A stretch of 64,000 bases of DNA from Phytoactinopolyspora halotolerans (GTDB lineage Bacteria; Actinomycetota; Actinomycetes; Jiangellales; Jiangellaceae): contig NZ_JAAGOA010000022.1 of assembly GCF_010550675.1 (NCBI RefSeq), forward strand, positions 62,001-126,000, read 5' to 3'. Positions 1 to 64,000 of this stretch are shown here, one piece after another. The translations under genes and the position numbers were made by a program. The number at the start of each line of letters is the position of its first letter. Position 1 is the first letter of the stretch. The notes under the pieces were generated by a model that ran no database searches, had not been told where the DNA came from, and saw nothing but the letters and a program-made list of their open reading frames with translations.

Positions 1-1192
1 CGGAAGAGGCGAAGGACGTCTGGACCGTCTCTCCGTACTCGTTCTGCTCGGACAGCCCGCCGTTCCAGGACACGAGCCAGCTCAGGTCCAACCCGGCCGT
101 GCCGTCGGGTAGCGATGACGGATCATGCCCGTGCGCCGTCGAGTCGACGGCACGGACGAACCCACCGTCGATGCCCTCCCATCGAGCCAGCTGCTCCCGC
201 ACGGGCCCTTTCGCGTCCTCCAAGAGGAAGGCATTGACCCGGGTCATGCACACCTCCGGCCCGCCGTCGTCGGTACAGACCAGCTCCGCAGCCGCCGGAT
301 CGCGTTGCCATCCGACGTCGCGAGTGTCGTTCACCAGCCACGCCGCCGCCACGATCGCGGCCGCCGCCGGGGCGACGACCAGCCACCTCCGCCGCGAGGA
401 CACCAGCACCAACACCGTCACGGTCAATCCCGCCAGCCAGAGCAGCTGGAGCAGGCGCGCATCGGTGGAGACGTGCTCTACGCCGTATCCGGTCCAGTCC
501 ATGGATGGAGTCAGCCAGGTGTACCCGGAACCGTTGGTCCCGCTGCCCATGCCCATGCTGACGAACACGACCAACCCGATCACGGGCGCCACCACCCGGC
601 TCGGGATCAACCGTCCGGCCGCGACGCCGATGGCGGCGGCCGCCGCCAGGCCGGCGAACGCCACGGCCAGCGTCAACCACCAGCCACGGCCTCCGTACGT
701 CGCCACCCGGGCGACCAGGACCGCACCGGAAGCCCAGACCAGAAGCAGACCGGCGAAGGCGCCGAGCGTGACGGCGGCCCACGCCAGCACCAACGGCTGC
801 CCGGACGGCCGGGCCGTCGAGTCCAGTAGGTCACCGATCCGTCGCCGGCGTTCCCGTCCGGCCTGCCAGGCACCGGCCGCCGCGGCAAGCGGCAGGAGCG
901 CGAACAGGATGACGGAGATGTACTCGGCCAGCGGATTCCACCGCCCGGCCCACCGCTCGGTCTCGTTGAACAGCATGGCGCCGCCGGCTACGGCGATGCT
1001 CAGCGCCGCCATCGGTGCGGTGCCGCGAATGAGTTCGGTCCGCAGCGCGCGCCACGTGGTCCGGTCGATGCCCACCGAACCTCGTTTCCCCACTCGATCC
1101 GCCCGGCCCGCCTGCTCCCGGCCCGCCTGATCCCGGCCCGGCTGCTCCCGGCCCGGCTGCTCCTGGCCCGCGCCCTCTCTGACCAGGCTCAT
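1..1192 (-). CDS. ABC-module multi-span membrane protein with extracytoplasmic domain (partial)
   Basis: The frame is open from the ATG at 1192 to the window edge, so the C-terminus is missing. The start overlaps the stop of the upstream ATPase gene as ATGA. The first 30 residues hold a Gln/Arg/Gly-rich repeat (GREQPGRDQAGREQ) encoded by 15-bp tandem repeats. About six hydrophobic spans follow, then a soluble part with a CTDDGGPEVC motif. The protein at 13117-14442 has a matching CTDGTPRVC motif after a similar set of membrane spans and is likewise next to an ATPase, so the two are probably paralogues. I infer a permease-like subunit of the ABC system encoded just upstream. The substrate is unknown. 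Confidence 0.75.
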   Translation of the reverse strand, partial: MSLVREGAGQEQPGREQPGRDQAGREQAGRADRVGKRGSVGIDRTTWRALRTELIRGTAPMAALSIAVAGGAMLFNETERWAGRWNPLAEYISVILFALLPLAAAAGAWQAGRERRRRIGDLLDSTARPSGQPLVLAWAAVTLGAFAGLLLVWASGAVLVARVATYGGRGWWLTLAVAFAGLAAAAAIGVAAGRLIPSRVVAPVIGLVVFVSMGMGSGTNGSGYTWLTPSMDWTGYGVEHVSTDARLLQLLWLAGLTVTVLVLVSSRRRWLVVAPAAAAIVAAAWLVNDTRDVGWQRDPAAAELVCTDDGGPEVCMTRVNAFLLEDAKGPVREQLARWEGIDGGFVRAVDSTAHGHDPSSLPDGTAGLDLSWLVSWNGGLSEQNEYGETVQTSFASS

Positions 1193-1959
1193 CGCTGCCT
1201 CGCCGCCCGGAGCACCGCGGTGTAGCCGCGCTCGATCGCCGAGTCACCCGTGCCGGCGTCGTTCCCGGCCGCGGCCAGCTCCTCATGTGTGCCACGAAAG
1301 ACCGTCCGCCCGTCGTTGATCAGGGTGACATCGGTGCATGCGGCCGTGACGTCCTCGACCAAATGCGTCGCCACCACGACGCACGCGTCGACCCCGATGG
1401 TCCGCAGCAGCTCGCGGAAGGCCACCCGTTGCTCCGGGTCGAGCCCGGCGGTCGGCTCGTCCAGCAGCAGCAGGTCGGGGTCGTTGACGATCGCCTGCGC
1501 GATCCCGGCCCGCCGCAGCATCCCGCCGGAGAGCTTCTTCAGCCGCTCGTCGGCGCGGTCCAGCAGGCCGACGCGCTCGATCGCCCGGTCGACGGCGGTC
1601 GGCACCTGCGCCGCGGGCATCTCCTTCAGCCAGGCGAAGTACTCGACGAACTCCCGAACGGTGAACCGCGGGTAGTAGCCGAACTGTTGCGGCAGGTAGC
1701 CGAGCCGGCGCCGGACCTGTCGCAGACGCCCGTGGTCACCGAGTTCGTGGTCGAGCAGCGACACGTGACCCGAGGTCGGTGTCGCCACCGTGGCCAGCAC
1801 TCGCATCAGGGTCGTCTTCCCCGCGCCATTGGGTCCGAGCAGCCCGTGCACACCCGTGTCCAGGGTGAGGTCAAGCCGGTCGAGTGCGGCGCGCTTCCCG
1901 AACCGCACGACGAGGTCGCGCACGTCGACGTGGGTTCCGATCATGGTGGGAACGGTCAT
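1189..1959 (-). CDS. ABC transporter ATP-binding protein
   Basis: This 256-residue ATPase is of the antibiotic/lipid exporter type. It has a Walker A motif (GPNGAGKT) near residue 42, Q-loop sequence (GYLPQQFG), the signature LSGGMLRR, Walker B (LLLLDEP) and a switch His (ATHLVED). The ATG at 1959 was chosen because conserved ABC sequence begins a few residues later; it lies 2 bases past the stop of the anti-sigma gene. The downstream membrane gene overlaps it by 4 bases. It should energise transport by the membrane proteins encoded on either side. Function is clear at family level; the substrate is not. Confidence 0.9.
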   Translation of the reverse strand: MTVPTMIGTHVDVRDLVVRFGKRAALDRLDLTLDTGVHGLLGPNGAGKTTLMRVLATVATPTSGHVSLLDHELGDHGRLRQVRRRLGYLPQQFGYYPRFTVREFVEYFAWLKEMPAAQVPTAVDRAIERVGLLDRADERLKKLSGGMLRRAGIAQAIVNDPDLLLLDEPTAGLDPEQRVAFRELLRTIGVDACVVVATHLVEDVTAACTDVTLINDGRTVFRGTHEELAAAGNDAGTGDSAIERGYTAVLRAARQR

Positions 1960-1961
1960 CG

Positions 1962-2807
1962 TCACATCTCCATCTGTGGACGGTCCGATACGGACTGCCG
2001 GTCGAATGCACTGCGTCGCACGGCCACCACCAAGGCCGCCGTCGCGGCCACGGCCAGCCAGACCGGGACCGACTCGGTGGTCAGCGCGGCGGGCGTCGTG
2101 CGCGCCGGAGTGTCGAACGTCGCGATCGTCACGCCCAGCGCCCAGCTGAACGCCGCCACGGCCGCCGCCTTGGGTATCCCGATGACGGAGCCGAGCGCCA
2201 GCGTGACCACGGTCAGCGCCAGACTGGCCAGCAGCCACGGCAGCGGCGATCCGTAGCCGGAGACCGCACCGGCCGCTGCGCCCAGTGCCGCCGACGTGGT
2301 CAGCACCACGGCCGAGCGCACCAGCAGCAGCCGCAGCCCACCGCCGGGCGTGGACGCGATGATCTCCTGCGCGTCGTCCAGCCCTGAGCCGTACGACAGC
2401 GCCACCCCCAGGATCGGCACCATCGGCGCCACGGCGCCGAGCATCGGCACGTCGCCGCGCCCGGACAGCGGCGCGAACGTGTCCAGGGCGGCCGCGAGCG
2501 CGAGCCCCACCACGCTGGCCGCCAGCCATGCCCACCGTGCCGCCGGCCCCGACGCCACCAGCATGACCACCTCGCGGTAGCGCGAGCCACGCCTGACCCG
2601 CCCCTGCTGCCCCAATCCCGCCGAGACCGCGGCCCATCCATCGGCGATGTCGCGCGTGATCGACCCGACGTCGCCTGCGGTGGACGCGACGACGGTGCGG
2701 CAATGCCCGCAGGACACCAGGTGTGCCTCGACCGACCAGGCGTCGGCGTCGCTCACCTCGCCGTCGACGTAGGCACGGGCCGTCCGCTGCGTCACATGCC
2801 AGGTCAT
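1962..2807 (-). CDS. Zinc-finger anti-sigma factor fused to a six-span membrane domain
   Basis: The first 75 residues look like a zinc-binding anti-sigma domain (zf-HC2 type): an EAHLVSCGHC segment gives the His-x3-Cys-x2-Cys pattern. About six hydrophobic segments follow, many more than the single span usual for this family, and these resemble an ABC-2 type permease domain. The start overlaps the sigma gene stop as ATGA and the stop lies 2 bases before the ATPase start. I infer a protein that both holds the ECF sigma factor at the membrane and acts as, or senses, the ABC transporter. The fusion is seen in the sequence; the dual role is inference. Confidence 0.8.
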   Translation of the reverse strand: MTWHVTQRTARAYVDGEVSDADAWSVEAHLVSCGHCRTVVASTAGDVGSITRDIADGWAAVSAGLGQQGRVRRGSRYREVVMLVASGPAARWAWLAASVVGLALAAALDTFAPLSGRGDVPMLGAVAPMVPILGVALSYGSGLDDAQEIIASTPGGGLRLLLVRSAVVLTTSAALGAAAGAVSGYGSPLPWLLASLALTVVTLALGSVIGIPKAAAVAAFSWALGVTIATFDTPARTTPAALTTESVPVWLAVAATAALVVAVRRSAFDRQSVSDRPQMEM

Positions 2808-3340
2808 GCCAGGGCCTCCCTCAGTTGCAGCCGCGCCCGCCGGGCGCGGGACTTGATGGTTCCTTCCGGCACGTCGAGCAGCACCGCCGCCTCCCGGACG
2901 GACAGTCCGTCCAGGACGGTCGCCTGCAGCACCGCCCTCAGCTCCGGCGATAGGCGGTCGAGTGCGACGGCGAGCTCCGAACCGACGGACGCCGCCAACG
3001 CTTCTTCCTCGGCCGACGGCACCTGGACCAGCTCCTCGTACGGTTCCCCCGCCGTCTGTGCCCGGGCGGCCCGTCGCCGGTGCGCGTCGATCAGCCGCCG
3101 GGTGGCGATCGACCACAGCCAGCCGCCGGATTGGCCGTTGCCTGTATACGACGCCGCCGCGCGCCAGACCGCCAGGAAGGTCTCCTGCAGGACATCCGCG
3201 GCCAGCTCGGGGTCACCGCAGCGCCGCCGCAGCCGCACCAGCAGCCAGGCGGCGTTACGCCGGTAGTACTCCTCGAACGCCGCGCGGTCACCGGAACCGG
3301 CGGCACGCAGCAGCTCGTCGTCGGAGCGTTCGCCTGTCAC
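2804..3340 (-). CDS. ECF-family RNA polymerase sigma factor
   Basis: This 178-residue protein has region 2 (DVLQETFLAVWRAA, GWLWSIATRRLIDAHRR) and region 4 with its helix-turn-helix (LSVREAAVLLDVPEGTIKSRARRAR), the layout of an ECF sigma factor. The GTG start at 3340 has no clear ribosome-binding site and may be leaderless. The gene overlaps the anti-sigma gene by 4 bases, so the two are probably made in balance. It heads the operon that continues through the ATPase and the partial membrane protein and likely regulates that operon, as is usual for ECF loci. Confidence 0.93.
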   Translation of the reverse strand: MTGERSDDELLRAAGSGDRAAFEEYYRRNAAWLLVRLRRRCGDPELAADVLQETFLAVWRAAASYTGNGQSGGWLWSIATRRLIDAHRRRAARAQTAGEPYEELVQVPSAEEEALAASVGSELAVALDRLSPELRAVLQATVLDGLSVREAAVLLDVPEGTIKSRARRARLQLREALA

Positions 3341-3676
3341 GTCAGATAGAGACGCAGCATTGTCAGAAACGGTTCTCGGGGCTCGTGCATGACCGCATTG
3401 TGTCGTGCGCTACGGCCAAGCGCGGCTGGAATAGCCCTCCGCACTCACAATGTTGTAAGATTCGCTGCCTTCTAGTTCTCAATGACAGGAGTGAGGGCAG
3501 GGACGGACAAGGCGGCCGACGTGGGTAGGGCTTCGAACGTAGGACCCGAGTCTCCGTAACTCTCAGCAGGTTCTCAGGAATCCAGGAATCTCTAGGGCGC
3601 CTCGTACGTTATGAAACGTATGTTCGTCGGGCGAACTGGGTACCGTCCGACTAGCGATCACAGGAAGGGAGGAGCC
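3341..3676. other. Divergent intergenic region between two sigma genes
   Basis: No gene is visible. The stretch is less GC-rich than its flanks and must contain promoters for the ECF operon (minus) and the group 2 sigma gene (plus). The only structured site seen is the palindrome at 3605-3620. Confidence 0.6.
3605..3620. promoter_or_regulatory. Palindrome in the leader of the group 2 sigma gene
   Basis: TACGTT and AACGTA form perfect 6-base arms around a 4-base centre, ending 56 bases before the sigma start codon. It could be an operator or part of the promoter/leader. No matching regulator is known from this window. Confidence 0.4.
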
Positions 3677-4660
3677 ATGGCAGTCAGCACTGAACTAGAT
3701 GCCACGCGTCATAATACGCGTAGCGGCTCCGAGGGGGAACCTGACCTGGTCGGGCGATACCTCGCACAGATCGGAAAGACGCCTCTGCTCAGCGCGGAGG
3801 AAGAGGTAGAGCTCGCCAAGCGCATCGAAGCAGGAGTGTATGCAGCTGAGCTGCTACGCGCCGCGGATGCCGGAGAGAGCACGCGCAAGCTGACCCCGAC
3901 CTACCGCAAGGAGCTCGAGGCCATCGCGCACGATGGCGAGCTCGCCAAGGATCATATGATCCGGGCGAACCTACGCTTGGTGGTCTCGGTGGCGCGCAAA
4001 CTGTCCAACCGAGGTTTGCCGTTTCTGGACGTGATCCAGGAGGGCAACCTGGGCCTGATGCGCGCGGTCGAGAAGTTCGACTACGCCAAGGGTTTCAAGT
4101 TCTCCACCTACGCCACCTGGTGGATCCGGCAGTCGATCCAGCGCGGGTTGGCCGAGCAGACCCGCACGGTGCGGCTCCCGGTGCACGTCGCCGAGACGGT
4201 GGCGAAGCTGCACCGGATCGGTCGCGACCTGCAGCGTCTGCTGGGACGGGACGCGACGGTCGAGGAGATCGCCGAGGAGGCCGGGCTCCCCACGGAGCGC
4301 GTCATCGAGCTGAGGCGCGTCTCGCGGGATCCGCTCAGCCTGGACACCCCGATCGGTGAGGACGGCGACACGTCCGTCGGAGAGATCATCGAGGACGACG
4401 ACGTGATCCGGGCCGAGGACGTGGCCGAGCACCACGCTCTGGTCGATTCGCTGCGCACCGTGCTCGACTCGCTGCCGCCCCGGGAGGCGCGGATCATCGA
4501 GTTGCGCTACGGGCTGGCGGATGGACACGAGCACACGCTGCAGGATGTCGCCGACGAGGTCGGTGTCTCCCGGGAACGCGTCCGTCAGCTGGAGAAGCAC
4601 GCGCTGGCCGCGCTCCGCGAGCCGCAGCGCCGGCACTCGCTGCTTGCGTGGGCGAGTTAG
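3677..4660 (+). CDS. Group 2 sigma-70 factor (SigB/HrdD-like)
   Basis: This 327-residue sigma factor lacks the long N-terminal region of a primary sigma factor but keeps region 1.2 (DLVGRYLAQIGKTPLLSAEEE), region 2 (LRLVVSVARKL, FLDVIQEGNLGLMRAVEKFD, FSTYATWWIRQ), region 3 and region 4 with a helix-turn-helix (LQDVADEVGVSRERVRQLE). Region 2.4 QSIQRGLAEQTRT indicates recognition of promoters close to the housekeeping class. The start at 3677 follows a strong GGGAGGA site; an in-frame ATG 66 bases upstream lies in the palindrome and has no such site. Family members act in stationary-phase or stress transcription. A strong hairpin follows the stop codon. Confidence 0.93.
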   Translation: MAVSTELDATRHNTRSGSEGEPDLVGRYLAQIGKTPLLSAEEEVELAKRIEAGVYAAELLRAADAGESTRKLTPTYRKELEAIAHDGELAKDHMIRANLRLVVSVARKLSNRGLPFLDVIQEGNLGLMRAVEKFDYAKGFKFSTYATWWIRQSIQRGLAEQTRTVRLPVHVAETVAKLHRIGRDLQRLLGRDATVEEIAEEAGLPTERVIELRRVSRDPLSLDTPIGEDGDTSVGEIIEDDDVIRAEDVAEHHALVDSLRTVLDSLPPREARIIELRYGLADGHEHTLQDVADEVGVSRERVRQLEKHALAALREPQRRHSLLAWAS

Positions 4661-4690
4661 CACCCACATCATCCCCCCTGAGTGATCGCT

Positions 4691-4727
4691 CAACGGTGGG
4701 CTCCGGTACAACCGGGGCCCACCGTTG
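4691..4727 (+). terminator. Stem-loop terminator after the group 2 sigma gene
   Basis: CAACGGTGGGC (4691-4701) pairs perfectly with GCCCACCGTTG (4717-4727), and CCGGT/ACCGG form a nested inner stem. It begins 30 bases after the sigma stop. There is no U-tract, which is common for actinobacterial terminators. Confidence 0.8.
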
Positions 4728-5509
4728 TGCGTGGACGCGACAGCCGTCTCTGCGTTCTGGCCGCGAACCCGCATTCAGGCCTGTCATCGGCGTCTGGCCC
4801 AGCCGTCGCTCCAGTGAATCCGCTGCGCTCTCCCCCAGACTCTGTGCTCTCTACCGAACGCCCCGCGCCGGCCCCACACCGGCTCGAGCCGCGCTGGGTG
4901 TCGCTCGCACTCATCGTCCGGCCCGACGTCCGCTGCACACTCGCGCGATCAGGCGTGCGATCAGCTGTGCGAGCAGCTGTGCGAGCAGCCATGTGATCAG
5001 CCGTGGGAGTGTGGACCGCCTGCCGCGGTCGCGGGACCGGCCGTGAGGATTTTGACCGCTATACGCGGCCAGAATGCGCACGACAGCTCACTCGACTGCC
5101 AGGAGCCCGGATTTTGCCGTCGTTTCTCACACGACCGGGTGCACGACCATGGGCAAACCCGGCATGGCTCACACAACAATCCGCACGAGCAGGTCGTGGA
5201 TGGAGTCATGTGAGAACCGACCGGTCACGAGCGGCCATATGTCCCGTCGTGCGCGCGGTTGTGCAAGTCCAGACCGATGCGTACCCGACTGTGCAGTCTG
5301 TCGTCTGAGGAGCGCGGGCGGGTGAGCGTCGGCGAAACGGGCGGGTGGCATGCCCTCACCGATGGTGGAGGCCCGGGCACCACGCGGAAGTCGCCGGGAG
5401 CATGACGGACGATTCACAGATTCGTACGTCGAAATGTCCAGCAGAGAGGCGTGTGCGCAGTAAGGTGGAAATCGCATTCCTGCAGGCCCGGTCGCGGAAA
5501 GGGTTCCTC
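4728..5509. other. Long intergenic region without a confident gene
   Basis: No frame here has both a credible start site and protein-like composition. The notable content is the 12-bp tandem repeat at 4947-5006. The last 100 bases should hold the promoter of the LacI-type regulator at 5510. Confidence 0.55.
4947..5006. repeat. Five tandem 12-bp repeats
   Basis: Five consecutive units follow the pattern GA(T/G)CAGCTGTGC: 4947-4958, 4959-4970, 4971-4982, 4983-4994 and 4995-5006. They differ at one to four positions each. They lie in intergenic DNA and could be an iterated protein-binding site or a slippage-prone repeat. Confidence 0.8.
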
Positions 5510-6547
5510 ATGGTCGAGCAACGAAACGGCGCCGTCACATTGACCGATGTCGCCCGGGAGGCGGGAGTCTCTCTTGCCACGGCGTCGCGGGCGATCAACG
5601 GGAGCACTCGACAGGTCGGGGAAGAGCTCCGCGAGCGTGTCCTGGACGCCGCCCGCAGACTCAACTACGCCGCCAACACGCAGGCGCAAGCGGTCGCGAA
5701 GGGCCAGACCAACCTGGTTGGCCTGCTCGTCCACGACATCGCCGACCCGTACTTCTCCTCCATCGCCGCCGGAGTCATGCGCGTCGCCGAGACGCACCAG
5801 ATGCTGGTGACCCTGGCCAACACCGGCCGCAGCCCACAGCGCGAGATCGAGCACCTCAATTCTCTACGCGGACAGCACAGCCGGGTCGCCATTCTGGTGG
5901 GTAGCCGGGTTGCCGACAGCGCCGAGATGGAGGCGCTCCGGCACGAGTTCGGCATGTTCCAGCGGACGGGCGGCCGCGTCGTCATGATCAGCCAGGATGT
6001 GCTGCCGGTGGACACCGTCGCGATGGAGAACCGGGCGGGTGCGCGCGAGCTCGCGACCGAGCTCGTCGCACTCGGCTACCGTCGTTTCGGCATCCTGGCC
6101 GGCCCGTCCACGCTGCTCACCGCCCGTGACCGGATGGAGGGCTTCCAGGACGGCCTCGCCGCGGCCGGCATCGAGGTAGATCCCGGCAACATCGAGCACG
6201 GCGGCTTCACCCGCGACGGCGGATTCTCCGCCATGAACGAACTGCTGGCGCGGGGCGCCGACCTCGACTGCGTCTTCGCGGTCAACGATGTGATGGCGGT
6301 CGGCGCCATGACGGCGTGCCGGGATCACGGCGTCGAACTCCCGGCCCACATGGGTATGGCCGGATTCGACGACATCACCACGCTGCGCGACGTCAGCCCG
6401 GCGCTCACCACGGTTCGGATGCCGCTGGAAAAGGCCGGATCCCTCGCGCTCGAGCTCGCCCTGGACGCTACCCCGGACCAGCCGCCCCGAGTGCACAGTC
6501 TGGCCGGCGAGGTGGTCATCCGGCAGAGCACGCCAGGTCCGAGCTGA
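5510..6547 (+). CDS. LacI-family transcriptional regulator
   Basis: The 345-residue protein opens with the LacI helix-turn-helix (VTLTDVAREAGVSLATASRA, about residues 9-28) and hinge helix. A periplasmic-binding-protein-like sensor domain follows (VGLLVHDIADPYFSSIAAGV; GYRRFGILAGP; DCVFAVNDVMAVGAM; GMAGFDDI). The ATG at 5510 was chosen because the DNA-binding domain begins there; GGAAAG lies just upstream. It is likely a sugar-responsive repressor. The nearby GH88/oxidoreductase genes are the obvious candidate targets, and a LacI-type site with a central CG lies at 10335 before one of them. The ligand is unknown. Confidence 0.93.
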   Translation: MVEQRNGAVTLTDVAREAGVSLATASRAINGSTRQVGEELRERVLDAARRLNYAANTQAQAVAKGQTNLVGLLVHDIADPYFSSIAAGVMRVAETHQMLVTLANTGRSPQREIEHLNSLRGQHSRVAILVGSRVADSAEMEALRHEFGMFQRTGGRVVMISQDVLPVDTVAMENRAGARELATELVALGYRRFGILAGPSTLLTARDRMEGFQDGLAAAGIEVDPGNIEHGGFTRDGGFSAMNELLARGADLDCVFAVNDVMAVGAMTACRDHGVELPAHMGMAGFDDITTLRDVSPALTTVRMPLEKAGSLALELALDATPDQPPRVHSLAGEVVIRQSTPGPS

Positions 6548-6793
6548 TTCGAGCGCAGGGACACAACACCTTCCTGAGCCGTCGTGCGTCGACGTGCGCG
6601 GCTCCCTGCCGGAGCCACCGCGAGCACCGGGCTCCCATCACACCACGTTCCCGCCGCACCAGGCTCCCGTCACACCAGGTTTCCGCCGAAGCGGCATCCG
6701 GGCCAGGCCGGCCTCGCAGCCAGATCCTCGAACTCCCAAAGCAGACCTCATGTTTGTTAGCTTGGGCATTGAGAACGCTTATGGGAGGGGCCA

Positions 6794-7705
6794 ATGATCG
6801 AGATCCGGCATCTTCAGCTCCTGCAGCAGGTAGCCGAGACCGGCTCGCTCTCCGCTGCAGCCCGCGAGCTCGGCGTCTCCCAGCCGGCCGCCAGCCAGCA
6901 GATGCGCGCTCTGGAGCGCGCCGTGCAGACCCCGATCCTCCTGCGCGAGCCGGGCAATACCCGGCTCACCGAGGCGGGCGAGATCCTGCTTCGGCACGCC
7001 CAGGACATCCTCGCACGGCTCTCGCTCGCCCAGAAGGAGATCGCCGCGATCACCGAGCTGGAGTCCGGGACCGTCCGGCTGGCGTCGTTCCCCAGCAGTA
7101 GCGCGACCATCCTGCCGCGCGCCCTCAGCGCTGTCACCCGCGAGCACCCGAACCTGCACTTCACCCTGGTCGAGGCCGAGCCGCCGGAGTCGCTGGACCT
7201 GCTGCGTAAGGGATCCTGCGAGATCGTCATCGGATACACCTACAAGCGTCCCGCGGAACCCGAACCCGAGGGCCTGCTGCAGGTACCGCTCTGCGAAGAT
7301 CCGCTCTACCTGGCTCTCCCCCGGCAGCACCGGCTGGTCGAGGACGCGGAGAACATCTCGCTGCGCAAACTGAAGCGGGAACGCTGGATCGCCGGGTGCC
7401 CACGCTGCCGTCGCCAGCTCCTCGACACCTGCCACGAGGCCGGGTTCGAGCCGGAGATCGCGTTCTCCACTGACGACTACGTCGCCGTGCACCGTCTGGT
7501 CTCGGAGGGGTTCGGCGTCGCGCTGCTGTCCAGCCTGATGCTGTCCTCGGTCGGACTGAGCACGCTGGAGCTACGTACGGTCGCTCCGACGCCGGTCCGC
7601 TCCATCAGCGCCTACACCACGGCCGCGCTCGCGACGGTCCCGGCGGTGAAGACCACGTTGGAGGCGCTGGCGACCACCAGCCGTGAACTCCGGGACTCGT
7701 TCTAG
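6794..7705 (+). CDS. LysR-family transcriptional regulator
   Basis: This 303-residue regulator has the N-terminal winged helix-turn-helix (LQLLQQVAETGSLSAAAREL, SQPAASQQMRALE) and a C-terminal LysR substrate-binding domain (VRLASFPSSSATILPRAL onward). A CPRCRR stretch occurs in the effector domain, as in many actinobacterial LysR proteins. The ATG at 6794 follows GGGAGGGG. It converges on the SDR gene at 7824. Ligand and targets cannot be read from the sequence. Confidence 0.92.
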   Translation: MIEIRHLQLLQQVAETGSLSAAARELGVSQPAASQQMRALERAVQTPILLREPGNTRLTEAGEILLRHAQDILARLSLAQKEIAAITELESGTVRLASFPSSSATILPRALSAVTREHPNLHFTLVEAEPPESLDLLRKGSCEIVIGYTYKRPAEPEPEGLLQVPLCEDPLYLALPRQHRLVEDAENISLRKLKRERWIAGCPRCRRQLLDTCHEAGFEPEIAFSTDDYVAVHRLVSEGFGVALLSSLMLSSVGLSTLELRTVAPTPVRSISAYTTAALATVPAVKTTLEALATTSRELRDSF

Positions 7706-7823
7706 CTCGTCGACAGCATCGGCGACGACGGCACCGAAGGACGGGCGTTGCCGTTGCGCCATGCATGCCGAGACGGACCACTTCCGGTGCGACTCCCCTT
7801 GATCCGGACGCGGGTGGAAGCCG

Positions 7824-8606
7824 CTACAGCGTCTGCAGGTGGAACCCGCCGTCGACGTCGATCACCTGCGCGGTGCTGAACGGCAGCAGATCGGTGGCCA
7901 CGGCGACCACCGCCTTGCCGATGTCCTCCGGCTGCCCCCAGCGGCGGATCGGGGTGATGCCGTCCTCCAGGATCAGTTTGTCGTACTTCTCCTTGACCGC
8001 GCCGGTCATGTCGGTGGCGATGATGCCGGGGCGGATCTCGTAGACGTTGATGCCGTGCTCGGCGAGCCTGTCCGCGTAGAGCTTGACCATCATCGCCAGC
8101 CCCGACTTCGCCACGCAGTATTCGCCGCGGTTGGTGCTGGCGGCGTAGGCGCTGATGGACGAGACGACGACGATCTTCGGCCGCTCCACCACGCCGCTGT
8201 CGACCTGCTCGATCATGCGCTTGGCCACCAGCTGGGTCAGGAAATACGGACCCTTGAGGTTGATGCCCAGGACGCGGTCGAACGACTCCTCGCTGGCCTG
8301 CAGAAGGTCGGCACGCTCGGACGGCCCGACGCCGGCATTGTTCACCAGCAGGTCGAGGCGGCCGAATGCGGCATACGCCTCGTCCACGAGCCGGGCACGA
8401 TCCTCGGCCACGGACACGTCCGCCTGCACGGCACGCCCGCGCGCACCGGCCTTCTCCACCTCCCGGACCACGTCGTTCGCGGCATCGGCGTTGCGGGCGT
8501 AGTTCACGACGACGTCGATGCCGGACCCCGCCAGCTCGAGGGCGATGCCCCGGCCGATCCCCCGCGACGCCCCGGTCACCAGCGCCGCCTGTGTCTCGCT
8601 ACTCAT
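7824..8606 (-). CDS. SDR-family NAD(P)-dependent oxidoreductase
   Basis: This 260-residue protein is a classical short-chain dehydrogenase: cofactor motif [10 protein letters not shown] at residues 11-20, NNAG, catalytic Ser (VVSSISAYA) and Tyr-x3-Lys (YCVAK), then the PG segment after the active site. GGGAGAAG lies before the ATG at 8606. It is the last gene of a minus-strand pair with the GH88 gene. Family members here are often labelled 3-ketoacyl-ACP reductase, but the setting suggests a sugar or sugar-acid substrate. Confidence 0.9.
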
Positions 8607-8644
8607 CTGCTTCTCCCGTCACACGTTCGTATCCCACCAGCGCT

Positions 8645-8692
8645 CCCGGAAGGAACGACATCGCGGTCACGATCGCGACCTCGATGCATTTC
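8645..8692 (+). repeat. Dispersed imperfect repeat, copy 1
   Basis: A segment centred on AACGACATCGCGGTC and GATCGCGACC recurs in inverted orientation at 23620-23667, with about 36 of 46 positions identical by eye. Both copies lie in short intergenic gaps of sugar/inositol gene sets. Many of the differences would be conservative codon changes, so a conserved short peptide cannot be excluded. Confidence 0.5.
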
Positions 8693-8764
8693 CCTTCCGT
8701 ATGCGGTCGCGGGATGCTGCCCCGCTCACGTCCTGCACGCGCATCGCCCACGCCGCGTACCGCA

Positions 8765-10135
8765 TCACGAGCCGAAGAAGGTGTAGTACCTCTCGTCCCG
8801 AGCGACGCGCTGGACATACAGTGCCAGCTCGCGGGCGTGGTAGTCGCCCCACATGCAGGCTTCCCCGTTCGGTACCTTCTGCCCGGCAGCGATGTGATCC
8901 CAGCCGTTCGGCCGGTGGTAGACCGCGTGCAGCAGCAGACCCTGGTGGTTCGGGTCGGTGGACAGGTACGGAGCGTCGAAGATGGTGTCACAGACGGTGA
9001 GGCCGGCCTGCCAGTACCGGCGGCCGTCCGTGCTGTCCACACCGAGGTAATGCCCGAGGCGCAGCAGACCTTGGGCGGCGATGGCGGCGGCCGACGAGTC
9101 CACCGGCTCGTGCTCGTTGTACGGGTCGGCGGGCCGGGACAGGTAGTCGCCGAGGTGGGCCAGGCCGGGCGCTCCGGTGTCCCAGTACGGGACGCCGTCG
9201 ACGGGCGTGTGCTCGAGGTAGAAGTCGGCCGTCGCCCGGGCGGCCTTCAGCATCATCTGCTCGACGGCAGCGCGGCCACCGTACGGCTCCAGCTCGGCGT
9301 CGTCGACCGTGGCCAGGAACTCCAGCTGCTCCGGGTATCCGGCGATGGCCCAGGCGAGACCGCGGGTCCACGTCGAGAACGGCGAGTAGCCCTGTTGCGT
9401 GCTCGGGCACCGGTACTGGCCGTCGTTGGTGTTGAAGATGGACTCGTGGACGGTACGGCCCCACAGGTCGTAGGAGTCCCGGCCCTCGCCGTAGTAGACG
9501 TTGTACTTCGCCGTGTTCGCGGCGTGCTCGATCATCCGGCCGAGCAGGGAGATCTTCTCGTCGTGCTCCCCCATCAGCACGTGGCCCAGGCGGTGCGCCA
9601 CCGACAGCGCCCGGCACGAGCGGATGGTGTCCACGAACAGCGAGTGCGGTCCGTTGAAGGAGTACACGTACCCCGTGCCGTCGGCGGCGCGCTGCCACCG
9701 CGCGGCCTGGACCGCCCCGCTCACCTGCAGCGCGACCTCGTAGAAGGATCGCTCGCCCGCGTCTTCGGAGATCTTGCCCTCGCCCATCAGCCGCCACAGG
9801 TTTCCGTAGGTGCTGACGTTGTTGAAGCCATGGTCGTGCACGCCGATGTGGCTGAGGTGGCTGGCCATGTGCCGCGTCGTGCGGCTGCGGCCGAGGTCCA
9901 GGTACGACTTGTCCCCGGTGGCGTCGAACTGCAGGATCGCCGCGCCGTACTGGAACCCCTGCGTCCATTCGGTCCAGCCGCGGGCGGTGTAGCGGCCCTC
10001 GACCGTGTAGACGGGGGCGCCGGCATCCGGGGGACACGTCTGTTCGATCGAGTCGATCTTGGCCGCGGACGCTTCCCACAGCCGATCGATCTTTCCTTGC
10101 AGGTCAGCCGCGGTCAGCGAATCGTTCACCATCAC
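8765..10135 (-). CDS. Glycoside hydrolase family 88 (unsaturated uronyl hydrolase-like)
   Basis: This 456-residue protein has the alpha/alpha-barrel motifs of GH88: HDHGF at residues 100-104, FNGPHSLFVDTIRS around D169, TWTRGLAWAIAGYP, DSSAAAIAAQGLLRL and MWGDYHARELAL near the end. In characterised members two Asp residues carry out hydration of the 4,5-unsaturated uronic acid; D101 and D169 are the likely equivalents. No signal peptide is seen, so it should act in the cytoplasm on imported oligosaccharides released by polysaccharide lyases. GTG at 10135 and ATG at 10132 are both possible starts after GGGAGAG. The divergent oxidoreductase and isomerase genes probably process the sugar released. 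Confidence 0.88.
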   Translation of the reverse strand: MMVNDSLTAADLQGKIDRLWEASAAKIDSIEQTCPPDAGAPVYTVEGRYTARGWTEWTQGFQYGAAILQFDATGDKSYLDLGRSRTTRHMASHLSHIGVHDHGFNNVSTYGNLWRLMGEGKISEDAGERSFYEVALQVSGAVQAARWQRAADGTGYVYSFNGPHSLFVDTIRSCRALSVAHRLGHVLMGEHDEKISLLGRMIEHAANTAKYNVYYGEGRDSYDLWGRTVHESIFNTNDGQYRCPSTQQGYSPFSTWTRGLAWAIAGYPEQLEFLATVDDAELEPYGGRAAVEQMMLKAARATADFYLEHTPVDGVPYWDTGAPGLAHLGDYLSRPADPYNEHEPVDSSAAAIAAQGLLRLGHYLGVDSTDGRRYWQAGLTVCDTIFDAPYLSTDPNHQGLLLHAVYHRPNGWDHIAAGQKVPNGEACMWGDYHARELALYVQRVARDERYYTFFGS

Positions 10136-10186
10136 GTTGGCACTCTCCCGAGCGTCGTTGGACCACGCACGGCCGCGCCCACTCTC

Positions 10187-10241
10187 CCATGATCATGAAC
10201 AGTTCCCGTGCTATTTGAACGGTAAGTGTTCATGATCATGG
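10187..10241. repeat. Long palindrome between divergent sugar genes
   Basis: CCATGATCATGAACA (10187-10201) and TGTTCATGATCATGG (10227-10241) are perfect 15-base inverted arms around 25 bases. It lies between the divergent GH88 and Gfo/Idh/MocA genes. The outer part (CATGATCAT) matches the palindrome family at 20545, 22530 and 61236, while the inner part does not. Confidence 0.85.
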
Positions 10242-10334
10242 AGTCAGGCTCCGGTCGCGCGACGTACAGGAGGCCGGACAAACCCGCTGTTCACATGGGC
10301 CTGTCGCGGCTCTGGCTCCATAGTGTACGCTGTC

Positions 10335-10348
10335 GGTAAGCGTTTTCC
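10335..10348 (+). promoter_or_regulatory. Candidate LacI-type operator
   Basis: GGTAAGCGTTTTCC is a near-palindrome (10 of 14 symmetric positions) with the central CG typical of LacI/GalR operators. It lies immediately before the AGGAGG site and ATG of the gene at 10361. The LacI regulator at 5510 is a candidate partner; this is inference. Confidence 0.45.
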
Positions 10349-10360
10349 CAGGAGGGTTCA

Positions 10361-11512
10361 ATGACACGCAGGTCCATCGGCGTCATCATGAACGGCGTCA
10401 CCGGGCGGATGGGATACCGCCAGCATCTGGTCCGGTCCATCCTCGCCATCCGCGAGCAGGGCGGCGTCGAGCTCGCCGACGGCACTCGGGTCCAGATCGA
10501 GCCGCTGCTGGTCGGCCGCAACGAGACGAAGCTCCGCGAGATCGCCCAGCGGCACGACCTCGGCCGATGGACCACGGACGTCGACGCCGCGCTGGCAGAG
10601 CCGGAGATGCAGATCTACTTCGACGCGCAGCTCACCTCGGTCCGCGAGGCGTCCATCATCAAGGCGATCGAGGCCGGCAAGCACATCTACACCGAGAAGC
10701 CCATCGCCGAGAGCGTCGACGGCGCCCTCGAGCTGGCTCGTCGGGCGAACCAGGCCGGCGTGAAGAACGGTGTCGTACATGACAAGCTCTATCTGCCCGG
10801 ACTGGTCAAGCTGCGCCGGCTGATCGACAGCGGATTCTTCGGCCGGATCCTCTCCGTCCGCGGCGAGTTCGGATACTGGGTGTTCGAAGGCGACTGGCAG
10901 GCAGCGCAGCGTCCGAGCTGGAATTACCGCAAGGAAGACGGCGGCGGCATCGTCAGCGACATGTTCTGTCACTGGGACTACGTGCTGACCAATCTGTTCG
11001 GCCGCGTCGAGGCGGTCACCGCCCGCGCGGTCACCCACATTCCGCAGCGGTGGGACGAGCAGGGCAAGCCGTACGACGCCACCGCGGACGACGCCGCCTA
11101 CGGCATCTTCGAGCTCGCCGGCGGTGTCATCGCTCAGCTCAACTCGTCGTGGTGTGTCCGCGTCCACCGCGACGAGTTGGTCGAATTCCAGGTCGACGGG
11201 ACGGAAGGCAGCGCCGTCGCCGGCCTGCACAACTGCGTGGCGCAGCACCGCGGCGCCACCCCGCGCCCGGTGTGGAACCCGGACCTGGTGGAGACCGAGC
11301 CGTTCCGCGACCAGTGGCAGGAGATCCCCGCCAACACGGAGATCGACAACGGGTTCAAGGCGCAGTGGGAGGAGTTCATCCGCCACGTCGTCGACGGCGC
11401 TCCGCACTCGTACGACTTCCTGGCCGGTGCCCGCGGCGTCCGCCTCGCCGAGGCCGGGCTCGAGTCGTCGGCGCAAGGCAAGCGGATCGCGCTGCCCGAA
11501 CTCACGCTCTGA
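10361..11512 (+). CDS. Gfo/Idh/MocA-family oxidoreductase
   Basis: This 383-residue NAD(P)-dependent oxidoreductase has an N-terminal Rossmann domain and the EKP motif (HIYTEKPIAES, near residue 110), with an aspartate/histidine-containing active-site stretch (GGGIVSDMFCHWDYVL). AGGAGG lies ideally before the ATG. It starts a two-gene unit with the isomerase at 11541 (28-base gap) and diverges from GH88. The family oxidises or epimerises hydroxyls on sugars and cyclitols. A 3-keto sugar route for uronide products is plausible but not shown. Confidence 0.9.
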   Translation: MTRRSIGVIMNGVTGRMGYRQHLVRSILAIREQGGVELADGTRVQIEPLLVGRNETKLREIAQRHDLGRWTTDVDAALAEPEMQIYFDAQLTSVREASIIKAIEAGKHIYTEKPIAESVDGALELARRANQAGVKNGVVHDKLYLPGLVKLRRLIDSGFFGRILSVRGEFGYWVFEGDWQAAQRPSWNYRKEDGGGIVSDMFCHWDYVLTNLFGRVEAVTARAVTHIPQRWDEQGKPYDATADDAAYGIFELAGGVIAQLNSSWCVRVHRDELVEFQVDGTEGSAVAGLHNCVAQHRGATPRPVWNPDLVETEPFRDQWQEIPANTEIDNGFKAQWEEFIRHVVDGAPHSYDFLAGARGVRLAEAGLESSAQGKRIALPELTL

Positions 11513-11540
11513 CGGCGATAACCGAGACCGAGGACCAGCG

Positions 11541-12470
11541 ATGAACCGCCTGTCGTTGAACCAGAAGACCACCAACTCGTGGGCCGTCGAGCAGGCCATC
11601 GACGGGTGCGTCCGCGCCGGCCTGGAGTCGATCGGCCTCTGGCGGGAGCCGGTGCACGAGGCCGGAGTCGCCAAGACCGCCGCGCTGATCGCGGATGCCG
11701 GGCTGCGTGTGTCGTCGCTGTGCCGCGGTGGGTTTATCACGGTGCCTGAAGGCGAGGCTCGTCGTCGAGCCATGGATGACAACCGCCGCGCCATCGACGA
11801 GGCCGCAGAGCTCGGCACCCGCTACCTGGTGATGGTGGTCGGCGGACTGCCTGCGGCGGGGGGCGCCAGCACTCCGGTCCTGCCCGGTCAGCGTGCGGCC
11901 GCTGGAAGCGCGAGCCCAGCGGCGACGACGGGTGGTGGTCCGGACGCACCCGTCGAGCGGGACCGGGATCTCCCGGCTGCACGGCAGCGGGTCGCCGACG
12001 GCATAGCCGAACTGGTTCCGTACGCCATGGAACGCGGTATCCAGCTGGCGCTGGAGCCGATGCATCCGATCTACTGCGCCGACCGCGGCGTGCTCTCCAC
12101 GCTCGGCCAGGCGCTGGACATCGCCGAACAACACCCGGCGGAGGCGGTGGGAGTCGTCGTCGACACGTTCCACGTCTGGTGGGATCCGGACATCGAGCGG
12201 CAGATCGCCCGGGCCGCCGGCAGGATCTCCAGCTTCCAGGTCTGTGACTGGATCACCCCTCTCCCGGCCGATTCCCTGCTCGCTCGCGGGATGATGGGCG
12301 ACGGCCACATCGACTTCCGCTACTTCCGGCAGCTGGTGGAGAAGGCGGGATACGACGGGGACATCGAGGTGGAGATCTTCAACGCCGATATCTGGGCCGC
12401 CGACCCCGATGATGTCGTCGCGTGGATGAAACGGCGCTACGCGGAGTACGTGGCCGGCCCCGAGAGCTAG
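11541..12470 (+). CDS. Sugar phosphate isomerase/epimerase family TIM-barrel protein
   Basis: This 309-residue protein belongs to the AP-endonuclease-2/xylose-isomerase-like barrel family. Likely metal ligands lie in ALEPMHP (Glu), VVDTFHVWW (Asp/His), the GDGHIDF stretch and VEIFN (Glu). A Gly/Ala/Pro-rich insert of about 35 residues interrupts the domain near residues 103-140; it looks like a surface loop. GAGGACC precedes the ATG at 11541. It pairs with the upstream oxidoreductase, a common partnership in bacterial sugar and cyclitol breakdown. Confidence 0.88.
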   Translation: MNRLSLNQKTTNSWAVEQAIDGCVRAGLESIGLWREPVHEAGVAKTAALIADAGLRVSSLCRGGFITVPEGEARRRAMDDNRRAIDEAAELGTRYLVMVVGGLPAAGGASTPVLPGQRAAAGSASPAATTGGGPDAPVERDRDLPAARQRVADGIAELVPYAMERGIQLALEPMHPIYCADRGVLSTLGQALDIAEQHPAEAVGVVVDTFHVWWDPDIERQIARAAGRISSFQVCDWITPLPADSLLARGMMGDGHIDFRYFRQLVEKAGYDGDIEVEIFNADIWAADPDDVVAWMKRRYAEYVAGPES

Positions 12471-12502
12471 ACCCTGGACGCTGACCCAACGTCGGACCAG
12501 AC

Positions 12503-13120
12503 TCAGGTGCCAGCCGGGACACCGCGCCGACGGGGCAACCAGGCAGCTCGGGTGATCGCTGCTGCCGCAACGCAGAGCGTGAGTACCTGTGTCAGTGCGA
12601 CGAGCGACGAGTGGGTGTCAAGCGGCCATGCCCACCACGCGCTGGCCGGGGCACCCGCCGCGTAAATGGTGCCGAACCTGACGCAGATGATCGGGAACAT
12701 CACCATGACGACGTTCGCGACGACGGGACCGATCAGGCGGCTCAGAACAAGAGTCAGCGCCACGTACCCGGCGGTGTTGCGTACCACGGCGAGGGAATCG
12801 GCGAATGAGAACCACGGCGCGAGCAGCGCAGCCGTCACCACCTGAGCGAGCAGCAGAGCCGCGACGGCGGCGAGATCGAACTCAGCCGGGCGCCGCACCG
12901 CGGCCGCCTCATGTGCCGGCTCGCCGCGGCCCATGTTCCACAGCACCATAGCCGCGGGTACGGCAGGCAACAGCACAGACACCGGGAGCGCGATCACTAC
13001 GCCGGAGAACAGGTCTGGCAGTTCCAGTGTCGCTGAACCGAACACAGCCGCGGCGACGACGATCATTGCCGCGGCCGCGATGCTGACGACCCAACACCGG
13101 GCGGCCATGTACCAGCTCAT
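12503..13120 (-). CDS. Multi-span membrane protein of ABC module 2
   Basis: This 205-residue protein is almost wholly hydrophobic with about six predicted spans. The start at 13120 overlaps the stop of the larger membrane protein as ATGA. A motif of the form RNTAGYVALTLVLSRLIG near residue 115 recalls permease subunits of small antibiotic-type exporters. It is the last gene of a three-gene ABC module. The family is not recognised with certainty. Confidence 0.7.
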   Translation of the reverse strand: MSWYMAARCWVVSIAAAAMIVVAAAVFGSATLELPDLFSGVVIALPVSVLLPAVPAAMVLWNMGRGEPAHEAAAVRRPAEFDLAAVAALLLAQVVTAALLAPWFSFADSLAVVRNTAGYVALTLVLSRLIGPVVANVVMVMFPIICVRFGTIYAAGAPASAWWAWPLDTHSSLVALTQVLTLCVAAAAITRAAWLPRRRGVPAGT

Positions 13121-14442
13121 GACGGGCCACCCGAGGCAGTGACGCTCCGCAGCGCGGCGGGCGGCTCCCCTTGCGGGCATTCACGCAGTGCATCGACGCC
13201 GGCTTCGTACCAGCTCAGCTGTTCAGCCGGCGACCACTCGCTGCGCATCGCACGGACGGCTTCGACGTTCTCCGGTGCGGCCACTCCCTCGGCTGTGCCG
13301 GCATCGAGACCCGCGGTGAGGTAGAGCCAGCTGGACATGCGTTCGTGAACGTCGAAGTACCACTCGGGATACCCGAGTGGGCAATCGGCCGGCTCGGTCG
13401 GCAACAACGCGCCGACCATCGTCGCCACGATCTCGATACGTCCAGGCGAGGAATGAGCGAAGGTGATCGGATCCATCGAATCGGCGTAGCGGATACCCGC
13501 CGATTCGAACCGCGCAAGCACGTCGGTGACGGACGCCTGGATGGTGTCGGCCGAGGATTCCTGCTCCGGCCACGTACACACGCGTGGCGTCCCGTCGGTG
13601 CACTCCGCGGCGGAGAGATCGCGTGGCGCCGTGGGTTCCCAGTCCAGCGGCAGCACGAGCCAGACGGCGATCGCCGTACCCGCCAGTCCAGGCAGGACGG
13701 CGGCGACGCGGGCCACAAGCACGCGCGCGGAGACGATCAGCACGGCGCTCACGATGACACCTACAGCGAACACGCACGCGGCGAAGAGCACCTCGGGCGC
13801 CGCGATCTCCTCCACGGTGCAGCAGTTGTACAGGTTGGTGGCGCCGATGTGCCGGATCCATGCGGGCTCCAGGCCCAGACCCGCGGTGGTCACAAGGAAC
13901 GATCCCATGGTGGCGAGTGGGACGGCGATCACTACCGGGAACGCACGCCCGACGGCGTAGCCGGCTGCGATGTGCGCACACAGGATCAGCAGCTCAGTGC
14001 CGAGGATCGCGACGTCCGGCCCGCCAGGCGTCCCTGGCTCCGGTACATACAGCCACAGGACCAGGCCCGTCGCGGTGACCGCCAGGACACCGACCGGCCA
14101 GCACCCTCCCACCATGACGCGTGTGGAGCTCCGCACGGGGTTGCCGACAGCATGCAGGAGCCTTCTGCTGCGGAAGCCTTCCCAAGCGGCACACGCCGCG
14201 CAGGCGGGCGCGGTGAAAGACAGGAAGAGCGTCCCGACAGCTGTCGCGGCCGTCCAGTAACCACCGTCCTCGGGCTGTGTGTCGCCGGCATAGATGGCGA
14301 TCAATCCCAGAAGAACCGGCGCAACCCAGATCACCCATGACCGCCGGATCACGGGCCCCACGGCTCGGAGACCGCGACGACGACGGAGCTCGGACCGCCG
14401 GGCTGTACGGCGGCGCGACGGTACAACAGGAGCAGTTGTCAT
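13117..14442 (-). CDS. ABC-module membrane protein with extracytoplasmic domain
   Basis: This 441-residue protein begins with an Arg-rich cytoplasmic stretch, then about six membrane spans to roughly residue 260, then a soluble part with CTDGTPRVC and further conserved-looking Trp and Cys positions. The partial protein at 1-1192 has the same order and a CTDDGGPEVC motif, so they are likely paralogues. The ATG at 14442 lies 7 bases after the ATPase stop. The soluble part may sense or bind substrate outside the membrane; no enzyme motif was seen. Confidence 0.75.
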   Translation of the reverse strand: MTTAPVVPSRRRTARRSELRRRRGLRAVGPVIRRSWVIWVAPVLLGLIAIYAGDTQPEDGGYWTAATAVGTLFLSFTAPACAACAAWEGFRSRRLLHAVGNPVRSSTRVMVGGCWPVGVLAVTATGLVLWLYVPEPGTPGGPDVAILGTELLILCAHIAAGYAVGRAFPVVIAVPLATMGSFLVTTAGLGLEPAWIRHIGATNLYNCCTVEEIAAPEVLFAACVFAVGVIVSAVLIVSARVLVARVAAVLPGLAGTAIAVWLVLPLDWEPTAPRDLSAAECTDGTPRVCTWPEQESSADTIQASVTDVLARFESAGIRYADSMDPITFAHSSPGRIEIVATMVGALLPTEPADCPLGYPEWYFDVHERMSSWLYLTAGLDAGTAEGVAAPENVEAVRAMRSEWSPAEQLSWYEAGVDALRECPQGEPPAALRSVTASGGPS

Positions 14443-14449
14443 TGCCGCC

Positions 14450-15193
14450 CTACGCCTCGTTGCCGACATAGCGCGCATACGCCAACTCGGCCCGCTTTGT
14501 TTCCGGGGTGCCCTCCGGGGCCATGCCGAGGAACGACTGAAGCCCGCCGTCATGGTGGACTCGCCCATGCGCGAGCAACACGACGTGATCGAATACCGTA
14601 TCGAGATCGTCGGTCTGGTGCGTCGATACGATGATCTGCGCCGTCTCCCTCAACTCGGCGATCAATCGACGAAAGACCTGACGCTGGCCCGGGTCCAGAC
14701 CCGCGGTCGGCTCGTCCATCAGGACCCATGACGCTTCGTGCACGAGCGCCTGTGCGATCGCCATGCGGCGCTGCTGACCGCCCGACAGCTTGCCGCTCGC
14801 GCGGCCGGCCAGGTCGCCCAGCTCCACCCGCTCAAGCGCGCGAATCGATCGGTCCCACGCCTCGGAGCGCGACAGCCCCTTCAACCAGCCGCAATACGCC
14901 ACCTGCTCCCGCACCCGAAGTCCGGGCACGGCCGTGACCTGCTGCGGGATCCACGAAACGCGACGACGGTAGGCTGCCAACTCGCGCTTACGCGCGGGCA
15001 CGAGGCCATCCAGGGAGACCCGCCCCGAGTCAGGCCGAATCGCCGTGGCCGCGATGCCCAACAATGTGGACTTGCCCGCCCCGTTCGGCCCGAGCACTAC
15101 GGTCACCGGATCGTGAAAGGACAAGGTCAACCGATCGAAGAGTCTGCCGGACCGGCGGTATGAGAACGTCACGTTCTCGAACACGAGGGGCAT
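14450..15193 (-). CDS. ABC transporter ATP-binding protein
   Basis: This 247-residue ATPase has Walker A (GPNGAGKST, near residue 37), Q-loop (SWIPQQVTAV), signature LSGGQQRRMAIAQAL, Walker B (WVLMDEP) and switch His (VSTHQTDD). The ATG at 15193 was chosen over one 15 bases upstream because GTGGAG is placed 7 bases before it. It heads a three-gene module with two membrane proteins. Its likeness to the 1189-1959 ATPase module supports duplication of a whole transporter unit, here without the sigma/anti-sigma pair. Confidence 0.9.
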   Translation of the reverse strand: MPLVFENVTFSYRRSGRLFDRLTLSFHDPVTVVLGPNGAGKSTLLGIAATAIRPDSGRVSLDGLVPARKRELAAYRRRVSWIPQQVTAVPGLRVREQVAYCGWLKGLSRSEAWDRSIRALERVELGDLAGRASGKLSGGQQRRMAIAQALVHEASWVLMDEPTAGLDPGQRQVFRRLIAELRETAQIIVSTHQTDDLDTVFDHVVLLAHGRVHHDGGLQSFLGMAPEGTPETKRAELAYARYVGNEA

Positions 15194-15422
15194 GAGAACA
15201 CTCCACAAGTCTCGCGTCGAGCCTCGCGGATCGCGCAGCCCAACGTGAACGATCTTCTCTCCGGAGCTGACTCTAACGCCTCCGAACTCTGCTCGTCGGC
15301 AACCTCAACACCGGCATCTGGCCAGCGGTCTCCGGGTATCCCGGCTCCCGAGAAGCGGGGATGTAGCCGGCAACGCCATACTTCGGAGTGGACCAGAGAA
15401 CTGCGAGGGCGGGACACCGACA

Positions 15423-15962
15423 GTGAGTCAGAGCAGCAGCTGGCCGCGAAAGCGCATCACGTTGGTCGTCGGATGGATGCTGCTCGCGGCCGGGATCATC
15501 GGCAGCGCCGTTCCCCTCGGACTGACGCAGTACTCCAAGGCGCAGGGCTCGGACGTAGGGCCGGATCAGGCGGTGACCTGGCCGTCAGACGAGCCCGCCG
15601 TGATCGTGCCGCACGGCGAGCGCCCGTCCAGCTCGAACGAGTGCATCGTCACGCCACAGCATGGCGAACCACGGCACGAGAGCATGCGCTGGGGACTGCT
15701 CGCCCACCCTCACGCCTCGGGCACCGCTACCCTCACGTGCGAGCACGCCGGTGTCTTCGTGACGGGCACCAGCGCGAACATCCTCAGCATGACGTACAGT
15801 CTCGGGGTACTCATCGCATTCATGATGTTCATCGGACTCATCGGTTTGGTATTCGTGGTGCCACGCCTCGCCGTGGTTTTCAGCTATCAGACCACCCTCT
15901 GGGATCGTCTCAGCGGCCGCGCAGCCCGGCGCGAAGCCGAGGAGCACAACTTTCTCCGTTGA
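15423..15962 (+). CDS. Two-span membrane protein of unknown function
   Basis: The 179-residue protein has one hydrophobic span near residues 12-34 and another near 123-148, with an outside loop containing two Cys residues (NECIVTP, TLTCEHA) that may form a disulfide. The GTG at 15423 has a GAGGGCGGG site about 10 bases upstream. The gene is divergent from ABC module 2, so the two could share regulation. I do not recognise the family. Confidence 0.65.
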   Translation: MSQSSSWPRKRITLVVGWMLLAAGIIGSAVPLGLTQYSKAQGSDVGPDQAVTWPSDEPAVIVPHGERPSSSNECIVTPQHGEPRHESMRWGLLAHPHASGTATLTCEHAGVFVTGTSANILSMTYSLGVLIAFMMFIGLIGLVFVVPRLAVVFSYQTTLWDRLSGRAARREAEEHNFLR

Positions 15963-16197
15963 TGCGGTCCGGTCACACCCGGGCGATGCGGTCGCGGATC
16001 ACCTCCAGCTGGCCACACGAGTCCTTGTCGGCGCTCGCGTCCCCGGCGAACACACATTCGACACGCGGAGATTAGCGGAGCGCGCCGTCACGCCCGTGAA
16101 ACGAAATAACCCCGGCGGTTTGGCCTGCACCAGCGCCGTCGGCGACTAGGGCTACCAGGGACCGTTCCGGGGTCTCTGCTTGCTACTCTACATCACC

Positions 16198-16878
16198 GTG
16201 GCTCCACCACGAACCGCCCGCTCCATCGCGCCGGTCCTCTACCACAGCCTCAGTGCGGACCGGCTCGAAGATTACCTAGCCGAGGTTCCCAACCGCGACG
16301 CTAGCCACGCCATCGCGCTCTATCTGTGGAACACCGAGATCTCCGGTGCCTTCTGGGAGGCTCTCGCGCATCTAGAGGTCGCGCTGCGCAATGCGCTCGC
16401 AGGGCAGCTCGCTGCCCGACACGGGCGTCGGCAACGGCCCGGCTCATGGCTGGACAACGTCGCCAAAGAACTCGATCGGCGAGCGGAACGTGATATCGGG
16501 AAGGCTCGTGCTCGGGTGCAGATGAACCGAAAGCCACCGTCGGATGGCCAGACCATCAGCGAGCTTCCCTTCGGCTTCTGGCGATACCTTCTCACCAAGA
16601 AGTACGCCTCAACGCTCTGGCCGGACGTCGCCAACGCGTTCCCGTACAGTCCCGACCGTTCACTGGCCACCGTCGAGCAACCGGTCCACAGCCTGCATCG
16701 GTTCCGCAACAGAGTCGCCCACCACCATCGCATCTGGACCGAACCTCTCAGTCAACGCTGGGCCGACCTGCAGGCGCTCCTGTCCTATCTCGATCCTGTC
16801 TTGTGCGACTGGGTTATTTTCAACAGCCGCGTACCGGCCGTGCTCAAGACCTGTCCCATCACCAGGCCGCATCCGTGA
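16198..16878 (+). CDS. Abi-like (HEPN-type) protein
   Basis: The protein resembles the Abi family: ALYLWNTEISGAFWEALAHLEVALRNALA near the N-terminus and a RNRVAHHHRI stretch near residue 176, which fits the R-x4-6-H motif of HEPN RNases. The GTG at 16198 (226 residues) was chosen because a -10-like TACTCT at 16184-16189 lies 8 bases upstream, as in leaderless actinobacterial genes; a TTG 18 bases earlier is the alternative. Abi proteins abort phage infection in some hosts. No partner antitoxin or defence gene is seen beside it. Confidence 0.78.
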   Translation: MAPPRTARSIAPVLYHSLSADRLEDYLAEVPNRDASHAIALYLWNTEISGAFWEALAHLEVALRNALAGQLAARHGRRQRPGSWLDNVAKELDRRAERDIGKARARVQMNRKPPSDGQTISELPFGFWRYLLTKKYASTLWPDVANAFPYSPDRSLATVEQPVHSLHRFRNRVAHHHRIWTEPLSQRWADLQALLSYLDPVLCDWVIFNSRVPAVLKTCPITRPHP

Positions 16879-17004
16879 GAATCAGGGGTCAGCCGGTGGG
16901 GCATGAGGACCCGGCCAGGTCTCGGGCGACGTCAAGACCAGGACGGGTCCGTGTCCAGATGTAAGCATGAACCGTGCCACTGCGGGGACGGTCCACGTGG
17001 TTCC

Positions 17005-18042
17005 CTAGGACACCGCGTACAGCACCGGCCTGTCCTCCAGCTTGATCGGGACCCGGGAACCGGTGCCCATCGACCATACTGCAGCCTCAGAGATGGTTGT
17101 GGCGACGTAGCCGTCCCACGAAGTCGGCCCGGTGGCGCCGCCCTTTGCGGCGGCGTCGACCCACGCCTGTAGCTCGACGTCGTACGCCTGCCGGAAGCGA
17201 TCGCGCCAGTCCATGGCAATCAGCGCCGTCACACCTCCAGACTGGCGAACAACGACATTGCCGGCCTGCGGCAGCTCGACCGTGCCCGATTCGCCGACCA
17301 CCTCCGCGCGGATGTCGTAGCCGTACTGGATATTGACCGACGTCTCGACATCGATCAGCACACCACCCGCTGTCTCCAGCAGGATCAGCAGTGGATCCTG
17401 CACGTCACGGCCATGGCCATTGGCGCGCGGCTTGAGTACCCGCACGGCAACGATCTCGTCGTCGAGCAACCAGCGCACGATGTCGAACTCGTGCACGGCG
17501 CTATCGGTGATGGCCATATCAGCGACGAAATGACCCGGCACGGAGGCGTTCCGATGCGCACAGTGCACCAGCAGCGGCGCCCCGATCGTCCCGGCGTCCA
17601 CCGCCCGCTTGAGCTGCGCGAACGCCGTGTCGTAGCGGCGCATGAAGCCCACCTGCACCATCCGGCGCCCGATCGCCGCCTCGGCCTCCACGATCCGCAG
17701 GCATTCCTTCGCCGAAGGCGCGAGCGGCTTCTCGCAGAAGACCGGCTTGCCGGCGGCCAGGCAGGCCAGCACGTACTGCTCGTGAGTGGCACCCCAGGAG
17801 GCGACGACGACGGCGTCCACCTCGCCGTCGCGGACCAGGTCCTCGCCGGAGTCATGGACGCGGGCGCCCGGCGCCACGTCGGCCACGGCACGCGCGCGTT
17901 CGGCGTCGACGTCCGTCACCGCACTCACCCGGCAACCGGATAGCGTGCTCGTGAGCCGCCGGACGTGGTCCTCGCCGATCATCCCGGTACCGATGACACC
18001 GACTCGCAACACACCCGTCGCGTCCACGGTCACGGAACCCAC
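17005..18042 (-). CDS. iolG: Inositol 2-dehydrogenase (Gfo/Idh/MocA family)
   Basis: This 345-residue enzyme has GVIGTGMIGEDH at the start of the Rossmann domain, the EKP motif (PVFCEKPLAPS) and the DSAVHEFDIVRWLL active-site helix typical of myo-inositol dehydrogenases. It should oxidise myo-inositol to 2-keto-myo-inositol with NAD. The GTG at 18042 overlaps the upstream iolE-like gene by 13 bases. It is the last gene of the inositol operon. A second Gfo/Idh/MocA gene starts the same operon, so one of the two may act on scyllo- or D-chiro-inositol. Confidence 0.9.
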   Translation of the reverse strand: MGSVTVDATGVLRVGVIGTGMIGEDHVRRLTSTLSGCRVSAVTDVDAERARAVADVAPGARVHDSGEDLVRDGEVDAVVVASWGATHEQYVLACLAAGKPVFCEKPLAPSAKECLRIVEAEAAIGRRMVQVGFMRRYDTAFAQLKRAVDAGTIGAPLLVHCAHRNASVPGHFVADMAITDSAVHEFDIVRWLLDDEIVAVRVLKPRANGHGRDVQDPLLILLETAGGVLIDVETSVNIQYGYDIRAEVVGESGTVELPQAGNVVVRQSGGVTALIAMDWRDRFRQAYDVELQAWVDAAAKGGATGPTSWDGYVATTISEAAVWSMGTGSRVPIKLEDRPVLYAVS

Positions 18043-18941
18043 CGACGTAGGACATCGCGGTTACGACGCTGATCCTCCATCGCCTGTCCGGGCGGGTCGG
18101 ACGGCGACGGAACGACGTCCTGCTCCACGACGAGCCAGCCGCTGAAACCGTCGGCGATCACGCCGTCCATGAACGACGCCAGGTCGAGGTCGCCGGCGCC
18201 GAGCGCGACGAACGCCTTGCGCTCCCAGACGGCCCGCATCCCCGCACGCTCGCGCACCACGTCGTCCAGCACGGCCCGCCGCACATCCTTCACATGCAGG
18301 TGATTGATCCGGTCCCGCCAGCGACGCCAGCCGTCCACCGGGTCTCCCCCGCCGATGATCAGGTGACCGCTGTCCAGAGTCAGATCCACGTCGGTGCGGT
18401 CGAGGAACTCGTCGATCTCCTCCGGTGTCTCGACGTGTGTGCAGGCGTGGTGGTGGAACGTCGGCTCCAGCCCGGCGGCGCGGATCCGTACCGCCGCCCG
18501 CTCGACATTCCTCGCGAGCCGGTCCCACCCCGCGCCGTCGAGCATGAGCTCCTGCCCGCCGCCCGGGTTGGCCCTCCGGGCCTCGGATCCCGCATCCGCC
18601 AACGTCGGGAGCGGAGCCCGCTCCGGGTCTGCCTCGGCCGCCGCGGCGAAGATCTCCAACGCGTCGTCGAGCCCTTTCAACGACGCGTCGAACTCGCCGT
18701 CGTCGCCGGTGGTGAACGGCATGTCGAACCAGCCGCCGGCCAGGCCCAGTCCGTGCTCACGCAGCCGCCGCTGCAGGGCGTCGCCGCGGCCCAGCCATCC
18801 GACGGGACCGAGGTCGATGCCGTCGTAACCCGCGTCGCGCAACGGGGCCAAGATCGTCTCCGGCTCGGGGAACTCCTGGTCAGTGGTGAGCTCGAAGATG
18901 CCGAAGCTCACCGGAGCGTTGGCTATGCCTGTGATCGCCAT
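18030..18941 (-). CDS. iolE: Inosose dehydratase-like TIM-barrel protein (IolE family)
   Basis: This 303-residue barrel protein has HHHACTHVETPEEIDEFL, DSGHLIIGGGDP and a C-terminal WLVVEQD, all typical of 2-keto-myo-inositol dehydratases. It should convert 2-keto-myo-inositol to the diketo compound used by IolD. GGAGGCAG precedes the ATG at 18941. It overlaps iolG and lies 81 bases after iolA, consistent with one operon. An isomerase of the IolI/IolH type is the main alternative. Confidence 0.85.
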   Translation of the reverse strand: MAITGIANAPVSFGIFELTTDQEFPEPETILAPLRDAGYDGIDLGPVGWLGRGDALQRRLREHGLGLAGGWFDMPFTTGDDGEFDASLKGLDDALEIFAAAAEADPERAPLPTLADAGSEARRANPGGGQELMLDGAGWDRLARNVERAAVRIRAAGLEPTFHHHACTHVETPEEIDEFLDRTDVDLTLDSGHLIIGGGDPVDGWRRWRDRINHLHVKDVRRAVLDDVVRERAGMRAVWERKAFVALGAGDLDLASFMDGVIADGFSGWLVVEQDVVPSPSDPPGQAMEDQRRNRDVLRRWVP

Positions 18942-19022
18942 CAGAATCTGCCTCCGGGCCGTCGCCGACGACGGCTTTCAAGACTCGAGGTGGAAGGTTC
19001 GGGACACGCGTCCGGACAACGA

Positions 19023-20528
<1,506 letters not shown>

Positions 20529-20544
20529 ATCCCTCTCTCCAAGC

Positions 20545-20602
20545 CTCATGATCATCGAGGATGTGTGGGGCTATGGCACGCCGGATCCTCGATGATCATG
20601 AG
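20545..20602. repeat. Intergenic palindrome between iolD and iolA
   Basis: CTCATGATCATCGAGGAT (20545-20562) and its exact reverse complement (20585-20602) form 18-base arms around 22 bases that include GCTAT. It begins 12 bases after the iolD stop and ends 16 bases before the iolA start. In RNA it would form a very stable hairpin that could mark an mRNA processing or stability point, or attenuate read-through. Confidence 0.9.
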
Positions 20603-20614
20603 CCGTGCCGGTCC

Positions 20615-22507
20615 TTATAGGTACGGGCGTTGCGCCGTCTTGTGGTCGTCGTAGGTCTTGCGCGCGTCGCGGGTGGCGTCCAGCTCGGCCACCTCGGCGA
20701 CGGGCACGTCCCACCAGGACTCGCTGTCCGGGGCGGGCACCATCGGGTCGGTGTCGATGTGCACCATGAACGGGCCGGTCGCCTCCCGCGCCTGGCGCAG
20801 CGCGGCGCGGAACTCGTCGACGCCGCTGGCGCGCAGCACCTGCACGCCGAGGCTGGCGGCGTTGGCGGCGAGATCGACCGGGAGCGTCTCCCCGTCGAGT
20901 CTTCCGGTCGCCGCGTCGCGGTACCGGTACTTGGTGCCGAACCGCTCGACGCCGACCTCCTCGGAGAGCGCACCGATCGACTGGAAGCCGTGGTTCTGCA
21001 CCAGGACCACGATGATCTTGATACCCTCCTGGACGGCGGTGACCAGTTCCTGCGCCATCATCAGGTATGAGCCGTCGCCGACCATCACGTAGACGTCGCG
21101 GTCGTCGTCCGCGGAGAGCGCCGCCATCTTGGCACCCAGCCCGCCGGCGATCTCGTAGCCCATGCAGGAGTAGCCGTACTCGACGTGGTACCCCTTGGGG
21201 TCTCGAGTGCGCCAGAGTTTGTGCAGGTCGCCTGGCATCGAGCCGGCCGCGCAGATCACCACGTCGCGCGGGCGCGACACGTCGTTCACCGCGCCGATGA
21301 TCTCCGACTGCGCCGGCAGCGGGCCATGACCGAGGTGGTACGCCGCCTCGACGGTGCGGTCCCACTCGGCGGCCAGCGACGACGCCCGCTCACGGTACTC
21401 GGCGCCGGTGTCGTAGCCGGTCAGAGCATCGGTGAGGGCGACGAGCGCCTCCCGGGCGTCGGCGACGACGGGCACACCCGCGTGCTTGGCACCGTCGAGG
21501 CCGGTGATGTTGATGTTGACGAAGCGCACGCCAGGGTGCTGGAAGGCGGTGCGGGACGCCGTCGTGAAGTCGCTGTAGCGGGTGCCGATGCCGATGACGA
21601 CGTCGGCCTCGCGGGCGATCCGGTTGGCCGCCGTCGTTCCCGTGCTGCCGACCGCGCCCAGGGCGAGCGGGTGATCGTACGGCAGCGAACCCTTGCCGGC
21701 CTGGCTCTCCCCGACCGGGATACCGGTCGCCTCGCAGAACTCGCGCAGCGCGTCAGTGGCCTCGCTATAGATGACGCCGCCGCCCGCGACCACCATCGGC
21801 CGCTCAGCGGACCGGATGATCTCGACGGCGCGGGCCAGCGCGGCCGGCTCCGGCACCGGGCGCGGCACGTGCCAGACCCGGCGCTGGAACAGCTCCACCG
21901 GCCAGTCATGGGCCTCGGCCTGCACGTCCTGCGGAATCGCGACGGTGGCGGCGCCGGTCTCGGCCGGATCGGTGAGCACCCGCATCGCGCCGAGCAGCGC
22001 GGCCGGCAGCTGCTCCGGGCGCCACACTCGGTCGAAGAACCTCGATACCGGGCGGAAGACGTCGTTGACCGAGACGTCGTAGCCGGCCGGGCTCTCCAGT
22101 TCCTGCAGCACCGGGCTGGCGACGCGGGTGGCGAAGATATCGCCGGGTAGCAGCAGCACCGGCAGCCGGTTGATGGTGGCCAGCGCCGCGCCGGTCACCA
22201 TGTTCGTCGCCCCGGGGCCGATCGAGGCTGTGCAGGCCATCGTCGACAGCCGGTTGCGCATCCGGGCGAACGCGCTGGAGGCGTGCACCATGCCCTGTTC
22301 GTTGCGGGCCTGCCGGTAGACCAGCGCGCCGGGATCGGAGACCTCCGCCTCCAGCAGCGCCTGCCCCAGTCCGGCGACGTTGCCGTGGCCGAAGATGCCG
22401 AAGCAGCCCTCGAAGAACTTGTGCTCCACGCCGTCGCGCTCGGTGTACTGCTGCGCGAGGAACCGCACGGTCGCCTGCCCGACCGTCAGCCGCACCGTTT
22501 CACTCAC
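20615..22507 (-). CDS. iolD: 3D-(3,5/4)-trihydroxycyclohexane-1,2-dione hydrolase
   Basis: This 630-residue thiamine-diphosphate enzyme has IolD features: an N-terminal ThDP-binding domain with HKFFEGCFGIFGHGNVAGLG, a central domain with VVAGGGVIYS, and a C-terminal ThDP motif MVGDGSYLMM...VQNHGFQS. It hydrolyses the cyclic trione intermediate to 5-deoxy-D-glucuronate. The ATG at 22507 is 22 bases inside the palindrome at 22530-22589 on the upstream side, with GGAGTAACGG before it. Length matches the family. Confidence 0.95.
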   Translation of the reverse strand: MSETVRLTVGQATVRFLAQQYTERDGVEHKFFEGCFGIFGHGNVAGLGQALLEAEVSDPGALVYRQARNEQGMVHASSAFARMRNRLSTMACTASIGPGATNMVTGAALATINRLPVLLLPGDIFATRVASPVLQELESPAGYDVSVNDVFRPVSRFFDRVWRPEQLPAALLGAMRVLTDPAETGAATVAIPQDVQAEAHDWPVELFQRRVWHVPRPVPEPAALARAVEIIRSAERPMVVAGGGVIYSEATDALREFCEATGIPVGESQAGKGSLPYDHPLALGAVGSTGTTAANRIAREADVVIGIGTRYSDFTTASRTAFQHPGVRFVNINITGLDGAKHAGVPVVADAREALVALTDALTGYDTGAEYRERASSLAAEWDRTVEAAYHLGHGPLPAQSEIIGAVNDVSRPRDVVICAAGSMPGDLHKLWRTRDPKGYHVEYGYSCMGYEIAGGLGAKMAALSADDDRDVYVMVGDGSYLMMAQELVTAVQEGIKIIVVLVQNHGFQSIGALSEEVGVERFGTKYRYRDAATGRLDGETLPVDLAANAASLGVQVLRASGVDEFRAALRQAREATGPFMVHIDTDPMVPAPDSESWWDVPVAEVAELDATRDARKTYDDHKTAQRPYL

Positions 22508-22529
22508 AACCGTTACTCCTTCTCTCGTC

Positions 22530-22589
22530 CCCCATGATCATCGAGGATCTCGGGGGGCATAGCACCGCGGATCCTCGATGATCATGGGG
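22530..22589. repeat. Intergenic palindrome at the iolB-iolD joint
   Basis: Left arm 22530-22549 (CCCCATGATCATC then GAGGATC) and right arm 22570-22589 are perfect 20-base reverse complements around 20 bases. The iolB stop codon lies inside the right arm. The arm core is identical to that of the palindrome at 20545, and the loop again holds a GCTAT sequence (on the other strand). Confidence 0.92.
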
Positions 22590-23511
22590 AGCTGAGGGGT
22601 AGGCGTGGGTCCGGATCCTGCCGTTCCCACTCGCCACGGACCCAGGCGTGCGCCGGGTCGTCGCAGATCAGCCATTCCCGCTTCTCCCCCGGCCCGGACA
22701 TCACGTTCAGGTAGTACATGTGGTAGCCGGGCGCCGCCACCGACGGGCCGTGCCAGCCGTGCGGGATCAGCACGACGTCGCCGGTGCGCACCTCCTCCAG
22801 CACCTCGATCGGCCGCTCCGGCGTGCCGTACACGCGGTGGAATCCGAACCCGTGGCGCTGCGTGGTCCCCCGGCTCGCCGCTCCCGCGTCGCCCGGGCCG
22901 TCGGAGATCTCGAAGTAGTAGATCTCCTCCAGGACCGACTCCTCACCCGGGCGGTCCTCGTCGTGCTTGTGCGCCGGGTACGACGACCAGTTGCCCGCCG
23001 GCGTGATGACCTCCACCGCGATCAGCCGGTCCGCGTCGAACGTGTGCGCCGAACCGAAGTTGTTCACCTGCCGCGTCGAGTTGCCGGAGCCGCGGATCTC
23101 GACCGGCACGTCCTCGGCGGGCCGGTACCGCGCCGGCAGCCGGTTGGTGCAGCGCGCCGCCGGCAGCGCGAACCGCCCGGGCCCGTCCGTGCCGGTCGAG
23201 GTGATGGTGACCTCGGCGTCGCGCGGGACGTACACCGAGTCGGTGACCCGGTTGAAGACGTTGTCCCGGCCACCCACGGTGAACTCCTCGCCGTCGCAGA
23301 CCACGGTGCAGGAACCGGACAGCGGAAGAACGAACATCTCCTCGTCGCCGGTGTTGAACGCGTGCTTCTCACCCGGCGCGAGCTCCACGATCCGCAGCGA
23401 CGAGTACCCCAGGGGCCCGTCACTCGCCGGGTTCACGTCGAGCGCGTACGGGCCGGAGCTCGCCGCACCCGCCGGCAGGTAATACTCGTTCCTCGTCACG
23501 TCGCTACCCAT
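22582..23511 (-). CDS. iolB: 5-deoxy-glucuronate isomerase
   Basis: This 309-residue protein is a two-cupin IolB: the second cupin holds SSYPAHKHDEDRPGEESVLEEIYYFE with the His/Glu metal ligands, and HGFGFHRVY and IPHGWHGP follow. It isomerises 5-deoxy-glucuronate to 5-dehydro-2-deoxy-D-gluconate. ATG at 23511 has no clear ribosome-binding site; the GTG 15 bases later is an alternative. Its stop codon is within the palindrome at 22530-22589. A 247-base gap separates it from the aldolase gene. Confidence 0.94.
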   Translation of the reverse strand: MGSDVTRNEYYLPAGAASSGPYALDVNPASDGPLGYSSLRIVELAPGEKHAFNTGDEEMFVLPLSGSCTVVCDGEEFTVGGRDNVFNRVTDSVYVPRDAEVTITSTGTDGPGRFALPAARCTNRLPARYRPAEDVPVEIRGSGNSTRQVNNFGSAHTFDADRLIAVEVITPAGNWSSYPAHKHDEDRPGEESVLEEIYYFEISDGPGDAGAASRGTTQRHGFGFHRVYGTPERPIEVLEEVRTGDVVLIPHGWHGPSVAAPGYHMYYLNVMSGPGEKREWLICDDPAHAWVRGEWERQDPDPRLPLSSP

Positions 23512-23534
23512 CTGTGCGCCATCTCGTCATCTCC

Positions 23535-23564
23535 TCACCGGCTCACCGGCTCACCGGCTCACCG
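23535..23564. repeat. Tandem 8-bp repeat upstream of iolB
   Basis: TCACCGGC is repeated three times with a fourth partial copy, 24 to 53 bases upstream of the iolB start. It may vary in length by slippage and so alter spacing in the leader. Confidence 0.75.
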
Positions 23565-23619
23565 ACAGCCGCTACGCCACCGGCTACCACCACACAAACC
23601 TGTCACCGCCACCTCGCCG

Positions 23620-23667
23620 GAGCAACTGACATGCCTTGCGGTCGCGATCACGACCACGATGTCGTTT
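23620..23667 (-). repeat. Dispersed imperfect repeat, copy 2
   Basis: On the minus strand this reads AACGACATCGTGGTC then GATCGCGACC, matching copy 1 at 8645-8692 at about 36 of 46 positions. It lies in the gap between the aldolase gene and iolB. Confidence 0.5.
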
Positions 23668-23758
23668 CCTCCGCTGAGGAACCGATGGCCGGGTGCGAAG
23701 GCGGGCGCCCGGCCGGACGGCGCATCGTTCACGCTACGCGGCATCTCGCTCGTACCTC

Positions 23759-24646
23759 TCAGAGCAGGCTGACGGCGGTGTCGACCGCACCCGCGACGTC
23801 GCCGTCCGGCGGGTAGAGCAAGGTCCGGCCGACGACGAGTCCCATCGCAGTCGGCAGGCGCAGCACCTTCTCCCAACGACGGAACGCCGCATCCGGGTCG
23901 TCCGGCACCTCACCGCCCAGCAGCACCGCCGGCAGCGTCGACGCCGCCAGCACGCGCTCCATGCCGTCCGGATCGTCGTCGACGACGGGCAACTTCAGCC
24001 AGGTGTAGGCCGAGGTGGTGCCGAGCCCGGCCGCGACCGTCACGGAGCGGACGACGGCCTCGGTGGAGAGGTCGTTCTGAACCCGCCCGTCGACCCGGCG
24101 CGAGATGAACGGCTCGACCATCGCCACCCGGCGTCGTGCCGCCAGCTCGGAGACCGCCCGGGCGCAGGATTCCATGGTCGACGCGGTGGCGGGATCCTCG
24201 GGATCGATGCGCAAGAGCATCTTGCCCATCTCGAAGCCCATCGCGCCGATGGTGGCCGCGTCGTACCCGGTGAACCGGTCGTCGATCTCGAACGTCGTCC
24301 CGGCCAGGCCACCCCGGTTCATCGACCCGACCACGACCTTCCCGTCCAGGGCGCCGAGCAGGAGCAGGTCCTCCAGCAGGTCCGCGGTGCCGAGCACGCC
24401 GTTCACGCCGGGCCGGTCCAGCGCCACCAGGAGCCGATCGATCAGACCGGCGCGGTCCGCCATCGCGGTGGCGTCGGATCCGGCGCGCAGCGATCCGCGG
24501 GCCGGGTGGTCCGCGGCGATCACCATCAGCTTGCCCGACGGTCCGACCAGGCTGTCCGGGCGCACGCGCCGCGCGGCCGCCTCGGCGATGGCATCGGGGC
24601 GAGTGGTGCGTGCCCGCACGATGGTCTCGAGTCGGTCAACGGACAT
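23759..24646 (-). CDS. Class I aldolase-like protein of the inositol operon (candidate DKGP aldolase)
   Basis: This 295-residue (beta/alpha)8 protein has MVIAADHPARGSL near residue 40, GVNGVLGTADLLEDLLLLGAL, FEMGKMLLRIDPEDP and AYTWLKLPVV, the pattern of the deoxyribose-phosphate-aldolase-like family found in actinobacterial iol clusters (Corynebacterium Cgl0158 type). It overlaps iolC by 11 bases. No standard class II IolJ is present, so I infer that this enzyme splits 2-deoxy-5-keto-gluconate 6-phosphate into DHAP and malonate semialdehyde. That activity is inferred from context. Confidence 0.85.
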   Translation of the reverse strand: MSVDRLETIVRARTTRPDAIAEAAARRVRPDSLVGPSGKLMVIAADHPARGSLRAGSDATAMADRAGLIDRLLVALDRPGVNGVLGTADLLEDLLLLGALDGKVVVGSMNRGGLAGTTFEIDDRFTGYDAATIGAMGFEMGKMLLRIDPEDPATASTMESCARAVSELAARRRVAMVEPFISRRVDGRVQNDLSTEAVVRSVTVAAGLGTTSAYTWLKLPVVDDDPDGMERVLAASTLPAVLLGGEVPDDPDAAFRRWEKVLRLPTAMGLVVGRTLLYPPDGDVAGAVDTAVSLL

Positions 24647-25607
24647 CGGCGTCTCCAGAAAGGCGTGCCTCGACCTCGTCGGTCGTGGGCATGGCGGATG
24701 AGCAGGCAAGGCGACCGGCGACGATGGCACCCGCGACGTTGGCGAACTGTACGGTGCGCTCCAGGTTCCAGCCGGCCAGCAGGCCGTGGCAGAGCGCCCC
24801 GCCGAACGCGTCGCCGGCACCGAGCCCGTTGACGACGTCGACCGGTGCGGGCGGCACTTCGTAGGTGCCGGTGTCGTCCGCGGCGAGCACACCCTTCGGG
24901 CCCTGTTTGACCACGGCGATGGCGATACCCAGGCCGCGCAGCGCCTCGGCGGCGGCCGCGGGTTCGCTGGTGCCGACCGCGGTGTGACACTCGTCGAGGT
25001 TCCCGACGGCGACGCTCACGTGCGGCAGCGCGCGCTGCACCTGTTCGCGCGCGGCCTCGCGGGATTCCCAGAACATCGGCCGGTAGTCGAGGTCCAGGAC
25101 GGTGACGCCGTTCCTGCCGCGCGCCTCCAGGGCCGCCAGCGTCGCCGAGCGGCTCGGCTCCTCGGACAGGCCGGTGACGGTCGCCCAGAACACGCCGGCG
25201 GAACGGATCGCGTCGTAGTCGAGTTCGTCGGCGCTGATCTGCATGTCCGGCGCGGGGGTGCGCCCGTAGAAGTAGAGCGGGAAGTCATCGGGCGGGAAGA
25301 TCTCGCAGAAGGTCACCGGCGTCTGCAGTCCGGGAACCGTGGTGACCATGTGGTCGTCGACGCTGAAGTCGCGCAGCGCCAAGTGGAGGAAGCGCCCGAA
25401 CGGATCGTCGCCGGTACGGGTGATGGTCGCGACGCGGCGGCCGTGCCGGGCGGCGGCGACGGCGACGTTCGTCGAGCTGCCGCCGAGGTATTTGCCGAAG
25501 CTCTCGACCTCCTCGATCCCGACGCCGATCTGCAGCGGATAGACGTCGACGCTGATCCGACCCATCGTGATGACTTCGTAGGGAGCGCTCGTCCCGTCGA
25601 CGCTCAT
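24636..25607 (-). CDS. iolC: 5-dehydro-2-deoxygluconokinase
   Basis: This 323-residue PfkB-family kinase has the N-terminal GKYLGGSSTNVAVAAARHG motif and the C-terminal NGLGAGDAFGGALCHGLL motif with the catalytic Asp. It phosphorylates 5-dehydro-2-deoxy-D-gluconate at O6. The ATG at 25607 overlaps the iolG stop as ATGA, and the stop overlaps the aldolase start. Gene order kinase-aldolase is typical of actinobacterial inositol operons. Confidence 0.93.
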   Translation of the reverse strand: MSVDGTSAPYEVITMGRISVDVYPLQIGVGIEEVESFGKYLGGSSTNVAVAAARHGRRVATITRTGDDPFGRFLHLALRDFSVDDHMVTTVPGLQTPVTFCEIFPPDDFPLYFYGRTPAPDMQISADELDYDAIRSAGVFWATVTGLSEEPSRSATLAALEARGRNGVTVLDLDYRPMFWESREAAREQVQRALPHVSVAVGNLDECHTAVGTSEPAAAAEALRGLGIAIAVVKQGPKGVLAADDTGTYEVPPAPVDVVNGLGAGDAFGGALCHGLLAGWNLERTVQFANVAGAIVAGRLACSSAMPTTDEVEARLSGDADVR

Positions 25608-26605
25608 GCTGCCCGCACCTCCTCGAGCCGGACCGGGCGGTGCTCCAGCCGGGAGCGGGTCGCGGCCTCGGAAATGTAGAACCCTTCGAGCGCGTCGGCG
25701 ACGGTGCACGGGCTGGGCAGCGTGCCACGCGCCACGTCGATGAACGCGTTGATCTCGGCTTCGTAGGCCGGCAGGAAGCGGGACCAGAACTCCCGGTACG
25801 GGGTGCCGCCCGGGAAGTTCACGTCGGGTTCGGCAGAGGTCAGCGCGGTGTTGTCATCCAGGCCGACCGCGTAGGTGGCCTCGGTTCCGGCGACCTCCAT
25901 GCGCACGTCGTAGCCGCCGCCGTTGTACCGGGAACCCTGGACGGTGGCGAGCGTGCCGTCGTCCAGCGTCAGCACGGCAGCGGACTGGTCGACGTCGTTC
26001 GCCTCGCCGAAGTACGACGCGCCGCGGTTGGCGCCGATCGCGTAGACCTCGACGACGTCGCGGTCGGTCACCCAACGCAGGATGTCGAAGTCGTGCACGT
26101 GGCAGTCCCGGAAGATGCCCCCGGAGTGCGGCACGTACCCGGCCGGCGGCGGCTCGGCGTCGGCGGTCACCATGTGCACCCGGCGCAGCTCACCGAGCTT
26201 GCCGGAGCGCAGCGCCTCGCGCGCGGCGGTGTAGCCGGCGTCGAAGCGGCGCATGAATCCGATCTGGTTCGGGATTCCGGCGCGCTCCACCTCGTCGCGC
26301 ACCCGGACCGTGCCGGCGATGTCCGGCGCGACCGGCTTCTCGCAGAACACCGGGAGCCCGGCTTGCGCGGCGGCGACGATCAGCTCCGCGTGCGCCGATG
26401 TGGCGGCGGCGATGACGACCGCGTCCACGTCCACGTAGGCGTCCTCCGGTGCGGCCACGGCGCGCACGCCGAGCTCGGCCGCGACCTGGGCCGCCCGATC
26501 GGCATCCACGTCCGCCAGCACCACGTCGGTGACGTCCGGGTGGTCACGGAGTACCTTGGCGTGTGACGCACCGATGCGCCCGACGCCGACCAAACCGATC
26601 CGCAT
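25604..26605 (-). CDS. iolG: Inositol 2-dehydrogenase (Gfo/Idh/MocA family), second copy
   Basis: This 333-residue enzyme begins with MRIGLVGVGRIGASH and has LPVFCEKPVAPD and GGIFRDCHVHDFDILRWV, close to inositol dehydrogenases. The ATG at 26605 was chosen because GGAGAGCGGGAG precedes it and the Rossmann motif starts there. It is the first gene of the operon. Compared with the copy at 17005, the active-site helix differs (RDCHVHDFD against DSAVHEFD), so substrate preference may differ. Confidence 0.92.
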   Translation of the reverse strand: MRIGLVGVGRIGASHAKVLRDHPDVTDVVLADVDADRAAQVAAELGVRAVAAPEDAYVDVDAVVIAAATSAHAELIVAAAQAGLPVFCEKPVAPDIAGTVRVRDEVERAGIPNQIGFMRRFDAGYTAAREALRSGKLGELRRVHMVTADAEPPPAGYVPHSGGIFRDCHVHDFDILRWVTDRDVVEVYAIGANRGASYFGEANDVDQSAAVLTLDDGTLATVQGSRYNGGGYDVRMEVAGTEATYAVGLDDNTALTSAEPDVNFPGGTPYREFWSRFLPAYEAEINAFIDVARGTLPSPCTVADALEGFYISEAATRSRLEHRPVRLEEVRAA

Positions 26606-26742
26606 GCTCCCGCTCTCCTGTCCCTGGCCTGCATCTACCCCTGGCGGTACCTCGCGTTGAGTCGCCGCACGAGCATCCGGTCGCAAGGTATGGACCGTTT
26701 GCGTGTGAGTCTGCTCTTCACCGGCGCCGCCGTCAACAGTTT

Positions 26743-26763
26743 GTCATTACATTCTTACATGAC
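26743..26763. promoter_or_regulatory. AT-rich inverted/direct repeat before the inositol operon
   Basis: GTCAT and ATGAC are inverted 5-base ends around an 11-base centre that also contains a direct repeat (TTACAT-TC-TTACAT). It stands out in GC-rich DNA and lies just upstream of a TTGACG (minus strand) that could be a -35 box. It is a reasonable operator candidate for an iol regulator, none of which is encoded nearby. Confidence 0.4.
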
Positions 26764-26811
26764 GTCGAATCCACCGCACAGTCCGGACCTCTAGTCTCGT
26801 CCGCGATCCCG

Positions 26812-26857
26812 CAGATCTCGCCTGCAACCGCCTACAGATCTCGCGTGCAACACCCTG
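26812..26857. repeat. Two tandem 23-bp repeats
   Basis: Units 26812-26834 and 26835-26857 both begin CAGATCTCG and share about 19 of 23 bases. Function unknown. Confidence 0.75.
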
Positions 26858-26959
26858 CAGGTGGGGACCAGTAGGCTCGGCTGCACGCAGATCACCCCTG
26901 GCGCATAGTCCAGCACGGCGCAGCTGACACGGATGCAGCACACCTGCTTGCCGAGCCGA

Positions 26960-26990
26960 TTGGGAACCTGGGTCGGAAACCTGGTAACCT
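26960..26990 (+). promoter_or_regulatory. Possible tRNA-Asn promoter
   Basis: TTGGGA (26960-26965) and TAACCT (26985-26990) resemble -35 and -10 boxes, 32 bases before the mature tRNA. The 19-base spacer is one or two bases longer than ideal. Confidence 0.35.
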
Positions 26991-27022
26991 TCTGCGTCGG
27001 CAGGCAAGTTCGGCCGATGCGA

Positions 27023-27098
27023 TCCCGCATAGCTCAATTGGCAGAGCATCTGACTGTTAATCAGAGGGTTCCTGGTTCGAGTCCAGGTGCGGGAGCCA
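27023..27098 (+). tRNA. tRNA-Asn (GTT)
   Basis: The sequence folds as a cloverleaf. The acceptor arm TCCCGCA pairs with TGCGGGA, the anticodon stem TCTGA/TCAGA encloses the loop CTGTTAA with anticodon GTT, and the T arm holds GGTTCGAGTCC. The 3' CCA (27096-27098) is encoded. No integrase gene or repeated tRNA 3' end is seen nearby. Confidence 0.97.
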
Positions 27099-27196
27099 CC
27101 ATCTACCAGGCATGATGGATGGCTTATCGATCATCTCCAGATCCCCCGGTGGACACAATGCACCGTAGGGGGTGCAGCCATACCGGAGGAGCCACC

Positions 27197-27343
27197 ATGC
27201 ACCGTCTGAGGAGCGCACCAGACCCGTGCCCGGTGGGAGCCTGGCACGTCGGTGGAGCCGTCACACGTCCATCCGATGGCGATCAGCATTCTGCCGACGG
27301 TCGCGTGCCCGTGCAGGCCCCCGGTTCACCCCTCGCGACCTGA
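27197..27343 (+). CDS. Possible small protein with a strong ribosome-binding site
   Basis: An ATG at 27197 follows GGAGGAGCCACC, an excellent ribosome-binding site, and the frame runs 48 codons. The peptide is rich in Pro, Ala and Asp and has no recognisable domain. A near copy of its first bases (ATGCACCGT) occurs 39 bases upstream. It may be a real small gene or chance. Confidence 0.3.
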   Translation: MHRLRSAPDPCPVGAWHVGGAVTRPSDGDQHSADGRVPVQAPGSPLAT

Positions 27344-27391
27344 GCGCGGTCGCACCGCCCCGGCCCTGGACGTGAGCGATAACCGGTCCGG

Positions 27392-27550
27392 CTACGCCTT
27401 ATGCGCCTTGCGCCTGATCCAACCGATGATCGCCGTGGCAACGAACAGGACAACTCCGATCACACCAAGCCAGAGGATGCCTTCGATCGCGAACCCGACG
27501 ATCGACAGGACCAGCCAGATGGCCAGTAGCACGATCACCAGAATCAACAT
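27392..27550 (-). CDS. Small hydrophobic membrane protein (52 aa)
   Basis: Translation from the ATG at 27550 gives a protein that is almost all hydrophobic (MLILVIVLLAIWLVL at the start, LWLGVIGVVLFVATAIIGW later) and ends RRKAHKA. This two-span layout with a basic tail matches the short hydrophobic proteins common in actinomycetes. It stands alone between the tRNA and the response regulator. Function unknown. Confidence 0.7.
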   Translation of the reverse strand: MLILVIVLLAIWLVLSIVGFAIEGILWLGVIGVVLFVATAIIGWIRRKAHKA

Positions 27551-27776
27551 TCTTCAACTCTACGCTCCCCACCAGGCCGTGTGCCCGGGAAAGTCGATGA
27601 CGACGTCCCGCTGACAGGTGAAGGGCTGGGTCGCTGCGGTCGGCTGACGCGGTCTCGCCGGAGCGATTCCCGCGCCTACCTGACAGCCCAGCACGGGCCC
27701 AGCAGGACGCGATGCCGCACCCCGCAGGGCTATCAATGCACCTGAGCACCTTCAGCACGTGTTCCTAGCCGTATCA

Positions 27777-28466
27777 TCACGCCTGCTCGGCACCGCGCTC
27801 AGGCGCAGCGCTTACCAGACCGGTCTGGTAAGCGATGACGACGAGTTGCGCACGGTCGCGCGCCTGCAGTTTTGTCATGGCGCGCTGGACGTGGGCGCGG
27901 ACCGTGAAAGGGCTGAGGTACATCCGATCCGCGATCTCGAGGTTGGACATGCCGGTCGCGACCAGGGCGACCATCTCGCGCTCGCGCGGAGTCAACGCGG
28001 CGAGCTGCCCGGACTGGGGCGGTTGAGTCTGGGCTGGTGTGGCGAGGAAACGGGCGACCAGTGAACGGGTCGCGGTTGGCGACAGCAGGGTGTCGCCGTC
28101 GGCGATCGTGCGGACGGCGTTCAGCAGGTCTTGAGCGTCGATTCCCTTGCCGATGAAGCCGCTCGCTCCTGCGCGTAGGGCTTGGGCGATGTACTCGTCG
28201 GTTTCGTACGTGGTGAGTATCAGTACGCGGCAGGCGCGTAGGTCCGGATCGGCGCAGATTTCCGCGGTGGCGGTGAGGCCGTCCATTCCGGGCATCTGGA
28301 TGTCCATGACTATCACGTCCGGGCGCAGCTCACGGGTCAGTGCTACCGCCTGTGTGCCATCGCCTGCCTCCCCGACCACGGTGATGTCGTCTGAGCTGTT
28401 GAGAAGAGTACTGAAGGCGCCGCGCAACAGCGCCTGATCGTCAACGAGCAATACCCGGAGCGTCAT
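27777..28466 (-). CDS. LuxR-family (NarL-type) response regulator
   Basis: This 229-residue regulator has a receiver domain (VLLVDDQALLRGAF; phosphorylated Asp in DVIVMDIQMPGMDG; switch Thr in ILTTYE) and a C-terminal LuxR helix-turn-helix (LTPREREMVALVATGMSNLEIADRM). The ATG at 28466 overlaps the histidine kinase gene by 26 bases, so the two form a unit. The divergent MacB-type exporter at 29985 is the likely target, as in many actinobacterial loci. Confidence 0.94.
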   Translation of the reverse strand: MTLRVLLVDDQALLRGAFSTLLNSSDDITVVGEAGDGTQAVALTRELRPDVIVMDIQMPGMDGLTATAEICADPDLRACRVLILTTYETDEYIAQALRAGASGFIGKGIDAQDLLNAVRTIADGDTLLSPTATRSLVARFLATPAQTQPPQSGQLAALTPREREMVALVATGMSNLEIADRMYLSPFTVRAHVQRAMTKLQARDRAQLVVIAYQTGLVSAAPERGAEQA

Positions 28467-29742
28467 ATTCTGTCCTCGGCCTCGGTCCTGGTCTTCTGGC
28501 CGTCGTCGATCGTGTCGTGGTCCCGCCGTGGGTTGCCTCGTCGTCCGCCTCGGCTGCACTCGTGGAGGCGCCCAGGGGGAGCTGCGCCGCGACCAGGAAG
28601 CCGCCCTCGGCGCGTGCACCGGCGGTCAGGGTCCCACCCACTGCCGCGGCCCGTTCACGCATTCCGATCAGACCGTAGCCCGCAGGGCGATCCGGTGACG
28701 TTCGGGGGCCTCCGCCGTCGTCGCTCACCGTGATGCTCACGTACTCGCGGCTCCAGGTCACGTGCACCTGCGCGTGGCTGGTTGCGGCGTGCTTGGTCAC
28801 GTTGGTCAGCGCTTCTTGGATGATGCGGTAGGCCGTGAGATCCACGGCCGGCGGAAGCGCTCTGGCCGCGCCGTCCTCGAACATCGACACGTCCAGGCCT
28901 GCCCGGCCGAAGGTGCTCAGCAGAGCAGGGAGTTGAGACAGTCCGGGCGCCGGATCGGTGGACGCGGATTCGTCGTCGGCCTGACGTAGCAGGCCTACAG
29001 TGGCGCGCAACTCGTCGAGAGCATGGCGGGTGGTCTTGACCAATTCCTCTATGTTCGTGCGGGTCTGCCCAGGGTCAGTGTCGAAGAGGTGCGCGGCGAC
29101 GCTGGCCTGGGCGTTGGCCAGGGTGATCTGGTGGGCCACCAGATCGTGCAGCTCGCGGGCGATACGGACCCGTTCCTCAGCCACCTTCTGGCGCGCCTGG
29201 CTGTCCCGGCTCTCCTCGGCGCGACGCGCTCGTTCCTCGACGAGCGCCAGGTAGGCCCGCCGATGACGTGCCGAGCGACCGAACACGGCAGCGACGAGCG
29301 GCGACGCTGCCACGGTCACGAGCCTGCTGGTGTCCTCCCACGAGAAGCCGGCCTCGAAGAACGGCGTGAAGGCCACCAGCAGCGCAGTGGAAGGGAGCAG
29401 GACGGCGACCGCCACCGGCCCTCCAGTACATCCTGCAAGCGTGTAAGCACTGATGACGGCGGGGGCGACGATGAGCGGGGTCGGCAGCAGACCCAAGGGC
29501 GCCACCAGCATGCCGCACATGGCCGTGGCGATCATCGTGGCGACGGGTGCACGGTGCCGCGCCGGCAGCATCGCCGAAGATATCGCGGCGATGACGTAGG
29601 CCGGTGCCGGCGGAGCCGCCAACGTGTCGTCGGCGTGCAGCGCGCCGCCGAGGAGGCAGAGCACGAACGCCACCGCGACGACCGTTCCCTCCCGCCACCA
29701 CGCGTCGCTCCGCAGCGCAGGTGCGGTGCCCCTACTCGCCAT
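28441..29742 (-). CDS. Sensor histidine kinase (NarL/DesK type)
   Basis: From the ATG at 29742 the protein is 433 residues. It has about five N-terminal membrane spans with almost no extracellular loop, then the HisKA_3 box (ERVRIARELHDLVAHQITL, phosphorylated His in ELHD) and an HATPase domain (NVTKHA, SDDGGGP, YGLIGMRERA). The short loops suggest sensing within the membrane. The start is uncertain; in-frame starts up to 135 bases upstream exist and none has a good ribosome-binding site. It should phosphorylate the regulator at 27777. Confidence 0.9.
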   Translation of the reverse strand: MASRGTAPALRSDAWWREGTVVAVAFVLCLLGGALHADDTLAAPPAPAYVIAAISSAMLPARHRAPVATMIATAMCGMLVAPLGLLPTPLIVAPAVISAYTLAGCTGGPVAVAVLLPSTALLVAFTPFFEAGFSWEDTSRLVTVAASPLVAAVFGRSARHRRAYLALVEERARRAEESRDSQARQKVAEERVRIARELHDLVAHQITLANAQASVAAHLFDTDPGQTRTNIEELVKTTRHALDELRATVGLLRQADDESASTDPAPGLSQLPALLSTFGRAGLDVSMFEDGAARALPPAVDLTAYRIIQEALTNVTKHAATSHAQVHVTWSREYVSITVSDDGGGPRTSPDRPAGYGLIGMRERAAAVGGTLTAGARAEGGFLVAAQLPLGASTSAAEADDEATHGGTTTRSTTARRPGPRPRTEYDAPGIAR

Positions 29743-29984
29743 GGCCGGCGTGGCCGACTGAGGGGTCTGCGCGCCACCACACACGGTCAGGGTACGCGAC
29801 GACCACGCTGCACACGGGGTCGTCGATGCAAAGTAGTGCATCTGCACCAGAAGCCGTGCTGCCTGGTCCGGCGGCACTGGAGCGAAGACGGTTTCAGCAG
29901 ACGATGTGCAGCTCAGCGCGGGACGACAGGCTGGTGAACGAATCGTCCGGCACCGGGCCGGACGACAAACGGCAGGAAGAGACG

Positions 29985-30782
29985 TTGAAGAAATCCGGAA
30001 AGACCACCGATGCCGTGCGACTGACGGCCGTCCGCAAGGTCTACGGCAAGCGCGACAGCCAGGTGGTGGCGTTGGACGGCGTCACGACCCGGTTCGACCG
30101 CGGAACGTTCACGGCGGTCATGGGGCCCTCAGGCTCCGGCAAGAGCACCTTGCTGCAATGCGCGGCCGGGCTCGACCAGCCGACGACGGGTTCGGTCATG
30201 CTCGAGGAGCACGAGCTCAGCGAGATGAACGAGACCGAGCTGACGGAGCTGCGACGGGACCGGATCGGCTTCGTCTTCCAGGCATTCAACTTGCTGCCGG
30301 TCCTGACCGTGCGGCAGAACGTGACGTTGCCGCTGCGGCTCGCCGGCAACAAGCCGGCCAGAGGACGCGTATCCAAGATTCTGGACCAGGTCGGTCTCGG
30401 CGAGCGCAGCCACCACCGCCCCTCGGAGCTGTCCGGCGGGCAGCAGCAGCGGGTCGCCATCGCCAGGGCGTTGATCAGCGATCCGGCCGTCGTCTTCGCT
30501 GACGAACCGACCGGTGCGCTGGACACCAGGACCGCACGCGACATCCTCGGACTACTGCGGCACGCCTCGCAGGCGGCCGGTCAGACGATCGTGATGGTGA
30601 CCCACGATCCAGTCGCGGCGTCGTACGCCGATCGCGTGCTCTTCCTCGCGGACGGACGTCTGGCCGGCGAGTTGGATTCGCCGACGCCCGAGTCTGTGGC
30701 CGAGCGGATGACCCACCTGGGCGCCTTCGACGACGACGGTCCTCTCCCGCGGCTGGAGCCGACACGAAAGGGGCAGCGCTGA
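29985..30782 (+). CDS. MacB/LolD-type ABC transporter ATP-binding protein
   Basis: This ATPase has Walker A (GPSGSGKST), Q-loop (FVFQAFNLLP), signature LSGGQQQRVAIARAL, Walker B (VVFADEPTGALD) and switch His (VTHDP), the pattern of the lipoprotein/macrolide-exporter subfamily. The TTG at 29985 (265 residues) is preceded by AGGAAGAG at good spacing; a GTG at 29934 would add 17 residues. The stop overlaps the permease start (TGATG). It is divergent from the two-component system. Confidence 0.93.
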   Translation: MKKSGKTTDAVRLTAVRKVYGKRDSQVVALDGVTTRFDRGTFTAVMGPSGSGKSTLLQCAAGLDQPTTGSVMLEEHELSEMNETELTELRRDRIGFVFQAFNLLPVLTVRQNVTLPLRLAGNKPARGRVSKILDQVGLGERSHHRPSELSGGQQQRVAIARALISDPAVVFADEPTGALDTRTARDILGLLRHASQAAGQTIVMVTHDPVAASYADRVLFLADGRLAGELDSPTPESVAERMTHLGAFDDDGPLPRLEPTRKGQR

Positions 30783-33034
30783 TGTTGCAGCTTGCATTGC
30801 GTACCTTGCGGTTCCGCGCAGGCATATTCGTGGCGGCCTTCATCGCCATGTTCTTCGCGACAGCCATCATGATGGCCTGTGGCGGCCTGATCGAGACCGG
30901 CATCCGCACGGCCGTTCCGCCGGAACAGACGGCCTCGGCCGACATCGTCATCGCCGGCGACCAGGAGTACCACGATTCCGGCGGCGACCCGGATGAGCCC
31001 CCGATCCTGCCCGAGCGGGTCCGCATCGACGCCGGGCTGGCGGACACGATCGCGGCGCTGCCGGGAGTGCACCAGATCGAGACCTTCGTCTTCGAGGGCG
31101 ATCCACCTGCGGGTACGGTCGACGCGATCGGCGTGCAGGCCGAGCCTGGGGTGGACGTCGGCGAGCTCCGGGAGCGAATCGACGCCGAACTGGACAGCAG
31201 AACTATCACTCTGGTCGGTGACGAACGAGGCCGGGCCGAACTGCGCGAGGCCATGGAGAGCGGTGTCACCGTGATGGCCCTGGCAGGAGTGTTCACCGCC
31301 TTCGCGATTCTGGTGTCGGTCTTCGGGGTCGCTTCCATGCTCGCCCTCTCGATCATCCAGCGTCAGCGAGACCTGGCGTTGCTGCGGGCCGTGGGAGCCA
31401 CGCCACGTCAGCTTCGCCGGCTGATCCTCCGCGAGACGCTCTTGCTGTCCTTGCTCGCCACCGCTCTGGCGTGCATCCCAGGCCGGTTCCTGGGCGGGTT
31501 CGTGTTCGATCGGCTGGTCGCACAAGGAATCGCCGCAGATGGTGTGGTCTTCCACCAGGGCTGGATCCCGACCGTGGCCGCGATGGTCGTGGCGATCCTC
31601 GCGGCCGTGGCCGGCGCCCAGGGTGCCGGACGGAGAGCATCGCGCATCAAGCCGACCCAGGCGCTCGCGGAAGTCTCCGTCGAAGGCAAGATGATCGGGG
31701 CAGGACGGCTGCTCCTGGCGATGATCGTCCTCGCCGGTGGAACCGCGTTGACCCTGGTGACCATCGTCGTGATGAGCGGACCGCTCACACCCGCCACCGG
31801 TGCACCTGCCGTGATCCTGCTCGCCATCGGGTTCGCCCTGCTGGCGCCCGTGCTGACGAAGGTCACGACATTCATGGTGCAATGGCCCGTACGCGCCGTC
31901 GGCGGTGCGACCGGCGAGCTCGCCGTGCTCAACGCACGCGGCCGCAGCGGCCGGATGGCGGCCGTGATGGGCCCGGTCATCCTCCTCACCACGGTCTCGA
32001 CCGGCATGTTGTATCTGCAGACCACGAACGACGAGGCCGACCGGCAGAGCTTCGCCGAGAACCTTGTCGCCGACGCCGTGGTGACCACGGAGGATGACTT
32101 CGACCCACACCTGGTCGAGCAGCTCAGCAACCTGCCCGGCATCGCCGGTGCCTCGGAGTACGTCGCGAGTGTCGGCTTCATCGAGGACCCGCCGGACAGC
32201 TCGCCGATGAACGAAGGCTGGACCCTCCAAGGCGTCACCGCCGAAGGCGCTGAGGCCACCACACCCGTCGAGGTCACCGCGGGTAGTCTCTCCGACCTCC
32301 ACGCGGACACCATCGCCATCGAGGACCAGCACGGCGACAAGCTCGGCGTCGACATCGGCGACACGATCACGCTGCGCATGGGGGACAACACCGCTCGCGA
32401 CGTGCAGGTGGCCGCCCTGTTCTCCGCCCCGGAGGACTACTCCACCCTGCTGCTTCCCGCCGACACCCTGGCCGCCCACACCACGGCGGGAACGGCCACC
32501 CGCATCCTGGTCACGTTCGACGAGAACGCCGACCCGGAACAGCTGGTGGCAGATCTGGAGAGGGTCACAGCTGGAGCGGACGGAATGGCAGTGACCGGCC
32601 GCGACGTCCTTCTCGAGGAGTACGACGACCAGAAGCAGACCGCTACCCTCGCGATCTACATCATGGTGCTCATGATCGCCGGGTACGCGGCCATCACAGT
32701 GATCAACACCCTCGCGTCGAGCATGCTGGCGCGCAGACGGGAGTTCGGGCTGCAACGCCTCGCGGGATCGACCCGTGGCCAGGTGATGCGGATGGTGGGT
32801 CTGGAGGGTGCGATCGTCTCCGTCAGCGGCGTGCTCCTCGGCACCGCTGCCGCGGCCGCCATCCTCGTGCCCGTCAGCATCAAGCGTCTCGACTCCGTCC
32901 TACCCGCCGGATCCCCGTGGATCTATGCGTCGATGGCCGCTCTGACGATCCTGCTCACGCTCGGGGCGATGCTCTTGCCCGCATGGCGTGTGACGCGCGG
33001 CCGACCGGCCGAGGCAGCACTCGCTATCGAGTAG
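30782..33034 (+). CDS. FtsX-like ABC transporter permease
   Basis: This 750-residue protein has an N-terminal membrane span, a large extracytoplasmic part and two FtsX/MacB-type membrane domains. The motif QRQRDLALLRAVGATPRQLRRLI follows the first and ARRREFGLQRLAGSTRGQVMRMV the second. This is the usual layout of exporters controlled by a neighbouring two-component system. It partners the ATPase just upstream. A strong terminator follows. The substrate, possibly an antimicrobial peptide or lipoprotein, is not evident. Confidence 0.93.
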   Translation: MLQLALRTLRFRAGIFVAAFIAMFFATAIMMACGGLIETGIRTAVPPEQTASADIVIAGDQEYHDSGGDPDEPPILPERVRIDAGLADTIAALPGVHQIETFVFEGDPPAGTVDAIGVQAEPGVDVGELRERIDAELDSRTITLVGDERGRAELREAMESGVTVMALAGVFTAFAILVSVFGVASMLALSIIQRQRDLALLRAVGATPRQLRRLILRETLLLSLLATALACIPGRFLGGFVFDRLVAQGIAADGVVFHQGWIPTVAAMVVAILAAVAGAQGAGRRASRIKPTQALAEVSVEGKMIGAGRLLLAMIVLAGGTALTLVTIVVMSGPLTPATGAPAVILLAIGFALLAPVLTKVTTFMVQWPVRAVGGATGELAVLNARGRSGRMAAVMGPVILLTTVSTGMLYLQTTNDEADRQSFAENLVADAVVTTEDDFDPHLVEQLSNLPGIAGASEYVASVGFIEDPPDSSPMNEGWTLQGVTAEGAEATTPVEVTAGSLSDLHADTIAIEDQHGDKLGVDIGDTITLRMGDNTARDVQVAALFSAPEDYSTLLLPADTLAAHTTAGTATRILVTFDENADPEQLVADLERVTAGADGMAVTGRDVLLEEYDDQKQTATLAIYIMVLMIAGYAAITVINTLASSMLARRREFGLQRLAGSTRGQVMRMVGLEGAIVSVSGVLLGTAAAAAILVPVSIKRLDSVLPAGSPWIYASMAALTILLTLGAMLLPAWRVTRGRPAEAALAIE

Positions 33035-33046
33035 CCTCGGCGCCGG

Positions 33047-33082
33047 ATCTCCCGACGGATCGGCTCCATTCCGTCGGGAGAT
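33047..33082 (+). terminator. Terminator after the FtsX-type permease
   Basis: ATCTCCCGACGGA (33047-33059) and TCCGTCGGGAGAT (33070-33082) form a perfect 13-base stem with a 10-base loop, 12 bases after the permease stop. Confidence 0.85.
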
Positions 33083-33242
33083 TCCGCTCTGACTGCGATC
33101 GCGGCTTCGACCGCCGAGCCGCCCGCGTGTGGCCCGTCGCGCATGCGGCAACGGTTCACCAGCGCTTTCACTGGCTTGATGGTTCTTTTGTTAGGCTAGG
33201 TGCACAGCTGGCGGTACCATATCCGCCGAATTGAGGACCACC

Positions 33243-33458
33243 ATGGGGACAGCAGGCATACGCCTGATTCGCGGTCTCGCCCCCAACGAGGTAGCCGACG
33301 ATCTCAAGCGGCTGCGCTGCCATGAACGGATATCGATCCACGTCGCGCCGGCCATCGAGCGCCGGCTGACCGTCCTCACGTCGATCAGCTCGGAAGACGA
33401 TCGGTCCGAGGGCGGCGCATTCGCCTCACCATCTGAGCACCCGCGGAGACCCACATGA
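33243..33458 (+). CDS. Small protein translationally coupled to a desaturase
   Basis: The frame from ATG 33243 encodes 71 residues and its stop overlaps the desaturase ATG as ATGA. GAGGACC precedes the start. The product has a mixed composition (GLAPNEVADDLKRL, APAIERRLTVLTSI) with no membrane span or known domain. The coupling suggests it is translated and sets desaturase translation, or is a partner of it. I do not recognise it. Confidence 0.5.
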   Translation: MGTAGIRLIRGLAPNEVADDLKRLRCHERISIHVAPAIERRLTVLTSISSEDDRSEGGAFASPSEHPRRPT

Positions 33459-34543
33459 GCCCCACGTCACCGAAACTGACCAGCCCAGAAGACACGCGTA
33501 TTCCACGCCGTACTCGGTACGTGAGCTCGTACACCGAACTGTCCCGCCAAGTCCAGGACGCCGGGCTGCTCCGGCGGCGCTACGGCTACTACTGGACCAA
33601 GATCATCACCACCGTGGCCGCGTTCGCCGGCATCTGGGTGGCGTTCGGATTCCTCGGCAACTCCTGGTTCCAGCTTCTCCTCGCCGCGGGACTGGGCGCC
33701 GTTCTCGCCCAGATCAGCTTTCTCGGCCACGACAGCGCTCACCGGCAGATCTTCACCTCCCACCGGTGGAACGACTGGATGTCCCGGGTGTTGTCCGGCC
33801 TGTTCGCGGGGCTCAGCCACGGCTGGTGGATGAACAAGCACAGCCGTCACCACGCCAATCCGAACAAGGAAGGCGCGGACCCTGACATCGGGCCCAGCGC
33901 GTTCGCCTTCACCCCCGCCATCGCCCAGAGCCGGCGCGGGCTGGCCGCTCGCCTCACCCGCTGGCAGGGCTACTTCTTCCCGCTCATCCTGCTCGTCGGA
34001 CTCGCGCTCCACATCGCGAGCGTCCGCACACTCGTGCACCGGAAGCAGCTCAAGCACCGCTGGTGGGAAGTCGCGTTCATCACCGGCCGATTCGGCGGGT
34101 ACATCACCGTTCTCTTCCTCGTCCTGCCGCCGGGCAAGGCGGCGGCCTTCGTCGGTGTCCAGATGGCGCTGTTCGGTCTCCTGCTCGGCGGCACCTTCAC
34201 CACCAACCATGTCGGCATGCCCATCGTCCCGCCCGACATGAAGATCGACTTCATGCGACGACAGGTGCTGATGTCCCGCAACATCACCGGAGGCAGGTTC
34301 ACCACCTTCGCCATGGGCGGACTCAATTACCAGGTGGAACACCACCTGTTCCCCAACATGCCCCGCCCCAACCTGCGCAAAGCGCAGTCCCTTGTTCGAG
34401 AGCATTGCGCCAAACACGACATCCGTTACACCGAAACCAGCTTCTTCGGCGCCTATCGGGCGATCATCCGTTACCTCAACACCGTCGAACACGCCACCAT
34501 GGATCCGTTCCGCTGTCCCCTGGTCGCCCAGTACCGCACGTGA
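33455..34543 (+). CDS. Membrane fatty acid desaturase
   Basis: This 362-residue protein has the three His boxes of membrane di-iron desaturases: HDSAH (92-96), HSRHH (129-133) and QVEHH (293-297), the last in the QxxHH form seen in acyl-lipid/front-end type enzymes. Membrane spans lie between the boxes. No cytochrome b5 domain is present, so a separate ferredoxin or reductase must supply electrons. It introduces a double bond into a lipid-linked or CoA-linked acyl chain; the position cannot be read. It is preceded by the coupled small gene. Confidence 0.93.
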   Translation: MSPTSPKLTSPEDTRIPRRTRYVSSYTELSRQVQDAGLLRRRYGYYWTKIITTVAAFAGIWVAFGFLGNSWFQLLLAAGLGAVLAQISFLGHDSAHRQIFTSHRWNDWMSRVLSGLFAGLSHGWWMNKHSRHHANPNKEGADPDIGPSAFAFTPAIAQSRRGLAARLTRWQGYFFPLILLVGLALHIASVRTLVHRKQLKHRWWEVAFITGRFGGYITVLFLVLPPGKAAAFVGVQMALFGLLLGGTFTTNHVGMPIVPPDMKIDFMRRQVLMSRNITGGRFTTFAMGGLNYQVEHHLFPNMPRPNLRKAQSLVREHCAKHDIRYTETSFFGAYRAIIRYLNTVEHATMDPFRCPLVAQYRT

Positions 34544-34747
34544 CGCTGGACGCACCCCGGACCGTCCCGTCGGCGTGGCGTCATTGAGTGCGTAGCGTTC
34601 CGGCGCATATCCGTACGCCTCCGAGACTGCCGCTCGTGGACCGTTCGTTCGCCGTTCACCACCCCCTTGCCTTCCGGACAACCCATGCCGCTTGGCTCAG
34701 CGCGGCGGGAATCGTCCCGTTTGTCGCACACATCAACGAGGGGGTAC

Positions 34748-36943
34748 ATGAGCGTGCGCAGATCAATCAGCGCGGGAATCGCCGTGGCCGGCATGGGTGG
34801 GCTCGTCTCACTGGTGGGCTCGGCCCTGCCGGCTCCGGCGCAGGAGCCGCCCGGCAGCGTGGTCATCAACGAGATCGAGTCGAGCGGCGGCGACCCTGGC
34901 GACTGGGTCGAACTGACGAACACCGGCAGTGACTCCGTCGACGTGGGCGGGTGGCTCATCCGCGACGAGAAGGACGACCACGTCTCCGTGATTCCGGACG
35001 GCACGGTGATCGAGGCCGGCGGCTACTACGTGCACGAGCGCGCCGAACTGGGTTTCGGCCTCGGCGGCGGAGACATGGTCCGCCTCTACACGCCCGAGGA
35101 AACCCTGGTCGACGCGTATGAGTGGCAGACGCACGCGCCCACCACGTACGGGCGTTGTCCGGACGGGACCGGTGAGTTCACGGCCACCACCTCCGTGACC
35201 AAGGGTGAGCCGAACGACTGCGACACGGCGGTGCGGATCAACGAGATCGAGTCCAGCGGCGGGAACCCGGACGACTGGGTGGAGCTGGTCAATCCGCGCG
35301 CCGAGGACGAAGATATCTCCGGCTTCGTGATCCGCGACGACGACGATTCGCACACCTGGATCGCGCCTGCCGGGACGTTCGTACCCGCCGGCGGACACCT
35401 GGTGGTCGAGAAGTCGGACCTCGGATTCGGCCTGGGCGGCGGGGATGCCGTGCGGTTCTTCTCGCCCGACGGTGAGCTGCTCGACTCCTACGCGTGGCAG
35501 TCCCACGCACCCACCACGTACGGTCGCTGCCCGGACGGGACGGGCGAGTTCGCCACCACAGCCGAGCCGACGAAGGCGGCCACCAACTCGTGCGCGGACG
35601 ACCCGCAACCACCGGCACCGTGGCCGGGCGGCTCCGACGTCGCCCCGGCCGACCAAGCCGAGACGTTCGACGGTGACCTCAGCGGCCTCGACTACGAGCC
35701 GACCGGTGACGCCGAGCCGGGCGTGCTGTGGGCCGTGGACAACGGCCGCGGCCTGCTGCACCGGCTGCTCTGGGACGGATCGGTGTGGACGCCGGACTCC
35801 TCGGACGGCTGGTCCGCCGGGAAGACACTGCGCTACGCCGACGGCGCCGGTACGCCCGACGCCGAGGGCGTCACGGTCACGGGCGACGGCAGCATCGTGG
35901 TCGGAACAGAACGCGACAACGACGCCGGCGGCACCAGCAACATGACGGTGCTGAAGTACCGCGCTGACGACGCCCAGACGACGCTGACCGCCGAGATGGA
36001 GTGGGATCTCACGTCTGACCTTCCCGCCACCGGCGCTAACGCGGGGATCGAGGCCGTCGAGTGGATCTCGGACAGCACGCTCGTCGAGCTGGGCTTCGTC
36101 GACGAGTCGACAGGTCAGCCGTACAACCCGCAGGATTACGCCGGGCACGGCGACGGTGTCCAGTTCATCGGCATCGAGGGTACCGGTCTGGTCTACGGCT
36201 ACGTGCTCATGGACGACGGCGGTTATCAGCGGGTAGCCGAGATCGAGCCGGGGCTGGGAGCGGTGATGGGCCTCGACTACGACGCGGACACGGCGACGCT
36301 CTGGGCCATCTGCGACGACGGCTGCGAGGGCCGCTCGTCGCTGCTACAGATCGGCGAGGACGGATCGTTCGTCGTCGTCGACCAGGTCGCCCGGCCGGAC
36401 GGCATGGCCAACCTGAACAACGAGGGCTTCACCACCACCCCGGTCGAGCTCTGCGTCGACGGCGTCCGCCCGGTGTACTGGGCCGACGACGGCGACACGG
36501 ACGGCCACTCGGTGCGCGCCGGCACGCTCGACTGCCCCGACATCTCCGAGCCGCCGGGCGGCGGAGACGAATCCGGAGACGACACGGGCGACGACGCTGG
36601 GAACGACACGGGCGACGACACCGGCGGCGGAAACGACGGCGGAGATGACGCTGGAGGCGGCGACGACGCAGGCAATGGCGACGAGACGGGCACAGACGGC
36701 GGCAGCGACGGAGGCGACGCGGGCTCCGACAGCGGTGGGCCGGATGGCACGGGCGACGACGGCAGTGGCGACGCCAACGGCGAATCCGGCACCGGTGACG
36801 CGTCGGGCGACAGCTTGCCCGACACCGGCGTCGGCGGCGCCGCCCTGCCCATCGCCGGCCTGGCGCTGGCGCTGATCGGTGGGACGCTCGTCGCCGGCGA
36901 CGCCATCCGCCGTCGCAGCGGCCTGGGCACCGAGTCGGTCTAG
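34748..36943 (+). CDS. Wall-anchored lamin-tail-domain protein (LPDTG)
   Basis: The 731-residue protein has a signal peptide (residues 1-32, cleavage near APAQ), then two lamin-tail domains with the repeated motifs NEIESSGG, DWVEL and THAPTTYGRCPDGTGEF. A middle domain (GVLWAVDNGRG, GIEAVEWISDSTLVELG) resembles the esterase-like/phytase propeller family. A Gly/Asp-rich linker of about 75 residues follows. The C-terminus has LPDTG, a hydrophobic span and an RRRSG tail, a sortase sorting signal. GAGGGGG precedes the ATG. It likely sits on the cell surface; the ligand is unknown. No sortase gene is in the window. Confidence 0.88.
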   Translation: MSVRRSISAGIAVAGMGGLVSLVGSALPAPAQEPPGSVVINEIESSGGDPGDWVELTNTGSDSVDVGGWLIRDEKDDHVSVIPDGTVIEAGGYYVHERAELGFGLGGGDMVRLYTPEETLVDAYEWQTHAPTTYGRCPDGTGEFTATTSVTKGEPNDCDTAVRINEIESSGGNPDDWVELVNPRAEDEDISGFVIRDDDDSHTWIAPAGTFVPAGGHLVVEKSDLGFGLGGGDAVRFFSPDGELLDSYAWQSHAPTTYGRCPDGTGEFATTAEPTKAATNSCADDPQPPAPWPGGSDVAPADQAETFDGDLSGLDYEPTGDAEPGVLWAVDNGRGLLHRLLWDGSVWTPDSSDGWSAGKTLRYADGAGTPDAEGVTVTGDGSIVVGTERDNDAGGTSNMTVLKYRADDAQTTLTAEMEWDLTSDLPATGANAGIEAVEWISDSTLVELGFVDESTGQPYNPQDYAGHGDGVQFIGIEGTGLVYGYVLMDDGGYQRVAEIEPGLGAVMGLDYDADTATLWAICDDGCEGRSSLLQIGEDGSFVVVDQVARPDGMANLNNEGFTTTPVELCVDGVRPVYWADDGDTDGHSVRAGTLDCPDISEPPGGGDESGDDTGDDAGNDTGDDTGGGNDGGDDAGGGDDAGNGDETGTDGGSDGGDAGSDSGGPDGTGDDGSGDANGESGTGDASGDSLPDTGVGGAALPIAGLALALIGGTLVAGDAIRRRSGLGTESV

Positions 36944-36967
36944 CGAACGCGCGACCCTAAGCCCGAC

Positions 36968-37000
36968 GCGCCCTGCCGGTCATGCTGCCCGGCAGGGCGC
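36968..37000. terminator. Bidirectional terminator between convergent genes
   Basis: GCGCCCTGCCGG (36968-36979) and CCGGCAGGGCGC (36989-37000) form a perfect 12-base stem with a 9-base loop, between the stops of two convergent genes. Confidence 0.85.
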
Positions 37001-37021
37001 CAGGGCACCCGAATCGATTCC

Positions 37022-38026
37022 TTACTGCTGGAACTCGCCCGGGCCCAGCACGTCCCAGTAGTCCCGCTCCGGCTCCTCGATGTCGTGCACGGGGACGGAG
37101 AACGAGGTCACCTGCCGGGTGTCCCGGCTGATCCCCCACAGGGTCGCCTCACGGCCGCGGGCATGGTCCCAGGCGATGCCCTGGCCTTCGATCTGCGGCA
37201 ATGCGACCGTGCCCACCCATTCCAGCTCGCCACCCGCCGCCGGCAGTTTCATGACGTACGCCTCCGGAAGATCGTGGCCGGTCAGGTACAGGCGGCCGTC
37301 CGGGCCCCAGGAACCGCCCGAGTTGCTCATCAGCTCGAACCTGTCGAGGATCTCCTTGGGAATGGTCCAGGACTCGACCACCTGGAAGTCGTCGTCCATC
37401 TTGACCACCTGCGTGTTGTACGTGTATCCGTACGGCGCGGGCTCACCACCGGGGCCGGGCTTCTCCCGGTTGTAGTTGGCGAAGGTCGCCCACCACGCGC
37501 CGTCGTGGCGGTCGAGCCAGGTCAGCGAGCCGCGGTAGATGCCGAAACTGTGCGTATCGATGTGCTCCATGGTCCGGGTGTCGAACACCTCGATCGAGCT
37601 CTCCATCGGCCATTCCGAGTAGTTGGAGTGCGCCGCGTAGAGCTTGCCGTTCACCACCGCGCCGCTGTCGAGGTGCTCGATCGGACCGCCCTCGGCACCG
37701 GCGAACTGCAGCAGGGGCTCCCCGGTGTCGCGGGCATGCTTGGTGATGGTGCGGTTGTTGACCGCGTAGAAGTATCTGCGATCCACCGCCACCCCCTGGT
37801 TCGCGTCGAACGCGTCGTAGGTACGGACGACGTCGGACACATACTCGGGGACTTCGGCATCGGCGACGTCCTGCGCGGCGACCCTCTGCGCGACGACGTC
37901 CTGCACCGGCACGTCACGGCCGACAGAACCGGACGGCGACGCCTGGGCCGCGATCAGGAACGAGCCCACCGTGGTGATGCCCACGGCGGCCACCGCCACC
38001 GCGGAGACCTTGCGACGACTGAACAT
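37022..38026 (-). CDS. Secreted beta-propeller-like protein
   Basis: This 334-residue protein starts with a signal peptide (MFSRRKVSAVAVAAVGITTVG, cleavage near AQAS). Repeated short blocks such as GVAVDRRYFYAVNN, GAVVNGKLYAAHSNY and GIAWDHARGREATLWGI look like beta-propeller blades. GGAGGTTCGC lies before the ATG. It resembles secreted proteins annotated as cycloisomerases or glutaminyl-cyclase-like propellers, but no catalytic residues could be assigned. Confidence 0.75.
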   Translation of the reverse strand: MFSRRKVSAVAVAAVGITTVGSFLIAAQASPSGSVGRDVPVQDVVAQRVAAQDVADAEVPEYVSDVVRTYDAFDANQGVAVDRRYFYAVNNRTITKHARDTGEPLLQFAGAEGGPIEHLDSGAVVNGKLYAAHSNYSEWPMESSIEVFDTRTMEHIDTHSFGIYRGSLTWLDRHDGAWWATFANYNREKPGPGGEPAPYGYTYNTQVVKMDDDFQVVESWTIPKEILDRFELMSNSGGSWGPDGRLYLTGHDLPEAYVMKLPAAGGELEWVGTVALPQIEGQGIAWDHARGREATLWGISRDTRQVTSFSVPVHDIEEPERDYWDVLGPGEFQQ

Positions 38027-38583
38027 GCGAACCTCCAGTAGAGCGGGATCGGGTCTTGCCCTAGCCTGGCCAGGCGCCGGATCGGCCGCTCGAACGCGTT
38101 TCGGCCGAGGGATGAAACGTCCATGAATGGCGATCCAGGCGGCCTCCAGGCGCCGGGATCCGGGCTTGCCTTCCCTCGGATCCCCGACCCAGCTGACGAA
38201 CGATCACTGATCCGCGTCCTATTGCGCATCGACGTCGGCCGCCCACCTGTTGACAGGTCGGTGATACCGCCGTACGTTGCGGGGCGTCCGGGCGCGCTCA
38301 GGGCACGCGCCCCGGCACGAAAGGGGGGCATGTGCCGGCTCGAGTTCGCTGGTTCCTGGCATTTGGCCAGGTAGATCGCGCGCGGCTGGTGGTTGCCGCA
38401 GCGCTCCGTCCGGCAGATTCGCCGTTGGGTTCCATGAGCAAGGGGGACCGCGTCGCTTAACCCTGTGTGACGTCGGTCGACCGCACCGCGTATCTCCGTA
38501 CGATCCATGCGACTCGAGCCGTCGCATGATCACTCTGACGCGCCGGAACGTGCGTCGCTCGGTTGTGCTCGGTGACCTACCGG
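38027..38583. other. Intergenic region before the LVIVD genes
   Basis: No gene is supported. It carries promoters for the divergent exported proteins. A short purine-rich segment (CGAAAGGGGGGCATGTGC, starting at 38318) resembles one upstream of the sialidase-fold gene (46405). Confidence 0.5.
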
Positions 38584-38630
38584 GTGACACGAGGCGTTCC
38601 CCGTGATCCGGGGCCACGCTCTCGTGTCAC
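38584..38630 (+). promoter_or_regulatory. Nested hairpin in the leader of the first LVIVD gene
   Basis: GTGACACGAG (38584-38593) pairs with CTCGTGTCAC (38621-38630), and CCCCG/CGGGG form an inner stem. It ends 23 bases before the start codon, just ahead of the GAGAGGGG ribosome-binding site. It could be an mRNA leader structure or an operator. Confidence 0.5.
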
Positions 38631-38653
38631 GACCTCACGAGAGGGGCACCGCC

Positions 38654-40060
38654 ATGAAGAGACGGACACGCATCGTCATCCTCGGCGTCGCCGTCGCGTC
38701 GCTACTGGCCGTGAGCGTTCCGGCCACCGCAGATCCGGACCACAGGGTTGACCACCCCGGTTCCGAATCCAACGGCCCTGACCAGCACTCGCAGAACATG
38801 AAGCTGCTCGGGAACAGCCCGAACCCGGACGCGACCAACTCCGACCTGGCCTTCGACGGCAAGCTCACCTACGCCGGGAACTACGCCGGGTTCCGGATCC
38901 TGAACACGGCGTCGCCGGCCAATCCGAAGGTCTTGTCGGACTTCCTCTGTAACGGCGCGCAGGGGGACGTGTCGGTCTACGGAGGACTGTTGTTCCGATC
39001 CGTCGACGCGCCTCAGTCCAGCACCGAGTGTGACAGCGAGAACGTCACCGCGAGCACGCCCGGGATGTTCGAGGGTATCCAGATATTCGACGTGAGCGAC
39101 CCGGCCTCGCCAGAGCACCTCGGTTCGGTCCAGACCGACTGCGGCTCACACACGCACACGCTGGTGCCGGAGCCGGAACTCGACCGCTTGCACATCTACG
39201 TGTCGTCCTACCCGCTCACGATGGCCAGCAAGGGGCCGGAATGCCAGGAGCCGCACGGGTACATCTCCATCGTCACGGTGCCGCTCGACGACCCCGTCGA
39301 CGGAGCGACGGTGACGCGGTACTTCCTCGATCCGGCGACGACGGTCTCCACCTACGATCTGGACGCCGTCTTCGGCACGCCTCCCGGAACCCTGGGCTCG
39401 TCGACGTACAGCGGCTGTCACGACATCAGCGTCTTCCTCGAGCTGAATCTGGCTGCGGCCGCATGCTTCGAGGAGGCACAGCTGTGGGACATCTCCGATC
39501 CGCTCAATCCACAGCTGAAGTGGCGCTACATGAACGACGCGATCGACCCGGGCAAGCTCGACCTGTTCCACTCGGCGGCGTTCAGCTGGGACGGCGAGGT
39601 AGTCGCGTTCGGCGACGAGTCGGGCGGCGGTGCGTTCCCGCGGTGTGTCGACCCCACGGATGACCAGGGCCGGGTGTGGTTCCTCGATACCGAGACCGGA
39701 CACGAACTCGCCAGTTACAAGCCTCCGCGCTCGATCGAGGGCGTCTGCACGATGCACAACTTCAACTTCATCCCGCTCAAGAGCGGCGCCAAAGTGCTCG
39801 TCTCCGCCGCCTATGAAGGCGGCACCACGGTGGTCGACGTGGATGCGCTGATCGCGGGCGCGACCGAGGCGGACGCCGAGATCGGCTTCTACATCCCGTC
39901 CGGTGCGGACACCTGGTCTTCGTACTGGCACAACGGCTTCATCATCACCAACGACATCGAACGCGGCGTGGACGTGATGCTGCTCAGCGACAAGGCCCGG
40001 GCGGGCGCGGTCAAGCTCGGCCTGAACAACCCGCAGACCCAAGAATCGCTGATTCCGTGA
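38654..40060 (+). CDS. Secreted LVIVD-repeat protein 1
   Basis: This 468-residue protein has a signal peptide (MKRRTRIVILGVAVASLLAV, cleavage near ATAD) followed by blocks of the LVIVD propeller type: GFRILNTASPANPKVL, IQIFDVSDPASPEHLGSV, AQLWDISDPLNPQLKW and GTTVVDVDALI. Several conserved Cys residues (CNGAQGD, CGSHTHT, GCHDISV) may form disulfides. The ATG at 38654 follows GAGAGGGG. The next gene is a paralogue; the two are adjacent and probably co-transcribed. Function unknown; probably a surface or secreted binding protein. Confidence 0.85.
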   Translation: MKRRTRIVILGVAVASLLAVSVPATADPDHRVDHPGSESNGPDQHSQNMKLLGNSPNPDATNSDLAFDGKLTYAGNYAGFRILNTASPANPKVLSDFLCNGAQGDVSVYGGLLFRSVDAPQSSTECDSENVTASTPGMFEGIQIFDVSDPASPEHLGSVQTDCGSHTHTLVPEPELDRLHIYVSSYPLTMASKGPECQEPHGYISIVTVPLDDPVDGATVTRYFLDPATTVSTYDLDAVFGTPPGTLGSSTYSGCHDISVFLELNLAAAACFEEAQLWDISDPLNPQLKWRYMNDAIDPGKLDLFHSAAFSWDGEVVAFGDESGGGAFPRCVDPTDDQGRVWFLDTETGHELASYKPPRSIEGVCTMHNFNFIPLKSGAKVLVSAAYEGGTTVVDVDALIAGATEADAEIGFYIPSGADTWSSYWHNGFIITNDIERGVDVMLLSDKARAGAVKLGLNNPQTQESLIP

Positions 40061-40098
40061 TCCGGCATCGGCGAGCCGTCACGACGGAAGGAGTACGC

Positions 40099-41637
40099 AT
40101 GCGCACCAAGACACGGTGGTCGATCGCAGCCATCGCGGTCGCACTGCTGGTCGGCGCCACAGTGCCGGCGACCGCGGATCCCGAACTCGACAACCTCGAC
40201 GACTTCGACGTCAAGAGCAGGCCGGCCCCGGCCGAGATCAGCGTTCCGCCGGGCAAGGCAGACCACCGCACCTTCCCCAGCACGAGGAACATGCACGCGC
40301 TCGGGCACAGCTCACACCCCGCGTCGTTCGAGGTACCACCGGCGGAGAGGGAGATCAGCTCGGACATCGCCTTCTGGGGCGACCTCGCGATCCAGGGCAA
40401 CTACAACGGGTTCCGCGTCATCGACATCTCCTCGCCGGCCAAGCCGAAGCTGCTCTCCCATCCGGAATGCAACGGGGATCAGGGCGACGTCGTGGTGTGG
40501 GAGAACATCGTGGTGCGGTCGTGGAACTCACCCGCACCGGAGGGCCGGCTGTGCATGGGCGAGCCGGTGCCGGTCGGATTCGAGGGCCTGCACGTCTTCG
40601 ATATCGCCGATCCGGAAAACCCAGAGCTGCTGACCGCGGTGGAGTTCAGCCAGGTCGGTGCCGCTGAGCGGGGGACCGCCGACGGATGCGGATCGCACAC
40701 GGTGACACTCGTCGCCGACCCCGACAACAACCGGCTCGTCGTCTACAGCAACAATTCCAGCGGCGACAACCGTCCGGTGTGCGATGCCATGGACATCATC
40801 GAGGTGCCCATCGACGATCCCGCCGCTGCCGGTCACATCGGGTACGTCCCTCTGGTGGGCGGCTCGCTGGGCAGCAACAACGGTTGCCACGACGCCGGCG
40901 CGATCCTGGGCGAGGTGAACATGCTCACGTGCGCCAGCGGGCACGCGGCGAACGTGTTCAGCATCGGCGAACCCGGCGGCGGCACGCTGGAGAATCCGCT
41001 CTGGCTGTTCAACATCGAGGAAGAGGATCCTGAGTCCGGCGTCAAAGTCGGTGCACCTGGCGCGGGCCGCTGGCACTCGGCCACGTTCAGCTTCGACGGC
41101 GAGGCGATCCTCCTCGGCTGGGAACCCGGCGGTGGCGGTCAGGCCCGGTGCACGGCCGACGATCCGGACATCAACAAGAGTCTGTTCGCCTACAGCGCCG
41201 CGGACGGTGCGAAGCTCGGTCAGTGGGTGCTGGAGCGCCCGCAAGGCCACGACGAGAACTGCACCATCCACAACTACAACATGGTTCCGCTGCGCAGCGG
41301 CAACGACGTGGTCGCGAGCGGCCATTACCAGGCCGGCAGCCGGGTGGTCGACTTCACCGGCATCCAGGAGGGCGTCCAGCCGGAGTCGATCGCATGGGCG
41401 GATCCGCCGTCGCTCGGACCTGGCCCGTTCTGCACGGTGATGTGGGACGGCGAACCCACACCCACCGACGGCTGCCGGCTGGGAGGAGCATGGTCGACCT
41501 ACTGGTACAACGGGTTCCTCTACGAGAGTGACATCACCCGGGGACTGAACATCTATCGGGTGAGTGACCGGGCGACGGCCGGCGCCATCAAGCTGTCGCA
41601 TCTGAACCCGCAGACACAGGAGTTCACCATCCACTGA
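40099..41637 (+). CDS. Secreted LVIVD-repeat protein 2
   Basis: This 512-residue paralogue of the preceding protein has a signal peptide (MRTKTRWSIAAIAVALLVG) and the same blocks: GFRVIDISSPAKPKLL, LHVFDIADPENPELL, CGSHTVT, GCHDAGAI, CTIHNYN and a matching C-terminal LNPQTQEF. GAAGGAG lies before the ATG at 40099, 38 bases after the first gene. The two gene ends (NNPQTQESLIP and LNPQTQEFTIH) are strikingly alike, so they arose by tandem duplication. Confidence 0.87.
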   Translation: MRTKTRWSIAAIAVALLVGATVPATADPELDNLDDFDVKSRPAPAEISVPPGKADHRTFPSTRNMHALGHSSHPASFEVPPAEREISSDIAFWGDLAIQGNYNGFRVIDISSPAKPKLLSHPECNGDQGDVVVWENIVVRSWNSPAPEGRLCMGEPVPVGFEGLHVFDIADPENPELLTAVEFSQVGAAERGTADGCGSHTVTLVADPDNNRLVVYSNNSSGDNRPVCDAMDIIEVPIDDPAAAGHIGYVPLVGGSLGSNNGCHDAGAILGEVNMLTCASGHAANVFSIGEPGGGTLENPLWLFNIEEEDPESGVKVGAPGAGRWHSATFSFDGEAILLGWEPGGGGQARCTADDPDINKSLFAYSAADGAKLGQWVLERPQGHDENCTIHNYNMVPLRSGNDVVASGHYQAGSRVVDFTGIQEGVQPESIAWADPPSLGPGPFCTVMWDGEPTPTDGCRLGGAWSTYWYNGFLYESDITRGLNIYRVSDRATAGAIKLSHLNPQTQEFTIH

Positions 41638-41649
41638 CGGAGGGGTGGC

Positions 41650-41712
41650 GTGCCGGACGGCTCGGTCCGCCGTCCGGCACGGGTGCGGCCGGCGCCCGCG
41701 GTCGGCCGCACC
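41650..41712. terminator. Double hairpin between convergent genes
   Basis: GTGCCGGACGG/CCGTCCGGCAC (41650-41680) and GGTGCGGCCG/CGGCCGCACC (41682-41712) are two consecutive perfect stems, 12 bases after the LVIVD stop and before the convergent surface-protein gene. Confidence 0.82.
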
Positions 41713-41814
41713 GGCTTCTCCGCATGACACCCTGACGGGGCGGCCGGGACGTGATCCGCGCTTCCGCTGGGCACGAGTGACCGGCGATCCACCTGGCGAC
41801 GCCGCTGTTCGGCG

Positions 41815-42510
41815 TCAGCCCCATATCCGGCGACGTGAGAGCACCAGCACGCTGAGACCGAGTCCGATCAGCCCCAACCCGGCCACGAGGACGCCGAGAC
41901 CGGAAGCTCCCGTATCCGGCATATCCGGGCCGTCCGGCGGCGGGGTCGGCTCCGGCGGGAGTGTGGGAGTCGGCGGGGATGTCGGAGTCGGCGTCAGCGT
42001 GTCGGACGGCGTCGGGCTCGGCGTCTCCGTCGGCGTAGGCGTCGGGCTCGGCGTCTCTGTCGGCGTCGGGCTCGGCGTCGGCGTCGGGCTCGGCGTCGGC
42101 GTCGGCGTCGGGCTCGGCGGTTCAGGGCTCAGCGCGTTCTCGAACACGATCGCCAATCCGTCCGGGGCGTCGACGACCGACGGGACTGTGACATCGACGG
42201 TCGTCCCCTCCACGGGCTCGGAGCCCGGCACGGTAATGGTGGTATGCCAGGTGTAACCGTCGGCTATGGACGGCAGAGCGTCTTCGGTGACCGTGCACGT
42301 ACTGTCCGCCGGCAACGGGTCCGACGTCCACGTCGACTCCGCTGTGAGGGAGAAGGATCCAGGGCCGTCCTCTGGAACCGCGTCCCCCGCCGGCGTCTCG
42401 CACCGCCAAGAGAACCCGTACTCCGGGTCGGGCTCGTCCAGCCCGTCCTCCTCACCCGTGAATGTCTTGCTGACGCTGAACATACCGAGCGGGGCGGAGG
42501 TATTCGTCAC
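41815..42510 (-). CDS. C-terminal part of a frameshifted surface repeat protein (MPDTG anchor)
   Basis: The frame starts inside what should be the last repeat domain ([17 protein letters not shown]) and runs through a Pro/Thr/Ser-rich wall-spanning stretch to MPDTG, a hydrophobic span and an SRRR tail, a sortase signal. It has no start site of its own. Read together with the gene at 42452-45463 it completes one protein: removing one base from the G5 run at 42535-42539 joins the frames as [17 protein letters not shown]. This is either a sequencing error or a real frameshift. Confidence 0.8.
41990..42118. repeat. Degenerate hexamer array coding for the Pro/Thr wall-spanning region
   Basis: GGCGTC/GGGCTC-type hexamers repeat about 20 times and encode SPTPTPT runs of the surface protein. 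Such arrays can change length by slippage. Confidence 0.8.
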
Positions 42511-45463
42511 GGTGATGGTGGCCTCGCTCGACGCGGGGGTCGTCAGAAGCCGTCACCGATTCGCCGAGATCGGGGTCGCCGTCCCAGACCCACAGGGATG
42601 AATCGGGGAAGGGCCGGTCGGGCCGGCTCGTCTCGGCCGTGACCTCACACACGGATCCGAGCGGAATCTCGGCGTCGGTGGTGACGGTCCAGACCTCTCC
42701 GGCGGCGACCGGGCCCCATTCGCCGCTGCGCACAACGGGGTTCTCGGGATCGTCGCCGCTGTAGGCGCATTCCCACGTGCCGGCGTATCGATTCGCGGGA
42801 TCGGCCTCTCCCACGACGTCCTTCACCACCGAGAACCCGCCGAACACTCTGGCCGCGGCGTTGGACACGGTCACTGTGTTCGCCCCCGGGTCGTCGGAAT
42901 CCTCGAGCACCACCAGTCCAGACGAACCGTCCGGCGACTCGGGATCGTACACCGGCGGTTCCCATTCCCAGGACTCGTCCGGACCGGACGGTGAATCCTC
43001 GACGACGACACATTCGGACGTCACCGGGATCGCCGTCGCGGTCGACCCCTCATCCGGCGTCAGGGTCGCCGCACCGGAGCCCGTCACCGACCATGTGCCC
43101 GAATTGGTCGTCTCGTCGGATCCCCCGTCATAGGTGCAGGTCCACGTGCCGGTGAAGGTGACGTCGTCAGGCGCCGCATCCGGGAGATCCTTCACGATGT
43201 TCAGCTCCGCAGTGGCCTGCGTGACGGAGTTCGTCACCGTCACGGTGTTGGCCTCCGGGTCGCCGGAATCCTCGAGCACCACCACCCCGGACGAACCGTC
43301 CGGCGACTCGGGATCGTACACCGGCGGTTCCCACGTCCACGTGTCGTCCGGTAGGTCTGCGTCGTCGAGCGGGTCCTCATTCACCACGCATTCGGAGGTC
43401 ACCGGCACGGCGGTGGCGGTCGAGCCCTCGTCCGGCGTGAGTGCCGCCGTGCCTGCGCCGGTCACCGACCATGTGCCGGAGTCGGCCACGTCGTCGTCGG
43501 TGCCCGGCCGCCCATCGATCCCGGCGTACCTGCAGACCCACGTCCCGGTGAACTCGACGTCCTGAAGCCAGTCGGGTGCGCCGTCGGGAAGATCCTTCTC
43601 GATGTTCAGCTCGGCCGTCGCCTGCGTGACGGAGTTCGTCACCGTCACGGTGTTGATCAGCGGGTCGTCGGAGTCGTCTTGGATCGTGATGGTCGCGTCG
43701 TCGGGATCGAACCCCGGCGGCTCCCAGCCCCAGGACGCATCCGGAAGCTGCTCCTGCCCGAGTTCGTCCTCGGTGATCGTGCATTCCGAGCCGATCGGAA
43801 CGTCGGGAACCGGGTCCATGGCGGCGTAACCCCCGCCGACGATCCGCCACGTCCCCTCGACCCTGGCGTCGTCCGGCGTGACACACGTGTAGCCGCCGGT
43901 GTACGTCAGATTGTTCAGGATCGCGCTCGGCGCGTCGTCTCCGAACGCCTTGAAGACATTCGGTGTGCTGGGTGGAGCGTTCGTGAACGTGCACACGATC
44001 GCTCGGCTACGTCCTTCACGCGAGATCAGGGTGAGATCGAACCCCCGTTCCTCGCCGGCGAGGGTGCCCTCGATGGGTCCGAACGAGGGGTCGTTGTCGT
44101 CCACGCATCGGTAGGTCGTCAGGTAGTCGCCGAGGTCCGTCCCCGATGCCCCGGTCTCCTCGACGTGATACACACGCCCCTGTTCTCCGCTGTAGAGCGT
44201 GGTCAAGATGGGAAGCGGACCGACCTGCGCCTCCTGGATGCCCAGGTCGTCGCCGCTGGTCTGCGCCGGCTCGCCGACCTCGATGTCCGGGTCGGTCGTC
44301 GGGTTCTGCGGATCCCCTCGCCGGGTCAGCGACAGTGAGAACTGATCGTCCGGGTTCTCCCGGCCGGTGACGTTCTTGCGGACGGTCAGCGTGCTCGGAG
44401 CGATGCAGGATGCCAGGTCCGTCGAGGCCCCACCGGAACCGGAACCGGAACCGGTCTGGCCAGGCCCGAGGTTCGACAACGTCGCCAGGTCGGCACCGGT
44501 CGACGGGTCGACCTCGCGGACGTTGGCGCTGACATAGCTCTCATACAGGTAGCCGTACTGGCCGTACGCGACGCCGACACCGTTGGAGCCGGCCCCGGCC
44601 GCGTCGCCGACGTGGGCGAGAACCACAGCGACATCCGGTTGCTCGGGGTTTGTCGGAAGCTGCCCACCCGGACCGGTGTAGAGAGCAGCGGTCTGGTCCT
44701 GGCCGACGATATAGAAGATGTTGCCTTTGGAATCGAAGGCCAGATCGCCGCTGACGCCCGGCGCGTCCGGTGTGTTCACCGTACCGGCGATCCAGACGTT
44801 CTCCGGATAGTCGGGGTTCGGGCTGCCATCCTCCAGGAACGGGCTCCCCGGATCCACGGCCGCGTTGTACGCGATCAGCGTGAACAGCGTCTCCTGTCCC
44901 GCCCCGGTCCGGTGTGTCGTGAAGTAGTACACCCCCGTGCTCTGGTCGACGGCTCCATGCCGGACCACGTGCTCGGAGTCCGGAACGTAGACGTTGTGCG
45001 GTATCGGAATCGTCTCCAACGTCTGCGTCAACAGGTCATACCGGTAGATGTTCCGCGTCACATCGCGATCGATGTCACTGGAGACGAACAGCAGGTACCG
45101 ACCGTTGCCGTCATCGTCCCGGCCGATTCCCAGCCCGTTGATGCGCTCGTCGATCTCTCCGGTGAAGTCGGCGATCACATCCGCCTCGTCCGGCCCCGAG
45201 GGTGGATCCGTCACGTCGTACCGCTCGACACGGTTCAGCCGCTCCGCACCCGAAGGCGGATTGTCCGGGCTACGCAGGTTGTACACGTACGGCGACGTCG
45301 GGGAGCAACTGAGCAGATCCTCCACCGCCGCAACCGCCGGCGGCGGAGGTTGCGCGACCCCCGCCATGACCAGTGCACTGCTCACCAGCACACATAACCC
45401 CACCTTGATGCCCATGTGCGTCGCCCACCGTGTCGCGTTTCTCGTGCCTTCCCACCGTTGCAT
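42452..45463 (-). CDS. Large secreted DUF5979-like repeat protein (frameshifted before its C-terminus)
   Basis: From ATG 45463 (after GGAGAGGGAGG) there is a signal peptide ending near PAVAAVE, then a propeller-like domain of about 300 residues ([36 protein letters not shown]). Five immunoglobulin-like repeats follow, each with blocks such as [20 protein letters not shown] and [15 protein letters not shown]. Two neighbouring repeats (about 42890-43000 and 43258-43370) are nearly identical in DNA, so duplication is recent. About residue 975 the frame shifts at a G5 run; the last 28 codons are out of frame. The intact protein would be about 1,210 residues with the anchor encoded at 41815-42510. 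It is likely a surface adhesin or fibre. Confidence 0.85.
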
Positions 45464-45577
45464 GCCTCCCTCTCCGCCGGCTACCGACCTGCGGGGAATC
45501 TGCGCGTGGGCGACACTCCCACCGTGCGTCGGTACTCTCGCACGCGGCAAGACGCGCCGCCTCTAGGCTGGGCCACG

Positions 45578-46285
45578 ATGCCCCTCGAGCGTGCCGACCA
45601 TGCCACTACCGGCGCTGTCCCGCGCCCGTTCCGTCCGTCCGGGACCCCGCCCTACTTCGAGCCAGGCGAGCACATTCTCTGGCGCGAATGGTGCCCCACG
45701 CGACGCCATGGCACACCAGAGGTGGTGCGCCCCGTGCGGGTGATACGCGACGACGCCGACGGCCTGGTGTTGTGGCTGCCCGGCGGCACACCGGTGCTCC
45801 GGGCCGTGTTGTCCGACGGTCGCCACATGCGAGAGACGCCCTTGCACGAACGGCATCGCGGTGGACGAGCGTCCAAGCGCGATGTTTGGCGTGGCGACGG
45901 CGTGCTCAAGATCGCACCGACCGGCGCGCCGTGGTCCGTGTGGGTGTTCTGGGATGCGGACCGGCACCACCGCTGCTGGTACATCAACCTCGAGCAGCGC
46001 CACGTCCGCGACGACGCCGGGATCGTGACCCGGGACCACGAGCTCGACGTCATCGTCTGGCCGGACGGGTCGACGGAGATCAAGGACGACGACGATCTCG
46101 CCGCCGCCGTCGCCGCCGGCCGCTTCACCGAACACGAGGCCGCGACGTTCGCCGACGACGCGCAGGCGGCCATCCGCGTAGTCGAGTCGTGGAGTCCGCC
46201 GTTCTCCAGCGGTTGGGAAACCTGGCGACCGGATCCGACCTGGCCCACGCCCCAGCTCCCGGACGATCTGGCCAGCGATCACTGA
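45578..46285 (+). CDS. DUF402 domain protein
   Basis: The 235-residue protein holds a DUF402 domain (WSVWVFWDADRHHRCWYINLE, DHELDVIVWPDG, KDDDDLAAAV, then a Glu-rich helix), the domain known from nucleoside-diphosphatase-like proteins in actinobacteria and firmicutes. ATG 45578 lies 8 bases after TAGGCT (45564-45569), a good -10 box, so the mRNA is probably leaderless. It is divergent from the large surface protein gene. Substrate not shown. Confidence 0.85.
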   Translation: MPLERADHATTGAVPRPFRPSGTPPYFEPGEHILWREWCPTRRHGTPEVVRPVRVIRDDADGLVLWLPGGTPVLRAVLSDGRHMRETPLHERHRGGRASKRDVWRGDGVLKIAPTGAPWSVWVFWDADRHHRCWYINLEQRHVRDDAGIVTRDHELDVIVWPDGSTEIKDDDDLAAAVAAGRFTEHEAATFADDAQAAIRVVESWSPPFSSGWETWRPDPTWPTPQLPDDLASDH

Positions 46286-46488
46286 CCTGCGCAAGTGCCC
46301 CGGCGAAGATGTCCCGACGTCCATTTGACAGCGGTGCTCGCGAGGAGTAGATCGAAGGGCGTCATGTCCGTCTTTGCCCCATGTGCCTCGGGTTGTCAGG
46401 CGGACGAAGGGGGGTGTGCTCACGGCTGGCCGAGGGCGTGCCGGCTCAGCGCGGACTCCGCAGGCAGTTGAGCATCCGGGAGGCACCC

Positions 46489-48036
46489 ATGCGACGAACA
46501 ACGCTCATCGCCGCCGCATCATCACTTCTCTTGGCGATGGTTGCTCCCGCCCTGGCGGGACCGTTCACCACCGGCTCGGTGGTCCAGGTGTCGGGCACGA
46601 GCCCCTTCGACGCGACGTGTGGCATGACGCCGGACGGGGGCTCGGTCTTCCTCGACAGCGAGGTCGAACCCTGGGTCGACGTCAGCCCGACCGATTCGGA
46701 CATCGTCGCCGGCATGTGGCAGCAGGACCGGTGGTCGAACGGTGGTTCCCGGGGCAACGTCGCCGGCATCAGCGTCGACGGTGGAACGACCTGGCAGATC
46801 GTCGCGCCGCCGAACGTCTCGGAGTGCACGGGCGGCGAGTTCGACCGGGCCTCCGATCCGTGGGTCTCCTTTGCCCCGAACGGGGATCTACATCTGATGC
46901 ACCTGGTGCTGGACATCACCCCACCACCGGGCAGGCCCGGCGGCTTCGGGGAGAACGGGATGATGGTGCAGATGGTCCCCGCGCAGGCGTTCGCCGACGG
47001 CGTCGTCGATCAGGCCGAGTTCAGCGAGCCGATCCTGATCGCCTTCAACGACGAAGGCAAGCTGCACGACAAGAACTCGCTCACCGCCGATCCCACGGAC
47101 GCGGATTTGGTGTACGCCGTGTGGGACTTCCTCGACATCCCTCCGGGAGCTCTCATCCGGCCCGACCGAGCGGTCGCGCTCGGCTTCAAGGGCGCGGCGC
47201 TGTTCTCGCGGACCACCGACGGCGGGCAGACATGGTCCGAGCCCGAGGTCCTCTACAACCCTGGTGGCATCAACCAGACGATCGGCAACCAGATCGTCGT
47301 CAATTCCGACGGCGTCCTGTTCAACTTCTTCAACGAGATCCTCAACTTCCGGAACGACGACCGAGGGAATCAGTTCGAGTTCAACATGTCTCTGAAGTTC
47401 TCCCCGGACAAGGGCGAGACCTGGCTGCCACGCGGACGGCCGATCCGGTTCGGCAAGATCATGCAAGCGCCCGTGACGGATCCGGACACCGGCGAGCCGC
47501 ACCGGACCGCCGACGTCCTGTTCGACGTCGCCGTCGACGAGAACAGTGGCAACCTGTACGCGGTGTGGCAGGACCGTCGATTCACCGGCGTCTCCGCGGT
47601 GGCCTTCACCATGTCGACCGACGACGGCCGCACCTGGACCGCCCCGGTCCGGGTGGACCAGACTCCGCCGGATCCAGGCAACGCGCTCAACCAACAGGCG
47701 TTCCTGCCATCCGTACACGTGGCAGACGACGGCACGGTTGCTGTGACCTACTACGACTTCCGGAACAACGGCCCTGGCGGCGGCACCGACACCGACCATT
47801 GGTTCGTCCATTGCCATGCGGCCACGGTGACGTGCAGCGACCCCGCCAACTGGAACGCCGAGGTCCACGTCGCCGGGCCGTTCGACGCACGACAGGCGCC
47901 ATTCGCCGGTGGATACTTCCTCGGCGACTATGTCGGCCTGAGCAACGCCGCCGACACGTTCACGCCGTTCTTCACCCAGACCACCGCGACCGACCCGGCC
48001 AACCAGTACTACACCGAGGTATCGCCGGCGCCGTAA
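46489..48036 (+). CDS. Secreted sialidase-fold (Asp-box) protein
   Basis: This 515-residue protein has a signal peptide (MRRTTLIAAASSLLLAMVAPALAG) and Asp-box blocks typical of sialidase-like propellers: SVDGGTTWQIV, RTTDGGQTWSEP, SPDKGETWLP and STDDGRTWTAP. GGGAGG lies before ATG 46489. Asp boxes alone do not prove sialidase activity; the Arg triad of true sialidases was not identified. Probably a secreted glycan-binding or glycan-cleaving protein. Confidence 0.85.
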   Translation: MRRTTLIAAASSLLLAMVAPALAGPFTTGSVVQVSGTSPFDATCGMTPDGGSVFLDSEVEPWVDVSPTDSDIVAGMWQQDRWSNGGSRGNVAGISVDGGTTWQIVAPPNVSECTGGEFDRASDPWVSFAPNGDLHLMHLVLDITPPPGRPGGFGENGMMVQMVPAQAFADGVVDQAEFSEPILIAFNDEGKLHDKNSLTADPTDADLVYAVWDFLDIPPGALIRPDRAVALGFKGAALFSRTTDGGQTWSEPEVLYNPGGINQTIGNQIVVNSDGVLFNFFNEILNFRNDDRGNQFEFNMSLKFSPDKGETWLPRGRPIRFGKIMQAPVTDPDTGEPHRTADVLFDVAVDENSGNLYAVWQDRRFTGVSAVAFTMSTDDGRTWTAPVRVDQTPPDPGNALNQQAFLPSVHVADDGTVAVTYYDFRNNGPGGGTDTDHWFVHCHAATVTCSDPANWNAEVHVAGPFDARQAPFAGGYFLGDYVGLSNAADTFTPFFTQTTATDPANQYYTEVSPAP

Positions 48037-48079
48037 CCCCGCAGTAACCCATCGGCGGCCATGTCAGGCGATCCGCGCC

Positions 48080-48124
48080 GGCCCTGGCCTGGGGCCCGCA
48101 CGTACGGGGCCTCGGGCCAGGGCC
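48080..48124 (+). terminator. Stem-loop after the sialidase-fold gene
   Basis: GGCCCTGGCC (48080-48089) and GGCCAGGGCC (48115-48124) are perfect 10-base arms, with extra GGGCC/GGCC pairing possible in the loop, 43 bases after the stop codon. Confidence 0.55.
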
Positions 48125-48142
48125 CGCCTGGCCGCTGCCACG

Positions 48143-48262
48143 ATGTCACCGCGCGTATCGCATGTCACCTCGCGTATCGCTATAAGCCGCGGCCGGGCCG
48201 CAAAACGATACGGACGGTGACACGGAGAACACACGGTGACACGGAGAACGCACGGTGACATG
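48143..48262. repeat. Two families of 19-bp direct repeats
   Basis: ATGTCACC(G/T)CGCGTATCGC occurs at 48143 and 48162. CGGTGACACGGAGAAC(A/G)CA occurs at 48215 and 48234, with a third partial copy at 48253. The first family carries GTCACC and the second its complement GGTGAC, so the block is also an imperfect inverted repeat. Confidence 0.8.
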
Positions 48263-48423
48263 CGGCGCAGGCGCGACTCAGGATGCGATCGCCGTCACCG
48301 TCCACCGCCACAGCACCGGGCTGCCGATCGAGCCGGCGACACCGTCGACCGTGGCCTCTCCGTCGTACCCATGAACAGGATCCTTGGCACATGTCCCGAG
48401 GGCTCGCGGATTGCGTGACGAAT

Positions 48424-48438
48424 CAATAATCATTATCG
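48424..48438. promoter_or_regulatory. Fur/Zur-family box before the methyltransferase
   Basis: CAATAATCATTATCG is a 7-1-7 inverted repeat matching 12 of 14 positions of the classic Fur-family box TGATAATNATTATCA. It ends 9 bases before the ATG at 48448, which lacks a ribosome-binding site, so the box would overlap the -10 region of a leaderless promoter. Repression by Zur or Fur with metal bound is inferred. Confidence 0.65.
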
Positions 48439-48447
48439 TTTACCACT

Positions 48448-49254
48448 ATGTCGCAGACGCACGAGCAGCCCACCACCCGAGCCTTCGACGCGGCAGCCGC
48501 CGGTTTCCAGGACCTCGGCCGCTATCTCTGGGAACCGATCGGGGCCGCGACCGTGGCCGCGACCGCGCCGCAGCCCGGGGAGCGCGTGCTCGACGCGTGC
48601 TGCGGCAACGGTGCATCGGCGATACCGGCGGCGCATCGCGTCGGGCCGGATGGCCTGGTCGACGCCGTCGACCTGTCCGCGCCGATGATCGACGAGCTCA
48701 ACGCCCTCGCCGGGGACCTGCCGCAGCTGCGATCGCACCACGCCGACGCGACGACCTGGCCGGCCGACGGCTACGACACCGTGCAATCCGCGCTGGGCAT
48801 CTTCTTCTTCCCCGACATGGCGGTTGGCACGGAATGGCTGATCGGCCGCGCTCGCCCGAATGGCCGTGTGGGCCTGACCATCTGGCGAGACGGCGCCATG
48901 GAGGCCGCGGGACACCACCTGCACGCCGCCATCGCCCAGGTGACCGGGACCGAACCCCCGAAGCGGCCGCAGCATCCGATCTTCGCGATCAACAAGGCCG
49001 ACGCGTACCGCTCCTGGCTCGTCGAGCGCGGACTGACCGACGTCGACATCGCCACGCATGAGCTGCGCCTACCCATGACACCGGACATCGCCTGGTTGGT
49101 CATCACCGGCTCAGGGTTCGTCGGCGCGCTGAGCGCGCTCAGCCCAGCCGACGTCGACGCCGTCCGGGACGCCTACCTCACCTCGCTGAGCGAGCAGAAG
49201 GTCGACGAGCTCGACGCCACCACGCTGATCGGCACCGGAACCACGCCCGGCTGA
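48448..49254 (+). CDS. SAM-dependent class I methyltransferase
   Basis: The 268-residue protein has motif I of class I methyltransferases (VLDACCGNGASAIPAA, near residue 47), the acidic end of the next strand (DAVDLSAPMI) and motif II/III-like stretches (YDTVQSALGIFFFPDM, GRVGLTIWRDG). It resembles UbiE/ubiquinone-type small-molecule methyltransferases. The Fur/Zur box directly upstream suggests expression under metal shortage. The substrate is not evident. Confidence 0.88.
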   Translation: MSQTHEQPTTRAFDAAAAGFQDLGRYLWEPIGAATVAATAPQPGERVLDACCGNGASAIPAAHRVGPDGLVDAVDLSAPMIDELNALAGDLPQLRSHHADATTWPADGYDTVQSALGIFFFPDMAVGTEWLIGRARPNGRVGLTIWRDGAMEAAGHHLHAAIAQVTGTEPPKRPQHPIFAINKADAYRSWLVERGLTDVDIATHELRLPMTPDIAWLVITGSGFVGALSALSPADVDAVRDAYLTSLSEQKVDELDATTLIGTGTTPG

Positions 49255-49357
49255 ACGTTGCCGGCCGCACCGTGGCACACGCCAGCTGACCGGTCGACTC
49301 GGTCGTGGCCACACGCCGGATGTGTCACGGACTGAGCACAGGGCAGAATGCTTGTCT

Positions 49358-49906
49358 GTGGGACGCTCGCTGGATCGACGACGCGACGCCGACCTCGTCA
49401 CCGAGGTCCGAGCGCGGCTACTGTCCGTGGTACCCGCCTCCGTCCGTCATGATGTCGAGCGGGCGGTGCGGAACCCGGTCGGCGCCGTGGCCTACCTCAT
49501 CAGGCCCCGGCGGCGCGATTCCGGCCCGGCAGCCCTCGGACCCGGTGGATACGCCGCAGCCGAGGCGCCGAACGTCGCCGGCATGCCGACGGCCGCCCGG
49601 CCCGACGACGCGCCGGCCGTCCACGTGGTCGTCACCCTGCACGCACCGGCCCGAACCGTCGGCGATCACCTCGACGGCATTGTCGACGGTCTGGTCAGCA
49701 CGGTCCGCCCGTTGGACGATGAGCGCAGCCGGCTGGAGGCGTCATATCGGGGCCCGCTGGAGCACCTGGCCCAGTGTCTGCTCATGCTGGGCTTCGAGTT
49801 CGAGGTACACGAACCGCAGGAGCTGTCGACGGCGCTGCGCGTGCTCAGCGCTCGTGCGTTGCGCGCGGCGCGCGACGACGTGGATCTGATCTGGGACGGC
49901 CGTTAG
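49358..49906 (+). CDS. WYL-regulator C-terminal (WCX-like) protein, probably truncated
   Basis: The last 90 residues (VVVTLHAPARTVGDHL, VRPLDDERSRLEASY, LAQCLLMLGFEFEVHEPQEL, LSARALRAARDD) match the C-terminal WCX-type domain of YafY/WYL regulators. A short stretch near the start (VRARLLSVVPASVRHDVE) recalls the segment just before the WYL domain. The DNA-binding domain and the WYL core are missing. GTG 49358 lies 8 bases after CAGAAT, a possible -10 box. It may be a regulator remnant or a free-standing sensor domain. Confidence 0.55.
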   Translation: MGRSLDRRRDADLVTEVRARLLSVVPASVRHDVERAVRNPVGAVAYLIRPRRRDSGPAALGPGGYAAAEAPNVAGMPTAARPDDAPAVHVVVTLHAPARTVGDHLDGIVDGLVSTVRPLDDERSRLEASYRGPLEHLAQCLLMLGFEFEVHEPQELSTALRVLSARALRAARDDVDLIWDGR

Positions 49907-49989
49907 CCGCCACCGCGACCAGCCGTCCGCCGAACCCGAGCAGCTCACGTCCGCGCCGATCGTTCACCGAGCCGTCGCGAACGTAGGTA

Positions 49990-50039
49990 CAGAATAAATT
50001 TCTGACACTATTGACCATTTCATCATTTCCTTCTACTGT
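49990..50039 (+). promoter_or_regulatory. Promoter and operator of the P450 operon
   Basis: TTGACC (50011-50016) and TACTGT (50034-50039) with a 17-base spacer form a good housekeeping-type promoter. CAGAATAAATTTCTG (49990-50004), an inverted repeat with 5-base arms, lies 6 bases upstream of the -35 box and is a candidate site for the RpiR regulator encoded in the operon. The region is markedly AT-rich against its flanks. Confidence 0.6.
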
Positions 50040-50109
50040 CGACGTTACTCGACGCCGGCGACGGCGGAATCCCCACAAGCGCAGCGATGAGCAGCGTTGG
50101 AGGCATCCA

Positions 50110-51348
50110 GTGAAGACGAGCACGGCGACGGAGGAGCGGGACGGCCTTCCGGCCTTTCCGATGCCGAGGCAGGGTCCGTTCCAACCTCCCCATGCCTACG
50201 CCGAGCTACGTGCCGAGCAGCCGGTCGCACGCGTACGGCTCTGGGACGGTCGGGCGGCGTGGCTGGTCACCCGGCATGCGGAGATACGGCAGCTGCTCAG
50301 CGATCCCCGCGTCAGTGCCCGGCGCCAGCACCCGGGCTTCCCGTTCGCCACTCCGGCACGTGCGGCCGCCGAGCGGCACGAGGAGGCCTTCATCTCGAAG
50401 GATCCGCCCGAGCACGGGCGGCTGAGGAAGATGCTGACGCGGTACTTCGCGGTCAGGCGGATAGAGCGGCTGCGGCCGGTGGTCCAGGACATCGTGGACG
50501 GGCTCATCGACGACATCGAGGAGTCGGGGCCGCCGGCGGACCTGGTGCGACAGCTGGCGCTGGAGCTGCCGGCGCGGACCATCTGCCACATATTCGGCCT
50601 GCCGCCCGAGGAGCGGCACTACTTCCAGTCGCGGGACCACCGGCGCAACGCGCTGGACTCCGACCCCGCCGACGTCGTCGCGGCGACCGAAGAGATGCTC
50701 CACTACGTCGATGCGCTCGTCGCCTCGAAACAGCGGTCCCCCGGAGACGACCTGATCAGCGAACTCGTCCGGGACCAGCTCGATACCGGCGCCGCCGAGC
50801 GCGGGGAACTCGTCGCGATCCTTCGGCATCTCCTGGCGGCCGGCCACGACACCACGGCGAACATGATCGCCCTCGGCGTCGTCGTGCTGCTCTCCCACCC
50901 CGACCAGCTAGCCCAGGCCACGACAGACCCTGAGCTCTGGCCCGGCGCAGTCGAGGAGCTCCTGCGCTACATCAGCGTCTTTCAGATCTCCCCGAACCGG
51001 GTGGCCACGGAGGACATCGAGATCGCCGGTGTGACCATCCGAACCGGCGACGGGATCATCACTCCCGCCGTCGCCGCCAACCGAGATCCGCACGCGTTCC
51101 CGGACCCGGACACGTTCGACATCCATCGCCAGGCCCGGCACCACCTGGCGTTCGCCTACGGCGTCCACCAATGCCTCGGCCAGCCACTGGCACGACTGGA
51201 GCTGCAGGTGGTGTTCCGCACCCTGTTCGAGCGGCTGCCCACGTTGGAGCTGACCACGCCGGCCGAGCGGCTGGCCGTCCGCGAGTATCTCCTGCTCAGC
51301 ATCGAAGAACTGCCGGTCACCTGGACGGTTCCGGGGGTGAGCCGGTGA
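50110..51348 (+). CDS. Cytochrome P450 (CYP105-like)
   Basis: This 412-residue P450 has the I-helix motif AGHDTT (244-249), the ExxR pair E283/R286, and the haem-binding loop FAYGVHQCLG with the ligand Cys at 355. A typical helix-C block (KDPPEHGRLRKMLTRYF) is also present. GTG 50110 follows GGAGG; no signal or membrane anchor is seen, so it is cytosolic. The ferredoxin gene starts at its stop codon (TGATG), giving a complete three-component monooxygenase. It lies in an operon with sugar transport and sugar-processing genes, unusual for a P450, which suggests oxidation or demethylation of a sugar or cyclitol. Confidence 0.95.
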   Translation: MKTSTATEERDGLPAFPMPRQGPFQPPHAYAELRAEQPVARVRLWDGRAAWLVTRHAEIRQLLSDPRVSARRQHPGFPFATPARAAAERHEEAFISKDPPEHGRLRKMLTRYFAVRRIERLRPVVQDIVDGLIDDIEESGPPADLVRQLALELPARTICHIFGLPPEERHYFQSRDHRRNALDSDPADVVAATEEMLHYVDALVASKQRSPGDDLISELVRDQLDTGAAERGELVAILRHLLAAGHDTTANMIALGVVVLLSHPDQLAQATTDPELWPGAVEELLRYISVFQISPNRVATEDIEIAGVTIRTGDGIITPAVAANRDPHAFPDPDTFDIHRQARHHLAFAYGVHQCLGQPLARLELQVVFRTLFERLPTLELTTPAERLAVREYLLLSIEELPVTWTVPGVSR

Positions 51349-51551
51349 TGCACATCGTGGTGGACACCGATCGGTGCGTCGGCGGCGGCCAGTGCGTCAT
51401 GGCAGCGCCGGAGATCTTCGATCAGAACGACGACGACGGCACCGTGGTCCTGCTGCGCGCGGACCCGCCACCCGACGCGTCCGCAGCGGTCCGGGAGGCG
51501 GCACGGCTCTGCCCGGCGCTGGCGATCACCCTGGTGGAGGAGGAGCAGTGA
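51348..51551 (+). CDS. 3Fe-4S ferredoxin
   Basis: The 67-residue protein has C10, C16 and C55-P56, the C-x5-C...CP pattern of single-cluster [3Fe-4S] ferredoxins that serve bacterial P450s. The position between the first two Cys that would complete a 4Fe-4S cluster is Gly. It overlaps the P450 stop by one base and the reductase start by four (GTGA). It carries electrons from the reductase to the P450. Confidence 0.95.
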   Translation: MHIVVDTDRCVGGGQCVMAAPEIFDQNDDDGTVVLLRADPPPDASAAVREAARLCPALAITLVEEEQ

Positions 51552-52849
51552 GCGCGACGGTGGGTCACGTCGTCGTGGTCGGTGCGTCTGCGGCCGGTGT
51601 CACGGTCGCGGACACCTTGCGCGACGAGGGGCACGACGGCCGGATCACGCTTATCGGCGCGGAGCCTGAACGGCCATACGATCGGCCGCCGCTGTCCAAG
51701 GATGTCCTGGCCGGCACACGGGAACCTGCCGCGACGGCCCTGCGAACGCACACGCACTACGAAGATCGCGGCATCGAGCTGCGGACCGGCCGTACCGTCG
51801 TATCGGCCGACCCGACGGCGCGAGAAGTCCAGTTGGACACGGGAGAGACGCTCCGATACGACGTGCTCGTCGCCGCCACCGGCGTGGGCCCGCGTCGGCT
51901 GCCTCTCGGGCTGCCGCACGGGCAGCGGCGCCCGCATCGGCTCGCGGGCGTCCACGTGCTGCGCACCCTCCACGATCTGGCGGCCTTCCGGACGGACATG
52001 CTCACGGCACACCGCGTTGTGGTGGTGGGGTCAGGTCTCCTGGGCATGGAGGTGGCCGCGACCTGCCGCGGTCTCGACGTCGGCGTCACCGTGGTGAGCC
52101 GCGGCCCGGCACCGCTGCATGGGCAGTTCGGGGCCACCGTGGGCGGTAAGGTCGCGGCCCTGCACGTCGAGCACGGTGTCGACCTGCGCAGCGGTGTCGG
52201 TGTGGCGGATCTGACCGAGGCACGCGGCCGGGTCACCGGCGTCACGCTGACCGACCGGTCCACCGTCGCCGCGGACGTCGTCCTGGTCGCGGTGGGCTCG
52301 GACCCGCACACCGGCTGGCTCGCCGACCCCATGCGTGGCCTGGATACCGCCGACGGCCTCGGGTGCGATGCCTATTGCCGGGCCGCTCCCGGGATCTTCG
52401 CTGCGGGAGACGTAGCCCGCTGGCACCATCCGGCGCTCGGAGCCCCGGTACGGGTGGAGCACCGGATGAACGCCACCGAGCAGGGCATCTGCGTTGCCCG
52501 CAACATACTCGGCGCCGCCCAGCCCTACGCGCCCGTCCCCTACGCATGGACCGACCACTACGATGCGCGGATTCAGACCTACGGCTTCATGGGCCCACGG
52601 CATCAGTTCGCCGTCGTCGAGGGCAGCCTCACCGAGCGCCGGTTCGTCGTCGTCTACGGGATGCACGGTCGGGTCACCGGTGCGCTGGCGTGGCGGTACC
52701 CCAAAGGGCTGCGTCGTGCGCGTGAGCTGGTGGCACAGACCGCGCCGTGGGCCGAGATCCACAACCGTCGACGCACGTCCGCGGCTATGTCGACAACGAC
52801 GGCGGCGACAACGACGACGTCATTGCACAGTAGAGGAGTTCTCCGGTGA
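51548..52849 (+). CDS. NAD(P)H-dependent ferredoxin reductase
   Basis: This 433-residue FAD protein has VVVVGASAAGVTVADTLR (FAD site, residues 8-25), RPPLSKDVLAG, an NAD(P) site VVVVGSGLLGMEVAA, and the second FAD motif IFAAGDVARW, followed by the C-terminal reductase domain with YDARIQTYGF. It belongs to the putidaredoxin-reductase/BenD-type family. GTG 51548 follows GGAGGAGGAG. The last 20 residues are a Thr/Ser-rich tail that overlaps the start of the regulator gene. Confidence 0.93.
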   Translation: MSATVGHVVVVGASAAGVTVADTLRDEGHDGRITLIGAEPERPYDRPPLSKDVLAGTREPAATALRTHTHYEDRGIELRTGRTVVSADPTAREVQLDTGETLRYDVLVAATGVGPRRLPLGLPHGQRRPHRLAGVHVLRTLHDLAAFRTDMLTAHRVVVVGSGLLGMEVAATCRGLDVGVTVVSRGPAPLHGQFGATVGGKVAALHVEHGVDLRSGVGVADLTEARGRVTGVTLTDRSTVAADVVLVAVGSDPHTGWLADPMRGLDTADGLGCDAYCRAAPGIFAAGDVARWHHPALGAPVRVEHRMNATEQGICVARNILGAAQPYAPVPYAWTDHYDARIQTYGFMGPRHQFAVVEGSLTERRFVVVYGMHGRVTGALAWRYPKGLRRARELVAQTAPWAEIHNRRRTSAAMSTTTAATTTTSLHSRGVLR

Positions 52850-53841
52850 CAGAGACACCGTCCGATTCCATGCCCGGCGGAGCCTCCGGCCCGGCCGGTG
52901 CGCCGGCATGCCTCGACCGCGTCCGTGCGGCCAGGCCGAACCTCACCGGTGCCAGGGCCCAGGTGGCCGACGCCGTGCTCGAGGATCCGTGGAAGATCCG
53001 CGGCGCGTCCATCCAGGTGCTCGCGCAGACCGCGGGCGTCTCCGAGAACGCGGTCAGCCGGTTCACACACGCGCTGGGATACACCGGCTACCGCGAGTTC
53101 GCGCAGGCCCTCTCCCTCGACCTCGGCAAGACACTCGGGCTCTATCACTCTCACCCAGTCGATCTGGTGCTGGAGGCTCGATCCGGCCTCGGCGGACCGC
53201 TCGACCTGGTCCAGCGGGTGATGTCCCTCGAGGTGGAGTGCATGCAGGACACGCTGACCAACCTGTCCGAGCCGGCGCTGCGGCACATCGTCACCCGTCT
53301 CGGCGCAGCGCCGTCGGTCCTGCTCCTGGGCACGGGGACAGCTGCCCCGCTGTGCCAGATGTTCTCGTACCGGCTGGCGAGCATCGGCATCGCCGTCACG
53401 TGGACGGCGGATCCGATGATGATGCTCGCGCACGTCTCACGCCTGAAGCCCGGCGATCTGGCGCTCGGCATCTCCTATTCCGGCAAGTCCCGAGACACCG
53501 TGCAGGCACTCGGATATGCCAAGCAGCGCGACATCGAGACCGCTGGGCTCACGGCGAACCCGCAATCCCCGATGGGTGACGTGGTCGACACGTCGCTGAC
53601 GATCTTCAGCTCGGCGGTGTCTCGCGGGACGGCACAGTTCAGCGCCCGCGTCGCGGGTCTGGCACTCCTGGAGGCAGTCGCCACCGCCGTGTCGGAGGAG
53701 AAGGGTGGTGCCGCTCTGAGCATGCTCCAGGAGCTGGGCGCGACTCAAGCCCAGCTCAATGACCTGCCCACGGACGACCACGACGACGCACACGACGACG
53801 CACACGACAAGGCACACGACGACGGGCGCGGTGACTCGTGA
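52846..53841 (+). CDS. RpiR/MurR-family transcriptional regulator
   Basis: The 331-residue protein has an N-terminal helix-turn-helix of the RpiR type (ASIQVLAQTAGVSENAVSRFTHALGYTGYREF) and a SIS sugar-phosphate-binding domain (VLLLGTGTAAPLCQMF, DLALGISYSGKSRDT, AGLTANPQSPMGDVVDTSLTI). The C-terminus is an Asp/His-rich tail (DDHDDAHDDAHDKAHDD) encoded by 12-bp repeats and might bind metal. GTG 52846 overlaps the reductase stop and has GAGGAG upstream. It probably senses a phosphorylated or keto sugar and controls this operon. Confidence 0.92.
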   Translation: MTETPSDSMPGGASGPAGAPACLDRVRAARPNLTGARAQVADAVLEDPWKIRGASIQVLAQTAGVSENAVSRFTHALGYTGYREFAQALSLDLGKTLGLYHSHPVDLVLEARSGLGGPLDLVQRVMSLEVECMQDTLTNLSEPALRHIVTRLGAAPSVLLLGTGTAAPLCQMFSYRLASIGIAVTWTADPMMMLAHVSRLKPGDLALGISYSGKSRDTVQALGYAKQRDIETAGLTANPQSPMGDVVDTSLTIFSSAVSRGTAQFSARVAGLALLEAVATAVSEEKGGAALSMLQELGATQAQLNDLPTDDHDDAHDDAHDKAHDDGRGDS

Positions 53842-54857
53842 GCACCACGCCACTGCGGATGAGCATCACCGGCGTCGGTCATTGGCACGCACCACGCCAC
53901 GTCGACTCGTTCGCCGCGGCCGGAGCGACGATCACCACGGTGCACGACGACGAGCCGGACGTCGCGAAAGGGTGGGCCGACCGTCTCGACTGCCGGGTGG
54001 CGCCAGGCCTCGACGAGTTGATCGACGAGGACGTCGATCTCGTGCTGGCCATGCCGAGACACCGTGACGGGCCCGCCGTCGTCGCCCGACTCATCGAGCG
54101 CGGCCTGCCGTTCGTCGTGGAGAAGCCGGTCGCGACGCGCGCCGAGTACCTGTGGCCGCACGTGGTCGCCACCGAGGCGAGCGGACAGTTCGCGGCGGTG
54201 CCGTTCATCAACAGGTACAGCACATTCTGGGAACATCTCAGACGGATGCAGGCCGACGGGCTGCTGACACCTCCGTGCGTGGCACGGTTCCGGATCGTCA
54301 ACGGACCACCCAGCCGGTACGTCGACGACGGCGTGGCGTGGGTCCTGGATCCAGAGATCGGGGGCGGGGGTGCGTTGCGCAACCTCGGCCCGCACACCGT
54401 GGACGCCTTCCTGTCCCTCGCCGAGGGTCAGGTCAGCGTCGCCGGTGCCGTGCTGTCCGACCGGCAGTACGGACTCGACGTGGAAGAGCACGCGATCGCC
54501 GTGCTCCGCGACGACGCCGGCCTGACCGGCGTCGTCGAAGTCGGATACAGCGGACCCCACCACGACGGCACCGACCACGAATGGGCCCTCGTCGGGCCCG
54601 GCTCGAGCATCCGCGAGCTGCACAGCTCGGTCGGTGTCACCACTCAAGACGGCCAGGCGGACTTCGTTTCACCGCCGGTCATGCAGCGATATCGCATCTT
54701 CGCCGAGGACGTCGTCGAGCGACTGCGCACGCACCGGCCCGCACCGGTCACACTGCGGGACGCGTGGCGGGCTCTCGAGGTCGTCGACCGCATCTACGAC
54801 GCCGCACACCAGGCTCCGCCCAGGAGCCTGCACGCCGCGGAAGGGGAGATCCCGTGA
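53838..54857 (+). CDS. Gfo/Idh/MocA-family oxidoreductase
   Basis: This 339-residue oxidoreductase has a Rossmann domain that opens SITGVGHWHAPRHVD, the EKP motif (FVVEKPVATR, near residue 98) and the GGGALRNLGPHTVDAF active-site segment. GTG 53838 overlaps the regulator stop by 4 bases. Its N-terminal glycine pattern (GVGHWHAP) is looser than in most family members. It probably oxidises a hydroxyl of the sugar or cyclitol imported by the following ABC system. Confidence 0.9.
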   Translation: MSTTPLRMSITGVGHWHAPRHVDSFAAAGATITTVHDDEPDVAKGWADRLDCRVAPGLDELIDEDVDLVLAMPRHRDGPAVVARLIERGLPFVVEKPVATRAEYLWPHVVATEASGQFAAVPFINRYSTFWEHLRRMQADGLLTPPCVARFRIVNGPPSRYVDDGVAWVLDPEIGGGGALRNLGPHTVDAFLSLAEGQVSVAGAVLSDRQYGLDVEEHAIAVLRDDAGLTGVVEVGYSGPHHDGTDHEWALVGPGSSIRELHSSVGVTTQDGQADFVSPPVMQRYRIFAEDVVERLRTHRPAPVTLRDAWRALEVVDRIYDAAHQAPPRSLHAAEGEIP

Positions 54858-56272
54858 GACACAGCGTCAACGCACCATCGCAGAGCAGTCGCATGAGCAC
54901 GCCCGCGAACAAGCCCCTGAGCATGAGCAGGCGCGGCTTCATGCGAGGCGTGCTCGGCACCGCAGCCGGCACCGGCATGCTCGGTGCCCTGTCCGCCTGC
55001 GGAGACGACGGCGGTTCCTCGTCGTCGTCCGGCGAGGGCGACAGCGGCCGGTTGGTCTTCTGGCACAACTACACGCAGGAGGCCCGGGTCAACTTCATGC
55101 GCGAGGTGGCCGACCGGTTCGAGGAGAGCCACCCGGGCACAACGGTCGAGATCGAAGTCGTGCCGTTCCCCCAGTTTCCGACGAAATGGCCGGCCGCGCA
55201 GACCGCGGGCAACCTGCCGGACGTCACGACCGTGCTGCCCGAGCACGCGGTCTCCATGTGGCAAGCCGGCGCACTGCACCCGATGGACCCGGTCCTGGAG
55301 GAGCTCGGCGGCAGCTCTGCGTTCGTACCCGGCCTGCTGGACAAGGCCGCCGCCTACGAGGACCAGCACATCCTGCTGCCGCATTACGTGCACAACCGGC
55401 TTCTGGCCCACCGCACCGACATCCTCGCCGACGCGGGCGTGAGCCTGCCCGAGCGGCCCACCTGGGACGAGGTGCTCACGGCGGCCCAGGCCACCACCAA
55501 GGAGCCCGATCAGTTCGGCTGGATGCTCAAGCTGTCGGCGGCCGATACCGGCGGCGGCTACCTGCTGTGGATGCTGACCCATTCCGCAGGTGGCCGGTTC
55601 TTCGACGCCGACGGCACGGCCATGCTGGACACACCCGAGGTGAAGCGGGCTACCGAGTTCCTGGTGGAGATCGGACACACGGCCAGTGGCCCGGGCCAGG
55701 TGAACTACAACATCAACGACAATTTCTCGCTGATCAACGCCGGCACGACAGTGCTGGCCGAGGTCTCGGGTGCAGAGATCGGCATCGCCGCGGTCGACGC
55801 CCCGGACATCGCCGACAAGCTGGCCACGACGTTCATGCCGACCGACGTCCGGCCAGGGAACCTGATCGGGGCGGTGTCACTCGCCCTGCCGAAGGGAAAG
55901 AACCCCACGTTGGCACAGGAGTTCGCGGCCTTCCTCTACGCCGAGGAGAACTACGTACCCTTCCTGCACACCATCCCACTGTTCATGTTCCCCGCACTGG
56001 CTTCCGCGAACAGCCCGGAGTTCTTCGCGGAGCCGACCATCGCAAAGTACGAGGCAACAGCGCAGCAGACGCTGGCCGGCGTGGAGGAAGGCAGCCCGCC
56101 GGGCTTCGAGGACGGCCCGAACCCCTACACCGGGCCCGTGTTCAACAGCCACGCGATCGAGCAGATGCTGCAGAACATCCTGGTCGGAGGGGCCGACGTG
56201 GACAGCGCACTCGCAACCGCGAACCAGACCGTACAGGCGACCCTCGATGACATCTCGTCTCGACTCGGCTGA
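54854..56272 (+). CDS. Sugar ABC transporter substrate-binding lipoprotein
   Basis: The 472-residue protein has a Tat-type signal (SRRGFMRGVLGTAAGTGMLG) ending in a lipobox (LSAC; the Cys is about residue 52), then a family 1 solute-binding domain (LVFWHNYTQEARVNF, GNLPDVTTVLPEHAVSMW, GSSAFVPGLL). GTG 54854 overlaps the previous stop and has GGGGAG upstream; ATG 54894 is an alternative. It captures the substrate outside the membrane and hands it to the two permeases that follow. The ATPase is not in the operon; a shared MsiK-like ATPase elsewhere in the genome is likely. Confidence 0.93.
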   Translation: MRHSVNAPSQSSRMSTPANKPLSMSRRGFMRGVLGTAAGTGMLGALSACGDDGGSSSSSGEGDSGRLVFWHNYTQEARVNFMREVADRFEESHPGTTVEIEVVPFPQFPTKWPAAQTAGNLPDVTTVLPEHAVSMWQAGALHPMDPVLEELGGSSAFVPGLLDKAAAYEDQHILLPHYVHNRLLAHRTDILADAGVSLPERPTWDEVLTAAQATTKEPDQFGWMLKLSAADTGGGYLLWMLTHSAGGRFFDADGTAMLDTPEVKRATEFLVEIGHTASGPGQVNYNINDNFSLINAGTTVLAEVSGAEIGIAAVDAPDIADKLATTFMPTDVRPGNLIGAVSLALPKGKNPTLAQEFAAFLYAEENYVPFLHTIPLFMFPALASANSPEFFAEPTIAKYEATAQQTLAGVEEGSPPGFEDGPNPYTGPVFNSHAIEQMLQNILVGGADVDSALATANQTVQATLDDISSRLG

Positions 56273-57236
56273 GCGCATCGATTCCCGCAGCGAGGAGCCG
56301 GCCCCCGCGCTGGCCGGGGCGCCTCCCTCGCCGGGCTCTCGCCGCTGGTACCGCCCGATACTCAGGTGGCTGGACCGCCGGACACACGTGCTGCTGGTGA
56401 TCCCCGGCGTGGCCCTGCTGCTGGGCATCGTGGCCTACCCGGTGGGCTTCAACGTCTGGAACAGCTTCACCGACCGCAACCTCAGCTTTCCGACATCGGC
56501 GTGGGTGGGTCTGGCGAACTACGAGCGAGTGCTGACCGACGCCGCGTTCTTCTCGGCGATCACCCGGACGCTGGTATGGACGTTCACCTCCGTCGCCGGC
56601 CAGCTGCTGCTCGGCTTCATCGGCGCCATCGCGCTGCAGGCGGTCCGCCGCGGGCAGGGCCCGTTGAGACTCGGCCTGATCATCCCGTGGGCGTTCCCGT
56701 CGATCGTGCTGGCCTACTCGTGGAAGTTCATGCTCGACCCGATCGTCGGCGTCGTCAACGACGTGTTCATGCGGCTCGGTCTGATCGACCAGCCGGTCGC
56801 CTGGCTCGGGACCGAGTCCACGGCGATGCCCGCCGTCGTCGCCATGAACATCTGGTTCGGCTTCCCGTTCATGATGGTCGCGCTGCTCGCCGGTTTGCAG
56901 ACCATCCCGGTGGAGCACTACGAGTCCGCCCGGGTGGACGGTGCGAACTTCTGGCAGGAGTTACGCCACATCACCCTGCCAGGCCTGCGGCACGTGATCG
57001 GTGCGCTGGTAGTGCTGCGCAGCATCTGGGTGTTCAACAACTTCGACTTCGTATACCTCACCACGGGTGGCGGGCCGATCCGCGCGACGGAGACGCTGCC
57101 GGTCTATGCGTTCCAGATCGGCTGGACCAACTACGACATCGGGCGGATGGCGGCGGTGTCGGTGGCCATGCTCGGCGTCCTCGTCGTCATCGTCGCGGTG
57201 TATCTGAAGGTGCTTCGCGTGGACAAGGAGGACTAG
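56247..57236 (+). CDS. Sugar ABC transporter permease (MalF-like)
   Basis: The 329-residue protein has six membrane spans after a cytoplasmic N-terminus of about 45 residues, and the EAA loop VEHYESARVDGANFWQELRHITLPGL that docks the ATPase. It overlaps the binding-protein gene by 26 bases and is followed after 3 bases by the second permease. Confidence 0.93.
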   Translation: MTSRLDSAERIDSRSEEPAPALAGAPPSPGSRRWYRPILRWLDRRTHVLLVIPGVALLLGIVAYPVGFNVWNSFTDRNLSFPTSAWVGLANYERVLTDAAFFSAITRTLVWTFTSVAGQLLLGFIGAIALQAVRRGQGPLRLGLIIPWAFPSIVLAYSWKFMLDPIVGVVNDVFMRLGLIDQPVAWLGTESTAMPAVVAMNIWFGFPFMMVALLAGLQTIPVEHYESARVDGANFWQELRHITLPGLRHVIGALVVLRSIWVFNNFDFVYLTTGGGPIRATETLPVYAFQIGWTNYDIGRMAAVSVAMLGVLVVIVAVYLKVLRVDKED

Positions 57237-57239
57237 ACG

Positions 57240-58127
57240 ATGGCCACCGCAATCGCCGACGCCGGCACCGGACGCGCGCGAGCGCGGCGCCCGCGACGAC
57301 GGGGAGACCGGCGCCGGCGGATCGTCGGCTACGCCGTGCTGAGCCCGCTCATCGGCTTCGCGGTCTTCCCGCTGCTCTGGATGGCCGTGTCCTCGGTCAA
57401 GACGCCGGACGAGCTCTACGCCTTCCCGCCCACCTGGATTCCGGACGGTGTCGACTGGGGCTTCTACCGGCGCGTGCTCGACGGCACCCAGTTCACCGAC
57501 TTCATGGTCAACAGCGCCATCGTCGGTATCGGTAGCACCGCCATCGTCGTCGTCATGTCCGCCATGGCCGGCTTCGGCTTGGCCCGCGGAGGCTTCCCGG
57601 GAAGGCTCTTCGTCTCCCGCAGCGTCCTGGTGGCCTACGTCTTCCCGACGATCCTGTACGCCGTCCCGCTGTTCACGGTCATCTCCGGGATCGGGCTGGC
57701 CGGCACGTACCCCGGCATCATCCTCGTCCACGTCGCCTTCAACTTCCCGTTCTGCACGTGGCTGATGATGCAGTACTTCCGCAGCCTGCCGAAGGAGATC
57801 GAGGAGGCGGGACGGGTGGACGGGCTCACCCACGTCGGCATCTTCGTCCGTCTCGCCGTCCCGCTGGCCGCGCCCGGGCTCGCCACCACCGCGATCTTCG
57901 GCTTCATCAACAGCTGGAACGAGTTCCTGCTGTCTTTCGTGATCCTCGGCGGCGGAGAGCGACGGACGCTTCCCGTCGGGATCTACAACTTCGTCGGCAG
58001 CGAGGTCGCCGACTGGGGTCCGCTCATGGCGGCGACGACGCTCGCCGTGATCCCGACTCTGGTGTTGTTCCTGTTCATCCAACGCAGAATCACCGGCGGC
58101 CTCACCGGTGGGGCGGTCAAGGGATGA
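57240..58127 (+). CDS. Sugar ABC transporter permease (MalG-like)
   Basis: The 295-residue protein has an Arg-rich N-terminus, six membrane spans and the EAA loop IEEAGRVDGLTHVGIFVRLAVPLAAPGL. FINSWNEFLLSFVIL near the C-terminus is typical of MalG-like subunits. It is the second half of the importer channel. The stop overlaps the isomerase start as ATGA. Confidence 0.93.
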   Translation: MATAIADAGTGRARARRPRRRGDRRRRIVGYAVLSPLIGFAVFPLLWMAVSSVKTPDELYAFPPTWIPDGVDWGFYRRVLDGTQFTDFMVNSAIVGIGSTAIVVVMSAMAGFGLARGGFPGRLFVSRSVLVAYVFPTILYAVPLFTVISGIGLAGTYPGIILVHVAFNFPFCTWLMMQYFRSLPKEIEEAGRVDGLTHVGIFVRLAVPLAAPGLATTAIFGFINSWNEFLLSFVILGGGERRTLPVGIYNFVGSEVADWGPLMAATTLAVIPTLVLFLFIQRRITGGLTGGAVKG

Positions 58128-59053
58128 CCGGGACGCAGCCAGGTACGGGCACGCGGCCGGGCACGGGCACGCGGCCGGGCACGGGCACGCGGTCACGCCG
58201 GTGGTCCTTGCTGCTGCACTCGATGGCGACACCCGACGCGGATGCGATCGGGTGCCTGCGGGTCGCCGACCAGCTCGAGCTGGATGGGATCGAGTTGATC
58301 ATCGACGACGACTACCCGTGTGCGGTACGGACCTCGGCAAGCACGGCCCAGGTCGGCGAGATCGCGGGAGCAGCCGGCGATCTTGGGCTGCGGGTCGCGG
58401 CGCTGTGCTCCTACACGAGGGACATCGACGTCGCCTCCGAGCAACACCGGCGACGAGCCGTCGACGAGTTACGCCGGGCTACCGATCTGGCCGCCGAGAT
58501 CGGTGCCCGGCACGTGCGGGTGCTCGCCGGGCGGGATCGGCCCAACGACGAACGGGCCGACGCGATGGCACGCGCCGCCGCCACGCTGACCGAGGTCGCC
58601 GGCTACGCGCGGCCGGCCGGGATCAACCTGAACGTGGAGAACCACATGGATACCCTGGCCACCACCGCCGCCGCGACGCGCGAGCTGGTCGCCGCCGCTG
58701 CGAGCCCGGCCGTGGGTGTGCTGTACGACCAGGCCAATCTGGCCATCATGCGCGCCGAGGATCCGGCCACCGCCGTTCAACTGCAGGAGCCGTTCATCCG
58801 GCACGTGCACCTGAAGAACTTCCTGCCCGCCGAGGGTGGCCGACGGCCTGTCGGGCTCGACGCCGGCAAGGTCGATTGGAACAGCACCCTACGGCTGCTC
58901 GACGGCTACACCGGAACAATGACCTTCGAGTACGAGCGGCGCTGGTTCCGCGACCAGTTACCGCCGGTCGAGACCGTGCTGCATGAGGACCGGGATCTGG
59001 TCCTGAGTGTTGCCGCCGAACTGGAGCGGGCCGCGTCGCCGCTGGATCAGTGA
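58124..59053 (+). CDS. Sugar phosphate isomerase/epimerase family TIM-barrel protein
   Basis: The 309-residue protein has likely metal ligands in LNVENHMDT (Glu), LYDQANLAI (Asp), RHVHLKNF (His) and FEYERRW (Glu), as in the xylose-isomerase-like barrel family. The first 25 residues are a Gly/Thr/Arg/Pro repeat encoded by 18-bp tandem repeats (58145-58194) and are unlike the rest of the family; an internal start is possible. It follows the permeases without a gap and precedes the FAH gene by 115 bases. Confidence 0.87.
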   Translation: MTGTQPGTGTRPGTGTRPGTGTRSRRWSLLLHSMATPDADAIGCLRVADQLELDGIELIIDDDYPCAVRTSASTAQVGEIAGAAGDLGLRVAALCSYTRDIDVASEQHRRRAVDELRRATDLAAEIGARHVRVLAGRDRPNDERADAMARAAATLTEVAGYARPAGINLNVENHMDTLATTAAATRELVAAAASPAVGVLYDQANLAIMRAEDPATAVQLQEPFIRHVHLKNFLPAEGGRRPVGLDAGKVDWNSTLRLLDGYTGTMTFEYERRWFRDQLPPVETVLHEDRDLVLSVAAELERAASPLDQ

Positions 59054-59168
59054 CTCGGCACCGACCACACGCCGCCGCCCCCTCGGCCCCCTTTCGACCG
59101 CGCCGATCACCGACACACACCGATCGCCCACACACCGATCACTGACATCGAGCACTGCGAGGAACCCG

Positions 59169-60143
59169 ATGCGCCTGCTGTCGTTCCGCCCAACCGGCAC
59201 TCCGGCGACCACGCCGCCCAGTTGGGGCTTCCTGCACATCGAACCGGACCATGCGATTCCGCTCGACCCGGCGTCCGCGCCCGATGCGACCGTGATCGAC
59301 GTGTCCGGCCTGGCCACGCGTACCGGACGGCCGTACCCGCAGAGCGTGCAGGCGCTGCTCGAGCTCGACCCGGCGGAACGCTCCGCGCTGCTCGGCTCCT
59401 GGCGGGAGCGGGACCCGGCACTGCGAGCGGCCGTTGTCCCCCTCGGCGAGCTGGAGGTCCTTGCGCCGATACCGACGCCGCGCCGCAATGTGATCGCCGT
59501 CGGGGCGAATTACCGCGAACACGCGGACGAGTCGCCCTACTCCCCCGGCCTGCCGGATCGCCCGATCTTCTTCACCAAGGCGACCACGGCCGTGACCGGC
59601 CCAGGACCGGTCGCGGTCGATCCCGGCCAGACGGCGCGCGTCGACTGGGAGGTGGAGCTGGGCGTCGTCGTCGGGACCCGTGCCCGCCGCCTCTCCCCTG
59701 CAGCCGCTTCCGAAGCCGTCTTCGGGTTCCTGACCGCGAACGATCTCTCGGCCCGCGATCAGCAGCACGGCCGCCCCGAAGGTCAGTGGTTCCTGGGCAA
59801 GAGCCTGGACGGCTTCTGCCCTCTCGGGCCGTGGCTGGTCACGGCCGACGAGGTAGGCGATCCCCAGGCGCTGGAGTTGTCGCTGAGCGTGAACGGGACG
59901 GTGAAGCAGGACTCCAGCACCGCGCACATGGTGTTCAGCGTGGTCGAACTGCTGGTGGAGCTCTCCCGGTTCATGACGCTACTGCCGGGCGACATCGTCC
60001 TCACCGGCACGCCGGCCGGCGTCGGGGATGCCCGCACTCCACCGGAGTACCTCGCCGACGGTGACGTCGTCGACGCCGAGGTCGAGGGTCTCGGGCGGCT
60101 GCGCACCACGATCGTCATGGCAACGGAGGTGGAAGAGGCATGA
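59169..60143 (+). CDS. Fumarylacetoacetate hydrolase family protein
   Basis: This 324-residue protein has the FAH catalytic domain: NVIAVGANYREHADE, metal ligands in VDWEVELGVVVG, NDLSARDQQ, FLGKSLDGFCPLGPWL and ILTGTPAGVG. Family members cleave C-C bonds in beta-diketo acids or hydrate/dehydrate 2-keto sugar acids. In a sugar operon the second role is likely, for example acting on a 2,4-diketo or 2-keto-3-deoxy sugar acid. GAGGAAC precedes ATG 59169. Confidence 0.9.
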   Translation: MRLLSFRPTGTPATTPPSWGFLHIEPDHAIPLDPASAPDATVIDVSGLATRTGRPYPQSVQALLELDPAERSALLGSWRERDPALRAAVVPLGELEVLAPIPTPRRNVIAVGANYREHADESPYSPGLPDRPIFFTKATTAVTGPGPVAVDPGQTARVDWEVELGVVVGTRARRLSPAAASEAVFGFLTANDLSARDQQHGRPEGQWFLGKSLDGFCPLGPWLVTADEVGDPQALELSLSVNGTVKQDSSTAHMVFSVVELLVELSRFMTLLPGDIVLTGTPAGVGDARTPPEYLADGDVVDAEVEGLGRLRTTIVMATEVEEA

Positions 60144-61138
60144 CCGCCCGGATCGTCGTGGTGATGTCGGAGGAGCTCCGCGCTCGCGTCTTCGCCGAGG
60201 CCGACTGGGCCCGGCTCGACCGGGCGGGCGAGCTGCGGTGGATGCGCGACGTCTCGTCGGCGGATGCCGTCCGTGCCGCCGTGGTGGACGCGCGGGTCTG
60301 CGTCACCGGCTGGGACACGCCGCCGTTTCCGGCCGACCTGTTCGACGCTCCCGTCCCGCTCGGCTTGGTGGCACACACCGGGGGCTCGGTGCGATGGTTG
60401 GTCCCGCAGACCGCGTTCGACCGGGGTGTACGGGTCAGCCAGGTATCTGCGGTATTGGCCGAGGCCGTCGCCGAGTTCGCCGTCATGGCGATCATCGCGG
60501 GACTGCGAGACGCGATGTCCTTCGCGGCCGCGATGCGAGCCGGGGAGCCGTGGTCCACCTTCGCGGCTCGCCCACCGGGGCGGCTGCTGCGGGAGCAGAC
60601 CGTGGGGATCGTCGGCGCCAGCCGCACCGGCCGCGCGACCCTGCACCGGCTGCGGCCGTTCGGCTGCCGGTGTCTCGTCGTCGATCCGTTTCTGACCGAG
60701 GATGACGCCGCGGGGCTGGGTGCCGGGCTGGCGTCGCTGGACCGGGTGGTCGCGGAGGCCGATGTCGTCTCGCTGCACGCCCCGATGCTGCCGGAGACGC
60801 GGGGCATGCTGAGCCGGGAGAGGATCGCGCACCTCAAGCCCGGAGCGCTGGTGGTCAACACTGCCCGAGCCGCGCTCGCCGACAGCGACGCCCTGCTCGA
60901 CGCAGCCGCGGCCGGCCGGATCCGCGTCGTGGCGGATGTGTTCGACGAGGAACCACTCCCGGTGGGCAGCGCATGGCGGCACGCTCGCGGCGTCGTCGCC
61001 ACCCCACACATCGCGGCACTCACCGGTGAGACGTTGCACGAACAGGGCTCGGCGACCGTCGATGAGGTGCTGCGGTTCCTCGACGGCGCCACGCTTGAGC
61101 ATGAGGTGACGCGCCGCGCCTACGAGATCAACGCCTGA
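60140..61138 (+). CDS. D-2-hydroxyacid dehydrogenase
   Basis: The 332-residue protein has the NAD site VGIVGASRTGRATLHRL near residue 155, catalytic Arg in VVNTARAALAD, catalytic Glu in DVFDEEP and catalytic His in TPHIAALTG, the 2-hydroxyacid dehydrogenase triad. The nucleotide motif has Ser and Arg at places that are Gly-x-Gly in most relatives, so cofactor binding may differ. It overlaps the FAH gene by 4 bases. It probably interconverts a 2-keto acid and 2-hydroxy acid at the end of the pathway. Confidence 0.9.
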   Translation: MTARIVVVMSEELRARVFAEADWARLDRAGELRWMRDVSSADAVRAAVVDARVCVTGWDTPPFPADLFDAPVPLGLVAHTGGSVRWLVPQTAFDRGVRVSQVSAVLAEAVAEFAVMAIIAGLRDAMSFAAAMRAGEPWSTFAARPPGRLLREQTVGIVGASRTGRATLHRLRPFGCRCLVVDPFLTEDDAAGLGAGLASLDRVVAEADVVSLHAPMLPETRGMLSRERIAHLKPGALVVNTARAALADSDALLDAAAAGRIRVVADVFDEEPLPVGSAWRHARGVVATPHIAALTGETLHEQGSATVDEVLRFLDGATLEHEVTRRAYEINA

Positions 61139-61235
61139 GCGCCGTCGGCGCCCACACCGCACCACGCCCACCGCGCCCACCGTGCCGCTCCACACCGCCC
61201 TGCCCTGTCCTGTTCTGTCCTGTCCCGTCCTCCAC

Positions 61236-61291
61236 CCATGATCATCCAGGATCAGACCACCGTTGACCGGCGCGATCCTGGATGATCATGG
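61236..61291. repeat. Intergenic palindrome at the end of the P450 operon
   Basis: CCATGATCATCCAGGATC (61236-61253) and its exact reverse complement (61274-61291) form 18-base arms around 20 bases. It lies 97 bases after the dehydrogenase stop and just before the convergent gene end, and could act as a two-way terminator. The arms match those at 20545 and 22530 with one changed base pair. Confidence 0.9.
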
Positions 61292-61362
61292 ACGAGGCGG
61301 AGGGCCTACGCTAGCGGATCTCACAAGTGACGCGCATCCAGTCCATCTGGAACGCTGACGTG

Positions 61363-63552
61363 TCACCGTTGTTCCCGGAGGACCACAGCCGCACCTCCGG
61401 ATCGCTGTCCCGGTCCTGGATGGTCCAGCGGGGCGCCGGTGTCCACCCCGTTGCGGAAGAGCTTCGCCTCTCCGCCGCTCGAGGTGTCGACCCGCCAGGA
61501 GGCTCGGTCGCCGGCGTTATTGCGCTGGTAGATCCGGCTCCACGAGGACTCGCCTTTCTTGATCGTGTAGACGCCGTCCTGCTGGATCGCCAGCATCAGC
61601 CGTCGGCTGCGGTTGAGCACGCTGATGGCGAGGCTGGTGCCGTACCCGTTCGACGGGTTGAGGGTGCTGTAGTCGGTGACCTCGGCACGGAAGTCGACCG
61701 AGAAGTCGCACCGGTCCGGCAGGTCCTTCGAGATGGCGTTCTGACCGGTCGGCGGGCTGGTGATGTTCAGCTCGCCGACCGGGTTGATCGATCCGCCGGC
61801 CTGGAACGGTTCCCAGCCCGCCAGGTCGTTCCACATAGTGGAGACGAGATTCTGTTCCACGCTGACCCAGTTGACGCTCGCGCCGGCGGGTTCGGTGCTC
61901 GTACCCGACGTGGAGAGCGCGGTGCGGATCGGCTCCGAGCTGAGCGGCGTCTGCCACTCGACATCGGTGTCGATCGAGTCGAGGTAGAGCTGCGCGGTGC
62001 CGTCCGGTTGGACGACCACCCGGTAGTGGTGGTCGCTCGTACCGATGGTGGTCGGGTGGATGAGTTGCCAGCCCGATGACCCGGCCACCTTGGCGTAGAT
62101 CCCGTCGGTTTGCGCCGTCATGGCCAGCAGCCTGGTGCCGTTCGCCACCTCGAGCGTGAGGTTCGCGCCGGCTCCGGTGGCCGGGTCGAGCGTCGTCGCC
62201 GAGGTGATCCTCCCGCTGAAAGCCGCGATGAATGCGCCCTGGTAGGCGTGCTCCTGCTCGACCGAAGTGGTCGTGCCCGCGGCGTTCGACAACTCCAGAC
62301 GGCCACTGGTCACCCCCACGGAGCCACCGTTGGCGGCTGTGTCCCACGAGGTCGTGTTCCCGCCGTCCCAGTTCTCGTTGATGCCGGTGAACGCGTCGGA
62401 GATGTCGAGCTTGGCGACCTTGACCGCAGAGGTGTCGTGCTCCCACACCACGAAGAACTTGCCCGGAGCGTACTCATCGGCCATCGCATACGTGTCCCAG
62501 CCTGCGCTGTGCGGCCGGTCGACTATCGGCGGGCCGTCGGCCAGGAACCGTCCAGGCCCCCACGGCTGATCCTGCTTCTTGACCTTGTAATTGAGGATGG
62601 CCCGGAACTCCTCCGGGCGGGTCTCGATCGGGCTGGGGAACCGTCCGCCCATCGTGTTGTAGATGGCGAGGAGCTGACCGTTCGAATCCTTGGTGACATA
62701 GCCCTTCGTGCCCATGTTCGGGATGTTGGGGTCGAGTTCCAGCGGCGACCAGGTGAGCCCGCCGTCCGTGCTCTCCGTCCGGGACATGTAGACCGGCCCG
62801 GTGAGATAATCCTCGGCCGGGAACGCGACCCGGTTGAACATCAGCAGCTTGTTCGGATCGTTTTGATCGACGACGAGCTGGTTCTCGCCCGACGCCGTCT
62901 CGAGCGGATCGGGCGCGTACGCGCCGGCGGTCCAGTTGACCATGTCGGTCGATCTCATGACGGCGACCTGCCCGCCCTTCCAGAACGGCACGGTGTGGTA
63001 GCCGTTGTGGTAAAGCGGACGCCCGGCGACGACGAAACCGTCCGGCACGTTGGCGAACGACGCGGAGTGGTTCTGCCATGTCTGGCCACCGTCGGTGCTC
63101 TTCTTCATGAAGTTGGTGACCGGATGGCCGTTGTGCGAGCTGGCGGGCGCGCGGCCGAGAAACGCGTATAGGTCGCTTCCCACGCGGTAGAGAATGACGT
63201 AGTGCCACCCGTAGGTGGAGTCTTTCGGGGCAAGTGTCTTCGGTGCGCTCCAGGTCTGGCCACCGTCGGTGGAGTTCGCGTATCTGATCGCGCCGTTGTC
63301 GTATTGCCCCGCCGTGTTGCCTTCCCGCCAGGCGACCACGACATTACTCGGGCTGGTCGAGATGATATCCGGAGTTCGGATGCCGTCACCGTCGAGCAGC
63401 GTGAGGTCCGAATGGACGGTTACTTCGTTGGTGAAACTCTCGGCGTCGGCGCGCAGCGGACCGCCGAGAGTTGTCGCAAGTACACACAGGATGGCCCCGA
63501 GTGCCGCGAGGGCGAGCACGCGCGGGTGTAGTCGTCGATGGGCATTCGTCAT
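61363..63552 (-). CDS. Secreted Asp-box (sialidase-fold) protein with frameshifted C-terminus
   Basis: From ATG 63552 the protein has a signal peptide (HPRVLALAALGAILCVLAT, cleavage near ADAE), then an Asp-box propeller of about 380 residues (STDGGQTWSAP, KSTDGGQTWQNH, ESTDGGLTWSP) and two lectin-like beta-sandwich domains. At about residue 706 the natural sequence leaves this frame at a G4 run (61430-61433). Removing one base gives ...TGARWTIQDRDSD and a sensible end at 61311 (SAFQMDWMRVTCEIR). So the intact gene would be 61311-63552 (about 745 residues). It is likely a secreted glycan-degrading enzyme or binding protein. Confidence 0.85.
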   Translation of the reverse strand: MTNAHRRLHPRVLALAALGAILCVLATTLGGPLRADAESFTNEVTVHSDLTLLDGDGIRTPDIISTSPSNVVVAWREGNTAGQYDNGAIRYANSTDGGQTWSAPKTLAPKDSTYGWHYVILYRVGSDLYAFLGRAPASSHNGHPVTNFMKKSTDGGQTWQNHSASFANVPDGFVVAGRPLYHNGYHTVPFWKGGQVAVMRSTDMVNWTAGAYAPDPLETASGENQLVVDQNDPNKLLMFNRVAFPAEDYLTGPVYMSRTESTDGGLTWSPLELDPNIPNMGTKGYVTKDSNGQLLAIYNTMGGRFPSPIETRPEEFRAILNYKVKKQDQPWGPGRFLADGPPIVDRPHSAGWDTYAMADEYAPGKFFVVWEHDTSAVKVAKLDISDAFTGINENWDGGNTTSWDTAANGGSVGVTSGRLELSNAAGTTTSVEQEHAYQGAFIAAFSGRITSATTLDPATGAGANLTLEVANGTRLLAMTAQTDGIYAKVAGSSGWQLIHPTTIGTSDHHYRVVVQPDGTAQLYLDSIDTDVEWQTPLSSEPIRTALSTSGTSTEPAGASVNWVSVEQNLVSTMWNDLAGWEPFQAGGSINPVGELNITSPPTGQNAISKDLPDRCDFSVDFRAEVTDYSTLNPSNGYGTSLAISVLNRSRRLMLAIQQDGVYTIKKGESSWSRIYQRNNAGDRASWRVDTSSGGEAKLFRNGVDTGAPLDHPGPGQRSGGAAVVLREQR

Positions 63553-64000
63553 GGTCAAGGACACCCTTTCCGTGAGGTTCAGGCAGGCGACGACGCAGGG
63601 TGTCCTCGGCGGGTCGCGACCCCTTCGCAGCACAGACATCGGAGCGCGTGTCCGTTCTCGTTGCTGGTACCGGAGTCCCCCGTCCCGAGCAATGTATCAT
63701 TAATTTACACTCTATTGGCTTGTTCAGAAGTTTTTTCTTCTCACTGCACGGCGCGGGCCCCTGTTCATGACGTCGCTAGCGTCGCCAAACTGCAGCCTCG
63801 ATCACGCTTTCCGACGGTGGCCTGCCGTTCGCGCTGTCCATCGACGACCCGTCGGGTTGTGCTCCGTGCTTCGTCGCCGCGGATCCCACCGGCTCCTCGC
63901 TGCACATGACCAGCACGCTGGCAGCGATCGGACACCGGGCGACTCGGCACGACAGGCCCGTTACCTCCAGACGCCGCCGGACCGTTCTCGTAGCTGTGCG
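63553..64000. other. Upstream region of the Asp-box gene; no confident gene
   Basis: An AT-rich stretch near 63693-63755 (including TTAATTTACACTC and GAAG-T6-CTTC) should hold the promoter of the secreted Asp-box gene. From about 63785 both strands have open frames with coding-like composition, but neither has a start within reach or a recognisable domain. Confidence 0.5.

Follow-up and report, generated by a model that had tools for sequence, protein, structure and literature searches.

The window (the whole 64,000-nt stretch of DNA that was analyzed) comes from a soil actinobacterium. It carries a minus-strand cassette encoding an ECF sigma factor, a fusion of an anti-sigma domain with an ABC-2-type permease domain (ASP), an ABC ATPase, and a membrane protein (MP1), followed outside the window by a second membrane protein (MP2). 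With modest confidence, we read these five genes as a self-regulating signaling and export cassette in which ASP relays the state of the transporter to the sigma factor.

Operon, promoter, and distribution

The ECF sigma gene (2804..3340, minus strand) encodes 178 aa with Pfam matches to Sigma70_r2 (1.4e-13) and Sigma70_r4_2 (5.8e-13). Regions 2 and 4 and TIGR02937 (sigma70-ECF) are above cut-off, and no Pfam region 3 family was matched. ASP (1962..2807, minus strand, 281 aa) was characterized by zf-HC2, a PDB profile comparison, an AlphaFold model, and a fold search. The ABC ATPase gene (1189..1959, minus strand, 256 aa; Pfam ABC_tran 1.4e-31) retains its Walker A, LSGG signature, and Walker B motifs intact. 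MP1 (1..1192, minus strand, 488 aa) has an ABC-2-like permease domain and a C-terminal domain, and its C-terminus lies beyond the window at contig C15:61726. The fifth gene, MP2 (C15:60987-61676), lies wholly outside the window and encodes a small membrane protein of 229 aa; the gap from MP1 to MP2 on this contig is 49 nt. The sigma and ASP reading frames share 4 nt, ASP and the ATPase are 2 nt apart, and the ATPase and MP1 frames share 4 nt. The gene coordinates given in the initial annotation are correct by ORF positions and Pfam matches, and its description of overlapping or nearly touching genes with their own ABC ATPase holds. A two-component system does not adjoin the operon; the sigma/anti-sigma pair occupies that place. 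An extension of the cassette to two further downstream ABC genes was dropped, as these had full-length matches in 0 of 11 other loci compared.

An ECF-type promoter, GAACC-N14-TGCGTC (3351..3375, minus strand), lies upstream of the sigma gene, whose GTG start is 10 nt past the -10 element in a leaderless-like arrangement. The pattern is the single match in the window, and at least one match was also found in 33 of 100 shuffles. In close operons it precedes the sigma gene in 16/18 cases under strict and 18/18 under relaxed matching, but it was read off the same 18 sequences; its shuffle control, with a strict-pattern mean of 0.0045 of 18, is therefore partly circular. Across the phylum sample, the chosen GAACC-type pattern was found in 23 of 27 operons and missed in L064, L075, L087, and L088; this set was restricted to loci with a strong fusion, with a sigma gene, and with sufficient upstream sequence, and it includes a few operons whose MP1 resembles that of the window. 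This second pattern had first emerged from open enumeration, in 13/33 loci compared with at most 9 in 20 shuffles. Since most cassettes have a GAACC-type promoter ahead of the sigma gene, autoregulation through predicted use of this site is likely. A genome-wide search with the pattern for a wider regulon returned 19 matches against 14 in a reversed control, and we claim none; among the 19, a spacing of 10 nt from the site to a plausible start is seen just once, at the cassette itself, and two other matches have spacings of 18 and 20 nt.

A survey of such fusions across actinomycetes, proposed in the initial annotation, was carried out and indicates that the cassette recurs across Actinomycetota. 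Scanning genome contigs with the single ASP sequence gave 0 relatives, and scanning them with an alignment gave 13. In two of the genome searches at most 6 to 8 candidates per genome were scored, so the tallies of those searches are lower bounds. The counted set comprises 43 non-duplicate full-length fusions of at least 70 bits. Repeats of genomes already in the set (L099-L104) were left out of the counts, and matches below 70 bits fall outside it, such as L031 (partly masked) and L094 to L098, the latter mostly ordinary zinc-finger anti-sigma proteins. The sequences of L022 and L031 are partly N. A sigma gene lies within 100 nt upstream of the fusion in 43/43, with a 4-nt overlap in 37/43; this number may be higher, since four starts (L076, L082, L086, and L088) are set late. 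The ABC ATPase gene follows directly in 41/43, and the other two (L065 and L080) stop at contig edges, so the sigma-fusion-ATPase order is not a chance arrangement. In L070 the fusion frame runs past the ATPase start, perhaps through a draft frameshift. A Streptomyces plasmid record has a sigma factor, a zf-HC2 protein, an ABC ATPase, and two hypothetical proteins annotated in the same order.

The anti-sigma and permease domains of ASP

Profile comparison identifies the N-terminus of ASP (residues 1-66; 2610..2807, minus strand) as a class I anti-sigma domain, which is predicted to bind the sigma factor. Within ASP, Pfam recognizes only zf-HC2 (1.5e-07, residues 12-37). The protein carries an Hx3Cx2C zinc motif with an upstream His, giving H4, H29, C33, and C36 as candidate zinc ligands. 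Compared with PDB, the fusion-family profile matched ChrR (5.3e-07), 3hug (1.2e-04), DdvA (4.4e-03), and RsiW (0.014), and anti-sigma factors account for five of the six PDB sequences with E<=1. We take 3hug to be RslA; its PDB record reads just "probable conserved membrane protein." All four ligands are present in 38 of 45 aligned rows, and in 42/45 when upstream in-frame starts are used for the four members with late-set starts, whose zinc residues lie upstream in frame. The rows lacking the full set are L087, L089, and L090.

This near-constant motif would also suit a passive membrane anchor, with the zinc finger itself sensing redox change or zinc loss as in RsrA-like proteins, or with a protease cutting ASP to free the sigma factor. 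Cytoplasmic class I anti-sigma domains are often tied to redox sensing (PMC7406223, section 6), but in membrane-bound members the motif can be structural and non-sensing (PMC7406223). L087 and L090, both with a sigma gene and an ATPase gene, have no Hx3Cx2C anywhere in frame. We consider the anchor reading improbable, also in view of the membrane domain described below, as an anchor has no need for a permease-like fold whose conservation matches that of the anti-sigma domain.

The membrane domain (residues 89-270; 1998..2543, minus strand) is predicted to have a six-helix ABC-2/type V-like permease fold. The AlphaFold model of ASP (pLDDT 85) has helices at residues 92-115, 122-140 (broken), 156-183, 189-209, 211-232, and 244-263, in agreement with the roughly six spans noted earlier after zf-HC2. 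The initial annotation had called this part permease-like, and the comparison, in which a known non-transporter fold was the alternative, supports that description at the level of the model: VIA-align found 505 matches at Z>=2, and the 50 listed all belong to membrane domains of ABC transporters. They cover model residues 67-275 with Z from 12.5 (the best, over 187 residues) to 8.3, values to be read knowing that VIA-align re-ranks Foldseek candidates and that helical bundles may reach Z of about 13 through arrangement alone. Among them are a mycobacterial pump and CcmB, both known as ABC parts. By itself, Foldseek gave the ASP model no match at E<=0.001; the best value was 0.63, and channels, peptide transporters, and aquaporins appear in its list alongside ABC proteins. 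Pfam ABC-2 models matched 0 of 45 family members at E<=0.01, and zf-HC2 was found in 36/45; ASP is therefore filed as having an ABC-2-type fold rather than as a member of a Pfam ABC-2 family.

The loop between helices 2 and 3 (residues 144-164; 2316..2378, minus strand) is strongly conserved in the family alignment, with D144 and R164 in 45/45 and E148 and P154 in 43/45. In the model it contains a short helix (148-152), and it is a candidate coupling helix to the ATPase. Mean entropy is 1.43 for residues 140-165 compared with 1.87 for residues 89-270. Over 40 rows, the permease half (1.87) and the anti-sigma half (1.96) are equally conserved, which a simple tether would not lead one to expect.

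The same membrane domain is also found on other outputs. It is fused twice to HisKA_3/HATPase_c and once to Guanylate_cyc (L078, L081, and L091), and all 11 conserved residues checked are kept in these fusions. They are three loci from draft genomes, and the ATPase of L081 is split over two frames. Such swapping, as read from the sequences, favors a permease-derived sensor over an anchor, for which kinase and cyclase fusions would not be expected. Tentatively, and at somewhat less than an even chance, the ABC-2-type permease domain could be a plug-in sensor of general use: this six-helix module, working with an ABC ATPase and joined to three unrelated outputs (anti-sigma domain, HisKA_3-type histidine kinase, and nucleotide cyclase), would let pump conformation set gene expression or second-messenger levels directly, with no separate receptor. 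These fusions would be left unexplained if ASP were an ordinary transport subunit whose fusion merely co-localizes the sigma factor, so that activity tracks the abundance or turnover of ASP rather than transport state. The tight coupling of the sigma and ASP genes would suit that explanation, which we nevertheless regard as very improbable.

Transporter state as the possible signal

Genes for three membrane proteins accompany a single ATPase gene in the cassette, and more than one pairing is possible. The MP1 model (449 aa from a later start, pLDDT 91) matches NosY over residues 5-229 (Z 15.0), and four cysteines in the MP1 C-terminal domain are invariant in 22/22 rows. Profile comparison of the ASP alignment with the MP1 or MP2 alignments detected no sequence relation, which led us to discard a recent origin of ASP by duplication of MP2. 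One MP1 has a weak match to DUF7224; traced in 198 genomes, this family gave two matches, one being the window paralog, and is uninformative on function.

The window has a second, paralogous ABC operon (12503-15208) with ATPase, MP1-like, and MP2-like genes, and without a sigma gene or ASP. This suggests that an ATPase with the two other membrane proteins can be enough for a transporter. ASP is thus dispensable for some such pumps, and instead of supplying their transport half it may be a sensor carried along by the pump. The earlier proposal that the transporter itself is the sensor, with substrate transport releasing the sigma factor, stands in part: the anatomy of ASP and the swapping of its module fit it, and the paralogous operon points to ASP as a possible passenger. 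Release might instead be triggered by ligand binding, by lipid state, or by redox at the zinc finger.

In the cassette as we read it, the cytoplasmic zinc domain of ASP would keep the sigma factor at the membrane in the resting cell, and the permease domain would sit in or beside a transporter of ATPase, MP1, and MP2. Encounter with a substrate would shift the conformation of the transporter; likely guesses for that substrate are amphiphilic compounds, peptides, and lipid intermediates of the envelope. The ASP permease domain would relay the shift to the anti-sigma domain and free the sigma factor, which would then transcribe its own operon from the GAACC/TGCGTC promoter, giving more pump and more anti-sigma factor. 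Sigma binding, ASP-ATPase assembly, the release step, the substrate, and promoter use are the parts of this mechanism that we infer.

The paralogous operon could also be explained by ASP acting as a stand-alone receptor, its permease domain having lost transport and sensing a membrane ligand or membrane stress alone, and the ATPase, MP1, and MP2 serving only as the regulated output pump. MP1 and MP2 could already supply two membrane halves, and one membrane domain feeding anti-sigma, kinase, and cyclase outputs is receptor-like. However, a stand-alone receptor accounts poorly for the ATPase gene that adjoins the domain wherever the contig does not end, and for a putative coupling-helix loop that is better conserved than the whole domain. 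We judge it rather unlikely.

Comparison with known systems

To our knowledge, class I (ZAS) anti-sigma factors such as ChrR, RslA, and RsiW have one membrane span or none. As in SigE-ChrR, SigL-RslA, and SigW-RsiW, the cassette has an adjacent sigma/anti-sigma pair with an N-terminal zinc anti-sigma domain, and it shares with ECF sigma/class I pairs an ECF-type promoter before the sigma gene. Unlike in these pairs, ASP adds a six-helix ABC-2-type permease domain, and the operon adds an ATPase and two membrane proteins. The sigY-yxlCDEFG operon of Bacillus subtilis also encodes an ECF sigma factor with an ABC ATPase and permease. In that operon the anti-sigma factor and the permease are separate proteins, in contrast to ASP.

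MibW, the anti-sigma factor of microbisporicin, reportedly has about six helices (attributed to Foulston and Bibb in 2010). MibX and MibW are an actinobacterial ECF sigma/anti-sigma pair which is proposed to respond to the lantibiotic or its envelope stress, and the targets of MibX include ABC transporter genes (PMC4973701; PMC5742136). A further pair, PspX/PspW (planosporicin), is named in PMC7142297. The mibXW pair is its own transcription unit, with the transporters elsewhere in the cluster (PMC5742136), whereas the window cassette joins them in one operon.

BceAB-BceRS of Firmicutes is a precedent for transporter-state sensing; there, the ABC transporter is proposed to report the need for itself through BceAB-BceS and so induce its own genes (PMC10314905). 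Bce systems rely on one large permease, with a kinase and a response regulator as separate proteins (PMC7828314). In contrast, the window cassette holds its signaling domain covalently in a permease-fold protein, and its output is a sigma factor.

The literature was searched for an anti-sigma/ABC-permease fusion and no description was found, a result that applies to that search and not to everything in print. An anti-sigma domain held covalently in a permease-fold protein, beside an ATPase gene, allows a direct test of whether the ATPase cycle of a pump sets sigma activity. If the proposed mechanism is true, the cassette, which occurs across Actinomycetota, would represent a counterpart of Bce flux sensing that acts through a sigma factor, and its sensor would also exist in kinase and cyclase versions. 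It would also offer a possible handle on the cargo of these exporters, for which envelope-active antibiotics are an obvious candidate.

Operon organization and spread

The minus-strand operon is already under way at the window start. The ECF sigma gene (3340-2804) is followed by the gene for ASP, a 281-aa protein in which a zinc-finger anti-sigma domain is fused to a six-helix ABC-2-type permease-like domain (2807-1962), an ABC ATPase gene (1959-1189), and the gene for the large membrane protein MP1, which runs from 1192 beyond the window edge. These four genes lie tightly together, overlapping by 4 nt or separated by 2 nt. The window covers positions 62001-126000 of contig C15; beyond its edge on the same contig, MP1 can be followed to its full 488 aa, and the fifth gene, encoding the smaller membrane protein MP2 (229 aa), is also seen. 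The genes named in the initial annotation were borne out by Pfam, MP1 solely through a below-cut-off match to ABC2_membrane_3. In ASP, Pfam matched the zinc finger and nothing beyond it, and NCBIfam gave only weak below-cut-off anti-sigma matches at the N-terminal end. A divergent 349-aa open frame adjoins the operon (3611-4660, plus strand) and by eye resembles a primary-type sigma-70 family sigma factor; a 349-aa frame is similarly placed in relative L022. Downstream of MP2, outside the window (L009:2671-6374), are two genes for ABC exporter-like proteins that combine ATPase and membrane domains in a single polypeptide; neither had a full-length match in the 11 other loci compared.

Of 22 genomes in the family, 11 have an ASP relative (own genome counted, one of the 11 weakly). 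Another relative is on a Streptomyces plasmid, where the annotated gene order is likewise sigma, zf-HC2 protein, and ABC ATPase, then two hypothetical proteins. A ten-row profile had matches in at least 86 of 396 phylum genomes, many to the zinc finger only. Pooling the family, plasmid, and phylum searches gave 43 fusions (full-length, at least 70 bits, duplicates removed); named hosts include Phytoactinopolyspora, Jiangella, Haloactinopolyspora, and Micromonospora. All 43 carry Hx3Cx2C and have an ECF sigma gene no more than 100 nt upstream, with a 4-nt overlap in 37. An ABC ATPase is directly downstream in 41, and the two exceptions (L065, L080) end at contig ends; in L070 the fusion frame runs past the ATPase start. 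The 18 close operons, which come from the own family, the plasmid, and the Micromonospora group, all have MP1, and 17 have MP2 (L028 lacks it). Where the contig extends far enough, loci of the phylum sample usually have other multi-helix proteins after the ATPase. Relative L023 has a tandem MP1 duplication (2917-5573), and two Micromonosporaceae loci (L110, L111) carry, after MP2, a second sigma-like gene (weak match) and a gene for a 281-aa protein predicted to have a single helix.

The two halves of ASP

Searched against the PDB, a profile of 45 ASP proteins had six hits at E ≤ 1. Five are to anti-sigma factors, namely ChrR (5.3e-07 and 6.1e-07), 3hug (which we take to be RslA), DdvA, and RsiW; the remaining hit, to a chromodomain protein (E 0.59), was taken as a chance match. 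In the profile alignment, H29, C33, C36, and an N-terminal His of ASP align with His and Cys of ChrR, and residues 7-64 form four helices in the AlphaFold model (mean pLDDT 85.1, pTM 0.75).

For residues 67-275, all 50 VIA-align matches listed are ABC transporter membrane domains, led by a mycobacterial efflux pump (Z 12.5) and NosY (Z 11.7) and including ABCA4, ABCG5, ABCA1, KpsM, PmtCD, CcmABCD, LptB2FG, and others. Helical bundles can attain similar Z, and Foldseek by itself gave no significant match (top hit ABCG5/ABCG8, E 0.63, probability 0.96), its list also including channels and aquaporins; the fold call therefore leans on how uniform the listed VIA-align matches are. The first 230 residues of MP1, modeled from a later start (449 aa, pLDDT 91), score higher than ASP against this class of fold (NosY, Z 15.0 across 215 residues). 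MP1 has an extra C-terminal domain, taken to be outside the cell, whose four cysteines are invariant in all 22 rows aligned. On the mycobacterial efflux pump, ASP aligns with the second half (289-548) and MP1 with the first (20-277), circumstantial evidence that would agree with an ASP/MP1 pair. In ABC-2 permeases the coupling helix is located in the helix 2-3 loop. In this loop of ASP, D144 and R164 are kept in 45/45 proteins and E148 and P154 in 43/45, and entropy is 1.43 over 140-165 vs 1.87 for the whole membrane domain.

Membrane domain joined to other outputs

A profile of the ASP membrane half alone (E ≤ 1e-5) gave at least 37 matches in at least 31 of the 396 genomes. By hand, 37 were classed as 30 zinc-finger fusions adjoining sigma, two proteins with sigma and without the zinc motif (G209, G134), two kinase fusions, one cyclase fusion, one protein without sigma match or zinc motif (G182:C7), and one partial match left unclassed (G194). 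Loci L087 and L090 have sigma and ATPase with a permease-like protein without the zinc motif.

The kinase fusions (L078:1212-3158 and L091:3077-4567) lack the zinc finger and continue into HisKA_3 (1.2e-13 and 1.7e-15, respectively) and HATPase_c; the cyclase fusion (L081:664-2013), also without zinc finger, continues into Guanylate_cyc (2.3e-26). Sigma, ASP, and ATPase are also upstream in the same direction in L078 and L081, the L081 ATPase in two reading frames. All three fusions retain 11 of 11 checked conserved membrane-domain residues. A tree built from 34 membrane domains (topology only) separates the cyclase fusion from both kinase fusions and places all three among anti-sigma fusions. 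No response regulator was found among the kinase-adjacent genes looked at; the one scanned is an acetyltransferase. Because the domain has been swapped onto kinase and cyclase outputs, the strongest single reason, it is read as a signal input and not an anchor.

Regulation and proposed sensing

Of the 18 close operons, 16 have GAACC-N14/15-TGCGTC in front of the sigma gene (all 18 when the pattern is relaxed), and 23 of 27 phylum-sample operons have GAACC-N16..18-CGA[CT] there (shuffles mean 0.16, max 2). The predicted promoter in the window (3351-3375) is 10 nt before the sigma GTG start. Across the genome, the first of these patterns gave 19 matches vs 14 for the reversed control; among the 19, the operon's own site alone is 10 nt before a plausible start, and two more are at 18 and 20 nt. 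The conserved motif thus makes autoregulation of the cassette by its sigma likely, while, with the scan near its control, a wider regulon is unproven.

Among characterised sigma/anti-sigma pairs of actinobacteria that have linked ABC transporters and respond to an antibiotic signal, MibX/MibW is to our knowledge the closest to the ASP cassette (PMC4973701, PMC5742136, PMC7142297). BceAB-BceS is nearest in logic (PMC10314905). A survey of class I anti-sigma domains presents domain composition per subgroup as a figure, and the word "permease" is absent from its text (PMC7406223). Term searches found no passage on an anti-sigma/ABC-permease fusion in three reviews (PMC8999054, PMC8103513, PMC4598750), the first of which places ABC transporters near ECF257, within groups without an anti-sigma factor.

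A paralogous ABC operon elsewhere in the window (12503-15208, minus strand) encodes an ATPase (14450-15208), an MP1-like protein with DUF7224 (13117-14568), and an MP2-like protein (12503-13180); its listed frames include neither ASP nor a sigma gene. This suggests that ATPase, MP1, and MP2 are enough for a pump and counts against sensing of the transporter state. ASP would then act either as a stand-alone receptor or as an additional permease, the third, with a sensing role. The initial annotation had proposed the transporter as possible sensor, and transporter-state sensing via ASP is still the most likely reading. ASP would hold sigma, the ATPase cycle of the pump or substrate engagement would shift the ASP permease domain, and sigma would then be freed and the operon induced.
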